Source: Bacteroidales bacterium (GTDB lineage Bacteria > Bacteroidota > Bacteroidia > Bacteroidales > UBA12077). From it: a stretch of 53,818 bases of DNA. The notes under the pieces are model-generated. The model did no database searches. It was not told where the DNA came from and saw only the letters and a program-made list of their open reading frames with translations. Location of the stretch: assembly GCA_028282785.1 (NCBI GenBank), contig JANQHE010000071.1:68423-122240 (forward strand), in the 5' to 3' direction. Below, in pieces: positions 1 to 53,818 of this stretch. The translations under genes and the position numbers were made by a program. Numbering within the stretch: position 1 is the stretch's first letter; each line of letters starts with the position of its first letter.

Positions 1-37
1 CCGCATGTAGTATCATTGTGCGTTTGGATAAATAAAA

Positions 38-574
38 TCAACCAATTACAGGTGTTCCAAATATAGGCGAAATACCATTTGGATAACGCTTAATTATCTT
101 TTTACAATTTTTCACATAGAATTTGTTTGATTGTTGATCTTTTTCCCAAAGTTCAAATCCTTTAATCATATCATCGCAAAGTCTTGCTATATCAATTAAT
201 AATGATTTATCATTAGTATCGGATCCTACTATACAACAATGAATAGATTGTAAACTTTTATATCCTTCCGTTCCAGGCTCTAAAAATAAAAGTCTGTTAA
301 AATCTTTTTTATCTGTTGTTATTCCTTGATGAAATAAAGAGCATCTAATACTCCATAAATGTTCAGCTGTCAATTGTCCTTTTTGTCCATATTTATTAGG
401 AGCTAAGTCAGAAATATATTTATTAATCCAATTCTTATATTTTTCAGAATCGCTATTATTATTCTCCGATTGAAGAGCAGAACAAATATCTGGAATAGCT
501 ATTGTCATAAAAAGTGCAGAGTAATACAGTTTGCAGGATAGTGCTCCATTAATTTGATCAATATAATCTTTCAT
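38..574 (-). CDS. Hypothetical protein with HEPN-like R-x4-H motif
   Basis: I cannot assign this 178-residue protein to a named family. It looks soluble and mostly helical, with no signal peptide or membrane segment. Residues 77-82 read RCSLFH, which fits the R-x4-6-H signature of HEPN-fold RNases, and the surrounding residues (LWSIRCSLFHQG) place it in a predicted helix, as in that fold. HEPN proteins often act in toxin-antitoxin or abortive-infection systems, but no antitoxin-like partner is visible beside it. The gene stands alone between the window edge and 428 bp of non-coding DNA. An 11-bp direct repeat (CCGCATGTAGT) lies on both sides, at 1-11 and 812-822. The coding call is fairly secure; the HEPN reading is inference from one short motif. 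Confidence 0.7.
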   Translation of the reverse strand: MKDYIDQINGALSCKLYYSALFMTIAIPDICSALQSENNNSDSEKYKNWINKYISDLAPNKYGQKGQLTAEHLWSIRCSLFHQGITTDKKDFNRLLFLEPGTEGYKSLQSIHCCIVGSDTNDKSLLIDIARLCDDMIKGFELWEKDQQSNKFYVKNCKKIIKRYPNGISPIFGTPVIG

Positions 575-1002
575 TTTTGTTTATGAAATTAAGTCATAAT
601 TTTGTTTTATTATTCGAAAAAAGTCATCAATAGCTGTCTGTTTGGCTTGCAGCTAACCTTGTAGATTAGTAAACTAAAAATATTGTTATTAAACTTAAAG
701 ATCTCTCTGGTGCACTATGCGTTAACAATAGTGCGGTTTTTCCCCACCTTGATTCACAATCGCCTATTATTGATTTTACTAAGATAATATTTAGTTAGCA
801 AAGCACAAACTCCGCATGTAGTTCGAACAATAGTATAAATTGATTACCAATATATCGCCAGAGTAGAGTATGATTATTTTTTAAGAGCAACCATATACCA
901 TCGCTCTCTGTTCCAAACTTTCCAGGCTATTCCCGAAAGGCTTGTCTGTCATTAAATGTCTATATTTTATTCATAAGCAACCTAAAAGGTATGACCATGT
1001 CA
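575..1002. other. Gene-free stretch with one hairpin
   Basis: No supportable gene in 428 bp. It holds a perfect 7-bp hairpin (GCACTAT at 712-718 with ATAGTGC at 728-734) followed by GG and five T, which could terminate plus-strand transcription. The second copy of CCGCATGTAGT is at 812-822. A short minus-strand open stretch rich in Trp (about 877-948) lacks a proper start and is not called. Confidence 0.4.
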
Positions 1003-1395
1003 TTAATCAATAGAAGGTTTAGTTAATGACCAATGGCTGTGGATGATTTTCCACGTGTTATTTTCTTCAAGCCTATACACTTCGGTGCAATTCTCTCTCC
1101 AGAGCGTTTCACCTGAGTATGATTGCAGATTATAGGTCAGGACTGCCATAGTACCGGTTTGTTGTACAACGGGATTTATTATTTCGAATTTATCCATTTT
1201 TACTTTTCCACGCATACTTTCATACAACTCTTTTATCTTGTCCCAACCGTCAAGCCGCCTTTCGTGGGCAGGGTCGAAATATGTAAAGTCTTTCGAATAA
1301 AGTTCGAGATAGGGAGTAGGATTACCATTGTGCCAAGCTTCAAGAGCAGCTGTCTCTAAAGCAATTATTGTTTCTGTTGTAGTACGTTTATCCAT
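1003..1395 (-). CDS. NTF2-like (SnoaL/DUF4440-type) protein
   Basis: A 130-residue cytoplasmic protein of the NTF2-like superfamily, a cone-shaped fold used by many small enzymes and binding proteins. Visible hallmarks: an N-terminal helix (ETAALEAWHNGN) leading to YLELYSKDFTYFDP, a second helical segment around WDKIKELYESMRGK, then alternating strands ending in YRLEENNTWKIIHSHWS, the typical last hairpin of SnoaL_3/DUF4440 proteins. Length is normal for the family. Substrate and role cannot be read from sequence. It stands alone between two long non-coding stretches, so the context adds nothing. A plus-strand open frame across 1123-1359 is its shadow. Confidence 0.85.
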   Translation of the reverse strand: MDKRTTTETIIALETAALEAWHNGNPTPYLELYSKDFTYFDPAHERRLDGWDKIKELYESMRGKVKMDKFEIINPVVQQTGTMAVLTYNLQSYSGETLWRENCTEVYRLEENNTWKIIHSHWSLTKPSID

Positions 1396-1897
1396 AATGT
1401 TTTATATAAAATTTACAATTATTCTGTTTTGATATTCTTAATCGAATTTTTATTTGTTTTCAAACATCCAAGCAATAACATACATATTCATAATAAACCA
1501 CTTATGCCGAATTTGCATGATGCACATCTGGTTTTGGGTATGAAGCGGGCAGGATTGCTGCCAGATTTCAGTGTCCTCCGTGGACGCTGAAACAAACCTC
1601 CCTTTACTCGGAACTCGCACTTTCATATTCTCTCTAATTCTAATATAGAAAGGTATTTAACATTGAATCAATTCAGCAAACCAATTACCATCAATAAACT
1701 ATACTGTTTGAAGCTTACACATTGAACATATAAATAAAACTAAGAAACTTAACACGGGCCTTATTCCATCCCGTTTTATCTTTAAACAAAGATGTTAATT
1801 CGCTATATTTGTCTTCTACCTTAGTATTCTTTTTCATTACAAAACGGTGTGAGAATCTTTTGTAATATATTTAATGTCAAGTGTTTATTTTAGTTTT
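1396..1897. other. Gene-free stretch with a GC-richer structured patch
   Basis: About 500 bp without a convincing gene. The patch around 1510-1625 is visibly richer in G and C than its surroundings and contains a strong hairpin (1567-1576 pairing with 1582-1591, ten base pairs including one G-T, five-base loop). A 58-codon minus-strand frame (1450-1626) runs through it but resembles nothing I recognise. It could be a relic of a mobile element or a structured RNA. Confidence 0.3.
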
Positions 1898-4180
1898 TTA
1901 ATGAATTGTATTTTTGTCATGTAATAAAGAAGCGTTTTTATTTTTAGCAATTTCTATTGCTTTTTCTAATACTTCATCTCTTCCATTTTTAACTCCTTGC
2001 AACGTTCTTGTAACAGGATAATCGGGTTGAAAGCCAATTAAGTGATGCTGACTGCCATCATGCTTTAAAACTTTCATTCCAGTCCACATTATACGAAACC
2101 CATTTGGAAGATTAATATAGTTTGCATTTCCGTTACAACCAGCTGTAGGCTCTCCGACTGTGGTTGCCAAATTATAGTGGTCAATGATTCCCATGGATGT
2201 TTCGCCGCTGCTGACTACACATGGTGCTGTAATAATAATACTTTTAGATTTGAAGAAAGGTAGTTTGGGTTCTAATGACCAGTTGGTCTTATAAAAATTC
2301 ATTTTTTCTCCGTTAGGATATATTATCTGCGGCATATTCCACCATGCTGAGTTTACCGATGTTTTTATTAAATGAGGTATTAATTGAGTTAGATTCAATT
2401 TGCCACCCCAACGGTAATCATAAATAACACTTTTTGCATGTGCTAAGTCCTCCGATTGGTTTAAAATATCCTCATATGTGCAGTTTCCTAAATGAACATA
2501 AAAAATACCTGATTCAATTTCTTTGATTGTATCATACCGGCATTTCATCTCATTTATGGAATTAAAGAATATATTTTTAGTTGTATTTATATTTTGAATG
2601 TCAAAGGATTTTATTTCCCCATCTCTTTCGATAGAAATATTTGTGTGCTCAGATTCGAATTTGCTCCCAAATACATTTAAAGCTCTGTGTCTTTTTAATT
2701 GAGGAGAACCGGAGATAAGTTTTTCCATTTCTTCTAGTACTTTCTGAGCCTCTAAATTATCTGCTTTTTTTATGATATCACCAACTTTTAAATTTGGGTT
2801 GTTTGATGCTGTTATTACAATATTATCTTCAATCCATTCCGTTCTAATTGGTAGATGATACATTCTTTTACCATATACCACACCATGTCCATCTTCAAGT
2901 TTGGCAACCATCTCACTGAGGGTTTTAGTGAAAGTTTTATTATCATCATTTGAATAGGTTTTTTCAATAGTTTCAAGCAAAATATTTTGCCAATCAACTT
3001 TAACTACGTCAAAATAAGGATAAAAATGTTGAAATACATTCCATGAAATTATAACACTTGCCAAGTTGCTGTATTTATTAAAACCGGATGAAATATTTAC
3101 ATTTGAAATTTCTTCTTTTAATGCACTTAATAATTTTTCATTTGTTATTGGGTAAGTTGTTTTGTTTTTTTCATACAACGCAAGAGGTACAATACAATAA
3201 AGATTATTTCCAATGGGTTCATTTATCGTTTCTCCAAATTTAGGCATCTCTTCAAACTGCTTCCCGGTATAGTGTGCTATTAAAGCAAATTTTCCAGAAT
3301 AAGGCCCAATGTCAGTCAGTTCAATTTTGTGTCCCTGCTCATCAAATTGCCAATTGTTTAGATTATCATTAATTTCTCCAAGTTCAAAATCCATATTAAG
3401 CGAATCTATTGATACCCAACTTGTTCCTTTTTTTACAGAAAATTCAAAATCATCTGCGTACAACGAAATTTCATTTTTTAGGGCTCCTCCATAATAAATG
3501 TATTTAATATTCTTCCCAACTTTATAGATAACTTCATATTTTTTCCATTCTGTCGAAGTAATATTTATAATACCTTTTGTGAGTAGCAAGGAAGTGTATT
3601 TTTTAATTTCATTTTCATTAAAAGGACACAAATACAAAAAAGCTTTCCCTCCTGAATCATTTAATTTAATTTTAAAATATCCTGTTAATTTCACCTCTTT
3701 TCCTCTAAGTTTTGTGGCATCTAATACAAATTTGCTAAAAAATGAATAAGTTTCATTAGATGCTTTATTTGTACGAACACTTTTGTATATATTACTCTTT
3801 TTTCCCAAGTTAACTCCGGAATGTTGCCAGGCAACAACTTTATTGTCAGAAAAATTAGGCGGAATGAGTAAATTCAAATCGATAGTTTCCTGAGATTTTG
3901 TATTAGTAATTTGAAGACCTTGAACGATAGGTGAAAAAAGATGAAATAAAGTATCCTTTAGTTCAGTATCGGATTTTATATTCTCAACTTTTTGAATACC
4001 TAGTATTGCAAATTTTTCCCAATCAATTTCTTGTGCCTCATCGCTTGGATGAAACCAGCGAGCATATCCATAAAGTTTAGCAAAACTTTCAATATTTTGA
4101 ATTTTTCTTGATTCTTTTTGGCAACTAGAAAGCATTAATATGCTAATAATAATTGCAAAATATTTGTGGTAAATTCTCAT
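1898..4180 (-). CDS. S41 family peptidase, lipoprotein
   Basis: Predicted surface or periplasmic serine peptidase of the C-terminal-processing (S41) family. The N-terminus is a lipoprotein signal ending in LSSC (Cys about residue 20). Residues 25-330 form a large N-terminal region with a beta-rich, carbohydrate-binding-like section near 120-310. A degenerate PDZ-like part follows around 450-480, and the S41 core occupies roughly 560-750. The nucleophile is probably Ser658 in the VVSSGETSM stretch, followed by TVGEPTAGCNG and a PDYPV segment typical of the C-terminal end. At 760 residues it matches Bacteroidota S41 proteins with a long N-terminal extension. It is probably monocistronic; a perfect palindrome lies about 57 bp upstream. 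Substrate unknown; the class call is strong. Confidence 0.88.
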   Translation of the reverse strand: MRIYHKYFAIIISILMLSSCQKESRKIQNIESFAKLYGYARWFHPSDEAQEIDWEKFAILGIQKVENIKSDTELKDTLFHLFSPIVQGLQITNTKSQETIDLNLLIPPNFSDNKVVAWQHSGVNLGKKSNIYKSVRTNKASNETYSFFSKFVLDATKLRGKEVKLTGYFKIKLNDSGGKAFLYLCPFNENEIKKYTSLLLTKGIINITSTEWKKYEVIYKVGKNIKYIYYGGALKNEISLYADDFEFSVKKGTSWVSIDSLNMDFELGEINDNLNNWQFDEQGHKIELTDIGPYSGKFALIAHYTGKQFEEMPKFGETINEPIGNNLYCIVPLALYEKNKTTYPITNEKLLSALKEEISNVNISSGFNKYSNLASVIISWNVFQHFYPYFDVVKVDWQNILLETIEKTYSNDDNKTFTKTLSEMVAKLEDGHGVVYGKRMYHLPIRTEWIEDNIVITASNNPNLKVGDIIKKADNLEAQKVLEEMEKLISGSPQLKRHRALNVFGSKFESEHTNISIERDGEIKSFDIQNINTTKNIFFNSINEMKCRYDTIKEIESGIFYVHLGNCTYEDILNQSEDLAHAKSVIYDYRWGGKLNLTQLIPHLIKTSVNSAWWNMPQIIYPNGEKMNFYKTNWSLEPKLPFFKSKSIIITAPCVVSSGETSMGIIDHYNLATTVGEPTAGCNGNANYINLPNGFRIMWTGMKVLKHDGSQHHLIGFQPDYPVTRTLQGVKNGRDEVLEKAIEIAKNKNASLLHDKNTIH

Positions 4181-4236
4181 GTTTACAGTGTTAAATATCT
4201 TTTTTTGAATCCAGGTCTAAATTTTCGCCTTGTTTT

Positions 4237-4259
4237 TATCAGGACAATTTGTCCTGATA
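4237..4259. promoter_or_regulatory. Perfect 11-bp palindrome upstream of the S41 gene
   Basis: TATCAGGACAA and its exact reverse complement flank a single central T. With a one-base centre it cannot form a good hairpin, and there is no T-run, so a dimeric repressor or activator site is more likely than a terminator. It lies 57 bp before the S41 start codon. Which factor binds is unknown. Confidence 0.4.
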
Positions 4260-4382
4260 ATTTCCAAGTATGGGTGTTTATAAGTACTTTTTGTGCTATA
4301 TAATTCAAACATGAAATTACTAAAAATAAATCATAAAAAAAACCATTGATCGAGGCTCATTTTATTTTCTGTATGCTAACTT

Positions 4383-6125
4383 TTAATTAAATATCCTTCC
4401 AACCGGGTAAATATCTTTTTGATCGTCCCAGTAAGGAGTTAATGCATAAAACCAGTATAGTTTTGCCCATTGGTTATTGTATATATCGGGATTTTCTTTT
4501 ACAGCTTGTTTATATTGGTCAAGTAACTCAGGTTTTTCTTTGATCATTTCTCTTGCCATTTTTTCCATTACATAGGTTTCAACATATTCTTTTCGCTCAA
4601 ATATGGAATTGAAAAATCCCCAGCGTACAAAAGAATCAGGCCCCGTGGGTTCCAACATATGAGCGATTATTTTAGCTGCTCTTTGGTTTGTTGGTACAAT
4701 AATAGAACCGGCAGCATAAGTTTTTTTAATTGTAATCTCATTTAAATCAAAATTCCGGACCATTTGCCGACCCTCATAAGGTGATGATGCAAACTGAACA
4801 TTACTAAAATGGTAAGTCTCAATCTCCATTTCCTTGTTTTTTTCCAAAACCGTATATTCAATTCCGTGTGTCTTAATACGATCGATCACTTCTGTCCATT
4901 CAACCGGTATGATGTATGATTCCGGAATTTTAGCCGAAACCGAAGGCACTAATTTCTCAAATAGAACCAATTCGTATTCCTTTGGTCTGTCACTGAACTG
5001 TACCCAAATTCCATCGCTCAGATCACTGGGTACAATATCGTAATCAACTCCTTTGAATTTAACCGTTGTACTATCTTCCTGTGATGTATAATAATTCAGT
5101 ACAAAATCTTTTCCGGCCAGGTCTTTTGCTTCATTATCTGCTTTCAGGTTTATTTCCTGCAGGTTTTTATATTCCTGATCAACATAAGCAATGGTATGTC
5201 TCAATAAATGATAAGTTGCATCTACCCGTGTTTTATAATCTTTAAGCATGTGTGTTTCGACCAGTAAAGCCGGACGGTTCTGATAAGCCGAATATCCTGT
5301 TGAGTATCTTGGTGTGGCCGTTCTCCTGATCAGTCCGCTTCTTGGATCGTGCCATCTGCGGAAAGATACATACGGAAATATTAAAATATCGTCCTTTAAA
5401 AGATTTTTTTCAATTTGATCTAAATAATCAATCTGCCATTCGGTATGATCTTTATTCATATCGCCCATAATATGCATTCCATAGGTCATTTGGTATTGAT
5501 AATCAGCGCCATCCGTTGTGTGAATATCCATAAACATATCCGGCAGCCATTGATTAAATAGTACAAGCCAATGTTGCATTTCAACAGCATCGGCCTTTAA
5601 AAAATCACGGTTCAGGTTTAAATTATTTGCTGTGGTGCGCCAACCCATTTCTTTGGGACCATTCTGATTAATTCTGCTATAAGGGCCAAAACGCTCATGA
5701 CCGTCGGTATTAAAGATCGGGATAAAAAGGAGCGTAGTATTTTCCAACAGATCTTCATATTTTTTATGAACAATGATATCTCTGATAAGCATAAAACCGG
5801 CATCTTTTCCTTCCGATTCACCGGGATGGATACATGCTTCCGCCAACAACACTGCATTACCTGATTGTCTAACACTTTCGGGAGTAAAATTTTTATTCTT
5901 ATCGACAATAAGCAGCGGTAAATCTCTTCCCTGCAAACTCTTTCCGAACGTTGTGTATTCAATAAAATCGGATGAAGCTGCTAATTTTTTGGCATATTCA
6001 ATGGTAGCTTCATACCTTGGTGTTTCTAAAAAGTTTGATTTTTCGTAATAGGTTAACAGATTATCTTGTCCGTATACTGTGAATTGTACAATTATTAGAA
6101 CTACAATTACAAAGATCTTTTTCAT
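4383..6125 (-). CDS. Secreted M14 family zinc carboxypeptidase
   Basis: Predicted exported metallocarboxypeptidase. I chose the MKKIFVIVV start (6125) because it gives a clean signal peptide; the frame is open four codons further, to 6137. In the longer numbering, zinc ligands are His104 and Glu107 in HPGESEGKDAG and His206 in MDIHTTDGADYQ. NLNLNRDF (about 172-179) matches the substrate-binding Asn-Arg pair, and Glu294 in LLVETHMLKDY is the likely catalytic base. All M14 catalytic elements are therefore present. The C-terminal 250 residues form an accessory region seen in long Bacteroidota M14 proteins. Substrate is unknown: peptide tails or cell-wall peptides are both possible. It is divergent from the A2M gene that follows, with about 200 bp between them. 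Confidence 0.9.
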   Translation of the reverse strand: MKKIFVIVVLIIVQFTVYGQDNLLTYYEKSNFLETPRYEATIEYAKKLAASSDFIEYTTFGKSLQGRDLPLLIVDKNKNFTPESVRQSGNAVLLAEACIHPGESEGKDAGFMLIRDIIVHKKYEDLLENTTLLFIPIFNTDGHERFGPYSRINQNGPKEMGWRTTANNLNLNRDFLKADAVEMQHWLVLFNQWLPDMFMDIHTTDGADYQYQMTYGMHIMGDMNKDHTEWQIDYLDQIEKNLLKDDILIFPYVSFRRWHDPRSGLIRRTATPRYSTGYSAYQNRPALLVETHMLKDYKTRVDATYHLLRHTIAYVDQEYKNLQEINLKADNEAKDLAGKDFVLNYYTSQEDSTTVKFKGVDYDIVPSDLSDGIWVQFSDRPKEYELVLFEKLVPSVSAKIPESYIIPVEWTEVIDRIKTHGIEYTVLEKNKEMEIETYHFSNVQFASSPYEGRQMVRNFDLNEITIKKTYAAGSIIVPTNQRAAKIIAHMLEPTGPDSFVRWGFFNSIFERKEYVETYVMEKMAREMIKEKPELLDQYKQAVKENPDIYNNQWAKLYWFYALTPYWDDQKDIYPVGRIFN

Positions 6126-6335
6126 CAATTTAAACATTAAATTTAATTTTAAAATAAGACATTCATTCCTGAATAAAGTTTAATTTTATCTTAGCTTCCG
6201 GAAATTAGCCGTTGGCTGCTAGCATATACTAAACTTTGAACTTTCATCTTTCATGATATAATAATCGCTTAACATTAAAAATCTTTTTAAATTCATTATA
6301 TTTGGTTCAATTTCACAATTTCTAAAATTAGCCCA

Positions 6336-9300
6336 ATGAAAAAGAAAACTATTATTATTTCAGCATTAGTTTTTGTTGTACTAATCGCTGCAGGCTATTT
6401 ATTTTTAATTAAAAAGCCCACAAAAAAAACGCAAAAAATTGACCCTGGATTTACAAGTTATATTTCAGGTTTTACTTCAGGTACGGTATCAAGCCAATCA
6501 TATATCCGGGTTGTATTATTGGATGGAGTGCCGGAAGTTGAAGAAAATACCGAAGCACCAAAAGGTATTTTAAATTTTAAGCCTGCCTTGAAAGGACAAG
6601 CTTTATGGATTAACAACAGAACAATTGAATTTAGGCCCGATGAACCCTTACCTTCAGGGCAAATGTTTAACGCTGAGTTTAATCTGGGAAAGGTAAAACA
6701 GGTTCCTGCCAAATTACAGAAGTTCGGTTTTGATTTTCAGGTAATAAAGCAATCATATGTTTCATATGTAAAAGGTATCAAACCATATGATAACAGGAAT
6801 TTAAAATTACAATCATTGGTTGGAGATATAAAAACTGCTGATTTTGCAAGTGCTGATGACATAGAAAAAATTCTGGAAGCAAAACAAGGTAACAGAAAAT
6901 TATCTGTTAAATGGATGTCGAATGCAGAAGGAAGAGATCATATGTTCCAGGTTGATTCCATTAAAAGAACAGAACAACAGGAAACCGTTATTTTAAAGTG
7001 GAACGGAGAAGTTATCGGATCGGATGAAAAAACCGAAGATAAAGTAGACATACCTGCATTAGGTGATTTTAAAATAATGAATATAGCTGTTACACAGCAA
7101 CCTTCTCAATTTATAACCTTATCTTTTTCTGATCCGCTAAATGAAAGACAAAATCTGGACGGATTAATTCGTTTGGAAAATGGAACATCGCTTCGTTTTA
7201 TTATTGAAGATAATGATGTGAAGATTTATCCAAGCGTAAGACAATTATCTTCTTCCAGGCTAATTGTTGATCCGGGCGTTAAGAACATTTTAGGATATAA
7301 ACTAAAAGAGTCTTTCACTTCAAGTGTCGAGTTTCAGAGCATAAAACCTAAAGTTGAGCTTATTGGTAAAGGAAATATACTTCCGAGCTCAAACGGGCTT
7401 ATTTTCCCGTTTAAATCGGTTAATTTAAGTGCTGTAAATGTTCGCATCATCAAAATATATGAAAATAACGTTTTACAGTTTTTTCAGGAAAATCATTACA
7501 ATGGTTACGATCGACTAAAAAGGGTTGGTAGAATTATATTTAACGATGAAGTTCCTCTAACTGCCGATCGGGCAGTGGATTATGGACAGTGGAACACATT
7601 TTCACTTGACTTATCTAAACTTATTCAGACAGAACCAGGTGCGATTTATAGAGTACAAATCAATTTTGATAAATCACAATCGCTATATCCTTGCCCCGGA
7701 GAAGAAGAAGTTACGGATGAATTTACTGAAGAAGAGGAAGAAGTTGATTTAAGTGATGTCGATTATTGGGCCTGGGGCGGTTATGACAGCTACGATTATT
7801 ATTACGATTATAGTTGGAGGGAGCGCGAAGACCCTTGTTCAAAATCATATTACATGCGTAACAATCAATTGGTTTCAAGAAATGTGCTTGCTTCGGATTT
7901 GGGAGTTATTGCCAAAGGTGGGAACGGTAAGGAAATGTTTTTTGCTGTTACCGATTTGATAACAACCAAACCGTTATCAGGTGTAAGTGTTGATATTTAT
8001 AATTTCCAACAACAAAAGATAGCTTCAACCACCACTGGAAACGATGGAATGGCGAAAATCGAAATAGATAAGAAACCATTTATATTGGTTGCCAAAAAAG
8101 GAACACAATTTGGCTATTTACGATTAGATGAAGGTTCGGCACTATCGTTAAGTATGTTTAATGTTGGAGGAAACAGGTCAAATAAAGGGATCAAGGGTTA
8201 CATATATGGTGAACGAGGTGTTTGGAGGCCGGGTGATTCTTTATTTGTAAGTTTTGTTTTAGAAGATAAAAACGATGTACTTCCTGAAAACCATCCTGTT
8301 GTATTTGATTTGATCGATCCTCGCGGTCAGATATATTCACGTCAGGTTAAATCTGAAAGTGTTGGCGGAATATATGATTTCCGTACTAATACAACAAACG
8401 ATGCGCCAACCGGTAATTGGTTAGCAAAGATCAAAGTTGGTGGATCAGTATTTGAAAAAACACTAAAAATTGAAACAATTAAACCAAATCGTTTAAAAAT
8501 AGAGCTGGATTTTGGTCAGGATATTTTAACAAGAGATTTCACAGGACAAGGTAATTTGGATGTTAAATGGCTTCACGGTGCCGTAGCTTCAAATTTAAGT
8601 GCCGATGTTGAAATGAAATTGTCGAAAACAAAAACTAAATTTAAAGATTATCCGGGTTTTATTTTCGACGATCCTTCGAAAAAATATTATGGCGATGAAT
8701 ATATGGTATTTGACGGACAGTTGGATGCAAACGGACAAGCAAGTTTTTCTCCGCAATTATACGCTCAGAGTAATGCTCCCGGTATGCTTAGGGCCGGTTT
8801 TAAAATGCGGGCATTCGAAACAAGCGGTGAATTTAGCATAGGTTCAAAATCAATTTTATATTCACCTTATTCCAGTTATGTTGGTATGAAAATACCGGAA
8901 GGAAAAGGATGGAATGGAGCATTAATGTCTGATAAAGCTCATACAATTCCTCTTGTAACGGTTAATGAAAATGGAAATCCCGTAAGTAGAAATAACTTAA
9001 AGGTAAAAGTGTACAAGTTACGTTGGAGATGGTGGTGGGAACGTAACGAGGATGACGATGTAGCGCGATACATACGAAATACAAGCAGTACATTAGAATT
9101 TACAACAGATGCTTCCACAAAGGATGGTGAAGGCAGTTTTGAGCTAAAACTGAAGAAAAATTATTGGGGCAGAATGTTAGTGATGGTCACTGACCCTGTG
9201 AGTGGTCATAGTACGGGTAAAGTCATATACATGGATTATTCAGGATGGTGGTCAAGAAAAGATAAAGATGCACCGGGCGGTGCAACCATGTTAACATTTG

Positions 9301-11921
9301 CTTTGGATAAAAAATCATACCAGGTTGGAGAACAAGCCATCATAACTTTCCCTTCTTCTGCAGGAGGAAGAGCTTTGGTAAGCATAGAATCAGGTTCAAA
9401 CGTGGTTGATGCAAAATGGGTTGAAACTATGGAAGGTTCAACAAGTTATAAATTTGATGTAACCGAAGAAATGGCTCCGAATGTTTATATTCATGTTTCG
9501 TTAATACAACCTCATAACCAAGCAGTAAATGATTTACCAATTCGATTGTACGGGGTTCAACCTATGATGGTTGAAAATCCTGAAACACATTTAAAACCGG
9601 TAATTTCAATGCCGGATGTGTTAGAACCAAAAGGTGACGTAACCATTCAGGTAAGCGAAGAATCCGGTAAAGAAATGTATTATACGGTTGCAGTAGTAGA
9701 TGATGGATTATTGGATTTAACAAATTTTACTACTCCAAATGCATGGAATCATTTTTATGCCCGAGATGCTTTAGGAGTAAACACCTGGGATATGTATGAT
9801 TATGTAATGGGAGCATTTTCAGGAGAAATGGCTGGATTACTGGAGATTGGTGGTGATGAGTTTGAAGAAAAGGAAGATGCTAAACAAGCTAATCGTTTTA
9901 AACCTGTTGTTAAATTCTTGGGCCCATTTAAACTGAAATCAGGTGGTAAGGCCAAGCATTCATTCACGATGCCAAATTATGTCGGATCGGTAAGAACTAT
10001 GGTGGTTGCATCAAATAACGGCGCTTACGGCTCAACAGAAAAAACAACACCTGTAAAGAAACCTTTAATGGTTTTAGCTACTTTACCTCGTGTTGTAGGA
10101 CCGGATGAACAGGTTAAACTTCCTGTAACAGTATTTGCAATGGATCCTTCAATTAAAAATGTGAAAGTTAGTATTGAATCTAACGAATTACTGCAAGCAC
10201 AGGGAATTACAAAACAAAATGTTCTTTTTGAAAGAGAAGGAGATCAGGTGGTTTATTTCGACTATAAAGTTGCATCGGAATTGGGAATAGGTAAAGTAAA
10301 AGTTATTGCCGAGAGTGGAAAGGAAAAGGCCGAATATGAAATAGAGCTCGACGTTCGCGCATCGAATCCAAGGATTTCCAAAGTAATTAGTGCCGCTATC
10401 GATCCGGGGCAGACGTGGACAGAATCATATCAGGCTATTGGTATTAAGGGTACTAACAATGGATTACTTGAAGTTTCCAGAATTGTTCCGATCAACCTGG
10501 AAAATCGTCTTAGATTCTTAATAAGATATCCTCATGGTTGTATTGAACAAACAACTTCATCCGTATTTCCTCAATTATTCCTGGGTAATTTTATGGAATT
10601 AACACAATCTCAAAAAGATGAAATTGAGAAAAATGTAAAGGCCGGAATAGATCGTTTAAGAACTTTCCAACAGCCTGATGGAGGAATGAGTTATTGGCCC
10701 GGGAATTATGATGGATCCAGTGAATGGGGAAGTAATTACGCAGGGCATTTCTTGTTGGAAGCTAAACAAAAAGGTTATGATTTGCCTATTGGCTGGTTAG
10801 ATGCATGGGTTAAATATCAAAAGAAAACTGCACGAAAGTGGTCTCCGGATCGTTCAGGTTCGAGATTGCATTACTATAACCGAAACGATTTAATTCAGGC
10901 TTATAGACTTTATACTCTGGCTCTTGCCGATGAACCTTCATTGTCGGCAATGAACCGTATGCGAGAAATGGATGGCTTATCATTGCAAGCGAAATGGCGT
11001 TTGGCAGCGGCTTATCATTTGGCAGGTAAACCGGAAGTAGCCGAAGAAATCATTAAAGATGCAGAAACAACTGTGAAGGAATATAAAGAATTTGGATATA
11101 CTTACGGTTCTTCTCAACGTGATCAGGCAATGATCATAGAAGCACTGGCTTTAATGAAGAACCGTGCAAAAGCAAAAACATTAATTGATGATCTGGCTAA
11201 AGATCTAGGTTCTAATCGTTGGTACAGTACCCAGACAACTGCGTACAGTTTAATTGCAATATCTAAGTTCTTAGGGTCTGATTTCGAGGATAAAACATTA
11301 AAATTTGTGTATAAACTGAATAATGAAAAGCAAAAGAATGCCGTTACCGAAATGCCATTAACACAGTTTGCACTGGATATGAAAAATAATCCGAATGGAG
11401 CCGTTAGTGTTACAAATAATGGTAAAACAGTTGTATTTGCAAGAATTATGCTTGATGGAATTCCTTCTACAACTGAGGAAATATCATCGGAAAGTGATCT
11501 GAGAATGACTGTTCGTTATCTTAATATGGATGGTTACGAAATTAATATTGATAGAATTATTCAAGGTACTGATATAATTGCAGAAGTTACGGTACACCAT
11601 CCCGGAATTAGAACGGACTACCAGGAAATGGCATTGAATCAGATATTCCCTTCAGGTTGGGAAATTAGAAATACCCGGATGGATGAGTTCGATGTTAGTT
11701 ATGCGGGCGATAAACCGGAATATCAGGATATTCGCGACGATCGGGTTTATACTTACTTTGATTTAAGAAAGAATGAGCGAAAAACATTCCGAATTCAATT
11801 AAATGCTGCTTATTTAGGAAAATTTTATCTTCCGACAGTATATTGCGAAGCAATGTACGATAACGAAGTAAATGCTAAGGAAGCAGGAAAATGGATTGAA
11901 GTGATCGAACCCGGTAAATAA
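6336..11921 (+). CDS. Alpha-2-macroglobulin family protein with thioester motif
   Basis: A giant (1861-residue) bacterial alpha-2-macroglobulin, thought to trap foreign proteases at the cell envelope. Residues about 5-25 form a single hydrophobic anchor without a lipobox Cys. The middle carries macroglobulin domains, including an MG2-type signature near 620-640 (GYIYGERGVWRPGDSLFVSF). The bait-region/A2M core follows, and then GCIEQTT with Cys1402 and the Glu-Gln pair of the internal thioester. The alpha-helical thioester domain continues with the tryptophan- and glycine-rich MSYWPGNYDG repeats. An unusual acidic, Tyr/Asp-rich insertion sits near 451-505. The next gene is a PBP1C, as in the E. 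coli yfhM-pbpC pair, where the two are proposed to defend and repair the wall together. Strong call. Confidence 0.95.
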   Translation: MKKKTIIISALVFVVLIAAGYLFLIKKPTKKTQKIDPGFTSYISGFTSGTVSSQSYIRVVLLDGVPEVEENTEAPKGILNFKPALKGQALWINNRTIEFRPDEPLPSGQMFNAEFNLGKVKQVPAKLQKFGFDFQVIKQSYVSYVKGIKPYDNRNLKLQSLVGDIKTADFASADDIEKILEAKQGNRKLSVKWMSNAEGRDHMFQVDSIKRTEQQETVILKWNGEVIGSDEKTEDKVDIPALGDFKIMNIAVTQQPSQFITLSFSDPLNERQNLDGLIRLENGTSLRFIIEDNDVKIYPSVRQLSSSRLIVDPGVKNILGYKLKESFTSSVEFQSIKPKVELIGKGNILPSSNGLIFPFKSVNLSAVNVRIIKIYENNVLQFFQENHYNGYDRLKRVGRIIFNDEVPLTADRAVDYGQWNTFSLDLSKLIQTEPGAIYRVQINFDKSQSLYPCPGEEEVTDEFTEEEEEVDLSDVDYWAWGGYDSYDYYYDYSWREREDPCSKSYYMRNNQLVSRNVLASDLGVIAKGGNGKEMFFAVTDLITTKPLSGVSVDIYNFQQQKIASTTTGNDGMAKIEIDKKPFILVAKKGTQFGYLRLDEGSALSLSMFNVGGNRSNKGIKGYIYGERGVWRPGDSLFVSFVLEDKNDVLPENHPVVFDLIDPRGQIYSRQVKSESVGGIYDFRTNTTNDAPTGNWLAKIKVGGSVFEKTLKIETIKPNRLKIELDFGQDILTRDFTGQGNLDVKWLHGAVASNLSADVEMKLSKTKTKFKDYPGFIFDDPSKKYYGDEYMVFDGQLDANGQASFSPQLYAQSNAPGMLRAGFKMRAFETSGEFSIGSKSILYSPYSSYVGMKIPEGKGWNGALMSDKAHTIPLVTVNENGNPVSRNNLKVKVYKLRWRWWWERNEDDDVARYIRNTSSTLEFTTDASTKDGEGSFELKLKKNYWGRMLVMVTDPVSGHSTGKVIYMDYSGWWSRKDKDAPGGATMLTFALDKKSYQVGEQAIITFPSSAGGRALVSIESGSNVVDAKWVETMEGSTSYKFDVTEEMAPNVYIHVSLIQPHNQAVNDLPIRLYGVQPMMVENPETHLKPVISMPDVLEPKGDVTIQVSEESGKEMYYTVAVVDDGLLDLTNFTTPNAWNHFYARDALGVNTWDMYDYVMGAFSGEMAGLLEIGGDEFEEKEDAKQANRFKPVVKFLGPFKLKSGGKAKHSFTMPNYVGSVRTMVVASNNGAYGSTEKTTPVKKPLMVLATLPRVVGPDEQVKLPVTVFAMDPSIKNVKVSIESNELLQAQGITKQNVLFEREGDQVVYFDYKVASELGIGKVKVIAESGKEKAEYEIELDVRASNPRISKVISAAIDPGQTWTESYQAIGIKGTNNGLLEVSRIVPINLENRLRFLIRYPHGCIEQTTSSVFPQLFLGNFMELTQSQKDEIEKNVKAGIDRLRTFQQPDGGMSYWPGNYDGSSEWGSNYAGHFLLEAKQKGYDLPIGWLDAWVKYQKKTARKWSPDRSGSRLHYYNRNDLIQAYRLYTLALADEPSLSAMNRMREMDGLSLQAKWRLAAAYHLAGKPEVAEEIIKDAETTVKEYKEFGYTYGSSQRDQAMIIEALALMKNRAKAKTLIDDLAKDLGSNRWYSTQTTAYSLIAISKFLGSDFEDKTLKFVYKLNNEKQKNAVTEMPLTQFALDMKNNPNGAVSVTNNGKTVVFARIMLDGIPSTTEEISSESDLRMTVRYLNMDGYEINIDRIIQGTDIIAEVTVHHPGIRTDYQEMALNQIFPSGWEIRNTRMDEFDVSYAGDKPEYQDIRDDRVYTYFDLRKNERKTFRIQLNAAYLGKFYLPTVYCEAMYDNEVNAKEAGKWIEVIEPGK

Positions 11922-11931
11922 AAAAACAAAA

Positions 11932-11986
11932 GTCATTACGATGAGTCCCGGTTATGTTGAATATGATCGGGACGAAGGCGTAATCT
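11932..11986. repeat. REP-like palindromic intergenic element
   Basis: Starts GTCATTACGATGAGTCCCGG and ends with a matching CGGGACGAAGGCGTAATCT arm, forming an imperfect inverted repeat around a short loop. Its outer motif (GTCATTRCGA ... GAAGNNRWAATCT) resembles the inner arms of the MITE-like element at 48848-48997, so both probably belong to one dispersed repeat family. It lies between the A2M and pbpC genes and could act as a transcription attenuator. Confidence 0.5.
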
Positions 11987-12070
11987 TTAAATCCGGAACA
12001 TTCAATTAAAAAGATACCTTCATGGTGACGTTTACTTTCAGCATGAAAGACAGCTATTTTCATTTTATCT

Positions 12071-14434
12071 ATGCTAAAAAAGTATCTGAATCCTAAAAAT
12101 ATAATCACTTTAGTAGTTTTTCTACTACTTATTTGGTATGCTTTCTGTTTACCCAAGCCACTATTTAATGATCCAACGAGCACTGTTTTGGTTGATAATC
12201 AGGATCAATTATTGGCAGCTAAAATAGCCGGGGATGGGCAATGGCGATTTCCTAATATTGATTCGGTACCCTATAAATTCGAAAAAGCACTTTTGTATTT
12301 CGAAGATGAGTACTTTTATAAACATCCGGGTGTAAATCCGGTTTCACTATACCGTGCAACCAGGCAAAATATCAAGGCCGGGAAAATCATCAGCGGTGGT
12401 AGCACATTAACTATGCAAGTTATAAGGCTTTCAAGAAAAGGTAAATCCCGAAATATTTACCAAAAACTTGTAGAGTGTATATTAGCTACGCGAGCTGAGA
12501 TAAGATATTCTAAAGAGGAAATATTGCAACTGTATGCGTCCAATGCCCCTTTTGGCGGAAATGTAGTGGGGCTTGAAGCAGCAGCATGGAGATATTTCCG
12601 GCAAACTCCGGAGAATCTTTCGTGGGCGGAAGCAGCAACATTAGCTGTATTGCCAAATTCTCCGGCATTAATTCATCCGGGTAGAAATAGAGATGAACTT
12701 AAAGAGAAAAGGAATTTTTTATTAAAGAAGCTATTGGATAAAAAGGCAATAGACGATCTGGATTATGAACTCGCTATAGAAGAACCTTTACCGGATAAGC
12801 CTTATTCACTACCTCAAAAAACACTGCATTTATTGAATAGAGCCATTAAAGATGGTTATGAAGGAGATTATGTACATTCTACCATAGATAGTTATCTTCA
12901 GGATCGAACCGAAGAAATAGTTGAAAGGCATCATAACATATTGAAATTAAATGAAATTCACAATGTTGCGGCAATTATTTTAGATGTTGAAACAGGTAAT
13001 GTATTAGCATATATCGGAAATACTCAAGATGCAAATAACTCACATGAGAACCTTGTGGATATAACCGATTCGCCAAGAAGTACCGGGAGCATACTTAAAC
13101 CATTATTATTTGCATGCATGCAGATGGAGGGAACTATTTTACCGGAAACCCTTGTACCGGATATACCAACTCAAATATCGGGTTACATGCCTAAAAATTT
13201 TGACAGAACATATGATGGAGCTGTTCATGCAAATGAAGCACTTTACAGATCATTAAATATTCCGGCAGTTCGTATGCTTCAGAAGTATGGCCTGGACAAA
13301 TTTCACCACAAATTAAAAAAACTAAAACTGAGCACGATAAACAAACATGCGGATCATTACGGTTTGTCGCTAATTTTAGGTGGTGCGGAAGGTAAATTAT
13401 GGGAAATTACCGGGATATATGCCAGTATGGCCAGGACATTAAATCATTTCCATAATTACAGTTCAAAATACAATAAACAAGACTTTCATTTGCCAAATTA
13501 TGATCTGAACAAAACGATTTATCCTTCGAAAAAGGGAGAAAATGATATAAGTGTTTTAGATGCAGGTTCAATATGGCTTACATTTGAGACCTTAACTAAT
13601 GTAAACAGGCCATTTCAGGAAACCGGCTGGGAAAGTTACGTATCGTCAGGAAATATAGCATGGAAAACAGGTACAAGCTTTGGTTTTCGTGATGGATGGG
13701 CTGTAGGAGTCACTCCTGAATATGCAGTAGGAGTTTGGATCGGAAACGCAACAGGAGAAGGACGGCCCGGACTTACAGGTTTAAACGCGGCCGGTCCGTT
13801 ATTATTTGATATATTTAAACTTTTACCAGCTAATAAATGGTTTAATCCTCCATATGACGAACTGGTTAAAGTGCCAACTTGCAAAAAGAGTGGACATAGA
13901 GCTTCAAAATATTGTAGCGAAACAGATTCGGTTTTTATTCACATTTCCGGATTAAAATCAGAACAATGTAATTATCATAAACTGATTAATCTGGATAAAA
14001 ACGGCCTTAGAGTGAACAGTGAATGCCGAAGTGTTTATGAAATTCATCAAGAGCCATGGTTTGTTTTGCCACCTGTGCAAGAATGGTATTATCGTATTAA
14101 AAATTCGAATTATAGAATTTTACCTCCTTTTGCAACGGATTGTGAACCTTTTGACGATACAAGAATGATGGATATTATTTATCCGAAGCAATTATCCCGT
14201 ATTTTTATTCCAATTGATCTTGATGGTACCATAAGTGAAGTAATATTCCAAGTTGCGCACAGAAATCCCGAATCTACCATTTTTTGGCATTTAGACGATG
14301 ATTATATAGGCAAAACGCAAAGAATACATGAAATGAACCTTAATCCTGAACCTGGGAAACATTTACTAACCCTTGTTGATGAAAAGGGAGAGACCCTTAT
14401 TCGTGAATTTGAAATCCTTGGTAAATCTAATTAA
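12071..14434 (+). CDS. pbpC: Penicillin-binding protein 1C
   Basis: Bifunctional class A PBP that polymerises and crosslinks peptidoglycan at the outer face of the inner membrane. A membrane anchor occupies residues 10-27. The GT51 transglycosylase domain shows the catalytic Glu in EDEYFYKHPG (about 78) and GGSTLTMQ (109-116). The transpeptidase domain has Ser340-x-x-Lys343 in GSILKP and KTGT starting at Lys532. The C-terminal ~100 residues match the BiPBP_C domain that marks PBP1C. Length (787) is normal. It follows the A2M gene by 149 bp containing a REP-like element, consistent with co-occurrence known for these families. Its 3' end overlaps the convergent unknown gene by 8 bp. Confidence 0.95.
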   Translation: MLKKYLNPKNIITLVVFLLLIWYAFCLPKPLFNDPTSTVLVDNQDQLLAAKIAGDGQWRFPNIDSVPYKFEKALLYFEDEYFYKHPGVNPVSLYRATRQNIKAGKIISGGSTLTMQVIRLSRKGKSRNIYQKLVECILATRAEIRYSKEEILQLYASNAPFGGNVVGLEAAAWRYFRQTPENLSWAEAATLAVLPNSPALIHPGRNRDELKEKRNFLLKKLLDKKAIDDLDYELAIEEPLPDKPYSLPQKTLHLLNRAIKDGYEGDYVHSTIDSYLQDRTEEIVERHHNILKLNEIHNVAAIILDVETGNVLAYIGNTQDANNSHENLVDITDSPRSTGSILKPLLFACMQMEGTILPETLVPDIPTQISGYMPKNFDRTYDGAVHANEALYRSLNIPAVRMLQKYGLDKFHHKLKKLKLSTINKHADHYGLSLILGGAEGKLWEITGIYASMARTLNHFHNYSSKYNKQDFHLPNYDLNKTIYPSKKGENDISVLDAGSIWLTFETLTNVNRPFQETGWESYVSSGNIAWKTGTSFGFRDGWAVGVTPEYAVGVWIGNATGEGRPGLTGLNAAGPLLFDIFKLLPANKWFNPPYDELVKVPTCKKSGHRASKYCSETDSVFIHISGLKSEQCNYHKLINLDKNGLRVNSECRSVYEIHQEPWFVLPPVQEWYYRIKNSNYRILPPFATDCEPFDDTRMMDIIYPKQLSRIFIPIDLDGTISEVIFQVAHRNPESTIFWHLDDDYIGKTQRIHEMNLNPEPGKHLLTLVDEKGETLIREFEILGKSN

Positions 14435-14768
14435 TAATCAATATCTCATCTACTTGTTCTCCATTACTATCATAAATAATAGAGTATACACCAATTTCGA
14501 ATTCTTTAACTTCCAAAATCATTACAATACTAACTTCCACACAAGGCACAGGGTAATCAATGCTGTCCAAATGCAAAGAAACGTTTTTTAGTTTTACACC
14601 AATATCCTCAACCTGTATTTTATCCGGGAGAATTTTTCTTAATTCATTTACATCATCACCTGTAAATGCATCTGCCAATATACCACTTAAATTAGTCAGG
14701 GTTTCTTCAATGAGTTGATCTTTGGTTTTACTTTGAAAGATAATACTTTCAATCTTTTCTAATATCAT
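14427..14768 (-). CDS. Hypothetical protein, 113 aa
   Basis: I do not recognise a family. The protein is small, soluble and acidic, with no signal peptide. An N-terminal helix (about 1-50) is followed by strand-rich sequence with regular alternation (VSIVMILEVKEFEIGVYSII), suggesting an alpha/beta fold. The last 8 bp overlap the convergent pbpC end, so the two transcripts are antisense at their tails. It is transcribed away from the divergent outer-membrane gene at 14969, with 200 bp between them holding nothing obvious. The uninterrupted frame and good internal start support it as real. Confidence 0.65.
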   Translation of the reverse strand: MILEKIESIIFQSKTKDQLIEETLTNLSGILADAFTGDDVNELRKILPDKIQVEDIGVKLKNVSLHLDSIDYPVPCVEVSIVMILEVKEFEIGVYSIIYDSNGEQVDEILIIN

Positions 14769-14968
14769 ATTTTTAGGGAGTATTAAATTCTAGTCGAAAA
14801 TAAAGAAAGTATTTTATATTAAAAAACGATACAGCTATCAATAACAATTTGAGTATATAGGATCCCAATAAAATGTATATTTAAAAACATATTTTCAGTC
14901 CAAATTCTAAAACTGAATTTGATTATATTCGAATTTCCTATTATTAACCATTTAAATTTAAAAGTATT

Positions 14969-16234
14969 ATGAAAAAAATTACCTTACTGATGATGTTTAG
15001 TATTTTGTTAAATTATCTTTATTCCCAGGAAAATTATCAACCTGGTTATATTATTGATAACAATGGAAAGAAAATCGAAGGATACATTGATTATCGAAAC
15101 TGGAATAACAATCCGGATTTTATAAAATTTAAAGAAGAAACCAATAGTAGGGAATCTATTTTTAATCCAACTGATATTTTAGAGTTTTCTGTTTCATCAG
15201 ATATTTATGAATCTGCCAATGTTAAAATAGAAGTTTCGCCAAGAAACACATCCAAATTAGATGATAATCCAACACCCAAGTATATTGAAAAGGAGGTTTT
15301 TTTATTGATATTATATAAAGGTGATAAAGATTTACTAATGTATAGATTAGCAGGTGGAATAAATCACTTTTATATAAGAGATGAAGAGAAAATAGAATAC
15401 TTGGTTTATAAAAAATATAAGAAAATACTTGCTAGTACTCCATATGTTCAAAAACCTCATGCCGTTGTGATGAAAAATGAATTGTATAAGGGAATATTAA
15501 CCCTTTATTTCAGCGATTGCTTTACAATTCAGTCTGATATCAACAATTTAGAATATACAAAATCAAGCATTACCAAGTTATTCGATAAATATATTGAATG
15601 TTCTGATTCTAAATTTGAATACATAAAACCAAAAGAAACCGTTCAAAACAAATTTGGTATTTTAGCAGGACCCACTATTACATTTCTAAATTTAGAATCA
15701 AATGTAGATCATAAGCTTTTATCATTTAATGGGAAAAATTCATATGATTACACGTTAGGTATATATTCAGATTTAGCTTTCCCAAGAAATTTTTATAAAA
15801 TATCTTGGTATAATGAACTAGCTTACACACAATATGGCGCAGAAGCTACAAATTATATTGGCATAGGAACAACTGAATATTTGAAATTTGATTTTAAATT
15901 TATTGAATTAAACTCAATGCTTCGCTATAAATATCCTATTAAAAATAATTACATATATGGTAATCTGGGATTTTCATATGGTTTTCCAATTGATAAAAAG
16001 AGTGAATGTAAATCGGTAAATCCAACCAGAGAACAACCCACTATTGAAAATGATTTTATTAATACCAAAAATTATTCAGCCGGAATAAATATTGGAGGAG
16101 GTATTCAATTTGGAAGAATAAGTGGTGAAGTTAGATACTGTTTAGATGTATCTAAAGGTGTGTTTGACTATTCTATTGTTACTTCAAACTTTAATAAATT
16201 ATCATTAATTATTGGTTATACAATAAACAAATAA
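14969..16234 (+). CDS. Outer-membrane beta-barrel-like protein
   Basis: Exported protein of 421 residues with a signal peptide ending about residue 20 (LNYLYSQ). Residues 25-200 form a strand-rich globular part (PGYIIDNNGKKIEGYIDYR) common in uncharacterised Bacteroidota proteins. From about 225 the sequence changes to alternating hydrophobic strands beginning KFGILAGPTITF and ending in a barrel-like LSLIIGYTINK. This matches a small outer-membrane barrel of the PorT/OmpW-like type. No enzyme motif is visible. It is probably monocistronic. Function unknown; the barrel assignment is inference from strand pattern and the C-terminal end. Confidence 0.72.
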   Translation: MKKITLLMMFSILLNYLYSQENYQPGYIIDNNGKKIEGYIDYRNWNNNPDFIKFKEETNSRESIFNPTDILEFSVSSDIYESANVKIEVSPRNTSKLDDNPTPKYIEKEVFLLILYKGDKDLLMYRLAGGINHFYIRDEEKIEYLVYKKYKKILASTPYVQKPHAVVMKNELYKGILTLYFSDCFTIQSDINNLEYTKSSITKLFDKYIECSDSKFEYIKPKETVQNKFGILAGPTITFLNLESNVDHKLLSFNGKNSYDYTLGIYSDLAFPRNFYKISWYNELAYTQYGAEATNYIGIGTTEYLKFDFKFIELNSMLRYKYPIKNNYIYGNLGFSYGFPIDKKSECKSVNPTREQPTIENDFINTKNYSAGINIGGGIQFGRISGEVRYCLDVSKGVFDYSIVTSNFNKLSLIIGYTINK

Positions 16235-16249
16235 AATAGGCTCATTTAA

Positions 16250-16350
16250 CTGCCCCCAAAAAAGTTAGAAACTATTTGGGGGTATTTTTATGAATAGAAA
16301 AATCAAATTTAGTTTAAGGAATCGGCATGAAGCAGTTGAAAGAATGTAGT
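16250..16350 (+). mobile_element. Probable relic of an insertion-sequence left end
   Basis: TGCCCCCAAAAAAGTTAGA at 16251-16269 resembles the terminal inverted repeat of Bacteroidota IS3-type elements. After a second half (TTTGGGGG, 16276-16283) a reading frame begins at 16291: M-N-R-K-I-K-F-S-L-R-N-R-H-E-A-V-E-R-M then stop. That looks like the first residues of an OrfA-type transposase. Nothing recognisable continues after the stop, and no right end is seen, so this would be a truncated copy. The same hairpin (16253-16260 with 16276-16283, then TATTTTT) could also terminate the upstream gene. Confidence 0.45.
16253..16290 (+). terminator. Terminator-like hairpin after the barrel gene
   Basis: CCCCCAAA pairs with TTTGGGGG across a 15-base loop and is followed by TATTTTT. 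It is positioned 18 bp after the stop of the outer-membrane gene. It may be the end of an IS relic used as a terminator. Confidence 0.55.
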
Positions 16351-16549
16351 TAATCAGCATCTTTCTTTTCCTCAACTTTGTCTTTAGCGAAACCTTAAAG
16401 TTCAATATTCAAAGTGTTAGTGAATTAATTTTTTAAGAATAAATGAAATATAAATAACAATTGGACTATTAAAATAATGTAATAATTGGCTCTTGTACAT
16501 ATACCAATTAACTTGTAATTTTACCTTATAAATTATAATACAATATTTT

Positions 16550-18022
16550 ATGTTGTTATTAAACTTAAATACTTCAAGTAACACTCCTTTGTATAAGCAG
16601 GTGATAGATCAAATAAAACAGTTGATAGATAGTGAATTATTAAAACCTGGAGATAAGCTACCATCAACAAGAGTACTGGCAAAACAGCATAATCTTAACC
16701 GGAATACAATTTGCAAAGCCTATGAAGAATTATGGGCATTGGGTTATATAGAAAGTAGTTCAGGTTCATACTCTAAAGTAAGAAAACGAATTATTAATGT
16801 ATTTACCGAACCAAATAACAAAGATCATACTTATAACTGGGAGAATATTATTAGTAAAAGTTCCAACATACTCAGGAAATCAGTACAAAAAGAAATTGTT
16901 AGGATAAATTCCGCTAACAAAATAGATTTTAGGCCACTATCGCCAGATCCGGAAATACTTCCGAGTATTGAATTCAGAAAATGTTTAAATGAAATTTTAA
17001 GATCCGGTAAATCTGAAATATTACTTTATGGTGAAGCAGAAGGATTTTATCCTTTACGTACATTTTTAGCAAGGCATATGCAATTACATGCTATTAATGC
17101 CAATATAAACGATATTATTATAACCAATGGTGCTCAAAATGCTTTGGACATGATTTTTAAGTTGTTAATTGATCCCGGAGATACCATTATAATTGAGAAA
17201 CCGACCTATTCCGAAGCTATCCCCATATTTAAATATTACAATGCAAACATCATTGAACTACCTGTTTATGATGAAGGTGTGAATTTAAATGAATTGGAGC
17301 AAGTTCTTCAAAAACATAATCCCAAGTTTTTATATACAATGCCTAACTTCCAAAATCCAACAGGAACAACAACAAATCAGGCACATAGAGAAAGATTATT
17401 AAGTATTTGCGAAAAATACAATCTACCGATAATCGAAGATGGCTTTGTTGAAGAAATGAAGTACTTTGGAAAGAATATTTTGCCCATTAAATCAATGGAT
17501 AAAAAAGGATTGGTGTTTTACATCGGCACCTTTTCAAAGGTCTTATTTCCGGGTATAAGAATCGGATGGATAGCTTCAAATGAATATTGTACAAAACGAT
17601 TCTCTGAAATAAGAAAGGTTACTGAAATATCAATGAATACAATTAACCAGGCTGCACTGGAACTATTTTGCAGGAATGGATCTTATGAGAAACAATTGAA
17701 AAAAATCCATACAATCTATAAAAAGAGAATGGGAGTTGCTCTAAAAACTTTACGGGAAAATCTATACACGAATGATTTTAAATATACCAAACCCATTGGA
17801 GGTTATACAATTTGGTTTGAAAGCAAGGATTCTAAAATTACTGAAAATCAACTTGTTAAATTAATACAGCAGGATGGTGTATTAATTACTCCGGGCAGCC
17901 AATCATTTTATTCAAATACAAATTCAACATGTTTTAGGATTTCAATTGCACATCGCAATGAAGAAGAAATAGAAACAGGAATAAATATAGTAACTCAAGT
18001 ACTGAATTCATTAAACAATTAA
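16550..18022 (+). CDS. MocR-type regulator (GntR helix-turn-helix + aminotransferase fold)
   Basis: PLP-dependent transcription regulator of the MocR/GabR family. Residues 1-75 are a GntR winged helix (PLYKQVIDQIKQLIDSELL, then KPGDKLPSTRVLAKQHNLNRNT with the recognition helix). Residues 120-485 are a class I aminotransferase fold with the PLP-binding Lys330 in GTFSKVLFPGIRIGW and the NPTGT motif near 270. Length (490) is standard. Family members usually control an adjacent PLP- or vitamin-related gene in response to an amine or amino acid. The next gene starts 2 bp after its stop and is a class III aminotransferase, so autoregulation of that operon is the natural reading. Ligand unknown. Confidence 0.93.
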   Translation: MLLLNLNTSSNTPLYKQVIDQIKQLIDSELLKPGDKLPSTRVLAKQHNLNRNTICKAYEELWALGYIESSSGSYSKVRKRIINVFTEPNNKDHTYNWENIISKSSNILRKSVQKEIVRINSANKIDFRPLSPDPEILPSIEFRKCLNEILRSGKSEILLYGEAEGFYPLRTFLARHMQLHAINANINDIIITNGAQNALDMIFKLLIDPGDTIIIEKPTYSEAIPIFKYYNANIIELPVYDEGVNLNELEQVLQKHNPKFLYTMPNFQNPTGTTTNQAHRERLLSICEKYNLPIIEDGFVEEMKYFGKNILPIKSMDKKGLVFYIGTFSKVLFPGIRIGWIASNEYCTKRFSEIRKVTEISMNTINQAALELFCRNGSYEKQLKKIHTIYKKRMGVALKTLRENLYTNDFKYTKPIGGYTIWFESKDSKITENQLVKLIQQDGVLITPGSQSFYSNTNSTCFRISIAHRNEEEIETGINIVTQVLNSLNN

Positions 18023-18024
18023 TT

Positions 18025-19209
18025 ATGCACTATTTATTTAATCCTTTACCACATTCAGGAATTAATAATATCATTAAAGCAAAAGATGAATTTTATTACA
18101 CTTCCGATGGCAAAAAATATATTGATCTGGAATCGGGAATCTGGTGTGCTTCTATCGGCCATAACCACAATAATATTAATAAAATAATACATGATCAACT
18201 AAATAGTTTAAGCCATATTAGTAAACGTGTTTTACCCTCAAATATTGATAGAATTGCAAGAAAATTGCTCAATCTAACTGAAATACAAGGTAAAGTTATG
18301 TTCCTAAATACAGGAAGCGAGGCCATTGAATTTTCAATGATTCTCTCAAAACTTGTGCATAAGAATGGAAAAATTATTTCCTTTGAAGATAATTATGTTT
18401 CCGCATATGGGCAAGCCACTCAAATTGATGAAAAAATAAATATTCGACCATGCTTAAAATGTGAACAAAAAGAATGCACTAAAGACTGCAAAGTGTTAAA
18501 AAATAAAATTGATAAAAATGCAATTTTTATTTTTGATCCATTCTGTTTTTCAAGATTAGTGCTAATACCTCCACAAAAGCTTATAAAAAGAATTGAAGAA
18601 GAGATTAAACTAAATAACGGAATATTAATCGTAGATGAGATAACCACTGGTATGGGAAGAACAGGTAAGTGGTTTGGTTATGATCATTTTGAAATAAAAC
18701 CTGATATGATTGTTCTTGGAAAATCGCTGGGGAATGGTTATCCCGTTAGTGCCGTAATTATTAATGAATTTATTATTAAAAAAGTAGAAAGGACGAAATT
18801 TGGATATTATCAATCGCATCAAAATGACCCGATGGGCTGCAAAATAGCCGAAGGAGTTATAGAAGAAATTCAGGAAAATAAACTAATTGATGTTTCAAGA
18901 GAATTGGGTGCTTCATTTTTATCTAAATTAAAAGAGGAATTATTCAATATTGATTGTGTAGAGGATATCAGAGGGATTGGCCTTTTAATTGGAATACAGA
19001 TAAGCAGGGACATTACAGTAGAAGAAATATATAATAAGTTGCTTGAAAAAAGAATAATAATAGGTATTTCATTTAAATACAATGTGTTGAATGTTTTTCC
19101 GCCGTATACAATAAATCCGGTTTTGATTCCAAAAATTGCAGAAAGTATTAAAACTGTTATTTTTGAAATTGAACAGGATAAGAAAAGAATAAATAAGTTG
19201 TCAAATTAA
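18025..19209 (+). CDS. Class III aminotransferase with Cys-cluster insertion
   Basis: PLP enzyme of the ornithine/4-aminobutyrate aminotransferase family. VDEITTGMGRTGKW holds the PLP-contacting Asp, and Lys233 in VLGKSLGNGYP is the Schiff-base lysine. NTGSEAIEFSM (phosphate-binding) lies near 94-104. Length (394) is slightly short of the usual 400-450. After the EDNYVSAYGQ segment, where relatives carry a YHG-type motif, there is a C-x2-C-x4-C-x3-C cluster (Cys143, 146, 151, 155) that could bind a metal; this is not a usual feature of the family. It is coupled to the MocR gene by a 2-bp gap, so the two probably share a substrate or ligand. Specific substrate cannot be read from sequence. Confidence 0.92.
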   Translation: MHYLFNPLPHSGINNIIKAKDEFYYTSDGKKYIDLESGIWCASIGHNHNNINKIIHDQLNSLSHISKRVLPSNIDRIARKLLNLTEIQGKVMFLNTGSEAIEFSMILSKLVHKNGKIISFEDNYVSAYGQATQIDEKINIRPCLKCEQKECTKDCKVLKNKIDKNAIFIFDPFCFSRLVLIPPQKLIKRIEEEIKLNNGILIVDEITTGMGRTGKWFGYDHFEIKPDMIVLGKSLGNGYPVSAVIINEFIIKKVERTKFGYYQSHQNDPMGCKIAEGVIEEIQENKLIDVSRELGASFLSKLKEELFNIDCVEDIRGIGLLIGIQISRDITVEEIYNKLLEKRIIIGISFKYNVLNVFPPYTINPVLIPKIAESIKTVIFEIEQDKKRINKLSN

Positions 19210-19229
19210 AATTATTATAAAGCTTAAAA

Positions 19230-19835
19230 ATGAAAGAATTTTCAATTATATCAGTATCCATCATTAATATCATTATAGGAGTAAGGTATTGTATTTTAAC
19301 ATATAAGCAAAAAATAAAACCGGCTTTGGCCATGTGGACCTTTTTTACATTGGCTGTTGCAATGAGTTTAACCACGTATATGGCTGATGGAGATTATAGT
19401 CTTTGGGATAATATTCTAAATACTACCGATTTACTGTTGGTTTCTGTTGTAACCGTATTTATACTGATTTTTGGTGATACAAGTACCAAATTTACACGAT
19501 TTGACAAATTTTGTTTATTGCTTGTTATATTAATAACCATATTCTGGTTTATAACTAAAATTCATTTTTTATCTCATCTATTAATTCAGGGTATTCTGGT
19601 AATCGCATATTTCCCCGTAATCCGAAGACTATGGCAATCTAAAGAAAATACCGAGCCATTTTCGGTGTGGATTTTATTAATGATTGTTCCTGTTTTTTCT
19701 TTATTATCAAGTAAAGGGATTTTAGCAACGGTATATGCCGTTCGAGCCATTGTATCAACGGCTATTCTTATGATTTTAATGCTAAGAGTTGAAATAAAAT
19801 ACAGGAAACAAATAAGGTTAAAAACTTCTAATTAA
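19230..19835 (+). CDS. Integral membrane protein, unknown
   Basis: A 201-residue protein with about seven hydrophobic segments (near 5-22, 33-50, 63-82, 92-108, 113-126, 146-160, 166-185) and almost no soluble part. The pattern IIIGVRYCILTYKQKIKPALAMWTFF resembles small PQ-loop-like bundles, but the identity is weak. It starts 20 bp after the aminotransferase and probably belongs to the same operon, so transport of the aminotransferase substrate or product is a reasonable guess only. The 3' end overlaps the convergent GlxA-type regulator by 8 bp. Confidence 0.75.
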   Translation: MKEFSIISVSIINIIIGVRYCILTYKQKIKPALAMWTFFTLAVAMSLTTYMADGDYSLWDNILNTTDLLLVSVVTVFILIFGDTSTKFTRFDKFCLLLVILITIFWFITKIHFLSHLLIQGILVIAYFPVIRRLWQSKENTEPFSVWILLMIVPVFSLLSSKGILATVYAVRAIVSTAILMILMLRVEIKYRKQIRLKTSN

Positions 19836-20823
19836 GCATATATACCAATCGGGTATACTTTTTTCTATACTCGTTAGGTGATATTCCTGTAATTCTTTTA
19901 AATAGTTTACGGAATGTGGTCATATCATCGTAACCGACATTACGAACAATTTCTTCTATTGTTTTTTGGGTTGTTTCCAAAGCTTTTTTAACAGCTTCAA
20001 CTCTAACTCTTTGTATGTATTCTATTGGTGTATTTCCTGTTGCATTTTTAAACCTACGTATAAAATTTCGTTTACTTATGGCTACCTCGCTGGATATTTC
20101 ATCTAAAGAGATCCGTTTACTATAATTATTTTCAATATACTTTTGAGCAAATAGTATCTCTTTATCAGCATGCTGCTTTTGCGAACTGAAAATTGCATAT
20201 GAAGATTGAGGTTCTTTATGAATATCAATTAATAACATTTTAGATGTGTAATTAGCAACATCCACTCCGCAGAATTTCTCTATAATATACATCATCAAAT
20301 TATGAAATGATGTTGCTCCACCTGAGGTATAAATATTTCCGGCATCCACAATAATTTCCTGGGGTAGAAGGTTAATTTGAGGATATCTCATTTTAAAATA
20401 ATCGGCAGCGGCCCAATGTGTTGCGGCTGATTTTCCGTCAAGTAACCCCGTTTCTGCTAAAATAAAGGCACCGGTACATATACTTGCGATTTCAGTACCT
20501 TCCTCATGTTTTTGTTTAACCCAATCAACAAACTTGTAATTTCGTTCAAGCTGGTTATTAATATCTCCGTCCAAACCAGGGATTATAACCATATCAAGAT
20601 TTCCAATATCATCTATGGTATTATGGCAATAAAGAGGGTAATTATTAGCTGTATTAACCATTTTTGAATTTAGTGAAAGCAATTTAACATCGAAAAACGA
20701 ATCATTGGTTTCAATTCCATTTAATTCATTGTAATATCGACCCGCTTTATTCAGTATTTCCATTGGACCTATCATTGCCATTGATGTGCAATCTTCTAAT
20801 ACTAAAATGCCAATTTTCATCAT
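19828..20823 (-). CDS. GlxA-family AraC regulator (DJ-1/PfpI + AraC HTH)
   Basis: Transcription regulator combining a DJ-1/PfpI-like domain (residues 1-190; ASICTGAFILAETG carries the Cys at the usual nucleophile-elbow position, though the domain is probably regulatory) and a C-terminal AraC pair of helix-turn-helix motifs (about 220-320; ISLDEISSEVAISKRNFIRRF and TIEEIVRNVGYDDMTTFRKLFK, then the family-typical GISPNEYRKKY). Length 331 is typical. It faces the plus-strand VOC/membrane gene group at 20993, across 169 bp, and could control it. The signal sensed is unknown. Confidence 0.93.
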   Translation of the reverse strand: MMKIGILVLEDCTSMAMIGPMEILNKAGRYYNELNGIETNDSFFDVKLLSLNSKMVNTANNYPLYCHNTIDDIGNLDMVIIPGLDGDINNQLERNYKFVDWVKQKHEEGTEIASICTGAFILAETGLLDGKSAATHWAAADYFKMRYPQINLLPQEIIVDAGNIYTSGGATSFHNLMMYIIEKFCGVDVANYTSKMLLIDIHKEPQSSYAIFSSQKQHADKEILFAQKYIENNYSKRISLDEISSEVAISKRNFIRRFKNATGNTPIEYIQRVRVEAVKKALETTQKTIEEIVRNVGYDDMTTFRKLFKRITGISPNEYRKKYTRLVYMLN

Positions 20824-20946
20824 AAATAAAGATGTTTATTTTATTTTGATGTAAAAATACTAAAAATCAATTAGTAAAATATGTTTTGGCAGAATACCCA
20901 CTTTTTAATGTCAATATTGCCTCTTTCAAGGTGCTAATCCAACAAG

Positions 20947-20954
20947 TATTTTTG
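20947..20954 (+). promoter_or_regulatory. Candidate Bacteroidota -7 promoter element
   Basis: TATTTTTG matches the TAnnTTTG -7 consensus of Bacteroidota housekeeping promoters and lies 39 bp before the VOC start codon. I see no good -33 TTTG at the expected distance, so this is a weak call. Confidence 0.3.
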
Positions 20955-20992
20955 CTTTGTAAAATTTATTATTAATTAAAACTATTGAAATT

Positions 20993-21358
20993 ATGAATCC
21001 AGTAAATTGGTTTGAAATTCCGGTAACAGACATGAACAGAGCTGTTAATTTTTATTCGAAAGTATTTAATATAGAATTAATGCCAATGGAAATGCCTTGG
21101 ATGAAAATGGCTTCATTTCCAATGGTACAGGACACTCCTAATTCAACAGGTGCATTGGTGCAAGGAGAGGGGTTAGTACCTACAACCGAAGGTACAACTG
21201 TTTATTTTCATTGTGAAGATTTAGAGGTTGAATTAAAAAAAATTGAGGAATTAGGAGGAAAAATACTTAATCCGAAAACTCCGATAGGTGAACATGGTTT
21301 CATAGCTCACTTTGTTGATTCGGAAGGAAACCGCGTTGCATTACATTCGATAAAATAA
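20993..21358 (+). CDS. VOC (glyoxalase-like) family protein
   Basis: Small cytoplasmic protein of the vicinal oxygen chelate superfamily. PVNWFEIPVTDMNRAVNFYSKVF is the opening beta-alpha motif. VYFHCEDLEVELKKIEELGGKIL and FIAHFVDSEGNRVALHS form the second module; Glu in DSEGNRVAL is the usual last metal ligand position. At 121 residues it has the two-module single-domain length. The enzymatic role is not predictable. It heads a run of small plus-strand genes and lies divergent to the GlxA-type regulator. Confidence 0.92.
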   Translation: MNPVNWFEIPVTDMNRAVNFYSKVFNIELMPMEMPWMKMASFPMVQDTPNSTGALVQGEGLVPTTEGTTVYFHCEDLEVELKKIEELGGKILNPKTPIGEHGFIAHFVDSEGNRVALHSIK

Positions 21359-21370
21359 TTTTAACGAATT

Positions 21371-21793
21371 ATGAAATTTTATAAACGAAACGCAATTACA
21401 GCAGCAATTTTATTCCTATTGTCAGCATTTGTCGGTATGTCAATAGGAATGAATTACGATATCCGTTTTCCTTCCGAATATGAAGGCCATTATATGATAG
21501 AAAAAGGTGAAGCAATGATTCGTGCTGCACATACACACGGTATGCCATTTGCACTTTATAACCTGATTTTAGCTTTTGTTATTCCATTTCTTGGATTATC
21601 AGCCAAAATGAAAAATCTTACTTCATGGTTTGGAGTTTTAATGGTTATAATGCCATTGGCACTATTTTTAAGAGGAATGGTTTATCCTGCTACTACTTTT
21701 GATTATTTAGGGTTCGTTGGTGCAACATTTTTCTTAGTTACGTCTGCTTTATTATTAGTTGGTGCAATAAAATATAAACAATCAAAAATTTAA
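21371..21793 (+). CDS. Small membrane protein with four predicted TM segments
   Basis: A 140-residue membrane protein: segments at about 8-25, 60-77, 85-104 and 113-133. The loop before the second segment has a conserved-looking RAAHTHGMPFALYN stretch whose two His could bind a metal or haem. I know similar HTHG-containing small membrane proteins in Bacteroidota but not their role. It begins 12 bp after the VOC gene and is likely co-transcribed with it. Confidence 0.75.
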   Translation: MKFYKRNAITAAILFLLSAFVGMSIGMNYDIRFPSEYEGHYMIEKGEAMIRAAHTHGMPFALYNLILAFVIPFLGLSAKMKNLTSWFGVLMVIMPLALFLRGMVYPATTFDYLGFVGATFFLVTSALLLVGAIKYKQSKI

Positions 21794-21835
21794 ATTATTG
21801 TAATTTTATATTCTACGTACAAAATAAATTTAAAG

Positions 21836-22159
21836 ATGGAACAGGAAAAGGTATTTTACGAAAAGGTAGTTCAGCATATACTGGAAACTTATAAGGGTAC
21901 TTATGAGGGTAAAATGATGAGTGCACCAGGGGTAAAATACAATGATAAAGTATTCGTTTTTTATTATAAAAAGGATATGGTTTTCAGGCTGGGGGATGAA
22001 TTTAGCCCCCTGGCCCATAATATTAAAAATCCGCGTTTATTAAACCCATTTAAAAATAAACCTCCTTTAAAAGGTTGGTTTATAATTGAATATGACCAAA
22101 AGAACCGTTGGGAGGAACTATCGGGCTTAGCTTACGAATTTGTAAAAACACTAAAATAA
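21836..22159 (+). CDS. TfoX_N-like small protein
   Basis: A 107-residue soluble protein. The middle segment (GKMMSAPGVKYNDKVFVFYY followed by KDMVFRLG) resembles the TfoX N-terminal fold, a small alpha/beta module of unclear function outside competence. A conserved-looking GWFIIEYDQKNRWEELSGLAYEF ends the protein. The stop codon touches the start of the DUF2461 gene, so they are translationally adjacent. The family call is tentative; coding status is sure. Confidence 0.72.
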   Translation: MEQEKVFYEKVVQHILETYKGTYEGKMMSAPGVKYNDKVFVFYYKKDMVFRLGDEFSPLAHNIKNPRLLNPFKNKPPLKGWFIIEYDQKNRWEELSGLAYEFVKTLK

Positions 22160-22825
22160 ATGAGTCATTTGAATAAAAGCTTTATTAAATTCTTTCAGGA
22201 ACTGAAAAAAAATAACTCGAAAGAATGGTTTGATAACAATCGAAAAACTTATGAAAAAGAGGTTAAGGTCCCTTTTAATAATCTTGTTACGAACTTAATA
22301 CTTACAATCTCTCAATTTGATGAAAGCATTGATAAAGATACCAAAAAGGCTATTTTTAGAATTAATAGGGATATTCGGTTTTCTAAAGATAAAACACCTT
22401 ATAATACCGAAGTAAAAGCAGCATTTGTTAAAGGAGGGAGAAAATCCTCTTATCCAGGTTATTATCTGGCTATTGGACCGGAAAAGATTCATATTGGAGG
22501 CGGATTATACCATATTGAAAAAGAGAATTTGGAAAAAATCCGCAATCATATTTTGAATGGGCAAAACGGTTTTTTAGCAATTATAAACAACGATACTTTC
22601 AAAAATACTTTTGGAACTGTTCAAGGTGAAAAGAACAAAAAATTATCACCTGAATTTAAAGAACTTAGCGAAAAGATTCCGCTTATTGCAAATAAGCAAT
22701 TCTATGTTATGACTGATGTAAACTCTGAAGATGTTATTGAAAAGGAAGATTTAATAGAGTTTGTTACAAGCTATTATAGAACAGTATATAAATTGAATTG
22801 TTTTTTATGGGATGCATTGATTTAA
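22160..22825 (+). CDS. DUF2461 family protein
   Basis: A 221-residue protein of the DUF2461 (TIGR02453) family, whose biochemical role is unknown. Hallmarks: FFQELKKNNSKEWFDNNRKTYE at the start, IFRINRDIRFSKDKTPYNTEV in the middle, and YYLAIGPEKIHIGGGLYH. Length is normal. It starts immediately after the preceding stop codon and 12 bp precede the next gene, so the three small genes form one transcription unit. Confidence 0.93.
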   Translation: MSHLNKSFIKFFQELKKNNSKEWFDNNRKTYEKEVKVPFNNLVTNLILTISQFDESIDKDTKKAIFRINRDIRFSKDKTPYNTEVKAAFVKGGRKSSYPGYYLAIGPEKIHIGGGLYHIEKENLEKIRNHILNGQNGFLAIINNDTFKNTFGTVQGEKNKKLSPEFKELSEKIPLIANKQFYVMTDVNSEDVIEKEDLIEFVTSYYRTVYKLNCFLWDALI

Positions 22826-22837
22826 AAGAGGCTAAAC

Positions 22838-23116
22838 ATGACTAAACCAACCATTAAGATACTAAATGTTGATGTATATGATAAATTGATTGAATCGGTT
22901 AGTGGGATAGAGAGAAAAGGGAAAACAATGCCTTACACTTCAGTGAACGGGCATATGTTTTCGTTTTTAGATAAAAATGGAGAAATGGGGTTGAGATTAC
23001 CCCAACCTGAACGTGATGAATTTATAAAGAAATATGATACAAAACTATCAGTTCAGCACGATAAAGTAATGAAAGAGTATGTTGTCGTTCCTTACGGGTT
23101 ATTATCAAATACTTAA
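22838..23116 (+). CDS. TfoX_N-like small protein (second copy type)
   Basis: A 92-residue protein. YTSVNGHMFSFLDKNGEMGLRL is reminiscent of a TfoX_N-like module (the strand that in relatives reads like MFGxxGxxxxGxxF), followed by EFIKKYDTKLSVQHDKVMKEYVVVP, typical of stand-alone Bacteroidota members. It follows the DUF2461 gene by 12 bp. It is not closely similar to the protein at 21836. A weak hairpin (AAACTAAG 23116-23123 with CTTAGTTT 23140-23147) lies just downstream. Confidence 0.78.
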   Translation: MTKPTIKILNVDVYDKLIESVSGIERKGKTMPYTSVNGHMFSFLDKNGEMGLRLPQPERDEFIKKYDTKLSVQHDKVMKEYVVVPYGLLSNT

Positions 23117-23189
23117 AACTAAGTCATGATGATTACATTCTTAGTTTAAAACCTAAAGCAACTAAAAGTTAAGAAAATAAAAACATGAA

Positions 23190-23330
23190 GAAAAAGTCTT
23201 AGATTCTTTGTGACTGCTTTGTGAAACCCTGCTTGCAGCAGGCAAATTCGTGTCATAGCCCTGTCGGCAGACAGAGTTACTCAAAGCAGATAGAGAGCCT
23301 CACAAAGTTGCTCAATGTAAAAATACATAC
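23190..23330. repeat. Repeat-like intergenic patch
   Basis: Contains several small hairpins (CTGCTTGCAGCAG near 23230, CCTGTCGGCAGACAG near 23260) and oppositely oriented CTTTGTGA / TCACAAAG words at the ends (about 23206 and 23300). This composition is typical of dispersed non-coding repeats in Bacteroidota genomes. No gene lies in the 262-bp gap. Confidence 0.35.
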
Positions 23331-23378
23331 AAAATTTAATATGTAAACTTTTTGGAGAGTTTCATGTTTTTATCTTAT

Positions 23379-24305
23379 TTACTGTTTAACAGGTATAAAT
23401 AATTTTTTTATAGATCCCCACTTATATTTATAGCTCATAATAGATATAAATATTATGGATACAATTAAGATTTCATACAAACTTCCAACAGGGTCAACCG
23501 TATCAATTTTAAATAGGGCAGGTGTTTGTAAAACAGAGCTATCATGTGTGACTAAAAGTGCGCTTAAAACATTATTCACTACGTGTACTCCAATAGCTAA
23601 CTCAAGCCCATCATCCATTATAGTGAGTATTGCCAGGGTTAAACCTAATATCATATATTGAGGCAGCATTATAGCTACGCCATATTCTTTCACTTCGGGA
23701 TTAGCTATATGCAATAGTCCAAATGTAATAGAAGTTAATAATAAAGGAATCCAGGTATTTTTAGTTAAAACAGCCAATCCTTGTTGTAAATAACCTCTGA
23801 ACAATATTTCTTCAAATGCCGACTGTAAGCTTAAACAAGAAACTGTTACAATTACGAGAATAATAAATTGTTGGGCATTAAACTGAAAATGAACACCTTC
23901 CGGCTCAACCAGATAAGAAATAATGAAACTTAAGATCATCATACCACCCCAGACACCTACTGCAAAAAAGAAACGACCCCAATTAAATCGTTCTCTTGAA
24001 GTTAATGTGGTTTTAATGCTTCTATGATGTAAAGGTTTTACTAAAAACCAAATAGCGAAAAAACCAAAAACAAATGATAACAACATTAGAAATAACCCCA
24101 GGTTTGGATCAATACCCAATAATTCAAAATTCGTTAAATTACCGGTGTTCATATCAACACCTTTTTTCATAGCTTTTATACCGGCAATAATACCATAAGG
24201 CACACTGCCAATTTGAGTTGCTGCAAATAATGCAATTATCATTATTAGATAACGCCAAAATTCGTTCTTTCCCTGATAAGCATTTAATAAGTATTTGTTT
24301 GTCAT
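23379..24305 (-). CDS. CPBP family intramembrane glutamic endopeptidase
   Basis: Membrane protease of the CPBP/Rce1-like (Abi) family. About eight hydrophobic segments. Motif 1 is EEILFRGYLQQ near residues 165-175, motif 2 is the His in FGLLHIANPE, and motif 3 is HVVNNVLSA, so all catalytic elements are present. A long N-terminal extension with two or three extra membrane segments precedes the core, and a final segment follows. Length 308. Substrate unknown. It is divergent from the symporter at 24471 and probably monocistronic. Confidence 0.92.
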   Translation of the reverse strand: MTNKYLLNAYQGKNEFWRYLIMIIALFAATQIGSVPYGIIAGIKAMKKGVDMNTGNLTNFELLGIDPNLGLFLMLLSFVFGFFAIWFLVKPLHHRSIKTTLTSRERFNWGRFFFAVGVWGGMMILSFIISYLVEPEGVHFQFNAQQFIILVIVTVSCLSLQSAFEEILFRGYLQQGLAVLTKNTWIPLLLTSITFGLLHIANPEVKEYGVAIMLPQYMILGLTLAILTIMDDGLELAIGVHVVNNVLSALLVTHDSSVLQTPALFKIDTVDPVGSLYEILIVSIIFISIMSYKYKWGSIKKLFIPVKQ

Positions 24306-24383
24306 GTTAATTAATATTTAGTTTATTCTAATTAGTTTTATTCAAATTCAAATTATTACAAATTAATTGAAGAATCACCAAAT

Positions 24384-24398
24384 TTAACAAACTGTTAA
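24384..24398. promoter_or_regulatory. Palindrome TTAACAA-A-CTGTTAA upstream of symporter 1
   Basis: Near-perfect 7-bp arms around one base, 73 bp before the start of the first SSS symporter. A perfect version (TTAACAA-A-TTGTTAA) lies upstream of the second symporter at 27266, so both may bind one regulator. Tentative. Confidence 0.35.
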
Positions 24399-24470
24399 TA
24401 ATTCGGTATATCAATATAGCTACTCTTACAAAATAAAATCTTTTCTTAGTGATTTATTTAAAATTTAGGT

Positions 24471-26282
24471 ATGATATTAAGCAGAATTGATTGGATAATC
24501 TTATTAATTTTCTTTTTAGTTGTCATTTCCATAGGCTGGATTGCTTCAAAAACGGCAGGAAAGAATACTTCGGAATTCTTTTTGGGTGGTCGTGGCATGC
24601 CATGGTGGTTATTAGGTATTTCCATGGTAGCATGTACTTTTTCAGCAGATACGCCTAACCTTGTAACCGGAATGGTCCGTGAAAATGGAGTGGCTAAAAA
24701 TTGGGCATGGTGGGCTTTTCTTATAACCGGTATGGTAACGGTATTTATTTATGCCAAGTTATGGCGTCGTTCAAATGTAATGACAGACCTTGAGTTCTAT
24801 GAAAAACGTTACGGAGGAAAACCTGCAGCATTTTTAAGAGGTTTCAGATCACTTTATTTAGGCCTGTTTTTTAATGTTTTAATTATGGGAACGGTTACCC
24901 TTGCAGCTATAAAAATAGGTGCTGTAATGTTCGGATTAAAACCTTTGACAACTGTTTTAATCGCTTCGGCCACAGTTGTAGTATATTCAGGATTAGGGGG
25001 CTTGAAAGGTGTTATTTGGGCAGATTTTTTTCAATATTCTATTGCAATGGTAGGAGCTGTATATGCTGCTGTAGTTTCAATGAACCAACCGGAAATTCAG
25101 GCAATAGGTGGGATGCAAGGAATGCTGGGGCAGTTGGGAGATACAATTAAGTTTATTCCTGATTTTTCCAGTGCTTCAACATATGTACCCTTACTTATTA
25201 TCCCAATAGCTGTGCAATGGTGGAGTGTTTGGTATCCGGGAGCTGAACCGGGAGGCGGAGGCTATATAGCCCAAAGAATGTTAGCTGCTAAAAATGAAAA
25301 AAATGCAATTGGTGCAACCCTGCTTTTCAATTTTGCGCATTATGCCTTACGTCCATGGCCCTGGATAATTGTTGCACTGGCTTCGATGGTAATATATCCT
25401 GATTTGGCATCTATAAAAACGGAATTTCCTAATATTGATCCAACTTATTTAAAAGATGATATTGCATATCCTGTAATGCTTTCCAAACTAAAACCCGGCT
25501 GGTTGGGTTTAGTTGTAGCATCTTTAGTTGCTGCATATATGTCAACTATCGGAACGCATTTAAACTGGGGATCTTCATATATAGTAAACGACTTTTATAA
25601 GCGATTTGCACGACCAAATGCATCTGAAAAAGAACTGGTATTAATGGGGCGTATTTCAACTTTGGTTTTAATGATCCTGGCAGCGGTAGTTGCTTTGTTT
25701 TTCTTAAATAATGCAACTCAGGCCTTTAATATATTATTGCTTTCCGGAGCTGGTTCCGGTGCAATATATTTATTACGCTGGTTCTGGTGGAGGATTAATG
25801 CATGGACCGAAATTATAGCAATGATTGGCGCAACCATTGTAGCGGTAGTCCTTGTATTTTTTGTTGAAGACACTTCCGTTGCAACTAAAGTTCTGGACGG
25901 ATTCACTATGAAGCTATTGATTGCTGTAACCATAACATCTGTTATTTGGATACTTACAACACTAATTACCAGCCCTGAGAATAAAAACGTTTTAAGAACA
26001 TTTTATAAACTAACACATCCGGGAGGGCCCGGGTGGAAAAGAATTATTGAAGAAGCAAAAAACGATGGTGAAATAATCAATGAAAAAGAGTTGGGGAAAT
26101 CATGGGAAATGCCAATACAGATATTGTTGGTATTTATTGGTTGTATTGTGATTTATTCCAGTTTATTTGCTATAGGAAACTTTGTATATGGTAAAACATT
26201 ATATGGATTTATTCTGCTAACGATCGCAGGCATAGGAACCTTTTTCTTGTTTAGATCATTTAATAAATTAAGGGCAAATTAA
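24471..26282 (+). CDS. Sodium:solute symporter (SSS family), 603 aa
   Basis: Inner-membrane Na+-coupled transporter with about 13-14 hydrophobic segments. GWIASKTAGKNTSEFFLGGRGMPWW at the N-terminus (segment 1 and the loop with a GGR motif) and YSGLGGLKGVIWADFFQ (around 180-196) are SSS signatures. The C-terminal tail extends past the core with a charged cytoplasmic stretch (about 510-545) and two more segments, as in sugar-type members of the family. Substrate cannot be set. It leads a plus-strand group with a nucleotidyltransferase and a second symporter. Confidence 0.93.
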   Translation: MILSRIDWIILLIFFLVVISIGWIASKTAGKNTSEFFLGGRGMPWWLLGISMVACTFSADTPNLVTGMVRENGVAKNWAWWAFLITGMVTVFIYAKLWRRSNVMTDLEFYEKRYGGKPAAFLRGFRSLYLGLFFNVLIMGTVTLAAIKIGAVMFGLKPLTTVLIASATVVVYSGLGGLKGVIWADFFQYSIAMVGAVYAAVVSMNQPEIQAIGGMQGMLGQLGDTIKFIPDFSSASTYVPLLIIPIAVQWWSVWYPGAEPGGGGYIAQRMLAAKNEKNAIGATLLFNFAHYALRPWPWIIVALASMVIYPDLASIKTEFPNIDPTYLKDDIAYPVMLSKLKPGWLGLVVASLVAAYMSTIGTHLNWGSSYIVNDFYKRFARPNASEKELVLMGRISTLVLMILAAVVALFFLNNATQAFNILLLSGAGSGAIYLLRWFWWRINAWTEIIAMIGATIVAVVLVFFVEDTSVATKVLDGFTMKLLIAVTITSVIWILTTLITSPENKNVLRTFYKLTHPGGPGWKRIIEEAKNDGEIINEKELGKSWEMPIQILLVFIGCIVIYSSLFAIGNFVYGKTLYGFILLTIAGIGTFFLFRSFNKLRAN

Positions 26283-26361
26283 GGTTCGGATTTTAGGTTT
26301 CAATTTTCAAATTAGTATGTTTGCATTCTGAAAAATTAAACTTTAAACTTTTATATTGATT

Positions 26362-27264
26362 ATGGATTTGACACTTTTAGTACTAGCAGCAGGTATGGGT
26401 AGCCGATATGGTGGTTTAAAACAATTGGACCAGGTTGGTCCTGGCGGAGAAACCATTATTGATTATTCGGTATACGATGCAATTGAAGCAGGATTCAATA
26501 AAATAGTTTTTATTATAAGAAAGGATATCGAAAAAGATATGAAGGAATTACTTTTTGATAAGTATAGTCAAAAGGTTAAGATCGAATATGTTTTTCAGGA
26601 ATTGGATAAAATTCCTGAAGGCATTGAATTACCAGCAGATAGAGTTAAACCATGGGGGACAGGTCATGCTGTTTTAATGGCTAAAGATGTTATCAATGAA
26701 CCATTTGTTGTAATAAATGCGGATGATTTTTATGGTAAAAGTGCATTTAAGGTAGTTGCTGACTATATGAGAAGTAAACAAGAAAACCTAAAAGGTAAGA
26801 ATTGTATGGCAGGTTACAGGCTTCAAAATACATTATCGGAACATGGTACTGTGTCAAGAGGGGTTTGCAAGGTTAATGACAACAATGAACTGGTTGAAAT
26901 AACTGAAAGAACCAAGATAGGTTGGAAAGAAAATAAGATCATAGCTGATGATAATGGAAAAGATCTGGAGTTAAACGGAGACCTGTTTGTTTCGATGAAT
27001 TTTTGGGGATTTACACCTGATGTTTTCCCGGAATTGGAATCTGAATTTAAGAAATTTATTGTAGCGAATTATAAAAATATAAAATCAGAATATTACATTC
27101 CATCAATTGTGAGTCATCAAATGGATAATGGTTTAGCAACTGTTAAAGTTTTAGAAGCTACGGACCAATGGTTCGGAGTAACGTATAAAGAAGATAAACC
27201 CCTTGTAATCGAAAAAGTAAAGCAACTAACCAAAGAAGGAAAATACCCTGATAAATTATGGTAA
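26362..27264 (+). CDS. Sugar-phosphate nucleotidyltransferase-like protein
   Basis: Cytoplasmic NTP-transferase fold. LLVLAAGMGSRYGGLKQLDQ is the nucleotide-binding signature (the G-x-G-x-R-x(n)-K pattern), and FVVINADDFYGKSAF carries the metal-binding Asp. The GTGHAV segment near 97-102 contacts the base in relatives. Length about 300. I chose the ATG at 26362; a TTG two codons upstream is also possible. It sits between two Na+ symporters, so uptake and activation of a sugar is a plausible but unproven theme. The precise sugar or lipid-head substrate is unknown. Confidence 0.9.
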   Translation: MDLTLLVLAAGMGSRYGGLKQLDQVGPGGETIIDYSVYDAIEAGFNKIVFIIRKDIEKDMKELLFDKYSQKVKIEYVFQELDKIPEGIELPADRVKPWGTGHAVLMAKDVINEPFVVINADDFYGKSAFKVVADYMRSKQENLKGKNCMAGYRLQNTLSEHGTVSRGVCKVNDNNELVEITERTKIGWKENKIIADDNGKDLELNGDLFVSMNFWGFTPDVFPELESEFKKFIVANYKNIKSEYYIPSIVSHQMDNGLATVKVLEATDQWFGVTYKEDKPLVIEKVKQLTKEGKYPDKLW

Positions 27265-27265
27265 G

Positions 27266-27280
27266 TTAACAAATTGTTAA
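27266..27280. promoter_or_regulatory. Palindrome TTAACAA-A-TTGTTAA upstream of symporter 2
   Basis: Perfect 7-bp arms with one central base, 2 bp after the nucleotidyltransferase stop and 65 bp before the second symporter. A related TGTTAACA lies at 27315-27322. The like site upstream of the first symporter supports a regulatory role; chance in AT-rich DNA is possible. Confidence 0.35.
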
Positions 27281-27344
27281 GAATATTTGTTTATCTCATT
27301 GTATTTCTGCATATTGTTAACATGTTTTTGAATCGAATTGTTGA

Positions 27345-28700
27345 ATGTTAAACACGCTAGATTATATATTCATAGCAATTTATTTTATTGTTATTCTGGT
27401 TGTTGGATTTTGGTCCGGACATAAAGAGGAAAAGGAAGATTACCTTATAGCTGGGCGTAAATTAAGATCATTTGAAGCAACAACAACTATATTTTCAAGT
27501 AGAATTGGCGCTGCAATCTTACTTACCTATACAGCTCTGGTATATTTATACGGATTAGGAGCATACTGGTACTTTATCGGTTCGGTGTTCGGGTTATTCG
27601 TTTTCTACTTTTTTGGTAAGAAAGTAAAGAAAATTGGTGATAAGGAAAGATTTTACACTTTATCTGATTTCTTTTTTTATTTAAAAGGAAAAACTGCAGG
27701 ATATTTATCAGCAATAGTGGTTATTATTATCATGTTTGGGTGGGTTGTGCTTAATTTTACAGCCGGTGCCAAATTAGTTGAAGCTTATACTCCCATTAAT
27801 TATAACTGGTCCGTTCTGCTTATTGGTTTAATTATAATAGCATACTTAATAGCAGGAGGATTTAAAGCAGTTGTTAAAACCGATATCATTCAAACTCTGG
27901 GTATTTTTTTATTTTTTGTTTTAATGATTTATCTGCTGGTTAATTCGGAAACGAAGCCTAAAATAGTTATATCCGATTTAGTTGCAATTCCAACAAAGGA
28001 GATCATTAATTTTTTTCTTGCAGGTTTTTTTATTCCAATGGCTTCACCTGAATTATGGCAAAGAGTTTATGCAATAAAGAATCAAAAACATTTTAAACGG
28101 AGCTTAATTTTATCTTCTGTATTTTATTTTATTATCGGCTTTATTTTACTAATGATTGGTTTGGTAATTCGAACCGAAATAACTGATATAAGCGCAGATA
28201 CAGCCCTGATAGTAGGTTTCAGCAGTTTGTTACCAATGGGGCTGGCAGGATTATCTGTTGTAATTATATACTCAGCTGTTTCTTCTTCTGCAGACACATA
28301 CCTTTTTACAGCTGCATCTTCCATTACACAGGACTTTATGGAAAAATCAGGAACCATAAGGAAGGAAAAGCTATTTGTAACAATGAGGGTTATAATGGCA
28401 ACATTAATGGTATTAGGTGTTACAGCAGCAATTATTCTACGCGACATTATTGATACAACATTTTTCTTCGTTTCTCTGATTATGTCTCTGGGCTTTTTAA
28501 TTGTAGTTATCTGGATCTATCCAAAAATTAATAAGTATAGTGTGATCTTATCAATTATTTTCTGTTTGATAGGAGTAATTATTCCAACGGTATTAATAGG
28601 AATCTCTACATCTTTAGTGATTTATGCAATTACATCTTGTATTATTGGATTTTTGATTGGCATTCTTATAAATATATTTAAAGCTAAAACATCCGTTTAA
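27345..28700 (+). CDS. Sodium:solute symporter (SSS family), 451 aa
   Basis: A second, shorter SSS transporter with about 12-13 hydrophobic segments. Its N-terminus has LVVGFWSGHKEEKEDYLIAGRKL (first segment and AGR loop), and AYLIAGGFKAVVKTDIIQ is the family signature around 165-182. It lacks the long C-terminal extension of the first symporter and is distant from it, so this is not a recent duplication. It follows the nucleotidyltransferase by 80 bp that include a palindrome. Substrate unknown. Confidence 0.92.
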   Translation: MLNTLDYIFIAIYFIVILVVGFWSGHKEEKEDYLIAGRKLRSFEATTTIFSSRIGAAILLTYTALVYLYGLGAYWYFIGSVFGLFVFYFFGKKVKKIGDKERFYTLSDFFFYLKGKTAGYLSAIVVIIIMFGWVVLNFTAGAKLVEAYTPINYNWSVLLIGLIIIAYLIAGGFKAVVKTDIIQTLGIFLFFVLMIYLLVNSETKPKIVISDLVAIPTKEIINFFLAGFFIPMASPELWQRVYAIKNQKHFKRSLILSSVFYFIIGFILLMIGLVIRTEITDISADTALIVGFSSLLPMGLAGLSVVIIYSAVSSSADTYLFTAASSITQDFMEKSGTIRKEKLFVTMRVIMATLMVLGVTAAIILRDIIDTTFFFVSLIMSLGFLIVVIWIYPKINKYSVILSIIFCLIGVIIPTVLIGISTSLVIYAITSCIIGFLIGILINIFKAKTSV

Positions 28701-28794
28701 ATCCGGGGAATTTGATAAACATATTTTATTATTTTATGTTAGTGATTTAATAATGAGAAATAATTTTCTAACTTTATTACAAAAACTAACTAAA

Positions 28795-29520
28795 ATGATT
28801 AAACGCTCTAAAATCATATTATTAATACTTTCCTTAATAATTCTTCTTGGATCATTTACTAATTCTAAATTTTATTCTGATAAATATGAAAAGGTAAGGC
28901 AACGTATGGTACGCGAGCAAATTGTTGCACGTGGTGTTAAAGATCAAAAGGTTATCCAGGCAATGATTACTGTAAAACGACATTTATTTGTGCCGAAAAG
29001 CCAGGAAAGAATGGCGTATGAAGATCGGCCATTACCAATTGGAGAAGGGCAAACCATTTCGCAACCTTATATTGTCGCTTTAATGACAGAACAGTTGGAG
29101 TTAGATAAAAATATGAGTGTTTTGGAAATTGGAACAGGTTCGGGATACCAGGCTGCAATACTGGCTGAGATAGTAAAAGATGTTTACACAATTGAAATCA
29201 TTGAATCACTTGGATTAAGGGCAAAAAAAACACTTGAAGAACTTGATTATAAAAATGTTAAATTCAAAATTGGAGATGGTTATAAAGGTTGGAACGAAAA
29301 AGCTCCTTTCGATGCAATAATTGTTACATGTGCTCCTTCAAATATTCCAAAACCACTCGAAGAACAACTTAAAGAAGGTGGAAAAATGATCATACCCGTA
29401 GGTGGAAGTATTGCCCAGGAACTTGTTCTAATTGAAAAAAGAGAAGGCAAATTAATTAGAAAACAAGTTAGTTCAGTTCGTTTTGTACCAATGGTTCGTA
29501 ATGATGGTAAACGCTATTAA
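28795..29520 (+). CDS. pcm: Protein-L-isoaspartate O-methyltransferase, exported
   Basis: SAM-dependent methyltransferase that repairs isoaspartyl residues in aged proteins. VLEIGTGSGYQAAILAEI is the SAM-binding motif I; VREQIVARGVKDQKVIQAM and GEGQTISQPYIVALM are Pcm-specific. I chose the ATG at 28795 because it yields a clear hydrophobic leader (SKIILLILSLIILLGSF); the frame also opens at 28753. The leader suggests a periplasmic or membrane-anchored form, unlike cytosolic E. coli Pcm. Its last 113 bp recur as a degraded copy at 36681-36793. It converges with the minus-strand operon ending 27 bp later. Confidence 0.93.
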   Translation: MIKRSKIILLILSLIILLGSFTNSKFYSDKYEKVRQRMVREQIVARGVKDQKVIQAMITVKRHLFVPKSQERMAYEDRPLPIGEGQTISQPYIVALMTEQLELDKNMSVLEIGTGSGYQAAILAEIVKDVYTIEIIESLGLRAKKTLEELDYKNVKFKIGDGYKGWNEKAPFDAIIVTCAPSNIPKPLEEQLKEGGKMIIPVGGSIAQELVLIEKREGKLIRKQVSSVRFVPMVRNDGKRY

Positions 29521-29546
29521 TATAAATATCTTAACTAAATTGAAGT

Positions 29547-31769
29547 TTATTTCTTTATTGTAAACGTTCTTCTTTCTTTTATAATTTCACCGTTATCAGT
29601 AAAACCAAAAATGTCTATTACATAACTACCAATGTCATCTCCGGTATAGAAATCTAATTTAGTTTCTGTATTCTTTATTAAAATATTTGGTTGCCAAAAC
29701 AATGTATTTTTAAAATAAGGAATATTATTTTCCTTAATCATAGGAAACTCAAACTCCTCAAATTCATCAAACAACAAATAATTTACTCTTGAAGAGTTTT
29801 TTGGTAAAACAATATTATCTGATGTGGGATCTTTTGTAAACAGACTTATTATTCCTGAATAGGTTTTATCATATAGTAAATATTTTGTATTAACAATTTC
29901 TATTCTATCACATATTTTAGGATCTAAAGTAACTAGCTCATGATCGTTCTCATATATAACACCATTAATAAAAAAAATAGGTTTTCCCGGGATTATTTGT
30001 TTTGTATAATTGTCAATTATTTTATATTCTCTTTTGTTTTCGTTTGTTCTAACCGAAACATAATGAACCAGTTCATGAAAATACTCCAGAACCGAGTCTA
30101 GTTCCATATAATTTTCAAATTTAATTACATGATCTGGTTCTCCATAGAAACTATAATTTTTCCATTCTTTATTAATAGCTAGATTCTCAGTATATTCAGT
30201 TTTTACACCGGTTTTATAAACCTGTTGGATTCTATAATTTATATATAACTCGTGCAAATATTCTTTATATTCTTTACCAATATCAAATAGATATGGAATA
30301 CTCCAGGACTCATAATTATTCAAAAATGGATCATCAATTGTTATATGACAGTTTTTATCTTCAGATTTCACTTTCAACATTATATCTCTTCTTGACCGGT
30401 CTGGAAAAATCTTAAAATTAAATTTACCAATAGAATCGAGTTTATCAAAACTAATATCTGCAACAGAATCAATTACACATAAATAAATATTCTTATTTAA
30501 TAGTGGTTTTCTTTGAGCATTATAAACCCTACCTGTGATATTAATGCCATCATTTTCCAGGCTTCCAATATGAGGTTCGCCATTAGTTATGGAGTCAAAC
30601 AATATTAAATAATTTAAGGTAAAAGCGTCATCGATTGTATTCCCTCCTGATAATTTATTAAATATTGAATCCCTTTCTGGGATAGGCCTTTCAGGAATTT
30701 TTGTTACAGAGCAGGATATGATTCCATTCAATAATTTATTGCTGTTTAATTGTACAGAAATTGATACAGGTTCCCTAGTTTCATAATCGTCTTTTAACCC
30801 ATGAATAACCACTTCTGCAGAAACATTATCTGATGGATTTACGATTAATCGTTTCCACTTTACCTGTCCCAAATTGTTTTTAATTGTCAAAATGTTTTTA
30901 CTTACAAGCGAGTTTTTAGGTATATGAAAAATCATTTCATCATTAACCATTTGAATTGTTTTGAAAACATTTCCTAAATCATTCAGGTGGATTAGTAATT
31001 CATGATTGTTTATTCTGAACTTTTCAGTACTTCTTATGGAAAAAGTAAAAGAATCATTTTTAATATCAATTAAATTAACCACAATACCATCATTTTTTAC
31101 GGTAGGTAATTTAATGTTATAGGTTGTATCCGCACTGTAAGCGCTTAACCAATAAGTTTTATTAGCTGTTGGAATAAACGAGGCTGAGCGGGTATTTAGG
31201 TCAATTTCCGAAGATATCGTATCACCGTTTTCTGTTTTAATGTAAATGTTATTTATTATATCTATTTTTGAGTTGTATTTCCAATATATTTTATTTGTTA
31301 ATCCGGAAACTAAATCATTATTTTCTGTAGATAAAAGTATAGTACGATTTGTTCTTTTATTATTATTCGTATTTCTTTCCGGATTATAAATAAGTAAAGG
31401 TACATTACCATACAAAGACTTATATCCATAAGTTTTTATATTATATGTATAAGCAATAATTTGACAAAAACCGGTAGATAATGTATCTGAAATATTCAAA
31501 TAACCTTTAGCATTGCCATGATTTAAAAGCACTTTTTTTCTATTAATTGAAAAACCCTGGTTATTTATTAACTCAACGTAAGCAATTGCTTTTTCAGTTT
31601 TTGAATTAACATATAGTTTAAACCAGATTTCTTCTCCGGCGATATATTCTTGTCTGTCTGTTTTAATAATAACTTCTTGAATATTGTTATTATTAAAATT
31701 ATAGTTTTGGCTACTACTAACCAATACGTTCAATAAAAGCAAGGATAATACAATAATCTTTTTTTTCAT
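29547..31769 (-). CDS. MG2-domain secreted protein with plug-like C-terminus
   Basis: Exported 740-residue protein (signal peptide to about residue 20, VLVSSSQ). The start carries an MG2 macroglobulin-like signature, IKTDRQEYIAGEEIWFKLYV. A carboxypeptidase-regulatory-like Ig segment (INITGRVYNAQRKPLLNKN) appears near 405-430, and a stretch near 615-670 (GKPIFFINGVIYENDHEL, then ICDRIEIVNT and YSGIISLFT) is reminiscent of TonB-receptor plug domains. Similar MG2/plug hybrids are common, uncharacterised Bacteroidota proteins. It is last in a tight four-gene operon (7 bp after the DUF4249 gene), so it probably works with the receptor at the outer membrane. No enzymatic motif is visible. Confidence 0.82.
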   Translation of the reverse strand: MKKKIIVLSLLLLNVLVSSSQNYNFNNNNIQEVIIKTDRQEYIAGEEIWFKLYVNSKTEKAIAYVELINNQGFSINRKKVLLNHGNAKGYLNISDTLSTGFCQIIAYTYNIKTYGYKSLYGNVPLLIYNPERNTNNNKRTNRTILLSTENNDLVSGLTNKIYWKYNSKIDIINNIYIKTENGDTISSEIDLNTRSASFIPTANKTYWLSAYSADTTYNIKLPTVKNDGIVVNLIDIKNDSFTFSIRSTEKFRINNHELLIHLNDLGNVFKTIQMVNDEMIFHIPKNSLVSKNILTIKNNLGQVKWKRLIVNPSDNVSAEVVIHGLKDDYETREPVSISVQLNSNKLLNGIISCSVTKIPERPIPERDSIFNKLSGGNTIDDAFTLNYLILFDSITNGEPHIGSLENDGINITGRVYNAQRKPLLNKNIYLCVIDSVADISFDKLDSIGKFNFKIFPDRSRRDIMLKVKSEDKNCHITIDDPFLNNYESWSIPYLFDIGKEYKEYLHELYINYRIQQVYKTGVKTEYTENLAINKEWKNYSFYGEPDHVIKFENYMELDSVLEYFHELVHYVSVRTNENKREYKIIDNYTKQIIPGKPIFFINGVIYENDHELVTLDPKICDRIEIVNTKYLLYDKTYSGIISLFTKDPTSDNIVLPKNSSRVNYLLFDEFEEFEFPMIKENNIPYFKNTLFWQPNILIKNTETKLDFYTGDDIGSYVIDIFGFTDNGEIIKERRTFTIKK

Positions 31770-31776
31770 ATCTTTT

Positions 31777-32970
31777 TTAAAATATCCAAAAATCAGGTTT
31801 TACCTCAGAATCTGAAAATAAAGTACAATCAACACAAAACCTTTGATCGGTAAAACTTATACTGGCCGGATTGCCTAACAATTCCGGTTTTACAAAAATT
31901 GCATAAGTAAAACCTTTGTATTCGGAGTTTAAAAACTCATCAATTGTCATGTTTTGTTTTTCGCATGAACCATAGATATCCTGAAAATATATACCTAAAA
32001 CCGGAGATTTAAATGATAACCTTTTAACCGACTTATAAGCTGCATCAAAATATCCATATACCTTAATATTTTCATTGTTGCATTCAATATTAGATTTAGG
32101 ATTATAAGGTATATTATCAAAAACACTTCCATTATCAATATTATTTTCTTTCATAAACTCCCAAAACTTATATACACTTTCGTTAATTGCGTATTGTTTT
32201 ACTAAGATACTATACCCATATTTTGGCCTGGGATTTGTTTCATCCATATGTAAAATAGTCTTTCCTGTTAATTCATCCGTATTATAGCTAGATAAATCTT
32301 CTAAAATTATATCATATGACTGTTCTTCACTCCAACAAGATTTACGATTCTCATTCTGATCAAAATAAAATATGTCATCCCAATTTCTAAACTCAACTTC
32401 ATTGGCCATCCATTTCTGTTTAATCTCCCAGGTTGCTACATAATCCCATTTTAAAAAATAATTTTCGTTACTAATATCACCCCATTTGGTATCTAATTTA
32501 ATTTCAATACCTTCTAACTCTTCATCATATTCAAAATTGTATGCCGATTTGTATTCAATATATAAAGAATCAATATCCGGCCCCTTTAACAATTTTACTA
32601 TATCCGAAACATATTCTACATCATCAATAGTTCTGATCATTAATTGATATTCATGATCCATACTTGCTTTAAATTCTGGCCTTGTTAAATATTGGCCAGG
32701 GGATTTTTCCGTTAATACTTCAATATTACCATCTTGGTCTACAATGGTTACGATTGCATCTTCTTCAAATATTGCGGAATCACCATCAATTGATAATGTT
32801 CTGGTAAGTAAAACTTCATAAGGGCCATCCTCATTTGTTATTAAACCCTGAACTACTAATAGGTTTTCATAACTATCAATATTATGTTCATAAGGTTGAA
32901 CGCACCTATTAGTTATAATTGCAAAAATCAATACAATATGCAGTAAAAATCTATTTGGTTTAAAGTTCAT
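31777..32970 (-). CDS. DUF4249 family lipoprotein
   Basis: Exported protein of the DUF4249 family, known to be encoded beside TonB-dependent receptors and thought to be a surface partner of unknown ligand. The leader ends in AIITNRC (Cys about 23), an imperfect lipobox. VVQGLITNEDGPYEVLLTRT and IVTIVDQDGNIEVLTEKSPGQY followed by YQLMIRTIDDVEYVSD are the Ig-like N-terminal features of the family, and the C-terminal part has CVDCTLF. Length 397 is typical. It is 8 bp after the receptor gene and 7 bp before the MG2 protein, so translation is likely coupled. Confidence 0.88.
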   Translation of the reverse strand: MNFKPNRFLLHIVLIFAIITNRCVQPYEHNIDSYENLLVVQGLITNEDGPYEVLLTRTLSIDGDSAIFEEDAIVTIVDQDGNIEVLTEKSPGQYLTRPEFKASMDHEYQLMIRTIDDVEYVSDIVKLLKGPDIDSLYIEYKSAYNFEYDEELEGIEIKLDTKWGDISNENYFLKWDYVATWEIKQKWMANEVEFRNWDDIFYFDQNENRKSCWSEEQSYDIILEDLSSYNTDELTGKTILHMDETNPRPKYGYSILVKQYAINESVYKFWEFMKENNIDNGSVFDNIPYNPKSNIECNNENIKVYGYFDAAYKSVKRLSFKSPVLGIYFQDIYGSCEKQNMTIDEFLNSEYKGFTYAIFVKPELLGNPASISFTDQRFCVDCTLFSDSEVKPDFWIF

Positions 32971-32978
32971 AGTAAAAT

Positions 32979-35678
32979 CTAAAAATTAAATTTATACGTA
33001 ATTGTTGGAATAGGATTTCCAAATATCGATAATTGATAACCCTGTATTCTATTCTTATTATTTTCAAAATAAACAGAATAAGGATTATTTCTACCTAAAA
33101 CATTATAAACAGAAAATATCCATAAACTTGAAAATATTTTATTCCTTTTCAAACTACCTCTGAAAGAGATTGAAATGTCCCACCTTAAATAATAAGGTAA
33201 CCTGAATTCATTTCTATCTGAATATATTAAATAATAATTACCATCGAGTTCAATTTTTGATACCGGTAAAGTTGCAGGAGTTCCGGAACTATAGTTTATT
33301 ACATTAGATAAAATTATCCTTTTTGTTGGTTCATAATTAATAACAGCAGATAAATTGTTTGGTTTATCATAACTTGAAGGATAGTAACTACCTTCATTAA
33401 TTTGTTTTTCACTTATCTCATTATCTGACTTTATAAATGATCGCGAATATGTGTAAGATATCCAGCCTTTTAATCTCCCTTTATTTTTTTTAAGCAATAA
33501 TTCTAACCCGTAAGATTTACCCTTGGCATTTACAATTTCTGTTTCAGGGTGAGGATTAAGCTCAAAATTACTTCCGTTTACAAAATCTTTTATGTTCTTT
33601 ATGTTTTTATAGTAAACTTCTACAGATGTGCTAAACATTTTATTCTGAAATTCCCTATTATATCCAATTGAATAATGATCGGCAATTTGCGGTGGTATAT
33701 TACCATTACTCAACTGCCAAGAACTAACCGGTGTAATTGCCTGGCTATTTGTTAGTATACTTATATACTGCCTGTTTCTATTGTAACAAAAGTTTATATT
33801 TTGGTTTAATCTGAAACTATAATTACCTGAAATTCTTATTTCAGGACCAATGTAAGATTTAATAATTTCATTATTAGCATATTGAACGGTATCAACAATA
33901 TAATCTTCCAAAAGGATATTATCTTTATAGCTGAACTCATTATTCGGCCCTAAAAAGAAAAATGAGGATAACCTAATTCCAGCATCAATTCTGAAATTAG
34001 AAAATAATTCTACTTTATCTCCTAAATAAATAGAGGCTTGCAAGGCTTTTTCCTTATTTAATTTAACAGGATTAATTACGGACTCACTATTATATGGTTC
34101 AATATTCCAAGGTTTTACTTCATGGTAAATTAACTCAAGTCCACTTGTAAAATTATTTTTTTCACCAACTAGAAATTTAAACTTGGTATTAAGCTTATAA
34201 TCTTGTAAACTATGTTCACTAATGCTGGAGAATCCTTCGGCAGGGTTTTCTGTTCTTTGATTTATATAGTTTGTATAACCTAAAACGCTTTCCCAAATCA
34301 AACCATTTTCGAATATTTTTTTATACTTCAATGAACTTATTCTATTTGCGAAAGCAAAGGATTGTTCATCATTGAACGAAAAATCATCATAACTATCATT
34401 AAAAAATAAATTAATATTTGAGGAAGAATCTGGTTTAAAGTTTAGTTTTATTAAATAATCGTAAAACATAGCATCGCTTCTTTCCAACTCATCAACATCG
34501 ATTAGATTTAATACCCAATTTGAATATGTTCCTCTATAGCTTGTATTAACACTTAACTTATTTTTAATAATTGGTCCGCTGAATGCTATATTAGAAGATA
34601 CCGGACTAACACCTCCTTCAAGCTCAATTTTATTATTATTTCCTTTTTTAATCTCAATATCGTATACTGAAGATAATCGATTTCCGTATTCAATGGGCAT
34701 ACTTGCTTTATATAAACTTGCATTTTCAATGGAATAAGGATTAATTCCCGGAAAAAATCCAAAGAAATGGGAGTGTGAATAAGTATGCATTCCATCCACT
34801 AGTATTAAATTTTGATCTCCTTTTCCTCCTCTTACACTAAAAGACATATCCATTTCACCCACAGATTGTATTCCTGGTAATAACAATGAATGTTTGATAA
34901 TGTCCACCTCACCCATAAAAGATGGTAACTCGTTTATTTCTAGCAATTTGAGTTTTTTGAATCCAATAGTTTGCTTTTCCTTTTTTTCTTCGGCACCAAT
35001 AACAGTTACTTCGGATATCAAATTATTTTTTCGCACCAGCTCAACATTTAAATTACCTTTGGAGAATAACTGGACTTTTCTTAATGTTGGTTCCATTCCA
35101 ACATATCTGTAATTTAATATATGATATCCTTTAGGCAGGAATATAGTATATTCACCATTTTTATTTGTAGTTGTTCCAATTATACCTTCATCCGCAATTA
35201 TTTGAACTCCTTCTAAGGCTTTACCCGTAGATTGTTCAGTTATAACTCCTGAAATTTCGCCTACCTTATTCTTACTTCCAGGTACTCCTATTCTATGTAT
35301 TTGTTTATCAACATCTTTACTCTGCAAATTTACATTTGTATTTACAATAGTCTTATTGTTTACGTATAAATTATTTTTAGATAAGTCAATTTTTTCAATT
35401 TCTGAAAGAATTATATTATGATCCTTATAAATAAAATATCTCAACTGATTGTTGTATTTAAAAGACCTTTCTAATAATTGTTCTAAACTATCCGTATTAA
35501 TTTGATAAACAAAATATTTCTCTAGCCAATCTTCTTTAAAATAAAATTTAACACCATGCTTTTCCTCGTTATTTTCTATGAATTCTTTAAGCGTTATAAC
35601 AGGTAATTCATTTTTCTGTCCATATAGTATTAGTGAAAATTTTATTAGTAAAAAGATTATAAACAAAGATTTTTTCAT
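32979..35678 (-). CDS. TonB-dependent receptor with STN and CarboxypepD_reg domains
   Basis: Outer-membrane active transporter of 899 residues. Signal peptide to about 20, then an STN-like module (25-95), often a route to sigma/anti-sigma signalling. A carboxypeptidase-regulatory-like domain follows at about 142-222 (GEISGVITEQSTGKALEGVQI), and the plug at about 235-350 (MSFSVRGGKGDQNLILVDGMHTYS). The 22-stranded barrel ends in IPTITYKFNF. No separate FecI/FecR genes are in the neighbourhood. Substrate unknown. It is co-transcribed with an upstream 222-residue secreted protein (12-bp gap) and the downstream DUF4249 and MG2 proteins, defining one uptake module. Confidence 0.93.
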   Translation of the reverse strand: MKKSLFIIFLLIKFSLILYGQKNELPVITLKEFIENNEEKHGVKFYFKEDWLEKYFVYQINTDSLEQLLERSFKYNNQLRYFIYKDHNIILSEIEKIDLSKNNLYVNNKTIVNTNVNLQSKDVDKQIHRIGVPGSKNKVGEISGVITEQSTGKALEGVQIIADEGIIGTTTNKNGEYTIFLPKGYHILNYRYVGMEPTLRKVQLFSKGNLNVELVRKNNLISEVTVIGAEEKKEKQTIGFKKLKLLEINELPSFMGEVDIIKHSLLLPGIQSVGEMDMSFSVRGGKGDQNLILVDGMHTYSHSHFFGFFPGINPYSIENASLYKASMPIEYGNRLSSVYDIEIKKGNNNKIELEGGVSPVSSNIAFSGPIIKNKLSVNTSYRGTYSNWVLNLIDVDELERSDAMFYDYLIKLNFKPDSSSNINLFFNDSYDDFSFNDEQSFAFANRISSLKYKKIFENGLIWESVLGYTNYINQRTENPAEGFSSISEHSLQDYKLNTKFKFLVGEKNNFTSGLELIYHEVKPWNIEPYNSESVINPVKLNKEKALQASIYLGDKVELFSNFRIDAGIRLSSFFFLGPNNEFSYKDNILLEDYIVDTVQYANNEIIKSYIGPEIRISGNYSFRLNQNINFCYNRNRQYISILTNSQAITPVSSWQLSNGNIPPQIADHYSIGYNREFQNKMFSTSVEVYYKNIKNIKDFVNGSNFELNPHPETEIVNAKGKSYGLELLLKKNKGRLKGWISYTYSRSFIKSDNEISEKQINEGSYYPSSYDKPNNLSAVINYEPTKRIILSNVINYSSGTPATLPVSKIELDGNYYLIYSDRNEFRLPYYLRWDISISFRGSLKRNKIFSSLWIFSVYNVLGRNNPYSVYFENNKNRIQGYQLSIFGNPIPTITYKFNF

Positions 35679-35690
35679 AATGGCAGAAAT

Positions 35691-36359
35691 TTATAAAAGA
35701 GATTCACAAAATTCCATAAGTATAATAATATTTGGTATGTGCTCCGAGTCAAATTTTAATTTGTTTTTTTTAATAAATACTTTTATGTCCTTTTTGTTAT
35801 CATAAAATATTTCCATTAAATCTTTTTTTCTATTTATTTGATAAGCATTATTATTATAAATTATATAGTGATATTGCTTTTCCACAAATTTTTCAATGTT
35901 ATCTATACCATACATTTCATCTATTTTTTTCTCATAACCAATTAAATAAACCAAGCTATTTTCATATATTATCTGAAAAAATTCAATGTTTTTGTTCAAT
36001 CCGGCAGTAGTTGCATACTTTTTTGTGAAAAAGTACTTATTACCATTTATAGTTATTTCAAATTCTTTGATATATTTATCGTTCATCACTATAAATTTGG
36101 GTAGTGAATGATTAACCTGTTGATTTACAACAACATTCTGATTTAGCAGATCGTACAATACTTGTTGGTTCAGGAAAACTTGTGATTTATAATTTAACCA
36201 ACCTGAACTGAATAAATTAGTTTTAAAAAAAGGATGCCCTTCTGCATTTTCAATTTGGTTTTGATATATTCTTCCATTCAATAATTCGTTGGAGTTAGTA
36301 GATTGTGCATGAATAGAATTTACTATAATCATGAAAAGAAATAAGCTTAGTACTTTCAT
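35691..36359 (-). CDS. Secreted protein of unknown function, first gene of TonB operon
   Basis: I recognise no family. A 222-residue exported protein with a signal peptide (VNSIHAQ). A strand-rich middle (KEFEITINGNKYFFTKKYA) and a C-terminal helix-rich lysine region (DKKDIKVFIKKNKLKFDSEH) are visible. It ends 12 bp before the receptor start and so likely belongs to the operon. An accessory role in the receptor complex is inference from position only. Confidence 0.75.
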   Translation of the reverse strand: MKVLSLFLFMIIVNSIHAQSTNSNELLNGRIYQNQIENAEGHPFFKTNLFSSGWLNYKSQVFLNQQVLYDLLNQNVVVNQQVNHSLPKFIVMNDKYIKEFEITINGNKYFFTKKYATTAGLNKNIEFFQIIYENSLVYLIGYEKKIDEMYGIDNIEKFVEKQYHYIIYNNNAYQINRKKDLMEIFYDNKKDIKVFIKKNKLKFDSEHIPNIIILMEFCESLL

Positions 36360-36457
36360 CTAATAAAAAATAATAATTGGATATTTGACTAAATAAATAA
36401 AAATGGTTTAAAATTATATAATATAATTTTTACTTTGGGTTCTTTTTATGAAAAATA

Positions 36458-36662
36458 TGATAATTTAGATAAGAACTTGTCTCTATTGATAAACATTTAA
36501 ATATACCCTGAATTTTCTGCAGGAGGATTTATTCTTCCTAGATTGAAAACGGGTAGAATAGATTACTGTTTTTATGGTTGTTCTTATTGGGCAGGGTGAA
36601 AGAACAGAAGAAGAACAGTTAATATTTTTAATGCATTACATGAGAAAGAAAGTGGAAAATGT
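36458..36662 (+). pseudogene. Degraded relic of an M19 dipeptidase gene
   Basis: Fragments match the N-terminal third of the intact dipeptidase at 39366: SIDKHLNIP-stop against SIDTHSDTP, then after a deletion LPRLKTGRID against FPRMKAGKLD, then a stretch equivalent to GQGERTEE, then one matching FNALH. There are at least one frameshift, in-frame stops and two internal deletions. The zinc motif HSD has become HLN. It reads in the same direction as the intact gene and is followed 18 bp later by a pcm relic. Seen directly by comparing the two stretches by eye. Confidence 0.75.
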
Positions 36663-36680
36663 TTATTCAATAGAGAAGGA

Positions 36681-36793
36681 GTATTGCTCAGGAGCTAGTT
36701 TTCATTGAAAAAAAGAAAGGCAAATTAATTAGAAAACAAGTTAGTTCATTTCGTTTTGTACCAATGGCTCGTAATGATGGGAAAGATTATTAA
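36681..36793 (+). pseudogene. Relic of the 3' end of pcm
   Basis: These 113 bp align without gaps to the last 113 bp of pcm (29408-29520), differing at about 15 positions by eye. The reading frame is kept, with ELVFIEKKKGKLIRKQVSS against ELVLIEKREGKLIRKQVSS, down to the stop codon. Nothing of the 5' part remains. The retained frame and mainly conservative changes imply the copy once was functional or copied from a functional relative. It lies 54 bp before the S9 peptidase start. Confidence 0.85.
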
Positions 36794-36847
36794 ACTTTTT
36801 AGTTTTTTTTACGTCTATTAGGAAATCTTAATTAAAAAAACACTTTT

Positions 36848-39265
36848 ATGAAAAAATTTTTAGTATTAACCTTATTAAGCACAATACTGTTTAGTGCTTA
36901 CAGTCAAATCGACCTTAAATATCAGGCTCCTCCACAAGAAATTATGGAATTAGCTGACGTGAAACTACCACCTTTTGTAAGAATGAATGAAGAAGGTACA
37001 TATGCAATATTATTGTACAGAAATCAATACAAAAGTATTGAAGAACTTTCCGAAACAGAACTAAGGTTAGGCGGACTTAGAATCAATCCGGTCACAAATA
37101 TTTACAGTAGAACCCGTTATTATAATAAAATTGCTGTTTTAGATGTAAATAAAGGAAAAGATGCCAGTATTGAAAATCTACCTGAAAAAGTAAGGTTATC
37201 TAATTTTTCATGGTCGCCTGATCAGGCTAAAATGGCCTTTACTAACACTACCCTTAAAGGAGTAGAGTTGTGGGTTTTAGATATAAAAAAGGCTTCAGCT
37301 ACAAAACTTACGGAAGACAATCTAAATGCAAATGCAGGAATCCCCTATGAATGGTTTCAGGATGGTTCTGCATTATTAGTTAAAACATTACCGAAAGATA
37401 AAAAAGAATTAATTAATAAAACAATTACTGTTCCGACCGGGCCAACAGTTTCTATAAACGAGGGACAGAAAGCTCAAAATAGAACCTACCAGGACTTACT
37501 TAAGGATAAAAGTGATGAGTTTAACTTTGAACAGTTGGTAAGATCCGATATTTATAAAGTTGATCTAAAAGGAAATAAATCACTTTGGAAAGAAACAGCA
37601 ATGTATCGTCAGTTAAATTTTTCTCCTGATGGGAATTATATTTTAGTAACTACCATTGAAAGACCATTTTCCTATATAGTTCCTTATTACAGATTTCCGC
37701 AAACTACAATGATCTATAATAAGGACGGTAAGGAAGTTAAAAAAATATTAGAAGTACCTTTAATTGAGGAATTACCAAAAGGATTTATGGCTGAACGTAA
37801 AGGAATGAGAGAGCTTGATTGGAGAGCAGACAAACCTGCTACTTTATATTGGGCAGAAGTTTTAGATGAAGGTGATCCGGAAGTAAAAGTTGAATATCGC
37901 GATGAGATTTTTGAATTAGATGCTCCATTTACTGCTGAAAAAAGAAGCTTACTAAAAACTAAGAACAGATTTTATCAGTTGAATTGGGGGAATGACAAAA
38001 TGGCCATTGCAGTTGATTTTTGGTGGAATAACAGGAATGTAAAGGCATATGTTTTTAATCCATCAGATTCTAAACAAGAACCGGAAATTATTCAGGATTA
38101 CAATTATCAAGATCGTTATAATGATCCTGGAAGCCCTCAAATGGTAAGAAATAAATATGGTAAAAACGTACTTCTACTTGAAGGCAGTAATATGTTCTTA
38201 CTTGGTGATGGTTACTCTGATGAAGGCATTAGACCGTTTATTGACGAATTTAATCTTGAAACTAAAGAATCTAACAGATTATGGCAAGCTGACGGAAAAG
38301 AAACTTTAGAAAGTATTTATGATATAAAAGATTTAAAGGAGGGAAAAATTTTAACACGCATTGAATCCAAAAGTAAATACCCGAATTATTATTTCAGAAA
38401 TATTAAAACCGGTGATGTAAATCCTGTTACTCAATTTGAAAATCCGTTTAAAAGTTTACAGGGAGTTCATAAAGAAGTAATAAAATATAAACGTGACGAT
38501 GGCCTGGAGCTATCAGGTACATTGTATTTACCAATCGGCTATGAAAAAGGGAAAAAATATCCTATGGTTATGTGGGCATATCCCGAAGAATTTAAGGATA
38601 AAAGTACAGCCGGACAAGTAACTTCATCTCAACATGAGTTTGTTTATCCGTGGTATGGTTCACCAGTTTTCTGGGTAGCACGTGGCTACGTTGTACTTGA
38701 TGATGCTTCTTTCCCGGTTGTTGGCGAAGGTGAAGAAGAACCTAATGATTCATTTATTCCACAGTTGGTTGCAAATGGGAAAGCTGCTATCGATGCTGTT
38801 GATAAATTGGGATATATTGATAGAAATAAAGTTGCCGTTGGTGGCCACTCTTATGGCGCATTTATGACCGCAAACCTTTTAACTCATTCAAATGATTATG
38901 CTGCCGGTATTGCCAGAAGCGGAGCTTATAACAGAACTTTAACACCATTCGGATTCCAGTCGGAAGAAAGAAACTATTGGGAAGCACCCGAGATTTACTA
39001 TGAAATGTCTCCGTTTATGCATGCCGATGAAATGAAAACTCCTTTATTGCTTATCCATGGAGCAGCTGACAATAATTCCGGAACATACACCATGCAAAGT
39101 GAGCGTTATTTTAATGCTTTAAAAGGATTAGGAGCAACTGTTCGTTTAGTTCTTCTTCCAAAAGAAAGTCATGGTTATGTGGCAAGAGAATCGGTTTTAC
39201 ATATGCTTTGGGAACAAGATCAGTGGCTGGAGAAATATGTTAAAAACAGAGAATTAAACAAATAA
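36848..39265 (+). CDS. S9 family serine peptidase (prolyl oligopeptidase type)
   Basis: Exported 805-residue peptidase. Signal peptide to about 20 (FSAYSQ), then a beta-propeller to about 545, then an alpha/beta-hydrolase catalytic domain. The triad is Ser668 in GGHSYGAF, Asp741 in HGAADNNSG and His775 in KESHGYV. The arrangement resembles glutamyl- or acylaminoacyl-peptidase-like S9 enzymes of Bacteroidota. It probably releases peptides or dipeptides in the periplasm, which the next gene, an M19 dipeptidase, could finish. A strong terminator separates the two genes, so they are not a simple operon. Confidence 0.93.
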   Translation: MKKFLVLTLLSTILFSAYSQIDLKYQAPPQEIMELADVKLPPFVRMNEEGTYAILLYRNQYKSIEELSETELRLGGLRINPVTNIYSRTRYYNKIAVLDVNKGKDASIENLPEKVRLSNFSWSPDQAKMAFTNTTLKGVELWVLDIKKASATKLTEDNLNANAGIPYEWFQDGSALLVKTLPKDKKELINKTITVPTGPTVSINEGQKAQNRTYQDLLKDKSDEFNFEQLVRSDIYKVDLKGNKSLWKETAMYRQLNFSPDGNYILVTTIERPFSYIVPYYRFPQTTMIYNKDGKEVKKILEVPLIEELPKGFMAERKGMRELDWRADKPATLYWAEVLDEGDPEVKVEYRDEIFELDAPFTAEKRSLLKTKNRFYQLNWGNDKMAIAVDFWWNNRNVKAYVFNPSDSKQEPEIIQDYNYQDRYNDPGSPQMVRNKYGKNVLLLEGSNMFLLGDGYSDEGIRPFIDEFNLETKESNRLWQADGKETLESIYDIKDLKEGKILTRIESKSKYPNYYFRNIKTGDVNPVTQFENPFKSLQGVHKEVIKYKRDDGLELSGTLYLPIGYEKGKKYPMVMWAYPEEFKDKSTAGQVTSSQHEFVYPWYGSPVFWVARGYVVLDDASFPVVGEGEEEPNDSFIPQLVANGKAAIDAVDKLGYIDRNKVAVGGHSYGAFMTANLLTHSNDYAAGIARSGAYNRTLTPFGFQSEERNYWEAPEIYYEMSPFMHADEMKTPLLLIHGAADNNSGTYTMQSERYFNALKGLGATVRLVLLPKESHGYVARESVLHMLWEQDQWLEKYVKNRELNK

Positions 39266-39271
39266 TGGAAA

Positions 39272-39299
39272 AGAGCTGCTTTTTTGCAGCTCTTTTTTT
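39272..39299 (+). terminator. Rho-independent terminator after S9 peptidase
   Basis: AGAGCTGC (39272-39279) pairs with GCAGCTCT (39286-39293) across six T, followed by seven T. Six bases after the peptidase stop codon. Confidence 0.9.
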
Positions 39300-39365
39300 C
39301 TTTAGCAATTAAACATTTTAAGATTCATTTCGTCTAAGCATGTATACTTTAAAAATTCCAAATAG

Positions 39366-40580
39366 ATGAAATTTAAGAACCTTTTAAGCCTTTTGGCTAT
39401 TATACTTTTGTTTATTTCTTGCGAGCAAGATTTGAATAAAAAAGCAGATAAAATCCATAAAGAAATCATTTCAATAGATACTCATTCCGATACACCTTTA
39501 AATTTTTTAGATGAAGATTTTGATATTGGTAAATGGAACAATTTTGATTCGACCCATTCAAGAATTGATTTTCCCCGTATGAAAGCCGGTAAATTAGATG
39601 CAGCATTTATGGCAGTTTTTATAGGACAAGGTGAAAGAACCGAAGAAGGGAATTTAAAGGCAAAAAACAGAGCCATAAAAATATTCAATGCATTGCATGA
39701 TAAAGTTGGAAAATACCCTGAACAGGCCGAAATTGCTTATAAATCAAACGATGTATACGAAATAAAAAGAAAAGGTAAAAGTACAGTTTATATAGGAGTT
39801 GAAAATGGATACCCTATTGGAAATGATATTAATAACGTTAAAGAATTTTATGATTTAGGAGCAAGATATATTACACTATGCCATACCAGGAACAATGATA
39901 TATGCGATTCATCAACCGATAAAAAGGGAGCAGAATTTAACGGTTTAAGCGAGTTTGGGGAAGAAGTTGTAAAAGAAATGAATCGTTTGGGAATGATAAT
40001 AGATGTTTCCCATATTTCCGATTCTGCTTACTTTGATGTACTAAAACTTTCCAAAACTCCTATTATTGCCTCACATTCCAGTGTTAGAGCTATTTGCAAT
40101 AGCCCGAGAAACTTTTCTGATGAAATGTTATATGCTTTAAAAGAAAACGGAGGTGTAATTCAAATCTGTATATTAAGCGATTATATTAAAAAACCAAAAC
40201 CATATCCTGAAAGAGATTCAGCATTTAAAGCTTTAAGAGTTAAATGGAAAGGCTATCAGGGATTAACTGAAGAACAATATAATCAGGCGAGTAAAGAATG
40301 GCGGGCATTACAGATTAAATATCCTAAGGAATTAGCAACAGTAGCCGATGCCGTAGATCACATAGATTATGTTGTAAATAAAATAGGGATCGATTATGTC
40401 GGTATCGGAACAGATTTTGATGGAGGAGGAGGGTTAGCAGATTGCAGAGATGCAAGTGAATTGAAGAATTTTACCATTGAATTATTAAAAAGGGGATATA
40501 CCAAAGAAGAAATAAAGAAGATATGGGGTGAAAACTTTCTTAGGGTTTTCAGAGAAGTTGAAAAGGTAGCTGAATTGTAA
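39366..40580 (+). CDS. M19 family membrane dipeptidase, lipoprotein
   Basis: Predicted zinc dipeptidase of the renal dipeptidase family, lipid-anchored by its leader (LLFISC, Cys about 19). Zinc-site elements: His40 and Asp42 in SIDTHSDTPLNF, a Glu in YIGVENGYPIG, and the His of IIDVSHISDSAYFDV; IIASHSSVRAICNSPRN and DYVGIGTDFDGGGGLADC are also family-typical. Length 404 is normal. It lies 100 bp after the S9 peptidase; the pair plausibly act in sequence on peptides. A degraded second copy of its 5' part lies at 36458-36662. Confidence 0.93.
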   Translation: MKFKNLLSLLAIILLFISCEQDLNKKADKIHKEIISIDTHSDTPLNFLDEDFDIGKWNNFDSTHSRIDFPRMKAGKLDAAFMAVFIGQGERTEEGNLKAKNRAIKIFNALHDKVGKYPEQAEIAYKSNDVYEIKRKGKSTVYIGVENGYPIGNDINNVKEFYDLGARYITLCHTRNNDICDSSTDKKGAEFNGLSEFGEEVVKEMNRLGMIIDVSHISDSAYFDVLKLSKTPIIASHSSVRAICNSPRNFSDEMLYALKENGGVIQICILSDYIKKPKPYPERDSAFKALRVKWKGYQGLTEEQYNQASKEWRALQIKYPKELATVADAVDHIDYVVNKIGIDYVGIGTDFDGGGGLADCRDASELKNFTIELLKRGYTKEEIKKIWGENFLRVFREVEKVAEL

Positions 40581-40600
40581 TCTTAAAAATGTAATATATG

Positions 40601-40640
40601 AAACTTCCAATGTTAATAAAACACGGGAAGTTTTTGTATT
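40601..40640 (+). terminator. Terminator after M19 dipeptidase
   Basis: AAACTTCC (40601-40608) pairs with GGAAGTTT (40626-40633) over a 17-base loop; TTGTATTTTT follows. It sits 21 bp after the stop. Confidence 0.75.
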
Positions 40641-40663
40641 TTTAAGTTTTAATTCCGTAACAA

Positions 40664-41470
40664 ATGGCTTCTTTTAGAAAAAAACTTTATCAAATAATAT
40701 TTGGTACCGAAACTAAACTGGGACGTTTATTCGACATTGTTTTATTGTGGGCAATTCTTTTAAGTATATCCATTGTCATATTTGAAAGTTTAAAGTCCTT
40801 AAGAACAGAATATTCTTCTTTTTTTATTTATTCCGAGTGGTTTTTTACCATTCTTTTTACCATTGAATATTTTACCAGGATATGGATTTCTCCAAAACCA
40901 TTTAAGTATATTTTTAGCTTTTTAGGATTAGTCGACCTTTTATCAATTATTCCAACATATCTAAGTTTAGCATTAACAGGAACTCATTATTTAGTGGTTA
41001 TTAGAGCTATACGTCTATTACGTGTTTTTCGTATTTTAAAGCTTAACTATTTCCTTAATCAAGGAGATATAATTGCTAAAGCGTTAAAATCAAGTATAAA
41101 AAAAATAGGGGTTTTTCTATTTGCAATACTAAATATTGTGATAATAATTGGCGCTGCTATGTATGTAATTGAAGGCGAAGGAAATGGTTTTGATAGTATT
41201 CCACGAAGTATTTACTGGGCAATTGTGACAATTACTACGGTTGGCTATGGTGATATTTCTCCTCAAACTTCTCTCGGTCAATTTGTTTCTTCAATTATAA
41301 TGATCGTAGGATATGCAATCATAGCAGTACCAACAGGAATTGTATCATCGGAAATAACCCGGCAACAACTTAATAAGGAAAAACTTAAATGCAACAACTG
41401 CAAGTATGAAATTAGTTATGATCATAAGTTTTGTCCAAATTGTGGAAAAAATCTCAAACTCAATAACTAG
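40664..41470 (+). CDS. Voltage-gated K+ channel with C-terminal zinc ribbon
   Basis: Inner-membrane six-segment channel of the Kv type. Segment 4 has regularly spaced Arg (VIRAIRLLRVFRILKL) for voltage sensing, and the pore filter is TVGYGD (about 191-196). After segment 6 (IVGYAIIAVPTGIVSSE) comes a short cytoplasmic tail with CNNC-x11-CPNC, a zinc-ribbon knuckle that ends the protein. Length 268. Kv channels of this small size occur in many bacteria, and some also carry such a ribbon; its role here is unknown. It is probably monocistronic. Confidence 0.93.
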   Translation: MASFRKKLYQIIFGTETKLGRLFDIVLLWAILLSISIVIFESLKSLRTEYSSFFIYSEWFFTILFTIEYFTRIWISPKPFKYIFSFLGLVDLLSIIPTYLSLALTGTHYLVVIRAIRLLRVFRILKLNYFLNQGDIIAKALKSSIKKIGVFLFAILNIVIIIGAAMYVIEGEGNGFDSIPRSIYWAIVTITTVGYGDISPQTSLGQFVSSIIMIVGYAIIAVPTGIVSSEITRQQLNKEKLKCNNCKYEISYDHKFCPNCGKNLKLNN

Positions 41471-41546
41471 TCTTTTTTCTTGTAACCGTATTTTTTGTAT
41501 ATTAGGATTTCAATTAAACTAATCATTTACAATAAAACCAACCACT

Positions 41547-41822
41547 ATGAAAAAAGTATTTTTATTTGGAGCTTTAGCTTTATTCGCTGCAGGAACTATT
41601 TTTACCGTTATTTCATGTGATGAAGATAATCCTATAAACTGTACTCAAAAAGCGGCTGAGTATACTGAAGCAGCTGCTAATTATTTAGAGGATGATAGTG
41701 ATGCGAATTGCAACACTTTAAAAAATGCTATTGAAGATTATCTTGACACGGACTGCCCATTATTAACGGATGCACTTAGGACCTCACTGCAAGTAGAACT
41801 TGAAGCATTACCATGCTATTGA
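41547..41822 (+). CDS. Small Cys-rich lipoprotein, unknown
   Basis: A 91-residue protein with a hydrophobic leader and a lipobox-like IFTVISC (Cys24). The mature part is acidic, helical-looking, and carries five further Cys (NCTQ, DANCN, TDCPL, ALPCY) that could form disulfides. Amphipathic Ala/Glu stretches alternate. I know no family. It has its own strong terminator (41841-41870) and an intergenic upstream region, so it looks like a one-gene unit. Confidence 0.72.
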   Translation: MKKVFLFGALALFAAGTIFTVISCDEDNPINCTQKAAEYTEAAANYLEDDSDANCNTLKNAIEDYLDTDCPLLTDALRTSLQVELEALPCY

Positions 41823-41840
41823 TGTATAGTTATGAAATAG

Positions 41841-41870
41841 AACCTCGATTTATTTCGAGGTTTTTTATTT
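41841..41870 (+). terminator. Terminator after the small lipoprotein
   Basis: AACCTCGA (41841-41848) pairs with TCGAGGTT (41855-41862), six-base loop, followed by TTTTATTTT. Strong plus-strand signal. Confidence 0.88.
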
Positions 41871-42035
41871 TGCCATCCTCACAATTCTTGGGGTAAATTT
41901 GGCAACGACTTCAACCAGGTCCTTTTGATATTCCATATTTTTTTACGTCTTTTTATGCCCAGGTGGTTTCATCCGTATTTTCTGAATAACGTAAGATTTT
42001 ATTTAGATTCCGGATGCAAAATTTATGATTAAAAA

Positions 42036-42063
42036 ACCGGACTTGTTAAGCCCGGTTATGAGT
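42036..42063 (-). terminator. Hairpin after the BlaR1-like gene
   Basis: On the minus strand, just after the M56 gene stop, ACCGGGCTT and AAGTCCGGT form a stem (one mismatch) followed by TTTTTTAATC. This is a plausible terminator of the blaI-blaR1-like operon. Between it and the plus-strand terminator at 41841 I see only a short Lys-rich minus-strand frame that I do not call. Confidence 0.6.
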
Positions 42064-43983
42064 TTATTTTTCTTCCAGTTCCAGTTCCTCTAGTTCTTCT
42101 AATTTTTCCTGCAATTCCTTGATAATTTCTTGCTTGTCGTTTTCTTCAAAAGATCTTAGACTTTCCTCAATTCTTATTTGAATTTTTTCTTTATCAATAT
42201 TAACAAGTTCCTCTTGGACTCTTTGCATTTCTTTTTCAATGGCCTCCATATCAATACTTTCTCTAATAGCTTCATGCGTTTTTTCCATTTCAATTCTGAC
42301 TTCTTCCAGATCAATATTGATTTCTCCAAGTTCATCCATACTGAAATCCATAGCAAAGTCAAAATCAAAATTAAAATCAAGATCAAGATCTTCCAAATGT
42401 TCTATACTCATTTCAACCTCTTTCATAATATCTTCTACATCAATCATTTCAACTTTTTTCATGGCTTTAGTCATTTCTTCCTGAATTTCAGCAACGTCGA
42501 TATGAACATTTTTCATCGCTTCTTCTACTTCCTTATGAATATGCTCGTAGTCAATTTCTTCTATATCTTTCATAGCTTCTCGAATGTCCTCTTTTGCTTC
42601 TTCCAAATCGCTTATCGTTTCATCTATTTCATCCTGGTATTTCGAATAATCCTTTTCAGGAATTTTTTCTCCATCAACATACAGATCATAAGTTTTTCCA
42701 TTTTTTATCTTAAACTCAATTTGATGTTTGGTTCCATTCTTTCTATATGTTTTAGTAATTTTATTATCATCAATCTCAATTTCATCATGATATTTACCTT
42801 TTTTAAATCTTAAAGTATCTTTCTTAAATTCCGCTAAATCAACAACAGGTTTTAAATCTTTCTTAGTGTTCTGATTTTTAGTTGCTTCCAATGTGTTGCT
42901 TTTACTATTTAGTACTGTCGGATAATCATACGTTTTAGCAGAATATGTAAATGATAAGGCTAAAACACCAGATAATATAACAACAGCGGCAATAATTCTA
43001 TCGATAAGGTTTGATTTTACTTTTGGTTTCATAATTAATCGTTTTATTCTGTTTAATAAATATTTTTTCTTACCTGAAAAAGCAACCGCGGAATAATGCT
43101 TTCTAAAAGTAAGTTCTTGTACGGAAACCAGTGCTTTTGCATAAACCATTGACTCTCGACATACAGTTAATGCCATGTCATCGCAACAATTTTCTCTCTC
43201 CTTTCTAATTTGATTGGAGATATACCAGACTGCCGGATGAAAGAAAAACAAGGTTTCAATAATAGTTTGTAATACATTTAAAATATAATCGTTACGTCTA
43301 ATATGAGCAATTTCATGAGCTATAATCGCTTCAATTTGGTTAAATGGCATTTGTGTTAACATTTCCACAGGGATTATCACAACCGGCTTAAAATAACCAA
43401 TAACCATCGGGATTTTTATCAAATGAGATTCTATATATCTTATTGTTCTGTTAACTTTTAGATAGCTCTGAATAGTTTGAAAGCTTTGAGTCCATTTTTC
43501 AGAAACATCATTAGTGCCAATAAATTTCAATCGGTTAGAATAAATAAACCCCAGAATAAACTTTAAAACAAAAATAAAAAGTCCGATAATCCAAACATTC
43601 ACAACAATTGGAAAGTACTTATCAATTTTTATTAATTCATTTTTTAGACCTGATATGAATTGATTCGATACTATTGTTCTATTTTCTACTTTTAATTCAA
43701 TCGACAATAATTCATTTTCAGTATAATTTTGATCAATCTTAAACTGTTGATCGGAAAGTTCAGTATTAAAATTGTTGTTAAAATTATATACGGATAAACC
43801 TACAAATATTAATAAGCTCGAAAATGTAATTAGATATCTAATATGGGCTGTTTTATTTCTTAAAACCCACAATAGTAGTCCTAAAAAAACAGCAATAACA
43901 AATCCTTGCCATATTATATGAAAAAGACTCCAGCCTAAGGCGTTAATTAATTTGTCACTTAAGATTTCTGAAAATAAATTCAT
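42064..43983 (-). CDS. BlaR1-like M56 metallopeptidase with acidic repeat tail
   Basis: Membrane-embedded sensor protease of the BlaR1/MecR1 family. Four hydrophobic segments in the first 150 residues; zinc-peptidase motif HEIAH at 223-227 with ENCCDDMAL further on. A membrane segment near 330-350 precedes an extracytoplasmic region. That region starts with a beta-rich part and from 469 has about three ~19-residue repeats of the form A-M-K-x-V-x-x-I-D-V-E-x-I-x-K-E-V-E, then an alternating LDLDFNFDFDF strip, then more coiled coil to 639. No penicillin-binding sensor domain is present, so the signal is not read by a beta-lactam-binding domain. It is coupled to blaI-like by 2 bp. Confidence 0.93.
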   Translation of the reverse strand: MNLFSEILSDKLINALGWSLFHIIWQGFVIAVFLGLLLWVLRNKTAHIRYLITFSSLLIFVGLSVYNFNNNFNTELSDQQFKIDQNYTENELLSIELKVENRTIVSNQFISGLKNELIKIDKYFPIVVNVWIIGLFIFVLKFILGFIYSNRLKFIGTNDVSEKWTQSFQTIQSYLKVNRTIRYIESHLIKIPMVIGYFKPVVIIPVEMLTQMPFNQIEAIIAHEIAHIRRNDYILNVLQTIIETLFFFHPAVWYISNQIRKERENCCDDMALTVCRESMVYAKALVSVQELTFRKHYSAVAFSGKKKYLLNRIKRLIMKPKVKSNLIDRIIAAVVILSGVLALSFTYSAKTYDYPTVLNSKSNTLEATKNQNTKKDLKPVVDLAEFKKDTLRFKKGKYHDEIEIDDNKITKTYRKNGTKHQIEFKIKNGKTYDLYVDGEKIPEKDYSKYQDEIDETISDLEEAKEDIREAMKDIEEIDYEHIHKEVEEAMKNVHIDVAEIQEEMTKAMKKVEMIDVEDIMKEVEMSIEHLEDLDLDFNFDFDFAMDFSMDELGEINIDLEEVRIEMEKTHEAIRESIDMEAIEKEMQRVQEELVNIDKEKIQIRIEESLRSFEENDKQEIIKELQEKLEELEELELEEK

Positions 43984-43985
43984 GG

Positions 43986-44384
43986 CTAATTAGCTTTATC
44001 TTGCTGGTTTTCAATTTTATTTATAAGATCTTTAATTTCGTTTAATTCCTTTTTACTTGGCTTATGGTTTCCTAAGGTTTGCATTACCAACTTCGAAGCA
44101 GATCCTGAAAAAGTCTTTTTCAAAAAACCATCCAGTAAACGGCTTTTTGTTTCATTCTCATCGATAGTAGGAGTGTAAATATGTTGTCTGTTTTCTTTAT
44201 TTACCTCAAGCATACCTTTTTCAGCCATAATTTGCATGATCTTTAAACTGGTTGTATAACCAACTTCCTTTTCTTCATTCTGTTTTTCATTTATAAACTT
44301 TACGGTAGAAGGTCCATGTTCCCATAAAAATTGCAATATTTCAAGTTCAGTTTCCGTAGGGTTGTATTTACTTTTTAAACTCAT
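43986..44384 (-). CDS. BlaI/MecI/CopY family repressor
   Basis: Winged-helix repressor normally cleaved by the partner M56 protease. I chose the start at 44384 (MSLKSKYNPTETELEILQFLW); an upstream in-frame ATG at 44441 would overlap the operator. NPTETELEILQFLWEHGPSTV is the family N-terminus, TSLKIMQIMAEKGMLEV the recognition region, and the helical C-terminus (FLKKTFSGSASKLVMQTLGNHKPSKKELNEIKDLI) provides dimerisation. 132 residues, normal. Three palindromic operators lie 36-108 bp upstream, so the operon is almost certainly autoregulated. The M56 gene follows after 2 bp. Confidence 0.95.
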   Translation of the reverse strand: MSLKSKYNPTETELEILQFLWEHGPSTVKFINEKQNEEKEVGYTTSLKIMQIMAEKGMLEVNKENRQHIYTPTIDENETKSRLLDGFLKKTFSGSASKLVMQTLGNHKPSKKELNEIKDLINKIENQQDKAN

Positions 44385-44419
44385 AGTATAAAGACGATTT
44401 GTTATATTAATCGATGCAT

Positions 44420-44435
44420 TACGAATAATTTCGTA
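44420..44435. promoter_or_regulatory. Operator 1 of the blaI-like operon (TACGA-N6-TCGTA)
   Basis: Exact 5-bp half sites with a six-base centre (ATAATT), 36 bp before the blaI-like start codon. Related to, but distinct from, the TACA/TGTA operators of classical BlaI. Confidence 0.75.
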
Positions 44436-44446
44436 AAACAAATATA

Positions 44447-44462
44447 TACGATATGTTTCGTA
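44447..44462. promoter_or_regulatory. Operator 2 of the blaI-like operon (TACGA-N6-TCGTA)
   Basis: Same half sites with centre TATGTT, 27 bp from operator 1 centre to centre. Confidence 0.75.
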
Positions 44463-44476
44463 CTTTCAAATTTTTC

Positions 44477-44492
44477 TACGATTATTTTCGTA
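44477..44492. promoter_or_regulatory. Operator 3 of the blaI-like operon (TACGA-N6-TCGTA)
   Basis: Same half sites with centre TTATTT, 30 bp from operator 2. Three exact sites in 73 bp argue for cooperative binding. It is also 142 bp from the plus-strand small gene at 44634, which may be co-regulated. Confidence 0.72.
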
Positions 44493-44633
44493 TTTAATTC
44501 GTTAAAATATGTTAAATATTTGATAATATTACTATTATAATTTATTCGATGATAATTGGGTTATTTAATTGATAAATTTTAATTTTAAGACGATAAAGAA
44601 AAGTTAAACCAAAATTAGTTAAATTAATGTGAT

Positions 44634-44810
44634 ATGGAAACTACTGAAAAAGTACTTGATGCAATGAAAAAAGCAGGTAAGGCTTTAAAAGCCGGAGAAA
44701 TTGCTGACCTTACGGGGATAGACAGGAAAGAGATTGACAAAGCAATGAAAGTTCTTAAAAAGGAGGAAAAAATAGTTTCTCCAAAAGTTTGCTTTTGGGA
44801 ACCAAAATAA
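44634..44810 (+). CDS. 58-residue winged-helix-like small protein
   Basis: A short gene, 58 codons. Reading from the ATG at 44634, it contains [20 protein letters not shown], then [21 protein letters not shown] and [11 protein letters not shown]. That is a complete helix-turn-helix with a short wing of the type found in MarR/Rrf2-like mini-proteins. No other domain is present. It is followed by a good terminator and lies divergently from the blaI-like operon; the operators are between them. It may be a tiny DNA-binding protein, possibly self-standing. Confidence 0.75.
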
Positions 44811-44814
44811 AATG

Positions 44815-44838
44815 AAAGCCGGTTATTCCGGCTTTTAA
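44815..44838. terminator. Bidirectional terminator between small wHTH gene and ferredoxin
   Basis: AAAGCCGG (44815-44822) pairs with CCGGCTTT (44828-44835), five-base loop, with T's on the plus side and a weaker run on the minus side. It is shared by the convergent genes. Confidence 0.8.
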
Positions 44839-44839
44839 T

Positions 44840-45031
44840 TTAACAATTTGTGCATTGAAATGCCATACAGGATCCTGTACATATACCACAACCAGTGCAT
44901 TTTTTATAATCAATCTCGGGAGCACTAAAAGGACTTTTTTGACTAATTGCACCTACGGGACATATTCCCGTCGAAGGGCAAGGGTGGTTCTGGGGACAAA
45001 ACATTTCATTTACAATAATATCTTTTTTCAT
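44840..45031 (-). CDS. Small 4Fe-4S ferredoxin-like protein
   Basis: A 63-residue Cys-rich electron carrier. CTGCGICTGSC with a later Cys (AFQC) fits a C-x2-C-x2-C-x3-C cluster, and the N-terminal part has Cys at CPQNHPC and ICPVGAI that may serve as a second, atypical cluster. The final CTNC is a further pair. Length suits a stand-alone ferredoxin of the bacterial 2[4Fe-4S] type, but the N-terminal spacing is unusual. It is convergent with the wHTH mini-gene through a common terminator; its redox partner is not evident here. Confidence 0.88.
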   Translation of the reverse strand: MKKDIIVNEMFCPQNHPCPSTGICPVGAISQKSPFSAPEIDYKKCTGCGICTGSCMAFQCTNC

Positions 45032-45130
45032 ATAATTCCAATTTGGTTTTAAACAGCTGCAAATCTAAACGAATTATTTTAAATTAAAACATTTATATAT
45101 GTTAATTTTTAAATAATTTATATTGAGCTA

Positions 45131-45661
45131 TCATTCAGCTATTTTATAGAGTTCTACAAGTATCTTTTTACCTCTATTTTTAAAACCGGGAGTATTATCT
45201 TCAAATTGATTTTCAATTATAGCTATTAATTCTGAAGCCAAAACGGATTCTATTTTAACATAGTTGAACAATATCTGCATTGAAAACATTTTGACCGCAG
45301 TAGGGTAAATTGGGTCTTCTAACCATGTAAAACAACGATCTATCAAGATACCCAACCGATTTTCGTCCAATTCGCTTAAATTCCTTGTTGAAAGAATCTT
45401 CGTAAAATGCCTCTTTTGATTATCATATTTTGATTTAGGCAGAAAATCAATGATTTCATTAATATATGGATCAATTATCGTTGGATATTTTAACCATAAT
45501 ACTTCGATTACCCAAGCCGCTCTGCCCGAAACATATTTTTCGTTAGATAAAGCAAGCTCAACAATTTCTTCAAAGAGTTTTTTGTCTTTGTCAATTACTG
45601 AAGCTATATAATCCGTATTTTGTTTTGAAAGTTCTGCTAATAACTGATCTCTAAAATTCAT
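45131..45661 (-). CDS. Helical-repeat (HEAT-like) protein, unknown
   Basis: A 176-residue soluble, all-helical protein. Pairs of helices with Leu/Ile spacing (VELALSNEKYVSGRAAWVIEVL and VKMFSMQILFNYVKIESVLASEL) and Trp/Pro at junctions fit a short HEAT-type solenoid. I do not know a specific family. It is divergent from the GH92 gene, with a perfect TCTTTTTA-G-TAAAAAGA palindrome (45704-45720) between them that might be an operator. Probably monocistronic. Confidence 0.72.
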   Translation of the reverse strand: MNFRDQLLAELSKQNTDYIASVIDKDKKLFEEIVELALSNEKYVSGRAAWVIEVLWLKYPTIIDPYINEIIDFLPKSKYDNQKRHFTKILSTRNLSELDENRLGILIDRCFTWLEDPIYPTAVKMFSMQILFNYVKIESVLASELIAIIENQFEDNTPGFKNRGKKILVELYKIAE

Positions 45662-45774
45662 ATTATAGTATTTTAGTTTATAAATTTACATCTTTATTTA
45701 AGGTCTTTTTAGTAAAAAGATTAATATTGAAATTTAATAACTAACCTATTGATTTTTAATATAACATTATAATT

Positions 45775-48132
45775 ATGAAAATTACCAGGAGTAAAATAAT
45801 ACTATCTGTATTATTTATATTAATAGTAAAATCATCTATTAGCGATGAAAATGATAAACTAATAAACTATGTAAATCCGTTCATTGGAACAAAAGAAATG
45901 GGACACTGTTATCCCGGTGCCACAGTTCCATTTGGGATGGTTCAGCTCAGTCCTGATACCGATACCATTTTATATTCCAATGATGGAAAAACTTACAATA
46001 AAGAGGTTTACAGATATTGTGCAGGATATCAATATGATGATCCAACAATAGTTGGATTCTCACATACCCATTTTCATGGTACAGGTCATTCGGATTTAGG
46101 TGATTTTTTAATTATGCCCACTGTCGGGAAAGTAAAACTGAATCCTGGAATCGCAAGCAAACCCGAAACTGGTTATAGGTCGAGATTTTCACATGATAAT
46201 GAAAAGGCATCTCCAGGGTATTATCAGGTAAAATTAAAAGATTACGGCGTAAATGCGGAGTTAACAGCAACTTCAAGAGTCGGATTTCATAAATATACTT
46301 TTCCCGAAACCAATCAGGCAAATATTATTCTGGATATGGTTCACGGAATATATAATTATGATGGAAAGGTTATTTGGGCATCCGTTAGAGTTGAGAATGA
46401 TACACTAATAACCGGATACAGGCAAACACAGGGATGGGCCAGAACTCGAATCGTTTATTTTGCAATGAGTTTTTCAAAACCTATCGGATCCTATGGATTT
46501 GAAAATGAAGAACAGCTTGTTTATAAAGGATTTTGGAGAAAATGGGATCAGACCAAAAATTTTCCTGAAATGGCAGGTAGAAAATTAAAAGCTTATTTTA
46601 GTTTTCAAACAAAACATGACGAAGAAGTAAAGATTAAATTTGCCTTGTCAGGAGTTAGCACTGCAGGTGCTTTAAAGAATTTATATCAGGAAATTCCACA
46701 TTGGAACTTTACTAAAACAAAAGCACAGGCCCGGGAGTTATGGGAAAAAGAACTTTCCAAAATAAAAATCGAAGCTGATTATAACCGTAAGGTCAATTTC
46801 TATACGGCATTATATCATAGTTTCTTAAGTCCAATTGAATATTCTGATGTGGATGGTAAATATCGCGGATTAGATCAAAATATATACACTTCTGCAAACT
46901 ATACGAATTACACAATTTTCTCTTTATGGGACACTTATAGGGCTTTACATCCATTATTTACCCTTTTGCAACAAAACAGAACCAATGGAATGATTACATC
47001 AATGCTAAATCATTATGATCAAAGCGTTCATAAAATACTTCCCATATGGTCCCATTATGCTCAGGACAACTGGTGTATGATAGGATATCATGCCGTTCCT
47101 GTAATAGTTGATGCATATATGAAAGGCATAAGAAATTTTAATATTGAAAAGGCGTATGAAGCGATTATTAATAGCTCACAGTATAAGCCATATGATGGAA
47201 TTGACAGCTATATGAAATATGGTTACGTTACATGTGAGAATAACTCAAGCTCTGTATCTAAAACGCTTGAATACGCTTATGATGATTATACAATTTACCA
47301 AATGGCAAAAGAATTTGGTAAAAAAGACGATGCGATATATTATAAAAAAAGGGCTTTAAACTATAAAAATCATTTTGACAATAAAACAGGTTTTTTAAGA
47401 GCAAAACAAACGGATGGAAAGTGGAAAACTCCATTTGACCCAATGAATACTCATGGACAGGGCTATATTGAAGGTAATGCCTGGAATTATTCATTATATG
47501 TTCCGCATGATGTTAAGGGATTTGCAAACCTTTTGGGAGGCGGAGAAAAGCTAATAAATTATATTGATACATTATTTATTATGGAAATATCCGATGAAGA
47601 TATCTCTGGTTCCGAAGATGTAGAAAAAGTAGGGATCATCGGAAATTATGTACATGGAAATGAACCTAGCCATCATATTCCGTATATGTATAACTATGTT
47701 GGAGCTCCGTGGAAAACGCAAGAAAAAGTTCATCTTATTGTTAACAGCATGTATCATAATAAACCTGATGGTTTATGTGGCAATGATGATTGCGGGCAAA
47801 TGTCTGCATGGTATATTTTCAGTTGTATGGGATTTTATCCTGTTTGCCCCGGAAGCAGTGAATATATTATTGGAAGTCCATGTGTAAATGAAGCTCAAAT
47901 CAGTTTTGAAAGTGGTTCATCTTTAAAAATAATTGCAAATAATTTAAGCAAAGAAAATATTTATATTCAGAGTGTTACTTTTAATGGAAAGGATTGGGAT
48001 AAATCATATTTTACGCATAATGAAATTGTTCATGGTGGGATAATTGAGTTTTATATGGGTAATGAACCAAATAAAAAATGGGGAACTTCACCTGATAATT
48101 TTCCTTCGTCATTGTCATATGAGATAAACTAA
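45775..48132 (+). CDS. GH92 family alpha-mannosidase
   Basis: Exported 785-residue glycoside hydrolase of family 92, calcium-dependent exo-alpha-mannosidases acting on host or fungal N-glycans. It has a short signal-like leader, then YVNPFIGTKEMGHCYPGATVPFGM (family start), GFSHTHFHGTGHSDLGD, and the C-terminal GNDDCGQMSAWYIFSCMGFYP followed by GSSEYIIGSP. Both domains (beta-sandwich and alpha/alpha barrel) are complete. No SusC/D pair is adjacent, so this is not an obvious full utilisation locus. Linkage specificity (1,2, 1,3 or 1,4) cannot be decided. Confidence 0.94.
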   Translation: MKITRSKIILSVLFILIVKSSISDENDKLINYVNPFIGTKEMGHCYPGATVPFGMVQLSPDTDTILYSNDGKTYNKEVYRYCAGYQYDDPTIVGFSHTHFHGTGHSDLGDFLIMPTVGKVKLNPGIASKPETGYRSRFSHDNEKASPGYYQVKLKDYGVNAELTATSRVGFHKYTFPETNQANIILDMVHGIYNYDGKVIWASVRVENDTLITGYRQTQGWARTRIVYFAMSFSKPIGSYGFENEEQLVYKGFWRKWDQTKNFPEMAGRKLKAYFSFQTKHDEEVKIKFALSGVSTAGALKNLYQEIPHWNFTKTKAQARELWEKELSKIKIEADYNRKVNFYTALYHSFLSPIEYSDVDGKYRGLDQNIYTSANYTNYTIFSLWDTYRALHPLFTLLQQNRTNGMITSMLNHYDQSVHKILPIWSHYAQDNWCMIGYHAVPVIVDAYMKGIRNFNIEKAYEAIINSSQYKPYDGIDSYMKYGYVTCENNSSSVSKTLEYAYDDYTIYQMAKEFGKKDDAIYYKKRALNYKNHFDNKTGFLRAKQTDGKWKTPFDPMNTHGQGYIEGNAWNYSLYVPHDVKGFANLLGGGEKLINYIDTLFIMEISDEDISGSEDVEKVGIIGNYVHGNEPSHHIPYMYNYVGAPWKTQEKVHLIVNSMYHNKPDGLCGNDDCGQMSAWYIFSCMGFYPVCPGSSEYIIGSPCVNEAQISFESGSSLKIIANNLSKENIYIQSVTFNGKDWDKSYFTHNEIVHGGIIEFYMGNEPNKKWGTSPDNFPSSLSYEIN

Positions 48133-48220
48133 AATATTGCCATATCCTGAATTTCTTTATTGAATTGATGCATGGTTTAAACATTATCAAAACTTTCCTG
48201 TTTATAAGAAAATATGAATA

Positions 48221-48829
48221 ATGAAAACAAGAAAGTATATAATAGGTATTTTATTAATAATGTTTTTTATTAATAAGATTAGTTCTCAAAATAATATGAA
48301 GATGAATCTTGCAACATTTGGATCCGGTTGTTTTTGGTGCACCGAAGCAATTTTTCAACAATTAAAGGGTGTTGAATCTGCTGTTTCAGGTTATTCCGGA
48401 GGAGCAGTTAAAAACCCGACATATAAAGAAGTATGTACGGGAAATACTGGTCATGCTGAAGTTATTCAAGTAACTTACAATCCTGAAATTATAAGTTATA
48501 CGGAATTACTTGAAGTTTTCTGGCAAACTCATGATCCAACCACACTAAACAGGCAAGGAGCTGATGTGGGAACGCAATATAGGTCGGCTATTTTTTACCA
48601 TAGCGAAGAACAAAAGAAATTAGCAGAAGGATATAAACAAAAGCTTGAGGACGCTAAAATATTTAATAATCCAATCGTTACTGAAATTACGGAATTTGAT
48701 ATTTTTTACAAAGCTGAAGATTATCACCAGGAATATTATGATAATAATAAGACACAGTCATATTGTAACTTTGTTATAACACCTAAAATTGAAAAGTTTA
48801 AAAAAGTATTTAAGGATAAATTGAAATAG
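48221..48829 (+). CDS. msrA: Exported methionine sulfoxide reductase A
   Basis: Reduces methionine-S-sulfoxide in oxidised proteins. Residues 1-23 form a signal peptide, so the enzyme acts in the periplasm. The catalytic Cys37 lies in GSGCFWCTEA; the usual motif is GCFWG, and here the fifth position is Cys40. VESAVSGYSGG, GTQYRSAIFYH and YHQEYYDNN are the family motifs. Length 202 is normal with leader. No MsrB domain is attached. It is alone after GH92 and converges with the MITE-like element. Confidence 0.94.
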   Translation: MKTRKYIIGILLIMFFINKISSQNNMKMNLATFGSGCFWCTEAIFQQLKGVESAVSGYSGGAVKNPTYKEVCTGNTGHAEVIQVTYNPEIISYTELLEVFWQTHDPTTLNRQGADVGTQYRSAIFYHSEEQKKLAEGYKQKLEDAKIFNNPIVTEITEFDIFYKAEDYHQEYYDNNKTQSYCNFVITPKIEKFKKVFKDKLK

Positions 48830-48847
48830 ATCAATGTAAAGAAAAAT

Positions 48848-48997
48848 AGGTTGTCCAAAAAGACTCGAAGACGTCATTGCGAACCTGCCTTGCCGGCAGG
48901 CAGGTGAAGTGAAGCAATCTTTTTATTCTTGTAATCAATAGATTACTTCGTCGTTCCTCCTCGTAATGACAGTAGGTTTTGACTTTTTGGACAACCT
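48848..48997. repeat. 150-bp MITE-like palindromic element
   Basis: Perfect 15-bp terminal inverted repeats, AGGTTGTCCAAAAAG at 48848-48862 and its complement at 48983-48997. Inside, a second inverted pair (GTCATTGCGA...GCAATCT and AGATTAC...TCGTAATGAC) and a GC-rich inner hairpin (CCTGCCTTGCCGGCAGG). No coding capacity. It separates the convergent msrA and adenylate-kinase genes and can act as a bidirectional terminator. Related elements lie at 11932 and 53654. Confidence 0.8.
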
Positions 48998-49003
48998 CTT
49001 TGT

Positions 49004-50173
49004 TTATCTGGCGTTTTTAAAAGCTAGTTCAAGTTTTTCAACCAATCGTTTATATACATTTTCCTGGGTTCCAATACCATCTATATTGTAAATATTCTTC
49101 TGTTTTTGATAATAATCCAATACTGGTGCTGTTCGTTTCTGGAAGTTTTCAAGCCTTCGGATTATAACCTCGGTATCCATATCATAATAGCGGGCTCTAT
49201 TGGTTTTACTTCTTGCAGTTAAGCGTTTAATCGATTCCAGAGTTGGAACATCCAAATTAAATACACATGATACGGAAGATCCTAATTTACGAAGTAATCC
49301 ATCCAAAATATACGCTTGAACAATTGTTCGGGGATATCCTTTAAAGAAAAAACCCCGTGCTTCAGGATGCGTTTGTATTTGTTTTTCTATCAATTTTATG
49401 GCAAACTCATCAGGAACAATTTCTCCACGTTCCATATATTCTTTTGCTAATAAACCAATCTGACTTCCTTTTTCAATTTCTTTACGCAGCAATGAACCCG
49501 TAGAAATATATACCAAGTCATATTTTTCAGCTAATAACTTTCCTTGTGTTCCTTTTCCCGAGCCGGGAGGTCCGAAAAGAACAACATTTAACCATGTTTT
49601 AGTAAGAGATTGTTCCACAACATTGGTGATTCTTTGGAATATCTCATCAATTGTACCAACGCCGTCAACTGAGTAACAGATTCCTTTATCTTTATAGAAA
49701 TCAGCTACAGGAACAGTTTTGTTCTTATATTCTTGTAGTCTGTTCTCAATAACTTCCATGGTATCATCAATTCTATTTTCTTTTTGTGCTCTTTCCAGCA
49801 TACGTTCCATTAAAATATCCTGGGGAACTTCAAGAGTTACCATACAGTTCAAAGAAGTATTTAATTTTAGAAGTAAACCTTCAAGTATATAAGCCTGAAC
49901 AACAGTACGCGGAAAACCATCAAATAAAAATCCGTTTACCTCCGTATTTGTTTTTATTTTTTTTTCAATGATCTGAACAATAATTTCATCCGAAACAAGT
50001 CCTCCTTTTTCAATTACCGATTTTGCCTGCATTCCAAGATCAGATCCTTCCGCAATTTCTTCTCGTAATATATCTCCGGTTGAAATATATGCCAGGTTAT
50101 ACTTTTCAATCAACTTGCGCGATTGAGTTCCTTTTCCAGCCCCTGGTGGGCCAAATAATGCAATATTAAACAT
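49004..50173 (-). CDS. adk: Tandem two-domain adenylate kinase
   Basis: One 389-residue protein with two complete adenylate-kinase domains (about 1-190 and 195-389). Domain 1: P-loop GPPGAGKGT (8-16), STGDILREE, DGFPRT (85-90) and RIDDTMEVIENRL, all canonical, so active. Domain 2: P-loop GPPGSGKGT (201-209) kept, but STGS replaces STGD, KGYPRT (278-283) replaces DGFPRT, and the RIDD element reads RYYDMD; the AMP- and ATP-contacting residues are therefore altered. LID regions are short, as in this family. It is the only adenylate kinase in this window. A normal bacterial adk is about 190-215 residues. Confidence 0.93.
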   Translation of the reverse strand: MFNIALFGPPGAGKGTQSRKLIEKYNLAYISTGDILREEIAEGSDLGMQAKSVIEKGGLVSDEIIVQIIEKKIKTNTEVNGFLFDGFPRTVVQAYILEGLLLKLNTSLNCMVTLEVPQDILMERMLERAQKENRIDDTMEVIENRLQEYKNKTVPVADFYKDKGICYSVDGVGTIDEIFQRITNVVEQSLTKTWLNVVLFGPPGSGKGTQGKLLAEKYDLVYISTGSLLRKEIEKGSQIGLLAKEYMERGEIVPDEFAIKLIEKQIQTHPEARGFFFKGYPRTIVQAYILDGLLRKLGSSVSCVFNLDVPTLESIKRLTARSKTNRARYYDMDTEVIIRRLENFQKRTAPVLDYYQKQKNIYNIDGIGTQENVYKRLVEKLELAFKNAR

Positions 50174-50274
50174 AGTTATACTTTAGAGAGTTAATTTGTC
50201 CATGGCTAAAATAAAACATATTGCTTAATTACACAATTCATGTAATGAACTTTTCTATGTCAATAGAAAAATAA

Positions 50275-50302
50275 AAAGTGCACCCATCGCGGAATGCACT
50301 TT
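50275..50302 (-). terminator. Terminator of the YdcF-like gene
   Basis: On the minus strand AAAGTGCA (50302-50295) pairs with TGCACTTT (50282-50275) followed by TTATTTTT. It lies 28 bp after the YdcF-like stop, so the adk gene beyond it has its own promoter. Confidence 0.8.
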
Positions 50303-50330
50303 GAAAAATATGTGGTTTTGCTGCGTAGTA

Positions 50331-50981
50331 CTATTCTTTAAATTCAATATTTCTTCCGAAAGTACCTCCTAAGCGTTTAAAAAAGCTTTCCCTTTCTGTT
50401 AAAGGAATAAAGTTCTCAACATATGCTTGTTCCGAAGGAATTTCAATTTCAACTATTTCCATTGTATCTAATAGCTCAATTGAGAAAGGTATGAAATCAA
50501 TCTGTACATCCATTCTTTTTGAAGGCCCTTTCATCATCCTGGATTGAAATGGATCTGTGGCTAAAGCAACTTTTTTAAATCCTAATTCCTTAGCCAGGTT
50601 ATACGAATAATAAACATTTTCTACACTATGCTCTGCGTTTGTTTCTATAAATATATTTTGTTTTGGAATCCCTAACCTTTCACCATACATGGCCATTATT
50701 TTAGATTCGACATATGGTGTATAAACTGCTGAACCGGAATAAATAATATTTTTAGTGTAACCATTATTATAAAGATAGTATGACCAATAAATTCTACCCA
50801 TTAGTACTCTGCTCCAATAATCATCGTTATAGGGCACTCCGGGAACTATAATAACATCATAAGGAGCATTTATTTCGACATTAGCAATAGTTTTATCGGG
50901 ACTTTTAGCAAATAGTTTAAGCGATCCAAAAAGCAATGCTGATATACTAAACATTATTATTAAGTTTCGATTTTTTTTCAT
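50331..50981 (-). CDS. YdcF/SanA-like (DUF218) protein, exported
   Basis: Predicted exported envelope protein with the DUF218 fold. I chose the start at 50981 (MKKNRNLIIMFSISALLF), a clean signal or anchor; the open frame extends 33 codons further. YDVIIVPGVPYNDDYWSRVLMGRIYW is the family opening; IIYSGSAVYTPYVESKIMAMY and FIETNAEHSVENVYYS are the conserved core. Relatives (SanA, ElyC) affect barrier function and envelope polymer metabolism; the enzymatic activity is unsettled. Monocistronic, with its own terminator. Confidence 0.88.
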   Translation of the reverse strand: MKKNRNLIIMFSISALLFGSLKLFAKSPDKTIANVEINAPYDVIIVPGVPYNDDYWSRVLMGRIYWSYYLYNNGYTKNIIYSGSAVYTPYVESKIMAMYGERLGIPKQNIFIETNAEHSVENVYYSYNLAKELGFKKVALATDPFQSRMMKGPSKRMDVQIDFIPFSIELLDTMEIVEIEIPSEQAYVENFIPLTERESFFKRLGGTFGRNIEFKE

Positions 50982-51095
50982 AATATTAAAGTTTTTATTC
51001 ATAACAGAATTAATATTATTCTTGTTCAAAATATATTTATTTATTTTAAACAAAATTATTTGAACTTTTATTATTAACACCTAACTAACCAAACT

Positions 51096-51437
51096 ATGCA
51101 ACCTATTAAAGCTTTATTACCGGTTTCCTTATGGTTAATGAGAATTGGCTTGGTCTTATATGCTTATGATGAGTATTTCAAAACATTCACAAAATTTAAT
51201 CTTGATAAAGTTGAATTCTACATTGCATTTTTATTTTTGATTTTTAGTGCAATTATTTTTGTAACCGGTATTAAAAAAAGATCTGCGCTAACAGTTATTT
51301 CCGGATTCATTATTACTTTGATTTCTATTTATAATGTGATTAATACTATTGATGGTGGATTAGATACGGAGTTAATAATTAACTTTTTAGTAGCAAGTAT
51401 TGCAATATTCTTCCTTGCCAATCCAAACGGAAAGTAG
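51096..51437 (+). CDS. Small four-segment membrane protein
   Basis: A 113-residue membrane protein with segments near 5-24, 40-58, 64-82 and 90-108 and short polar loops. No motif known to me. It starts 114 bp after the start codon of the divergent YdcF-like gene. It is separated from the dar genes by a 112-bp stretch with a strong palindrome, so co-transcription is uncertain. Confidence 0.72.
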   Translation: MQPIKALLPVSLWLMRIGLVLYAYDEYFKTFTKFNLDKVEFYIAFLFLIFSAIIFVTGIKKRSALTVISGFIITLISIYNVINTIDGGLDTELIINFLVASIAIFFLANPNGK

Positions 51438-51457
51438 ATTTACTTAATATTTCCTTA

Positions 51458-51504
51458 AAGTGAAAATATTATAGAACATGCTTTGTTTTATAATATTTTC
51501 ACTT
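51458..51504. promoter_or_regulatory. 16-bp perfect inverted repeat upstream of darA
   Basis: AAGTGAAAATATTATA at 51458-51473 is mirrored exactly by TATAATATTTTCACTT at 51489-51504, with a 15-base loop. There is no T-run after it, so it is not a typical terminator for the upstream gene. It lies 46 bp before the darA start codon, and may be a binding site or RNA structure controlling the dar genes. Confidence 0.45.
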
Positions 51505-51549
51505 AAATTTAGCCTGCATTTTAAAGAACGAACTTTGTTTAAAGCTATA

Positions 51550-52479
51550 ATGAACAAAATACTTTTACTATATTATTCTCAATCAGGCCAACTAACCGAA
51601 ATTGTAAAAAACTTCGCCAGGCCATTTGAAGATTCAGATAATTACTCGGTAACATATGCTAATATCGAACCGGAAAAAGAATATGAGTTCCCCTGGACTG
51701 GTTATAGATTTTTCGACGCTTTCCCTGAATCAGTTGAAAGAATTCCCTGTGAAATAAAGCCATTGGATTTAGGAGATGAAAATTATGATTTAATTGTTTT
51801 TGCATATAGTGTCTGGTATATGTCACCTTGCATTCCATGTAATTCATTTTTAGTATCGGATCAGGCTAAAAGAATATTTAAGGGTAAGCCTGTAATTACA
51901 CTACTTGGAATACGTAATATGTGGGTGGTTGCGCAAGAATATGTAAAAGAGAAAATTATCGAGAACGGTGGAAGTTTGGTTGGAAATATCGTATTACGTG
52001 ATCGTGCCGAAAATATCACAGGGATTATAACAATATCTTACTTTATGTTTTCGGGTAAAAAAGGTCGTTTTGCCTGGTTTTTTCCAAAGGCGGGTATTTC
52101 ACAAAAAGATATAGAAGGTGTTATAAAATTCGGAGAGCTTGCTAAAAGTAACTTTGAAAATAACGATTTAAACAAACTGCAGACTGAACTTGTTTCAGAA
52201 AAGGCAGTTAAAATTAATCCTTATTTAGTTTCAACTGAAAAAACTGCATATAAAAGAGTATTTCTTAAATGGTCTGCATTTATGTTAAAGAAAGGAGGGC
52301 CAGGAAATCCAGAAAGGAAAGGTAGGGTGCGTGCTTTTGCTTTTTATTTTCCCTTCGCTATTTTAGTAATTGCGCCTATTAAATATATATTTTTTCTTAT
52401 TTTTGCACCTTTTAGATTAAGAAAAATAAAAAAAGAAATTAGATATTATTCAGGAATCGATTTTCATTCAAATATTTAG
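51550..52479 (+). CDS. darA: Dialkylresorcinol condensing enzyme
   Basis: Protein of about 309 residues from the ATG at 51550 (an upstream in-frame ATG at 51478 lies inside the palindrome and is unlikely). MNKILLLYYSQSGQLTEIV is a flavodoxin-like opening, followed by FPWTGYRFFDAFPESV and FAYSVWYMSPCIPCNSFL, then a C-terminal membrane-associating helix (FAFYFPFAILVIAPIKYIF). It matches the DarA family of flexirubin/dialkylresorcinol clusters, where DarA and DarB form the resorcinol ring from two acyl chains. It starts 14 bp ahead of darB. Confidence 0.88.
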   Translation: MNKILLLYYSQSGQLTEIVKNFARPFEDSDNYSVTYANIEPEKEYEFPWTGYRFFDAFPESVERIPCEIKPLDLGDENYDLIVFAYSVWYMSPCIPCNSFLVSDQAKRIFKGKPVITLLGIRNMWVVAQEYVKEKIIENGGSLVGNIVLRDRAENITGIITISYFMFSGKKGRFAWFFPKAGISQKDIEGVIKFGELAKSNFENNDLNKLQTELVSEKAVKINPYLVSTEKTAYKRVFLKWSAFMLKKGGPGNPERKGRVRAFAFYFPFAILVIAPIKYIFFLIFAPFRLRKIKKEIRYYSGIDFHSNI

Positions 52480-52493
52480 AACGATATATAAAA

Positions 52494-53633
52494 ATGCCGA
52501 ACGTTTATATAAACAACATAGCAAAGTTTCTACCTAACGAACCTGTTTCCAATGATGAAATGGAGTTAATACTCGGGATGGTAAATGGTAAGCCATCTCG
52601 ATCAAGAAGAATTGTGTTACGACAGAATGGTATTCAGAACAGGTATTATGTGATTGATAAAGACGGTGAGATTAAATACAATAACGCAGAAATAACTGCA
52701 AACGCAGTTAAAAATCTTGAGAATGGAAATTTCTCGATTAAAGATATTGAAGTTTTATCGTGCGGGACTTCATTACCAGATCAGTTACTCCCTTCTCATG
52801 CTTCTATGGTTCATGGAAAACTTGAAAACAGAACATTAGAAGTTATTTCGCCATCCGGAGTATGTTGTGCAGGAATGCACTCTATGAAATATGCTTATCT
52901 ATCTGTAAGATCCGGAGAATCTAACAATGCTGTTTCAACTGGTTCAGAAGTTATTTCAACACTATTGCGCGCAGATAAATTTGCAAAGGAATTAAATTGT
53001 ACGAATCATTTGGAAGAGAATCCGATTCTTGCATTCGAAAAAGACTTCTTGCGTTGGATGCTTTCTGACGGAGCAGGAGCAATGTTACTGGAGAATAAAC
53101 CTAATGAAAAAGGTATATCATTACAAATTGAATGGATTGATACGATATCATATGCAAATGAACTAGACGCTTGCATGTACGCTGGTTCTGAGAAGAATGA
53201 AAACGGTACCTTAAAAGGTTGGAAAGAATTCGATCCTGAAATATGGTTAGAACATTCAATTTTTGCAGTTAAACAGGATGTCAGATTATTAGACAAATAC
53301 GTAATTAATCGTTGTATTACTCCACTTGCAGACTCACTTAATAAGAGAAATATAGATAGTTTTAAAGATGTGGATTACTTTTTACCGCACTTATCTTCCA
53401 TGTTCTTTAAACAACGATTGTATGATGAAATGAAAGATCAGGGAATTGAAATTCCTGAAGAAAAGTGGTTTACAAACCTTACTAAAGTAGGGAATGTAGG
53501 GTCTGCTTCAATTTATATCATATTGGATGAACTATATCATTCGGGTAATCTAAAAAAAGGTGAAAAGATTTTAGTTATGGTTCCGGAAAGCGGACGCTTT
53601 TCTTATGCCTTTATGTACTTAACGGTCGTATAG
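52494..53633 (+). CDS. darB: DarB-type ketoacyl-ACP synthase III
   Basis: FabH-like condensing enzyme of 379 residues. Catalytic Cys125 in GVCCAGMHS, His299 in FLPHLSSMFF and Asn334 in GNVGSASIYI form the Cys-His-Asn triad. The start, YINNIAKFLPNEPVSNDEMEL, and RRIVLRQNGIQNRYYVID are typical of DarB rather than housekeeping FabH. Works with DarA to join a second acyl chain to an aryl-polyene precursor. It is the last complete gene of the window; remaining cluster genes should lie beyond the right edge. Confidence 0.92.
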   Translation: MPNVYINNIAKFLPNEPVSNDEMELILGMVNGKPSRSRRIVLRQNGIQNRYYVIDKDGEIKYNNAEITANAVKNLENGNFSIKDIEVLSCGTSLPDQLLPSHASMVHGKLENRTLEVISPSGVCCAGMHSMKYAYLSVRSGESNNAVSTGSEVISTLLRADKFAKELNCTNHLEENPILAFEKDFLRWMLSDGAGAMLLENKPNEKGISLQIEWIDTISYANELDACMYAGSEKNENGTLKGWKEFDPEIWLEHSIFAVKQDVRLLDKYVINRCITPLADSLNKRNIDSFKDVDYFLPHLSSMFFKQRLYDEMKDQGIEIPEEKWFTNLTKVGNVGSASIYIILDELYHSGNLKKGEKILVMVPESGRFSYAFMYLTVV

Positions 53634-53653
53634 AAACTTACAAAATATATAAG

Positions 53654-53818
53654 AGGCTGTGCAAAAAGTCCAGTTTTACATCTAATCAGAAAATCAGGAT
53701 TTGCCCCTTCCCTAAAGGGAGCCCTGATTTTCAACATCTTCACCCCTGTCTGCCGACAAGGCAGGCTTTAGGGTTTGGGGTAAAAAGATGATGAAAATCA
53801 CATATGCTTACTTTTTAG
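53654..53818. repeat. MITE-like element, truncated by window end
   Basis: Begins with AGGCTGTGCAAAAAG, an imperfect match to the terminal repeat of the 48848 element (AGGTTGTCCAAAAAG). It contains nested inverted repeats (AAATCAGG...CCTGATTT, and CATCTTCACCCC...GGGGTAAAAAGATG) around CTGCCGACAAGGCAG. The right terminal repeat is not in the window. No coding capacity. Confidence 0.6.

Follow-up and report, generated by a model that had tools for sequence, protein, structure and literature searches.

Two gene scraps upstream of an S9 peptidase gene in a Bacteroidales genome: a possible join between diverged versions of one locus

Two broken gene remnants that lie next to each other in a Bacteroidales genome, one from an M19 dipeptidase gene and the other from pcm, probably mark the place where two versions of one gene neighbourhood were joined, which would make them a case of ordinary genome evolution and not a new system. 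Specifically, we give positions 28753-40580 of the window (the whole stretch of 53,818 nucleotides analysed here) close to an even chance of having arisen when two versions of this locus, already diverged, were fused. Confidence in this reading is moderate overall, because the informative stretches are short and the clade tests undecided. The case is a small one: gene order alone suggests a tandem duplication, while the site patterns of the relics lean towards two diverged versions. The locus raises no long-standing question, and literature searches, as far as their listings go, turned up nothing about it.

Anatomy of the locus and its two relics

The window has a G+C content of 32% and belongs to a genome (G000) of 5.5 Mb in 81 contigs. 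The locus contains, in this order, an NTP transferase gene, the sodium-solute symporter gene SSF451, the intact pcm (hereafter pcm1), an antisense four-gene TonB set, the two scraps, an S9 gene, an M19 gene and an ion channel gene. On the plus strand, pcm1 (protein-L-isoaspartate O-methyltransferase; 255 aa; Pfam PCMT, E 4e-69) occupies 28753..29520, the gene of the S9 prolyl-oligopeptidase-family peptidase (Pfam Peptidase_S9, E 9e-23; 84% to congener G004) 36848..39265, and the intact M19 dipeptidase gene (Pfam Peptidase_M19, E 1e-106) 39366..40580. The TonB operon is read from the minus strand. Its gene 1 (35691..36359; 222 aa) has no Pfam match and is followed by a TonB-dependent receptor with a carboxypeptidase-regulatory-like domain (gene 2, 32979..35678; Pfam CarbopepD_reg_2 and Plug), a DUF4249 protein (gene 3, 31777..32970; Pfam DUF4249, E 2e-33) and a protein of 740 aa (gene 4, 29547..31769), also without Pfam match, whose homologues stand last in similar gene sets of two other genomes, G017 and G022. 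Elsewhere in the window, 49004-50173 encodes a protein with two tandem adenylate kinase domains (Pfam ADK, two stretches) that shows 82-89% identity in the congeners where it was mapped.

Between the operon and the S9 gene, the two relics follow each other head to tail; alignment bears out the earlier note in placing both on the plus strand. The relic pcm (36681..36793) comprises the last 37 codons of the gene, including the stop codon; read from 36683, its frame stays open for 36 codons up to that stop. As the earlier note had described to within a few bases, it aligns without gaps to 29408-29520 of pcm1, with 99/113 identical bases and 14 mismatches. A blastn search within the window extended this match to 36645-36793 against 29371-29520 (125/151, E 4e-37), and the local alignment score of 169 compares with a maximum of 33 in 100 shuffles. 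The relic M19 runs from ~36452 to 36680, where a gapped alignment follows the gene from ~codon 25 to ~codon 122, its ends being judged by eye. The broken dipeptidase sequence previously reported at 36458-36662 is thus real, but that span was ~18 bases short. Here the pairwise match is weaker, 67/90 for 36524-36613 against 39561-39648 of the resident M19 gene, although it is also significant (E 7e-9; local score 61 vs a maximum of 40 in 100 shuffles). In a multiple alignment the scrap shows frameshifts, stops and deletions of ~46 and ~22 bases, and neither a start nor a signal peptide could be recognised. The earlier proposal that the relics derive from a second copy of pcm and M19 is supported.

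The relics adjoin at ~36681. The pentamer ATTGC occurs at corresponding places in the relic pcm (36683), pcm1 (29410) and the resident M19 gene (39732), but so short a match (five bases) cannot establish how the join arose. When the 20 genomes of the genus were searched with the pcm protein, a match to the 3′ end only (residues 210-255) was found solely in the genome of the window. The spacer between the relic pcm and the S9 gene (36794..36847, plus strand), taken together with the stop codon of the relic, starts with TAAACTTTTT, as does the sequence that follows pcm in G004 and G011; the spacer of G001 is unlike it, G015, G002 and G012 share just the first six bases, and the sequence 3′ of pcm1 also differs from it. 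Given this spacer, we take the relic pcm to be the tail of the resident pcm.

Gene order in related genomes

The window proteins were mapped onto 20 stretches fetched from 18 genomes of relatives. Within the genus, 19 other genomes were sampled, 12 of which have a readable pcm-to-M19 interval. The other seven are cut by contig ends (G005 and G009), have the genes on different contigs (G014), show a split locus (G007) or are without usable pcm or M19 (G008, G010 and G019, left out of all pcm and M19 trees). The earlier note had suggested looking for relatives in which pcm, S9 and M19 are neighbours without the TonB operon, and three of the 12 readable congeners have this arrangement (G001, G004 and G011, the M19 gene of G004 being cut by a contig end). 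In nine of the 12, pcm and M19 are found without S9: seven of them (G002, G006, G012, G013, G015, G017 and G018) have a gap of ~60-170 bp between both genes, and two have one antisense gene there, OsmC in G016 and GNAT in G003. In an outgroup genus, M19 is present in three of five genomes, in all three of which pcm lies ~100-340 bp before it with no S9 match at the locus. Because the outgroup has pcm-M19 without S9, this is the older order, S9 having been added within the genus. No S9 scraps were found in the pcm-M19 loci of the nine S9-less congeners, which is compatible both with one gain followed by losses and with several gains.

Of 14 new loci, the remaining 11 come from other genera and lack any pcm match within 1.5 kb. 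Additionally, pcm lies near S9 in two of 80 named loci, PKTC01000521.1 (uncultured Marinilabiliales) and JAIFLC010000209.1 (Bacteroidetes bin); we infer that these are G004 and G001, respectively. SSF451 stands between the NTP transferase gene and pcm in three of 13 mapped relatives (G002, G012 and G015), all of them S9-less; at 81-82% identity to relatives, the SSF451 of the window is no closer to them than a vertically inherited gene.

No match to the TonB operon was found in the pcm-to-M19 interval of any of the 12 readable congeners and, since it is missing from all of them, the earlier suggestion that the operon is an insertion in this lineage holds. Its position is that of OsmC in G016 and of GNAT in G003, all three being antisense; insertions into the pcm-M19 gap have thus recurred within the genus, and related species have different genes there. 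The best relative of operon gene 2 among 58 other genomes, found in G017, has 53% identity. A search for direct repeats at the operon ends gave just one 10-base match, which is inverted. Operons of this type (29547-36359 in the window), consisting of a 222-aa protein, a TonB-dependent receptor, one to three DUF4249 proteins and a 740-aa protein, recur in G017 and G022 (L290:4884-13999 and L291:2405-8825). The idea that the M19 scrap had arrived with the operon was rejected, as the stretches read around the operons of G017 and G022 (14.0 and 11.9 kb) contain no pcm or M19 match.

Some of the other loci have features of their own. The GNAT gene between pcm and M19 of G003 (L086:9601-10470) was recognised from two matched stretches. 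An OsmC-like gene lies antisense just upstream of M19 in both G016 (L080:10501-11007) and G007 (L077:10911-11471); G007 has an S9 gene before OsmC, and G016 does not. The 5′ parts of the M19 genes of G016 and G007 group together (92/94), which hints at an exchange of the OsmC-M19 segment. In G007, ~81 kb separate pcm from S9-OsmC-M19 on the same strand and contig (G007:C9:988380-1074827; L076, L077, L292 and L293), of which ~35 kb were mapped, and the best match to a pcm relic before the displaced S9 gene is of only 27 bp (E 0.04).

Affinities and decay of the resident genes and the relics

In the right part of the locus, G000 groups with G004 in the S9 tree (100/99), in the M19 protein tree (85/92, with a G004 row of just 68 residues) and in the DNA tree of the M19 5′ part (96/89). 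As species marker, parC gives (G016,(G004,G000)), in which G004 + G000 is supported at 98/97 and the trio at 87/89. With alaS, neither G016 nor G004 emerges as the sister: on 14 rows, without G005 and G009, which another alaS tree did include, G000 + G016 has support of 66/47 and G000 + G004 p 0.43. In trees without a G004 row, G000 is grouped with G016 by gyrA (94/90) and by both genes at the flanks, those for the NTP transferase (94/94) and the ion channel (97/93). Two other markers were of no use: rpoB has no match in G000, a genome rated 100% complete, and was perhaps lost at a contig end, while the large gene at 6336 is too patchy (13/20 genomes). Since the S9 tree and parC both join G000 with G004, the S9-M19 right half is best read, from these sequence comparisons, as resident and inherited in common with G004. 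Its import from a G004-like donor had initially seemed likely, as the NTP transferase and the ion channel group G000 with G016, and was dropped because parC places G000 with G004 (98/97; G000 + G016 p 0.02). At the left, pcm1 is 80-82% identical to its counterparts in G004, G016 and G015 and has no clear foreign affinity; the tree of its body joins G000 with G004 at just 84/65.

A special likeness between the relic pcm and pcm1 is limited to a core of 60 bp (36717..36776, plus strand), where the relic matches 29444-29503 of pcm1 in 58/60 positions and the other 15 species in 38-48/60, so that conservation of this stretch does not by itself account for the match. Before the core (36681-36716), its matches out of 36 are 28 to pcm1, 29 to G007, 28 to G002, and 27 each to G004 and G016; after it (36777-36793), they are, out of 17, 13 to pcm1, 12 to G004, 13 to G016 and 15 to G017. 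For all 15 other species, the ranges outside the core are 24-29/36 and 9-15/17. The core was chosen after the profile had been seen, which applies to every comparison of core and flanks, and the sequence outside it amounts to just 53 bp. With this proviso, the difference between 58/60 inside and 41/53 outside has a Fisher p of 0.003, and the sparsest 60-bp window of mismatches a permutation p of 0.022. Sites at which pcm1 departs from the majority base (computed, here and for M19, without G004) behave similarly: the relic carries the pcm1 base at 11/11 of them in the core and at 1/8 outside (p 0.0002, with the core post hoc), compared with 5/11 and 3/8 for G004 and 7/12 and 4/8 for G016. A tract of near-identity with sharp edges within diverged copies is a feature of gene conversion and, although this tract was picked post hoc, the pattern is conversion-like, as if a patch of ~60 bp had been exchanged between two pcm copies. 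With all 114 columns, pcm1 comes out as the sequence closest to the relic in 1978/2000 resamplings. Clade tests allow its grouping with pcm1 (p 0.46), G016 (0.32) or G004 (0.19) and disfavour G011 (0.025) and G017 (0.015).

The affinity of the relic M19 is less well defined. Its alignable columns are few (147-196, depending on the set). On the wider set, which is without G004, it has 128/196 identities to the resident gene, 133 to G012, 131 to G002 and G018, and 116-130 to the other eleven; on stricter columns, the resident gene and that of G017 are tied as nearest (108/147). At 43 sites where the resident has a rare base, the relic shares that base at 10 and has the majority base at 20 (9:13 on stricter columns), proportions that resemble those of ordinary congeners such as G011 (12:21) and G017 (14:23). 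For the sister G004, the counts are 9 resident-rare and 4 majority bases out of 15 sites, which differs from the relic with p 0.046. When decay of the resident M19 was simulated at 15-30%, none of 2000 copies per level was as weakly attached to it as the relic on either column set; at 35%, the strict set gave a fraction of 0.0005 and the wider set still 0. This simulation ignores change of the resident since copying and, therefore, speaks against a recent copy and not against an old one. Clade tests allow the relic to group with the resident (p 0.33), G016 (0.26) or G018 (0.26) and disfavour G012 (p 0.028), which belongs to the clade that bears SSF451. Taken together, the site patterns support, but do not prove, that the relic M19 is not a sister of the resident gene.

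The relics have also decayed to different degrees. The relic M19 departs from otherwise invariant columns at 16/74 positions and the relic pcm at 2/46 (p 0.009); with the strict set, the values are 12/63 vs 2/46 or 2/47, depending on the span (p 0.02-0.04). Outside its core, the relic pcm has 0/19 such departures, and the contrast with M19 is maintained (p 0.036). At 90%-conserved columns, the counts are 19/99 for M19 vs 3/55 for pcm (p 0.03), or 12/82 for the strict M19 set (p 0.10). There are several indels in the M19 scrap and none in the pcm scrap. Because of this unequal decay and the indels, M19 had probably died well before pcm was cut, unless conversion slowed the decay of the pcm scrap. 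The earlier note had seen here a natural experiment in gene decay: there are indeed two decaying relics, but they may not be of equal age.

Origin of the relic pair

In the history that we favour tentatively, two versions of the locus would have met. Version A, on the left, would be an S9-less pcm-M19 locus from another, unsampled lineage, whose gap had received a TonB-type operon in antisense orientation and whose M19 lacked its start; as SSF451 is next to pcm only in S9-less relatives (3/13 mapped), it is counted for version A as being of the S9-less kind. Version B, on the right, would be the resident pcm-S9-M19, which the sister species also has. A crossover, perhaps at ATTGC, would have joined M19 of A (at ~codon 122) to pcm of B (at ~codon 219), and the product would consist of A to the left of the join and of B to its right. 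Of the working genes, pcm would then come from A and S9 and M19 from B, while the M19 5′ piece and the pcm 3′ piece would be left at the join as non-coding scraps. A patch of ~60 bp would also have passed between both pcm copies. Since decay has gone further in the relic M19 than in the relic pcm, M19 of version A would have to have died before the fusion. Both gene orders do occur in relatives as separate whole loci, the right part goes with G004, the special likeness of the relic pcm to pcm1 is confined to the core, the relic M19 is only loosely attached to the resident gene, and S9 need not have been lost, since most readable congeners (9/12) and the outgroup lack S9 between pcm and M19. 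Against this history count the shortness of the informative stretches, the lack of clear foreign kin for pcm1, whose body tree joins G000 with G004 at 84/65, the tie between the resident gene and that of G017 as nearest to the relic M19 on stricter columns, the disfavoured grouping of the relic M19 with G012 (p 0.028), clade tests that allow relic and resident to be sisters (pcm 0.46, M19 0.33), the nearness of the relic pcm to pcm1 over all columns, and an SSF451 no closer to relatives than vertical descent would make it. None of the relatives examined has version A with its TonB operon.

Two kinds of duplication have to be weighed against such a fusion. Under the first, a pcm-M19 or pcm-S9-M19 unit would have been doubled before the split from G004, with the first M19 dying early, the second pcm surviving until a late fusing deletion, and other lineages losing the extra copy. 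No import would then be required to explain why the relics stand as far from the resident genes as separate species do, why they have decayed unequally (16/74 vs 2/46), or how a patch came to be exchanged between two long-lived pcm copies. However, no second copy of the pcm 3′ end was found in the rest of the genus (19 genomes, several of which are incomplete), and G004 has a different antisense frame, read by eye, in the ~0.35 kb that separate pcm from the end of its contig, which forces the assumption of losses in G004, G016 and others. We regard this old duplication as the main rival of the fusion, though as rather unlikely. The earlier note had proposed that the pcm-S9-M19 unit was duplicated in tandem and that its first S9 was then lost; in the recent form of this history, the entire unit would have suffered a later deletion, with the first S9 lost or replaced by the TonB operon, or else a segment ending inside pcm and M19 would have been duplicated, a single event that yields both scraps. 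Order and strand fit, the three genes are neighbours in relatives, pcm1 is the sequence closest to the relic pcm when all columns count (1978/2000), the clade tests permit it and ATTGC is shared at the join. By contrast, the special similarity of the relic pcm to pcm1 is limited to 60 bp, the resident gene does not stand out as the closest to the relic M19, which resembles none of the copies simulated at decay of up to 30%, the scraps have decayed unequally, and there is no S9 trace in 29500-36850 (E no better than 0.05 with blastn and 1.3 with tblastn), although complete loss would look alike. A recent duplication is, consequently, disfavoured and seems to us rather improbable, and with an S9-less order common among congeners, the proposed loss of a first S9 finds no support.

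The join might also be an artefact in which contigs of two strains were misassembled, as the genome may be a metagenome assembly and two locus versions side by side are what a misjoin would produce. Nevertheless, the M19 scrap is itself decayed, and the handful of bases shared at the join is far below the word length used by assemblers, which makes this explanation very improbable.

Returning to the fusion, its broader formulation is somewhat more doubtful: an S9-less allele class with a TonB operon would have displaced an S9-bearing one through a join inside genes. S9 and M19 would have been retained, a diverged homologue would have taken the place of pcm, and conversion would have patched the tail left from the old pcm. 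If true, the pcm/M19 gap would repeatedly have received cargo in this genus, namely S9, OsmC, GNAT and the TonB operon.

Parts of this locus resemble known systems. As in the relics of local tandem duplications in bacteria, there are head-to-tail scraps on the same strand with intact copies flanking them, but here, save for the 60-bp tract, the distance of the scraps from the resident genes is roughly that of genes from other species, and the middle gene, S9, has left no remnant. Homology-facilitated illegitimate recombination of incoming DNA combines long homology on one side with a few bases on the other, where genes are cut at the second join. The few-base join with cut genes is alike, although in this case the side with long homology was not located and no donor was found. 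Finally, intragenomic gene conversion between repeated genes leaves short tracts of near-identity within more diverged copies and, although it measures just ~60 bp and was found post hoc, so that conversion is not proven, the core of the relic pcm is such a tract.
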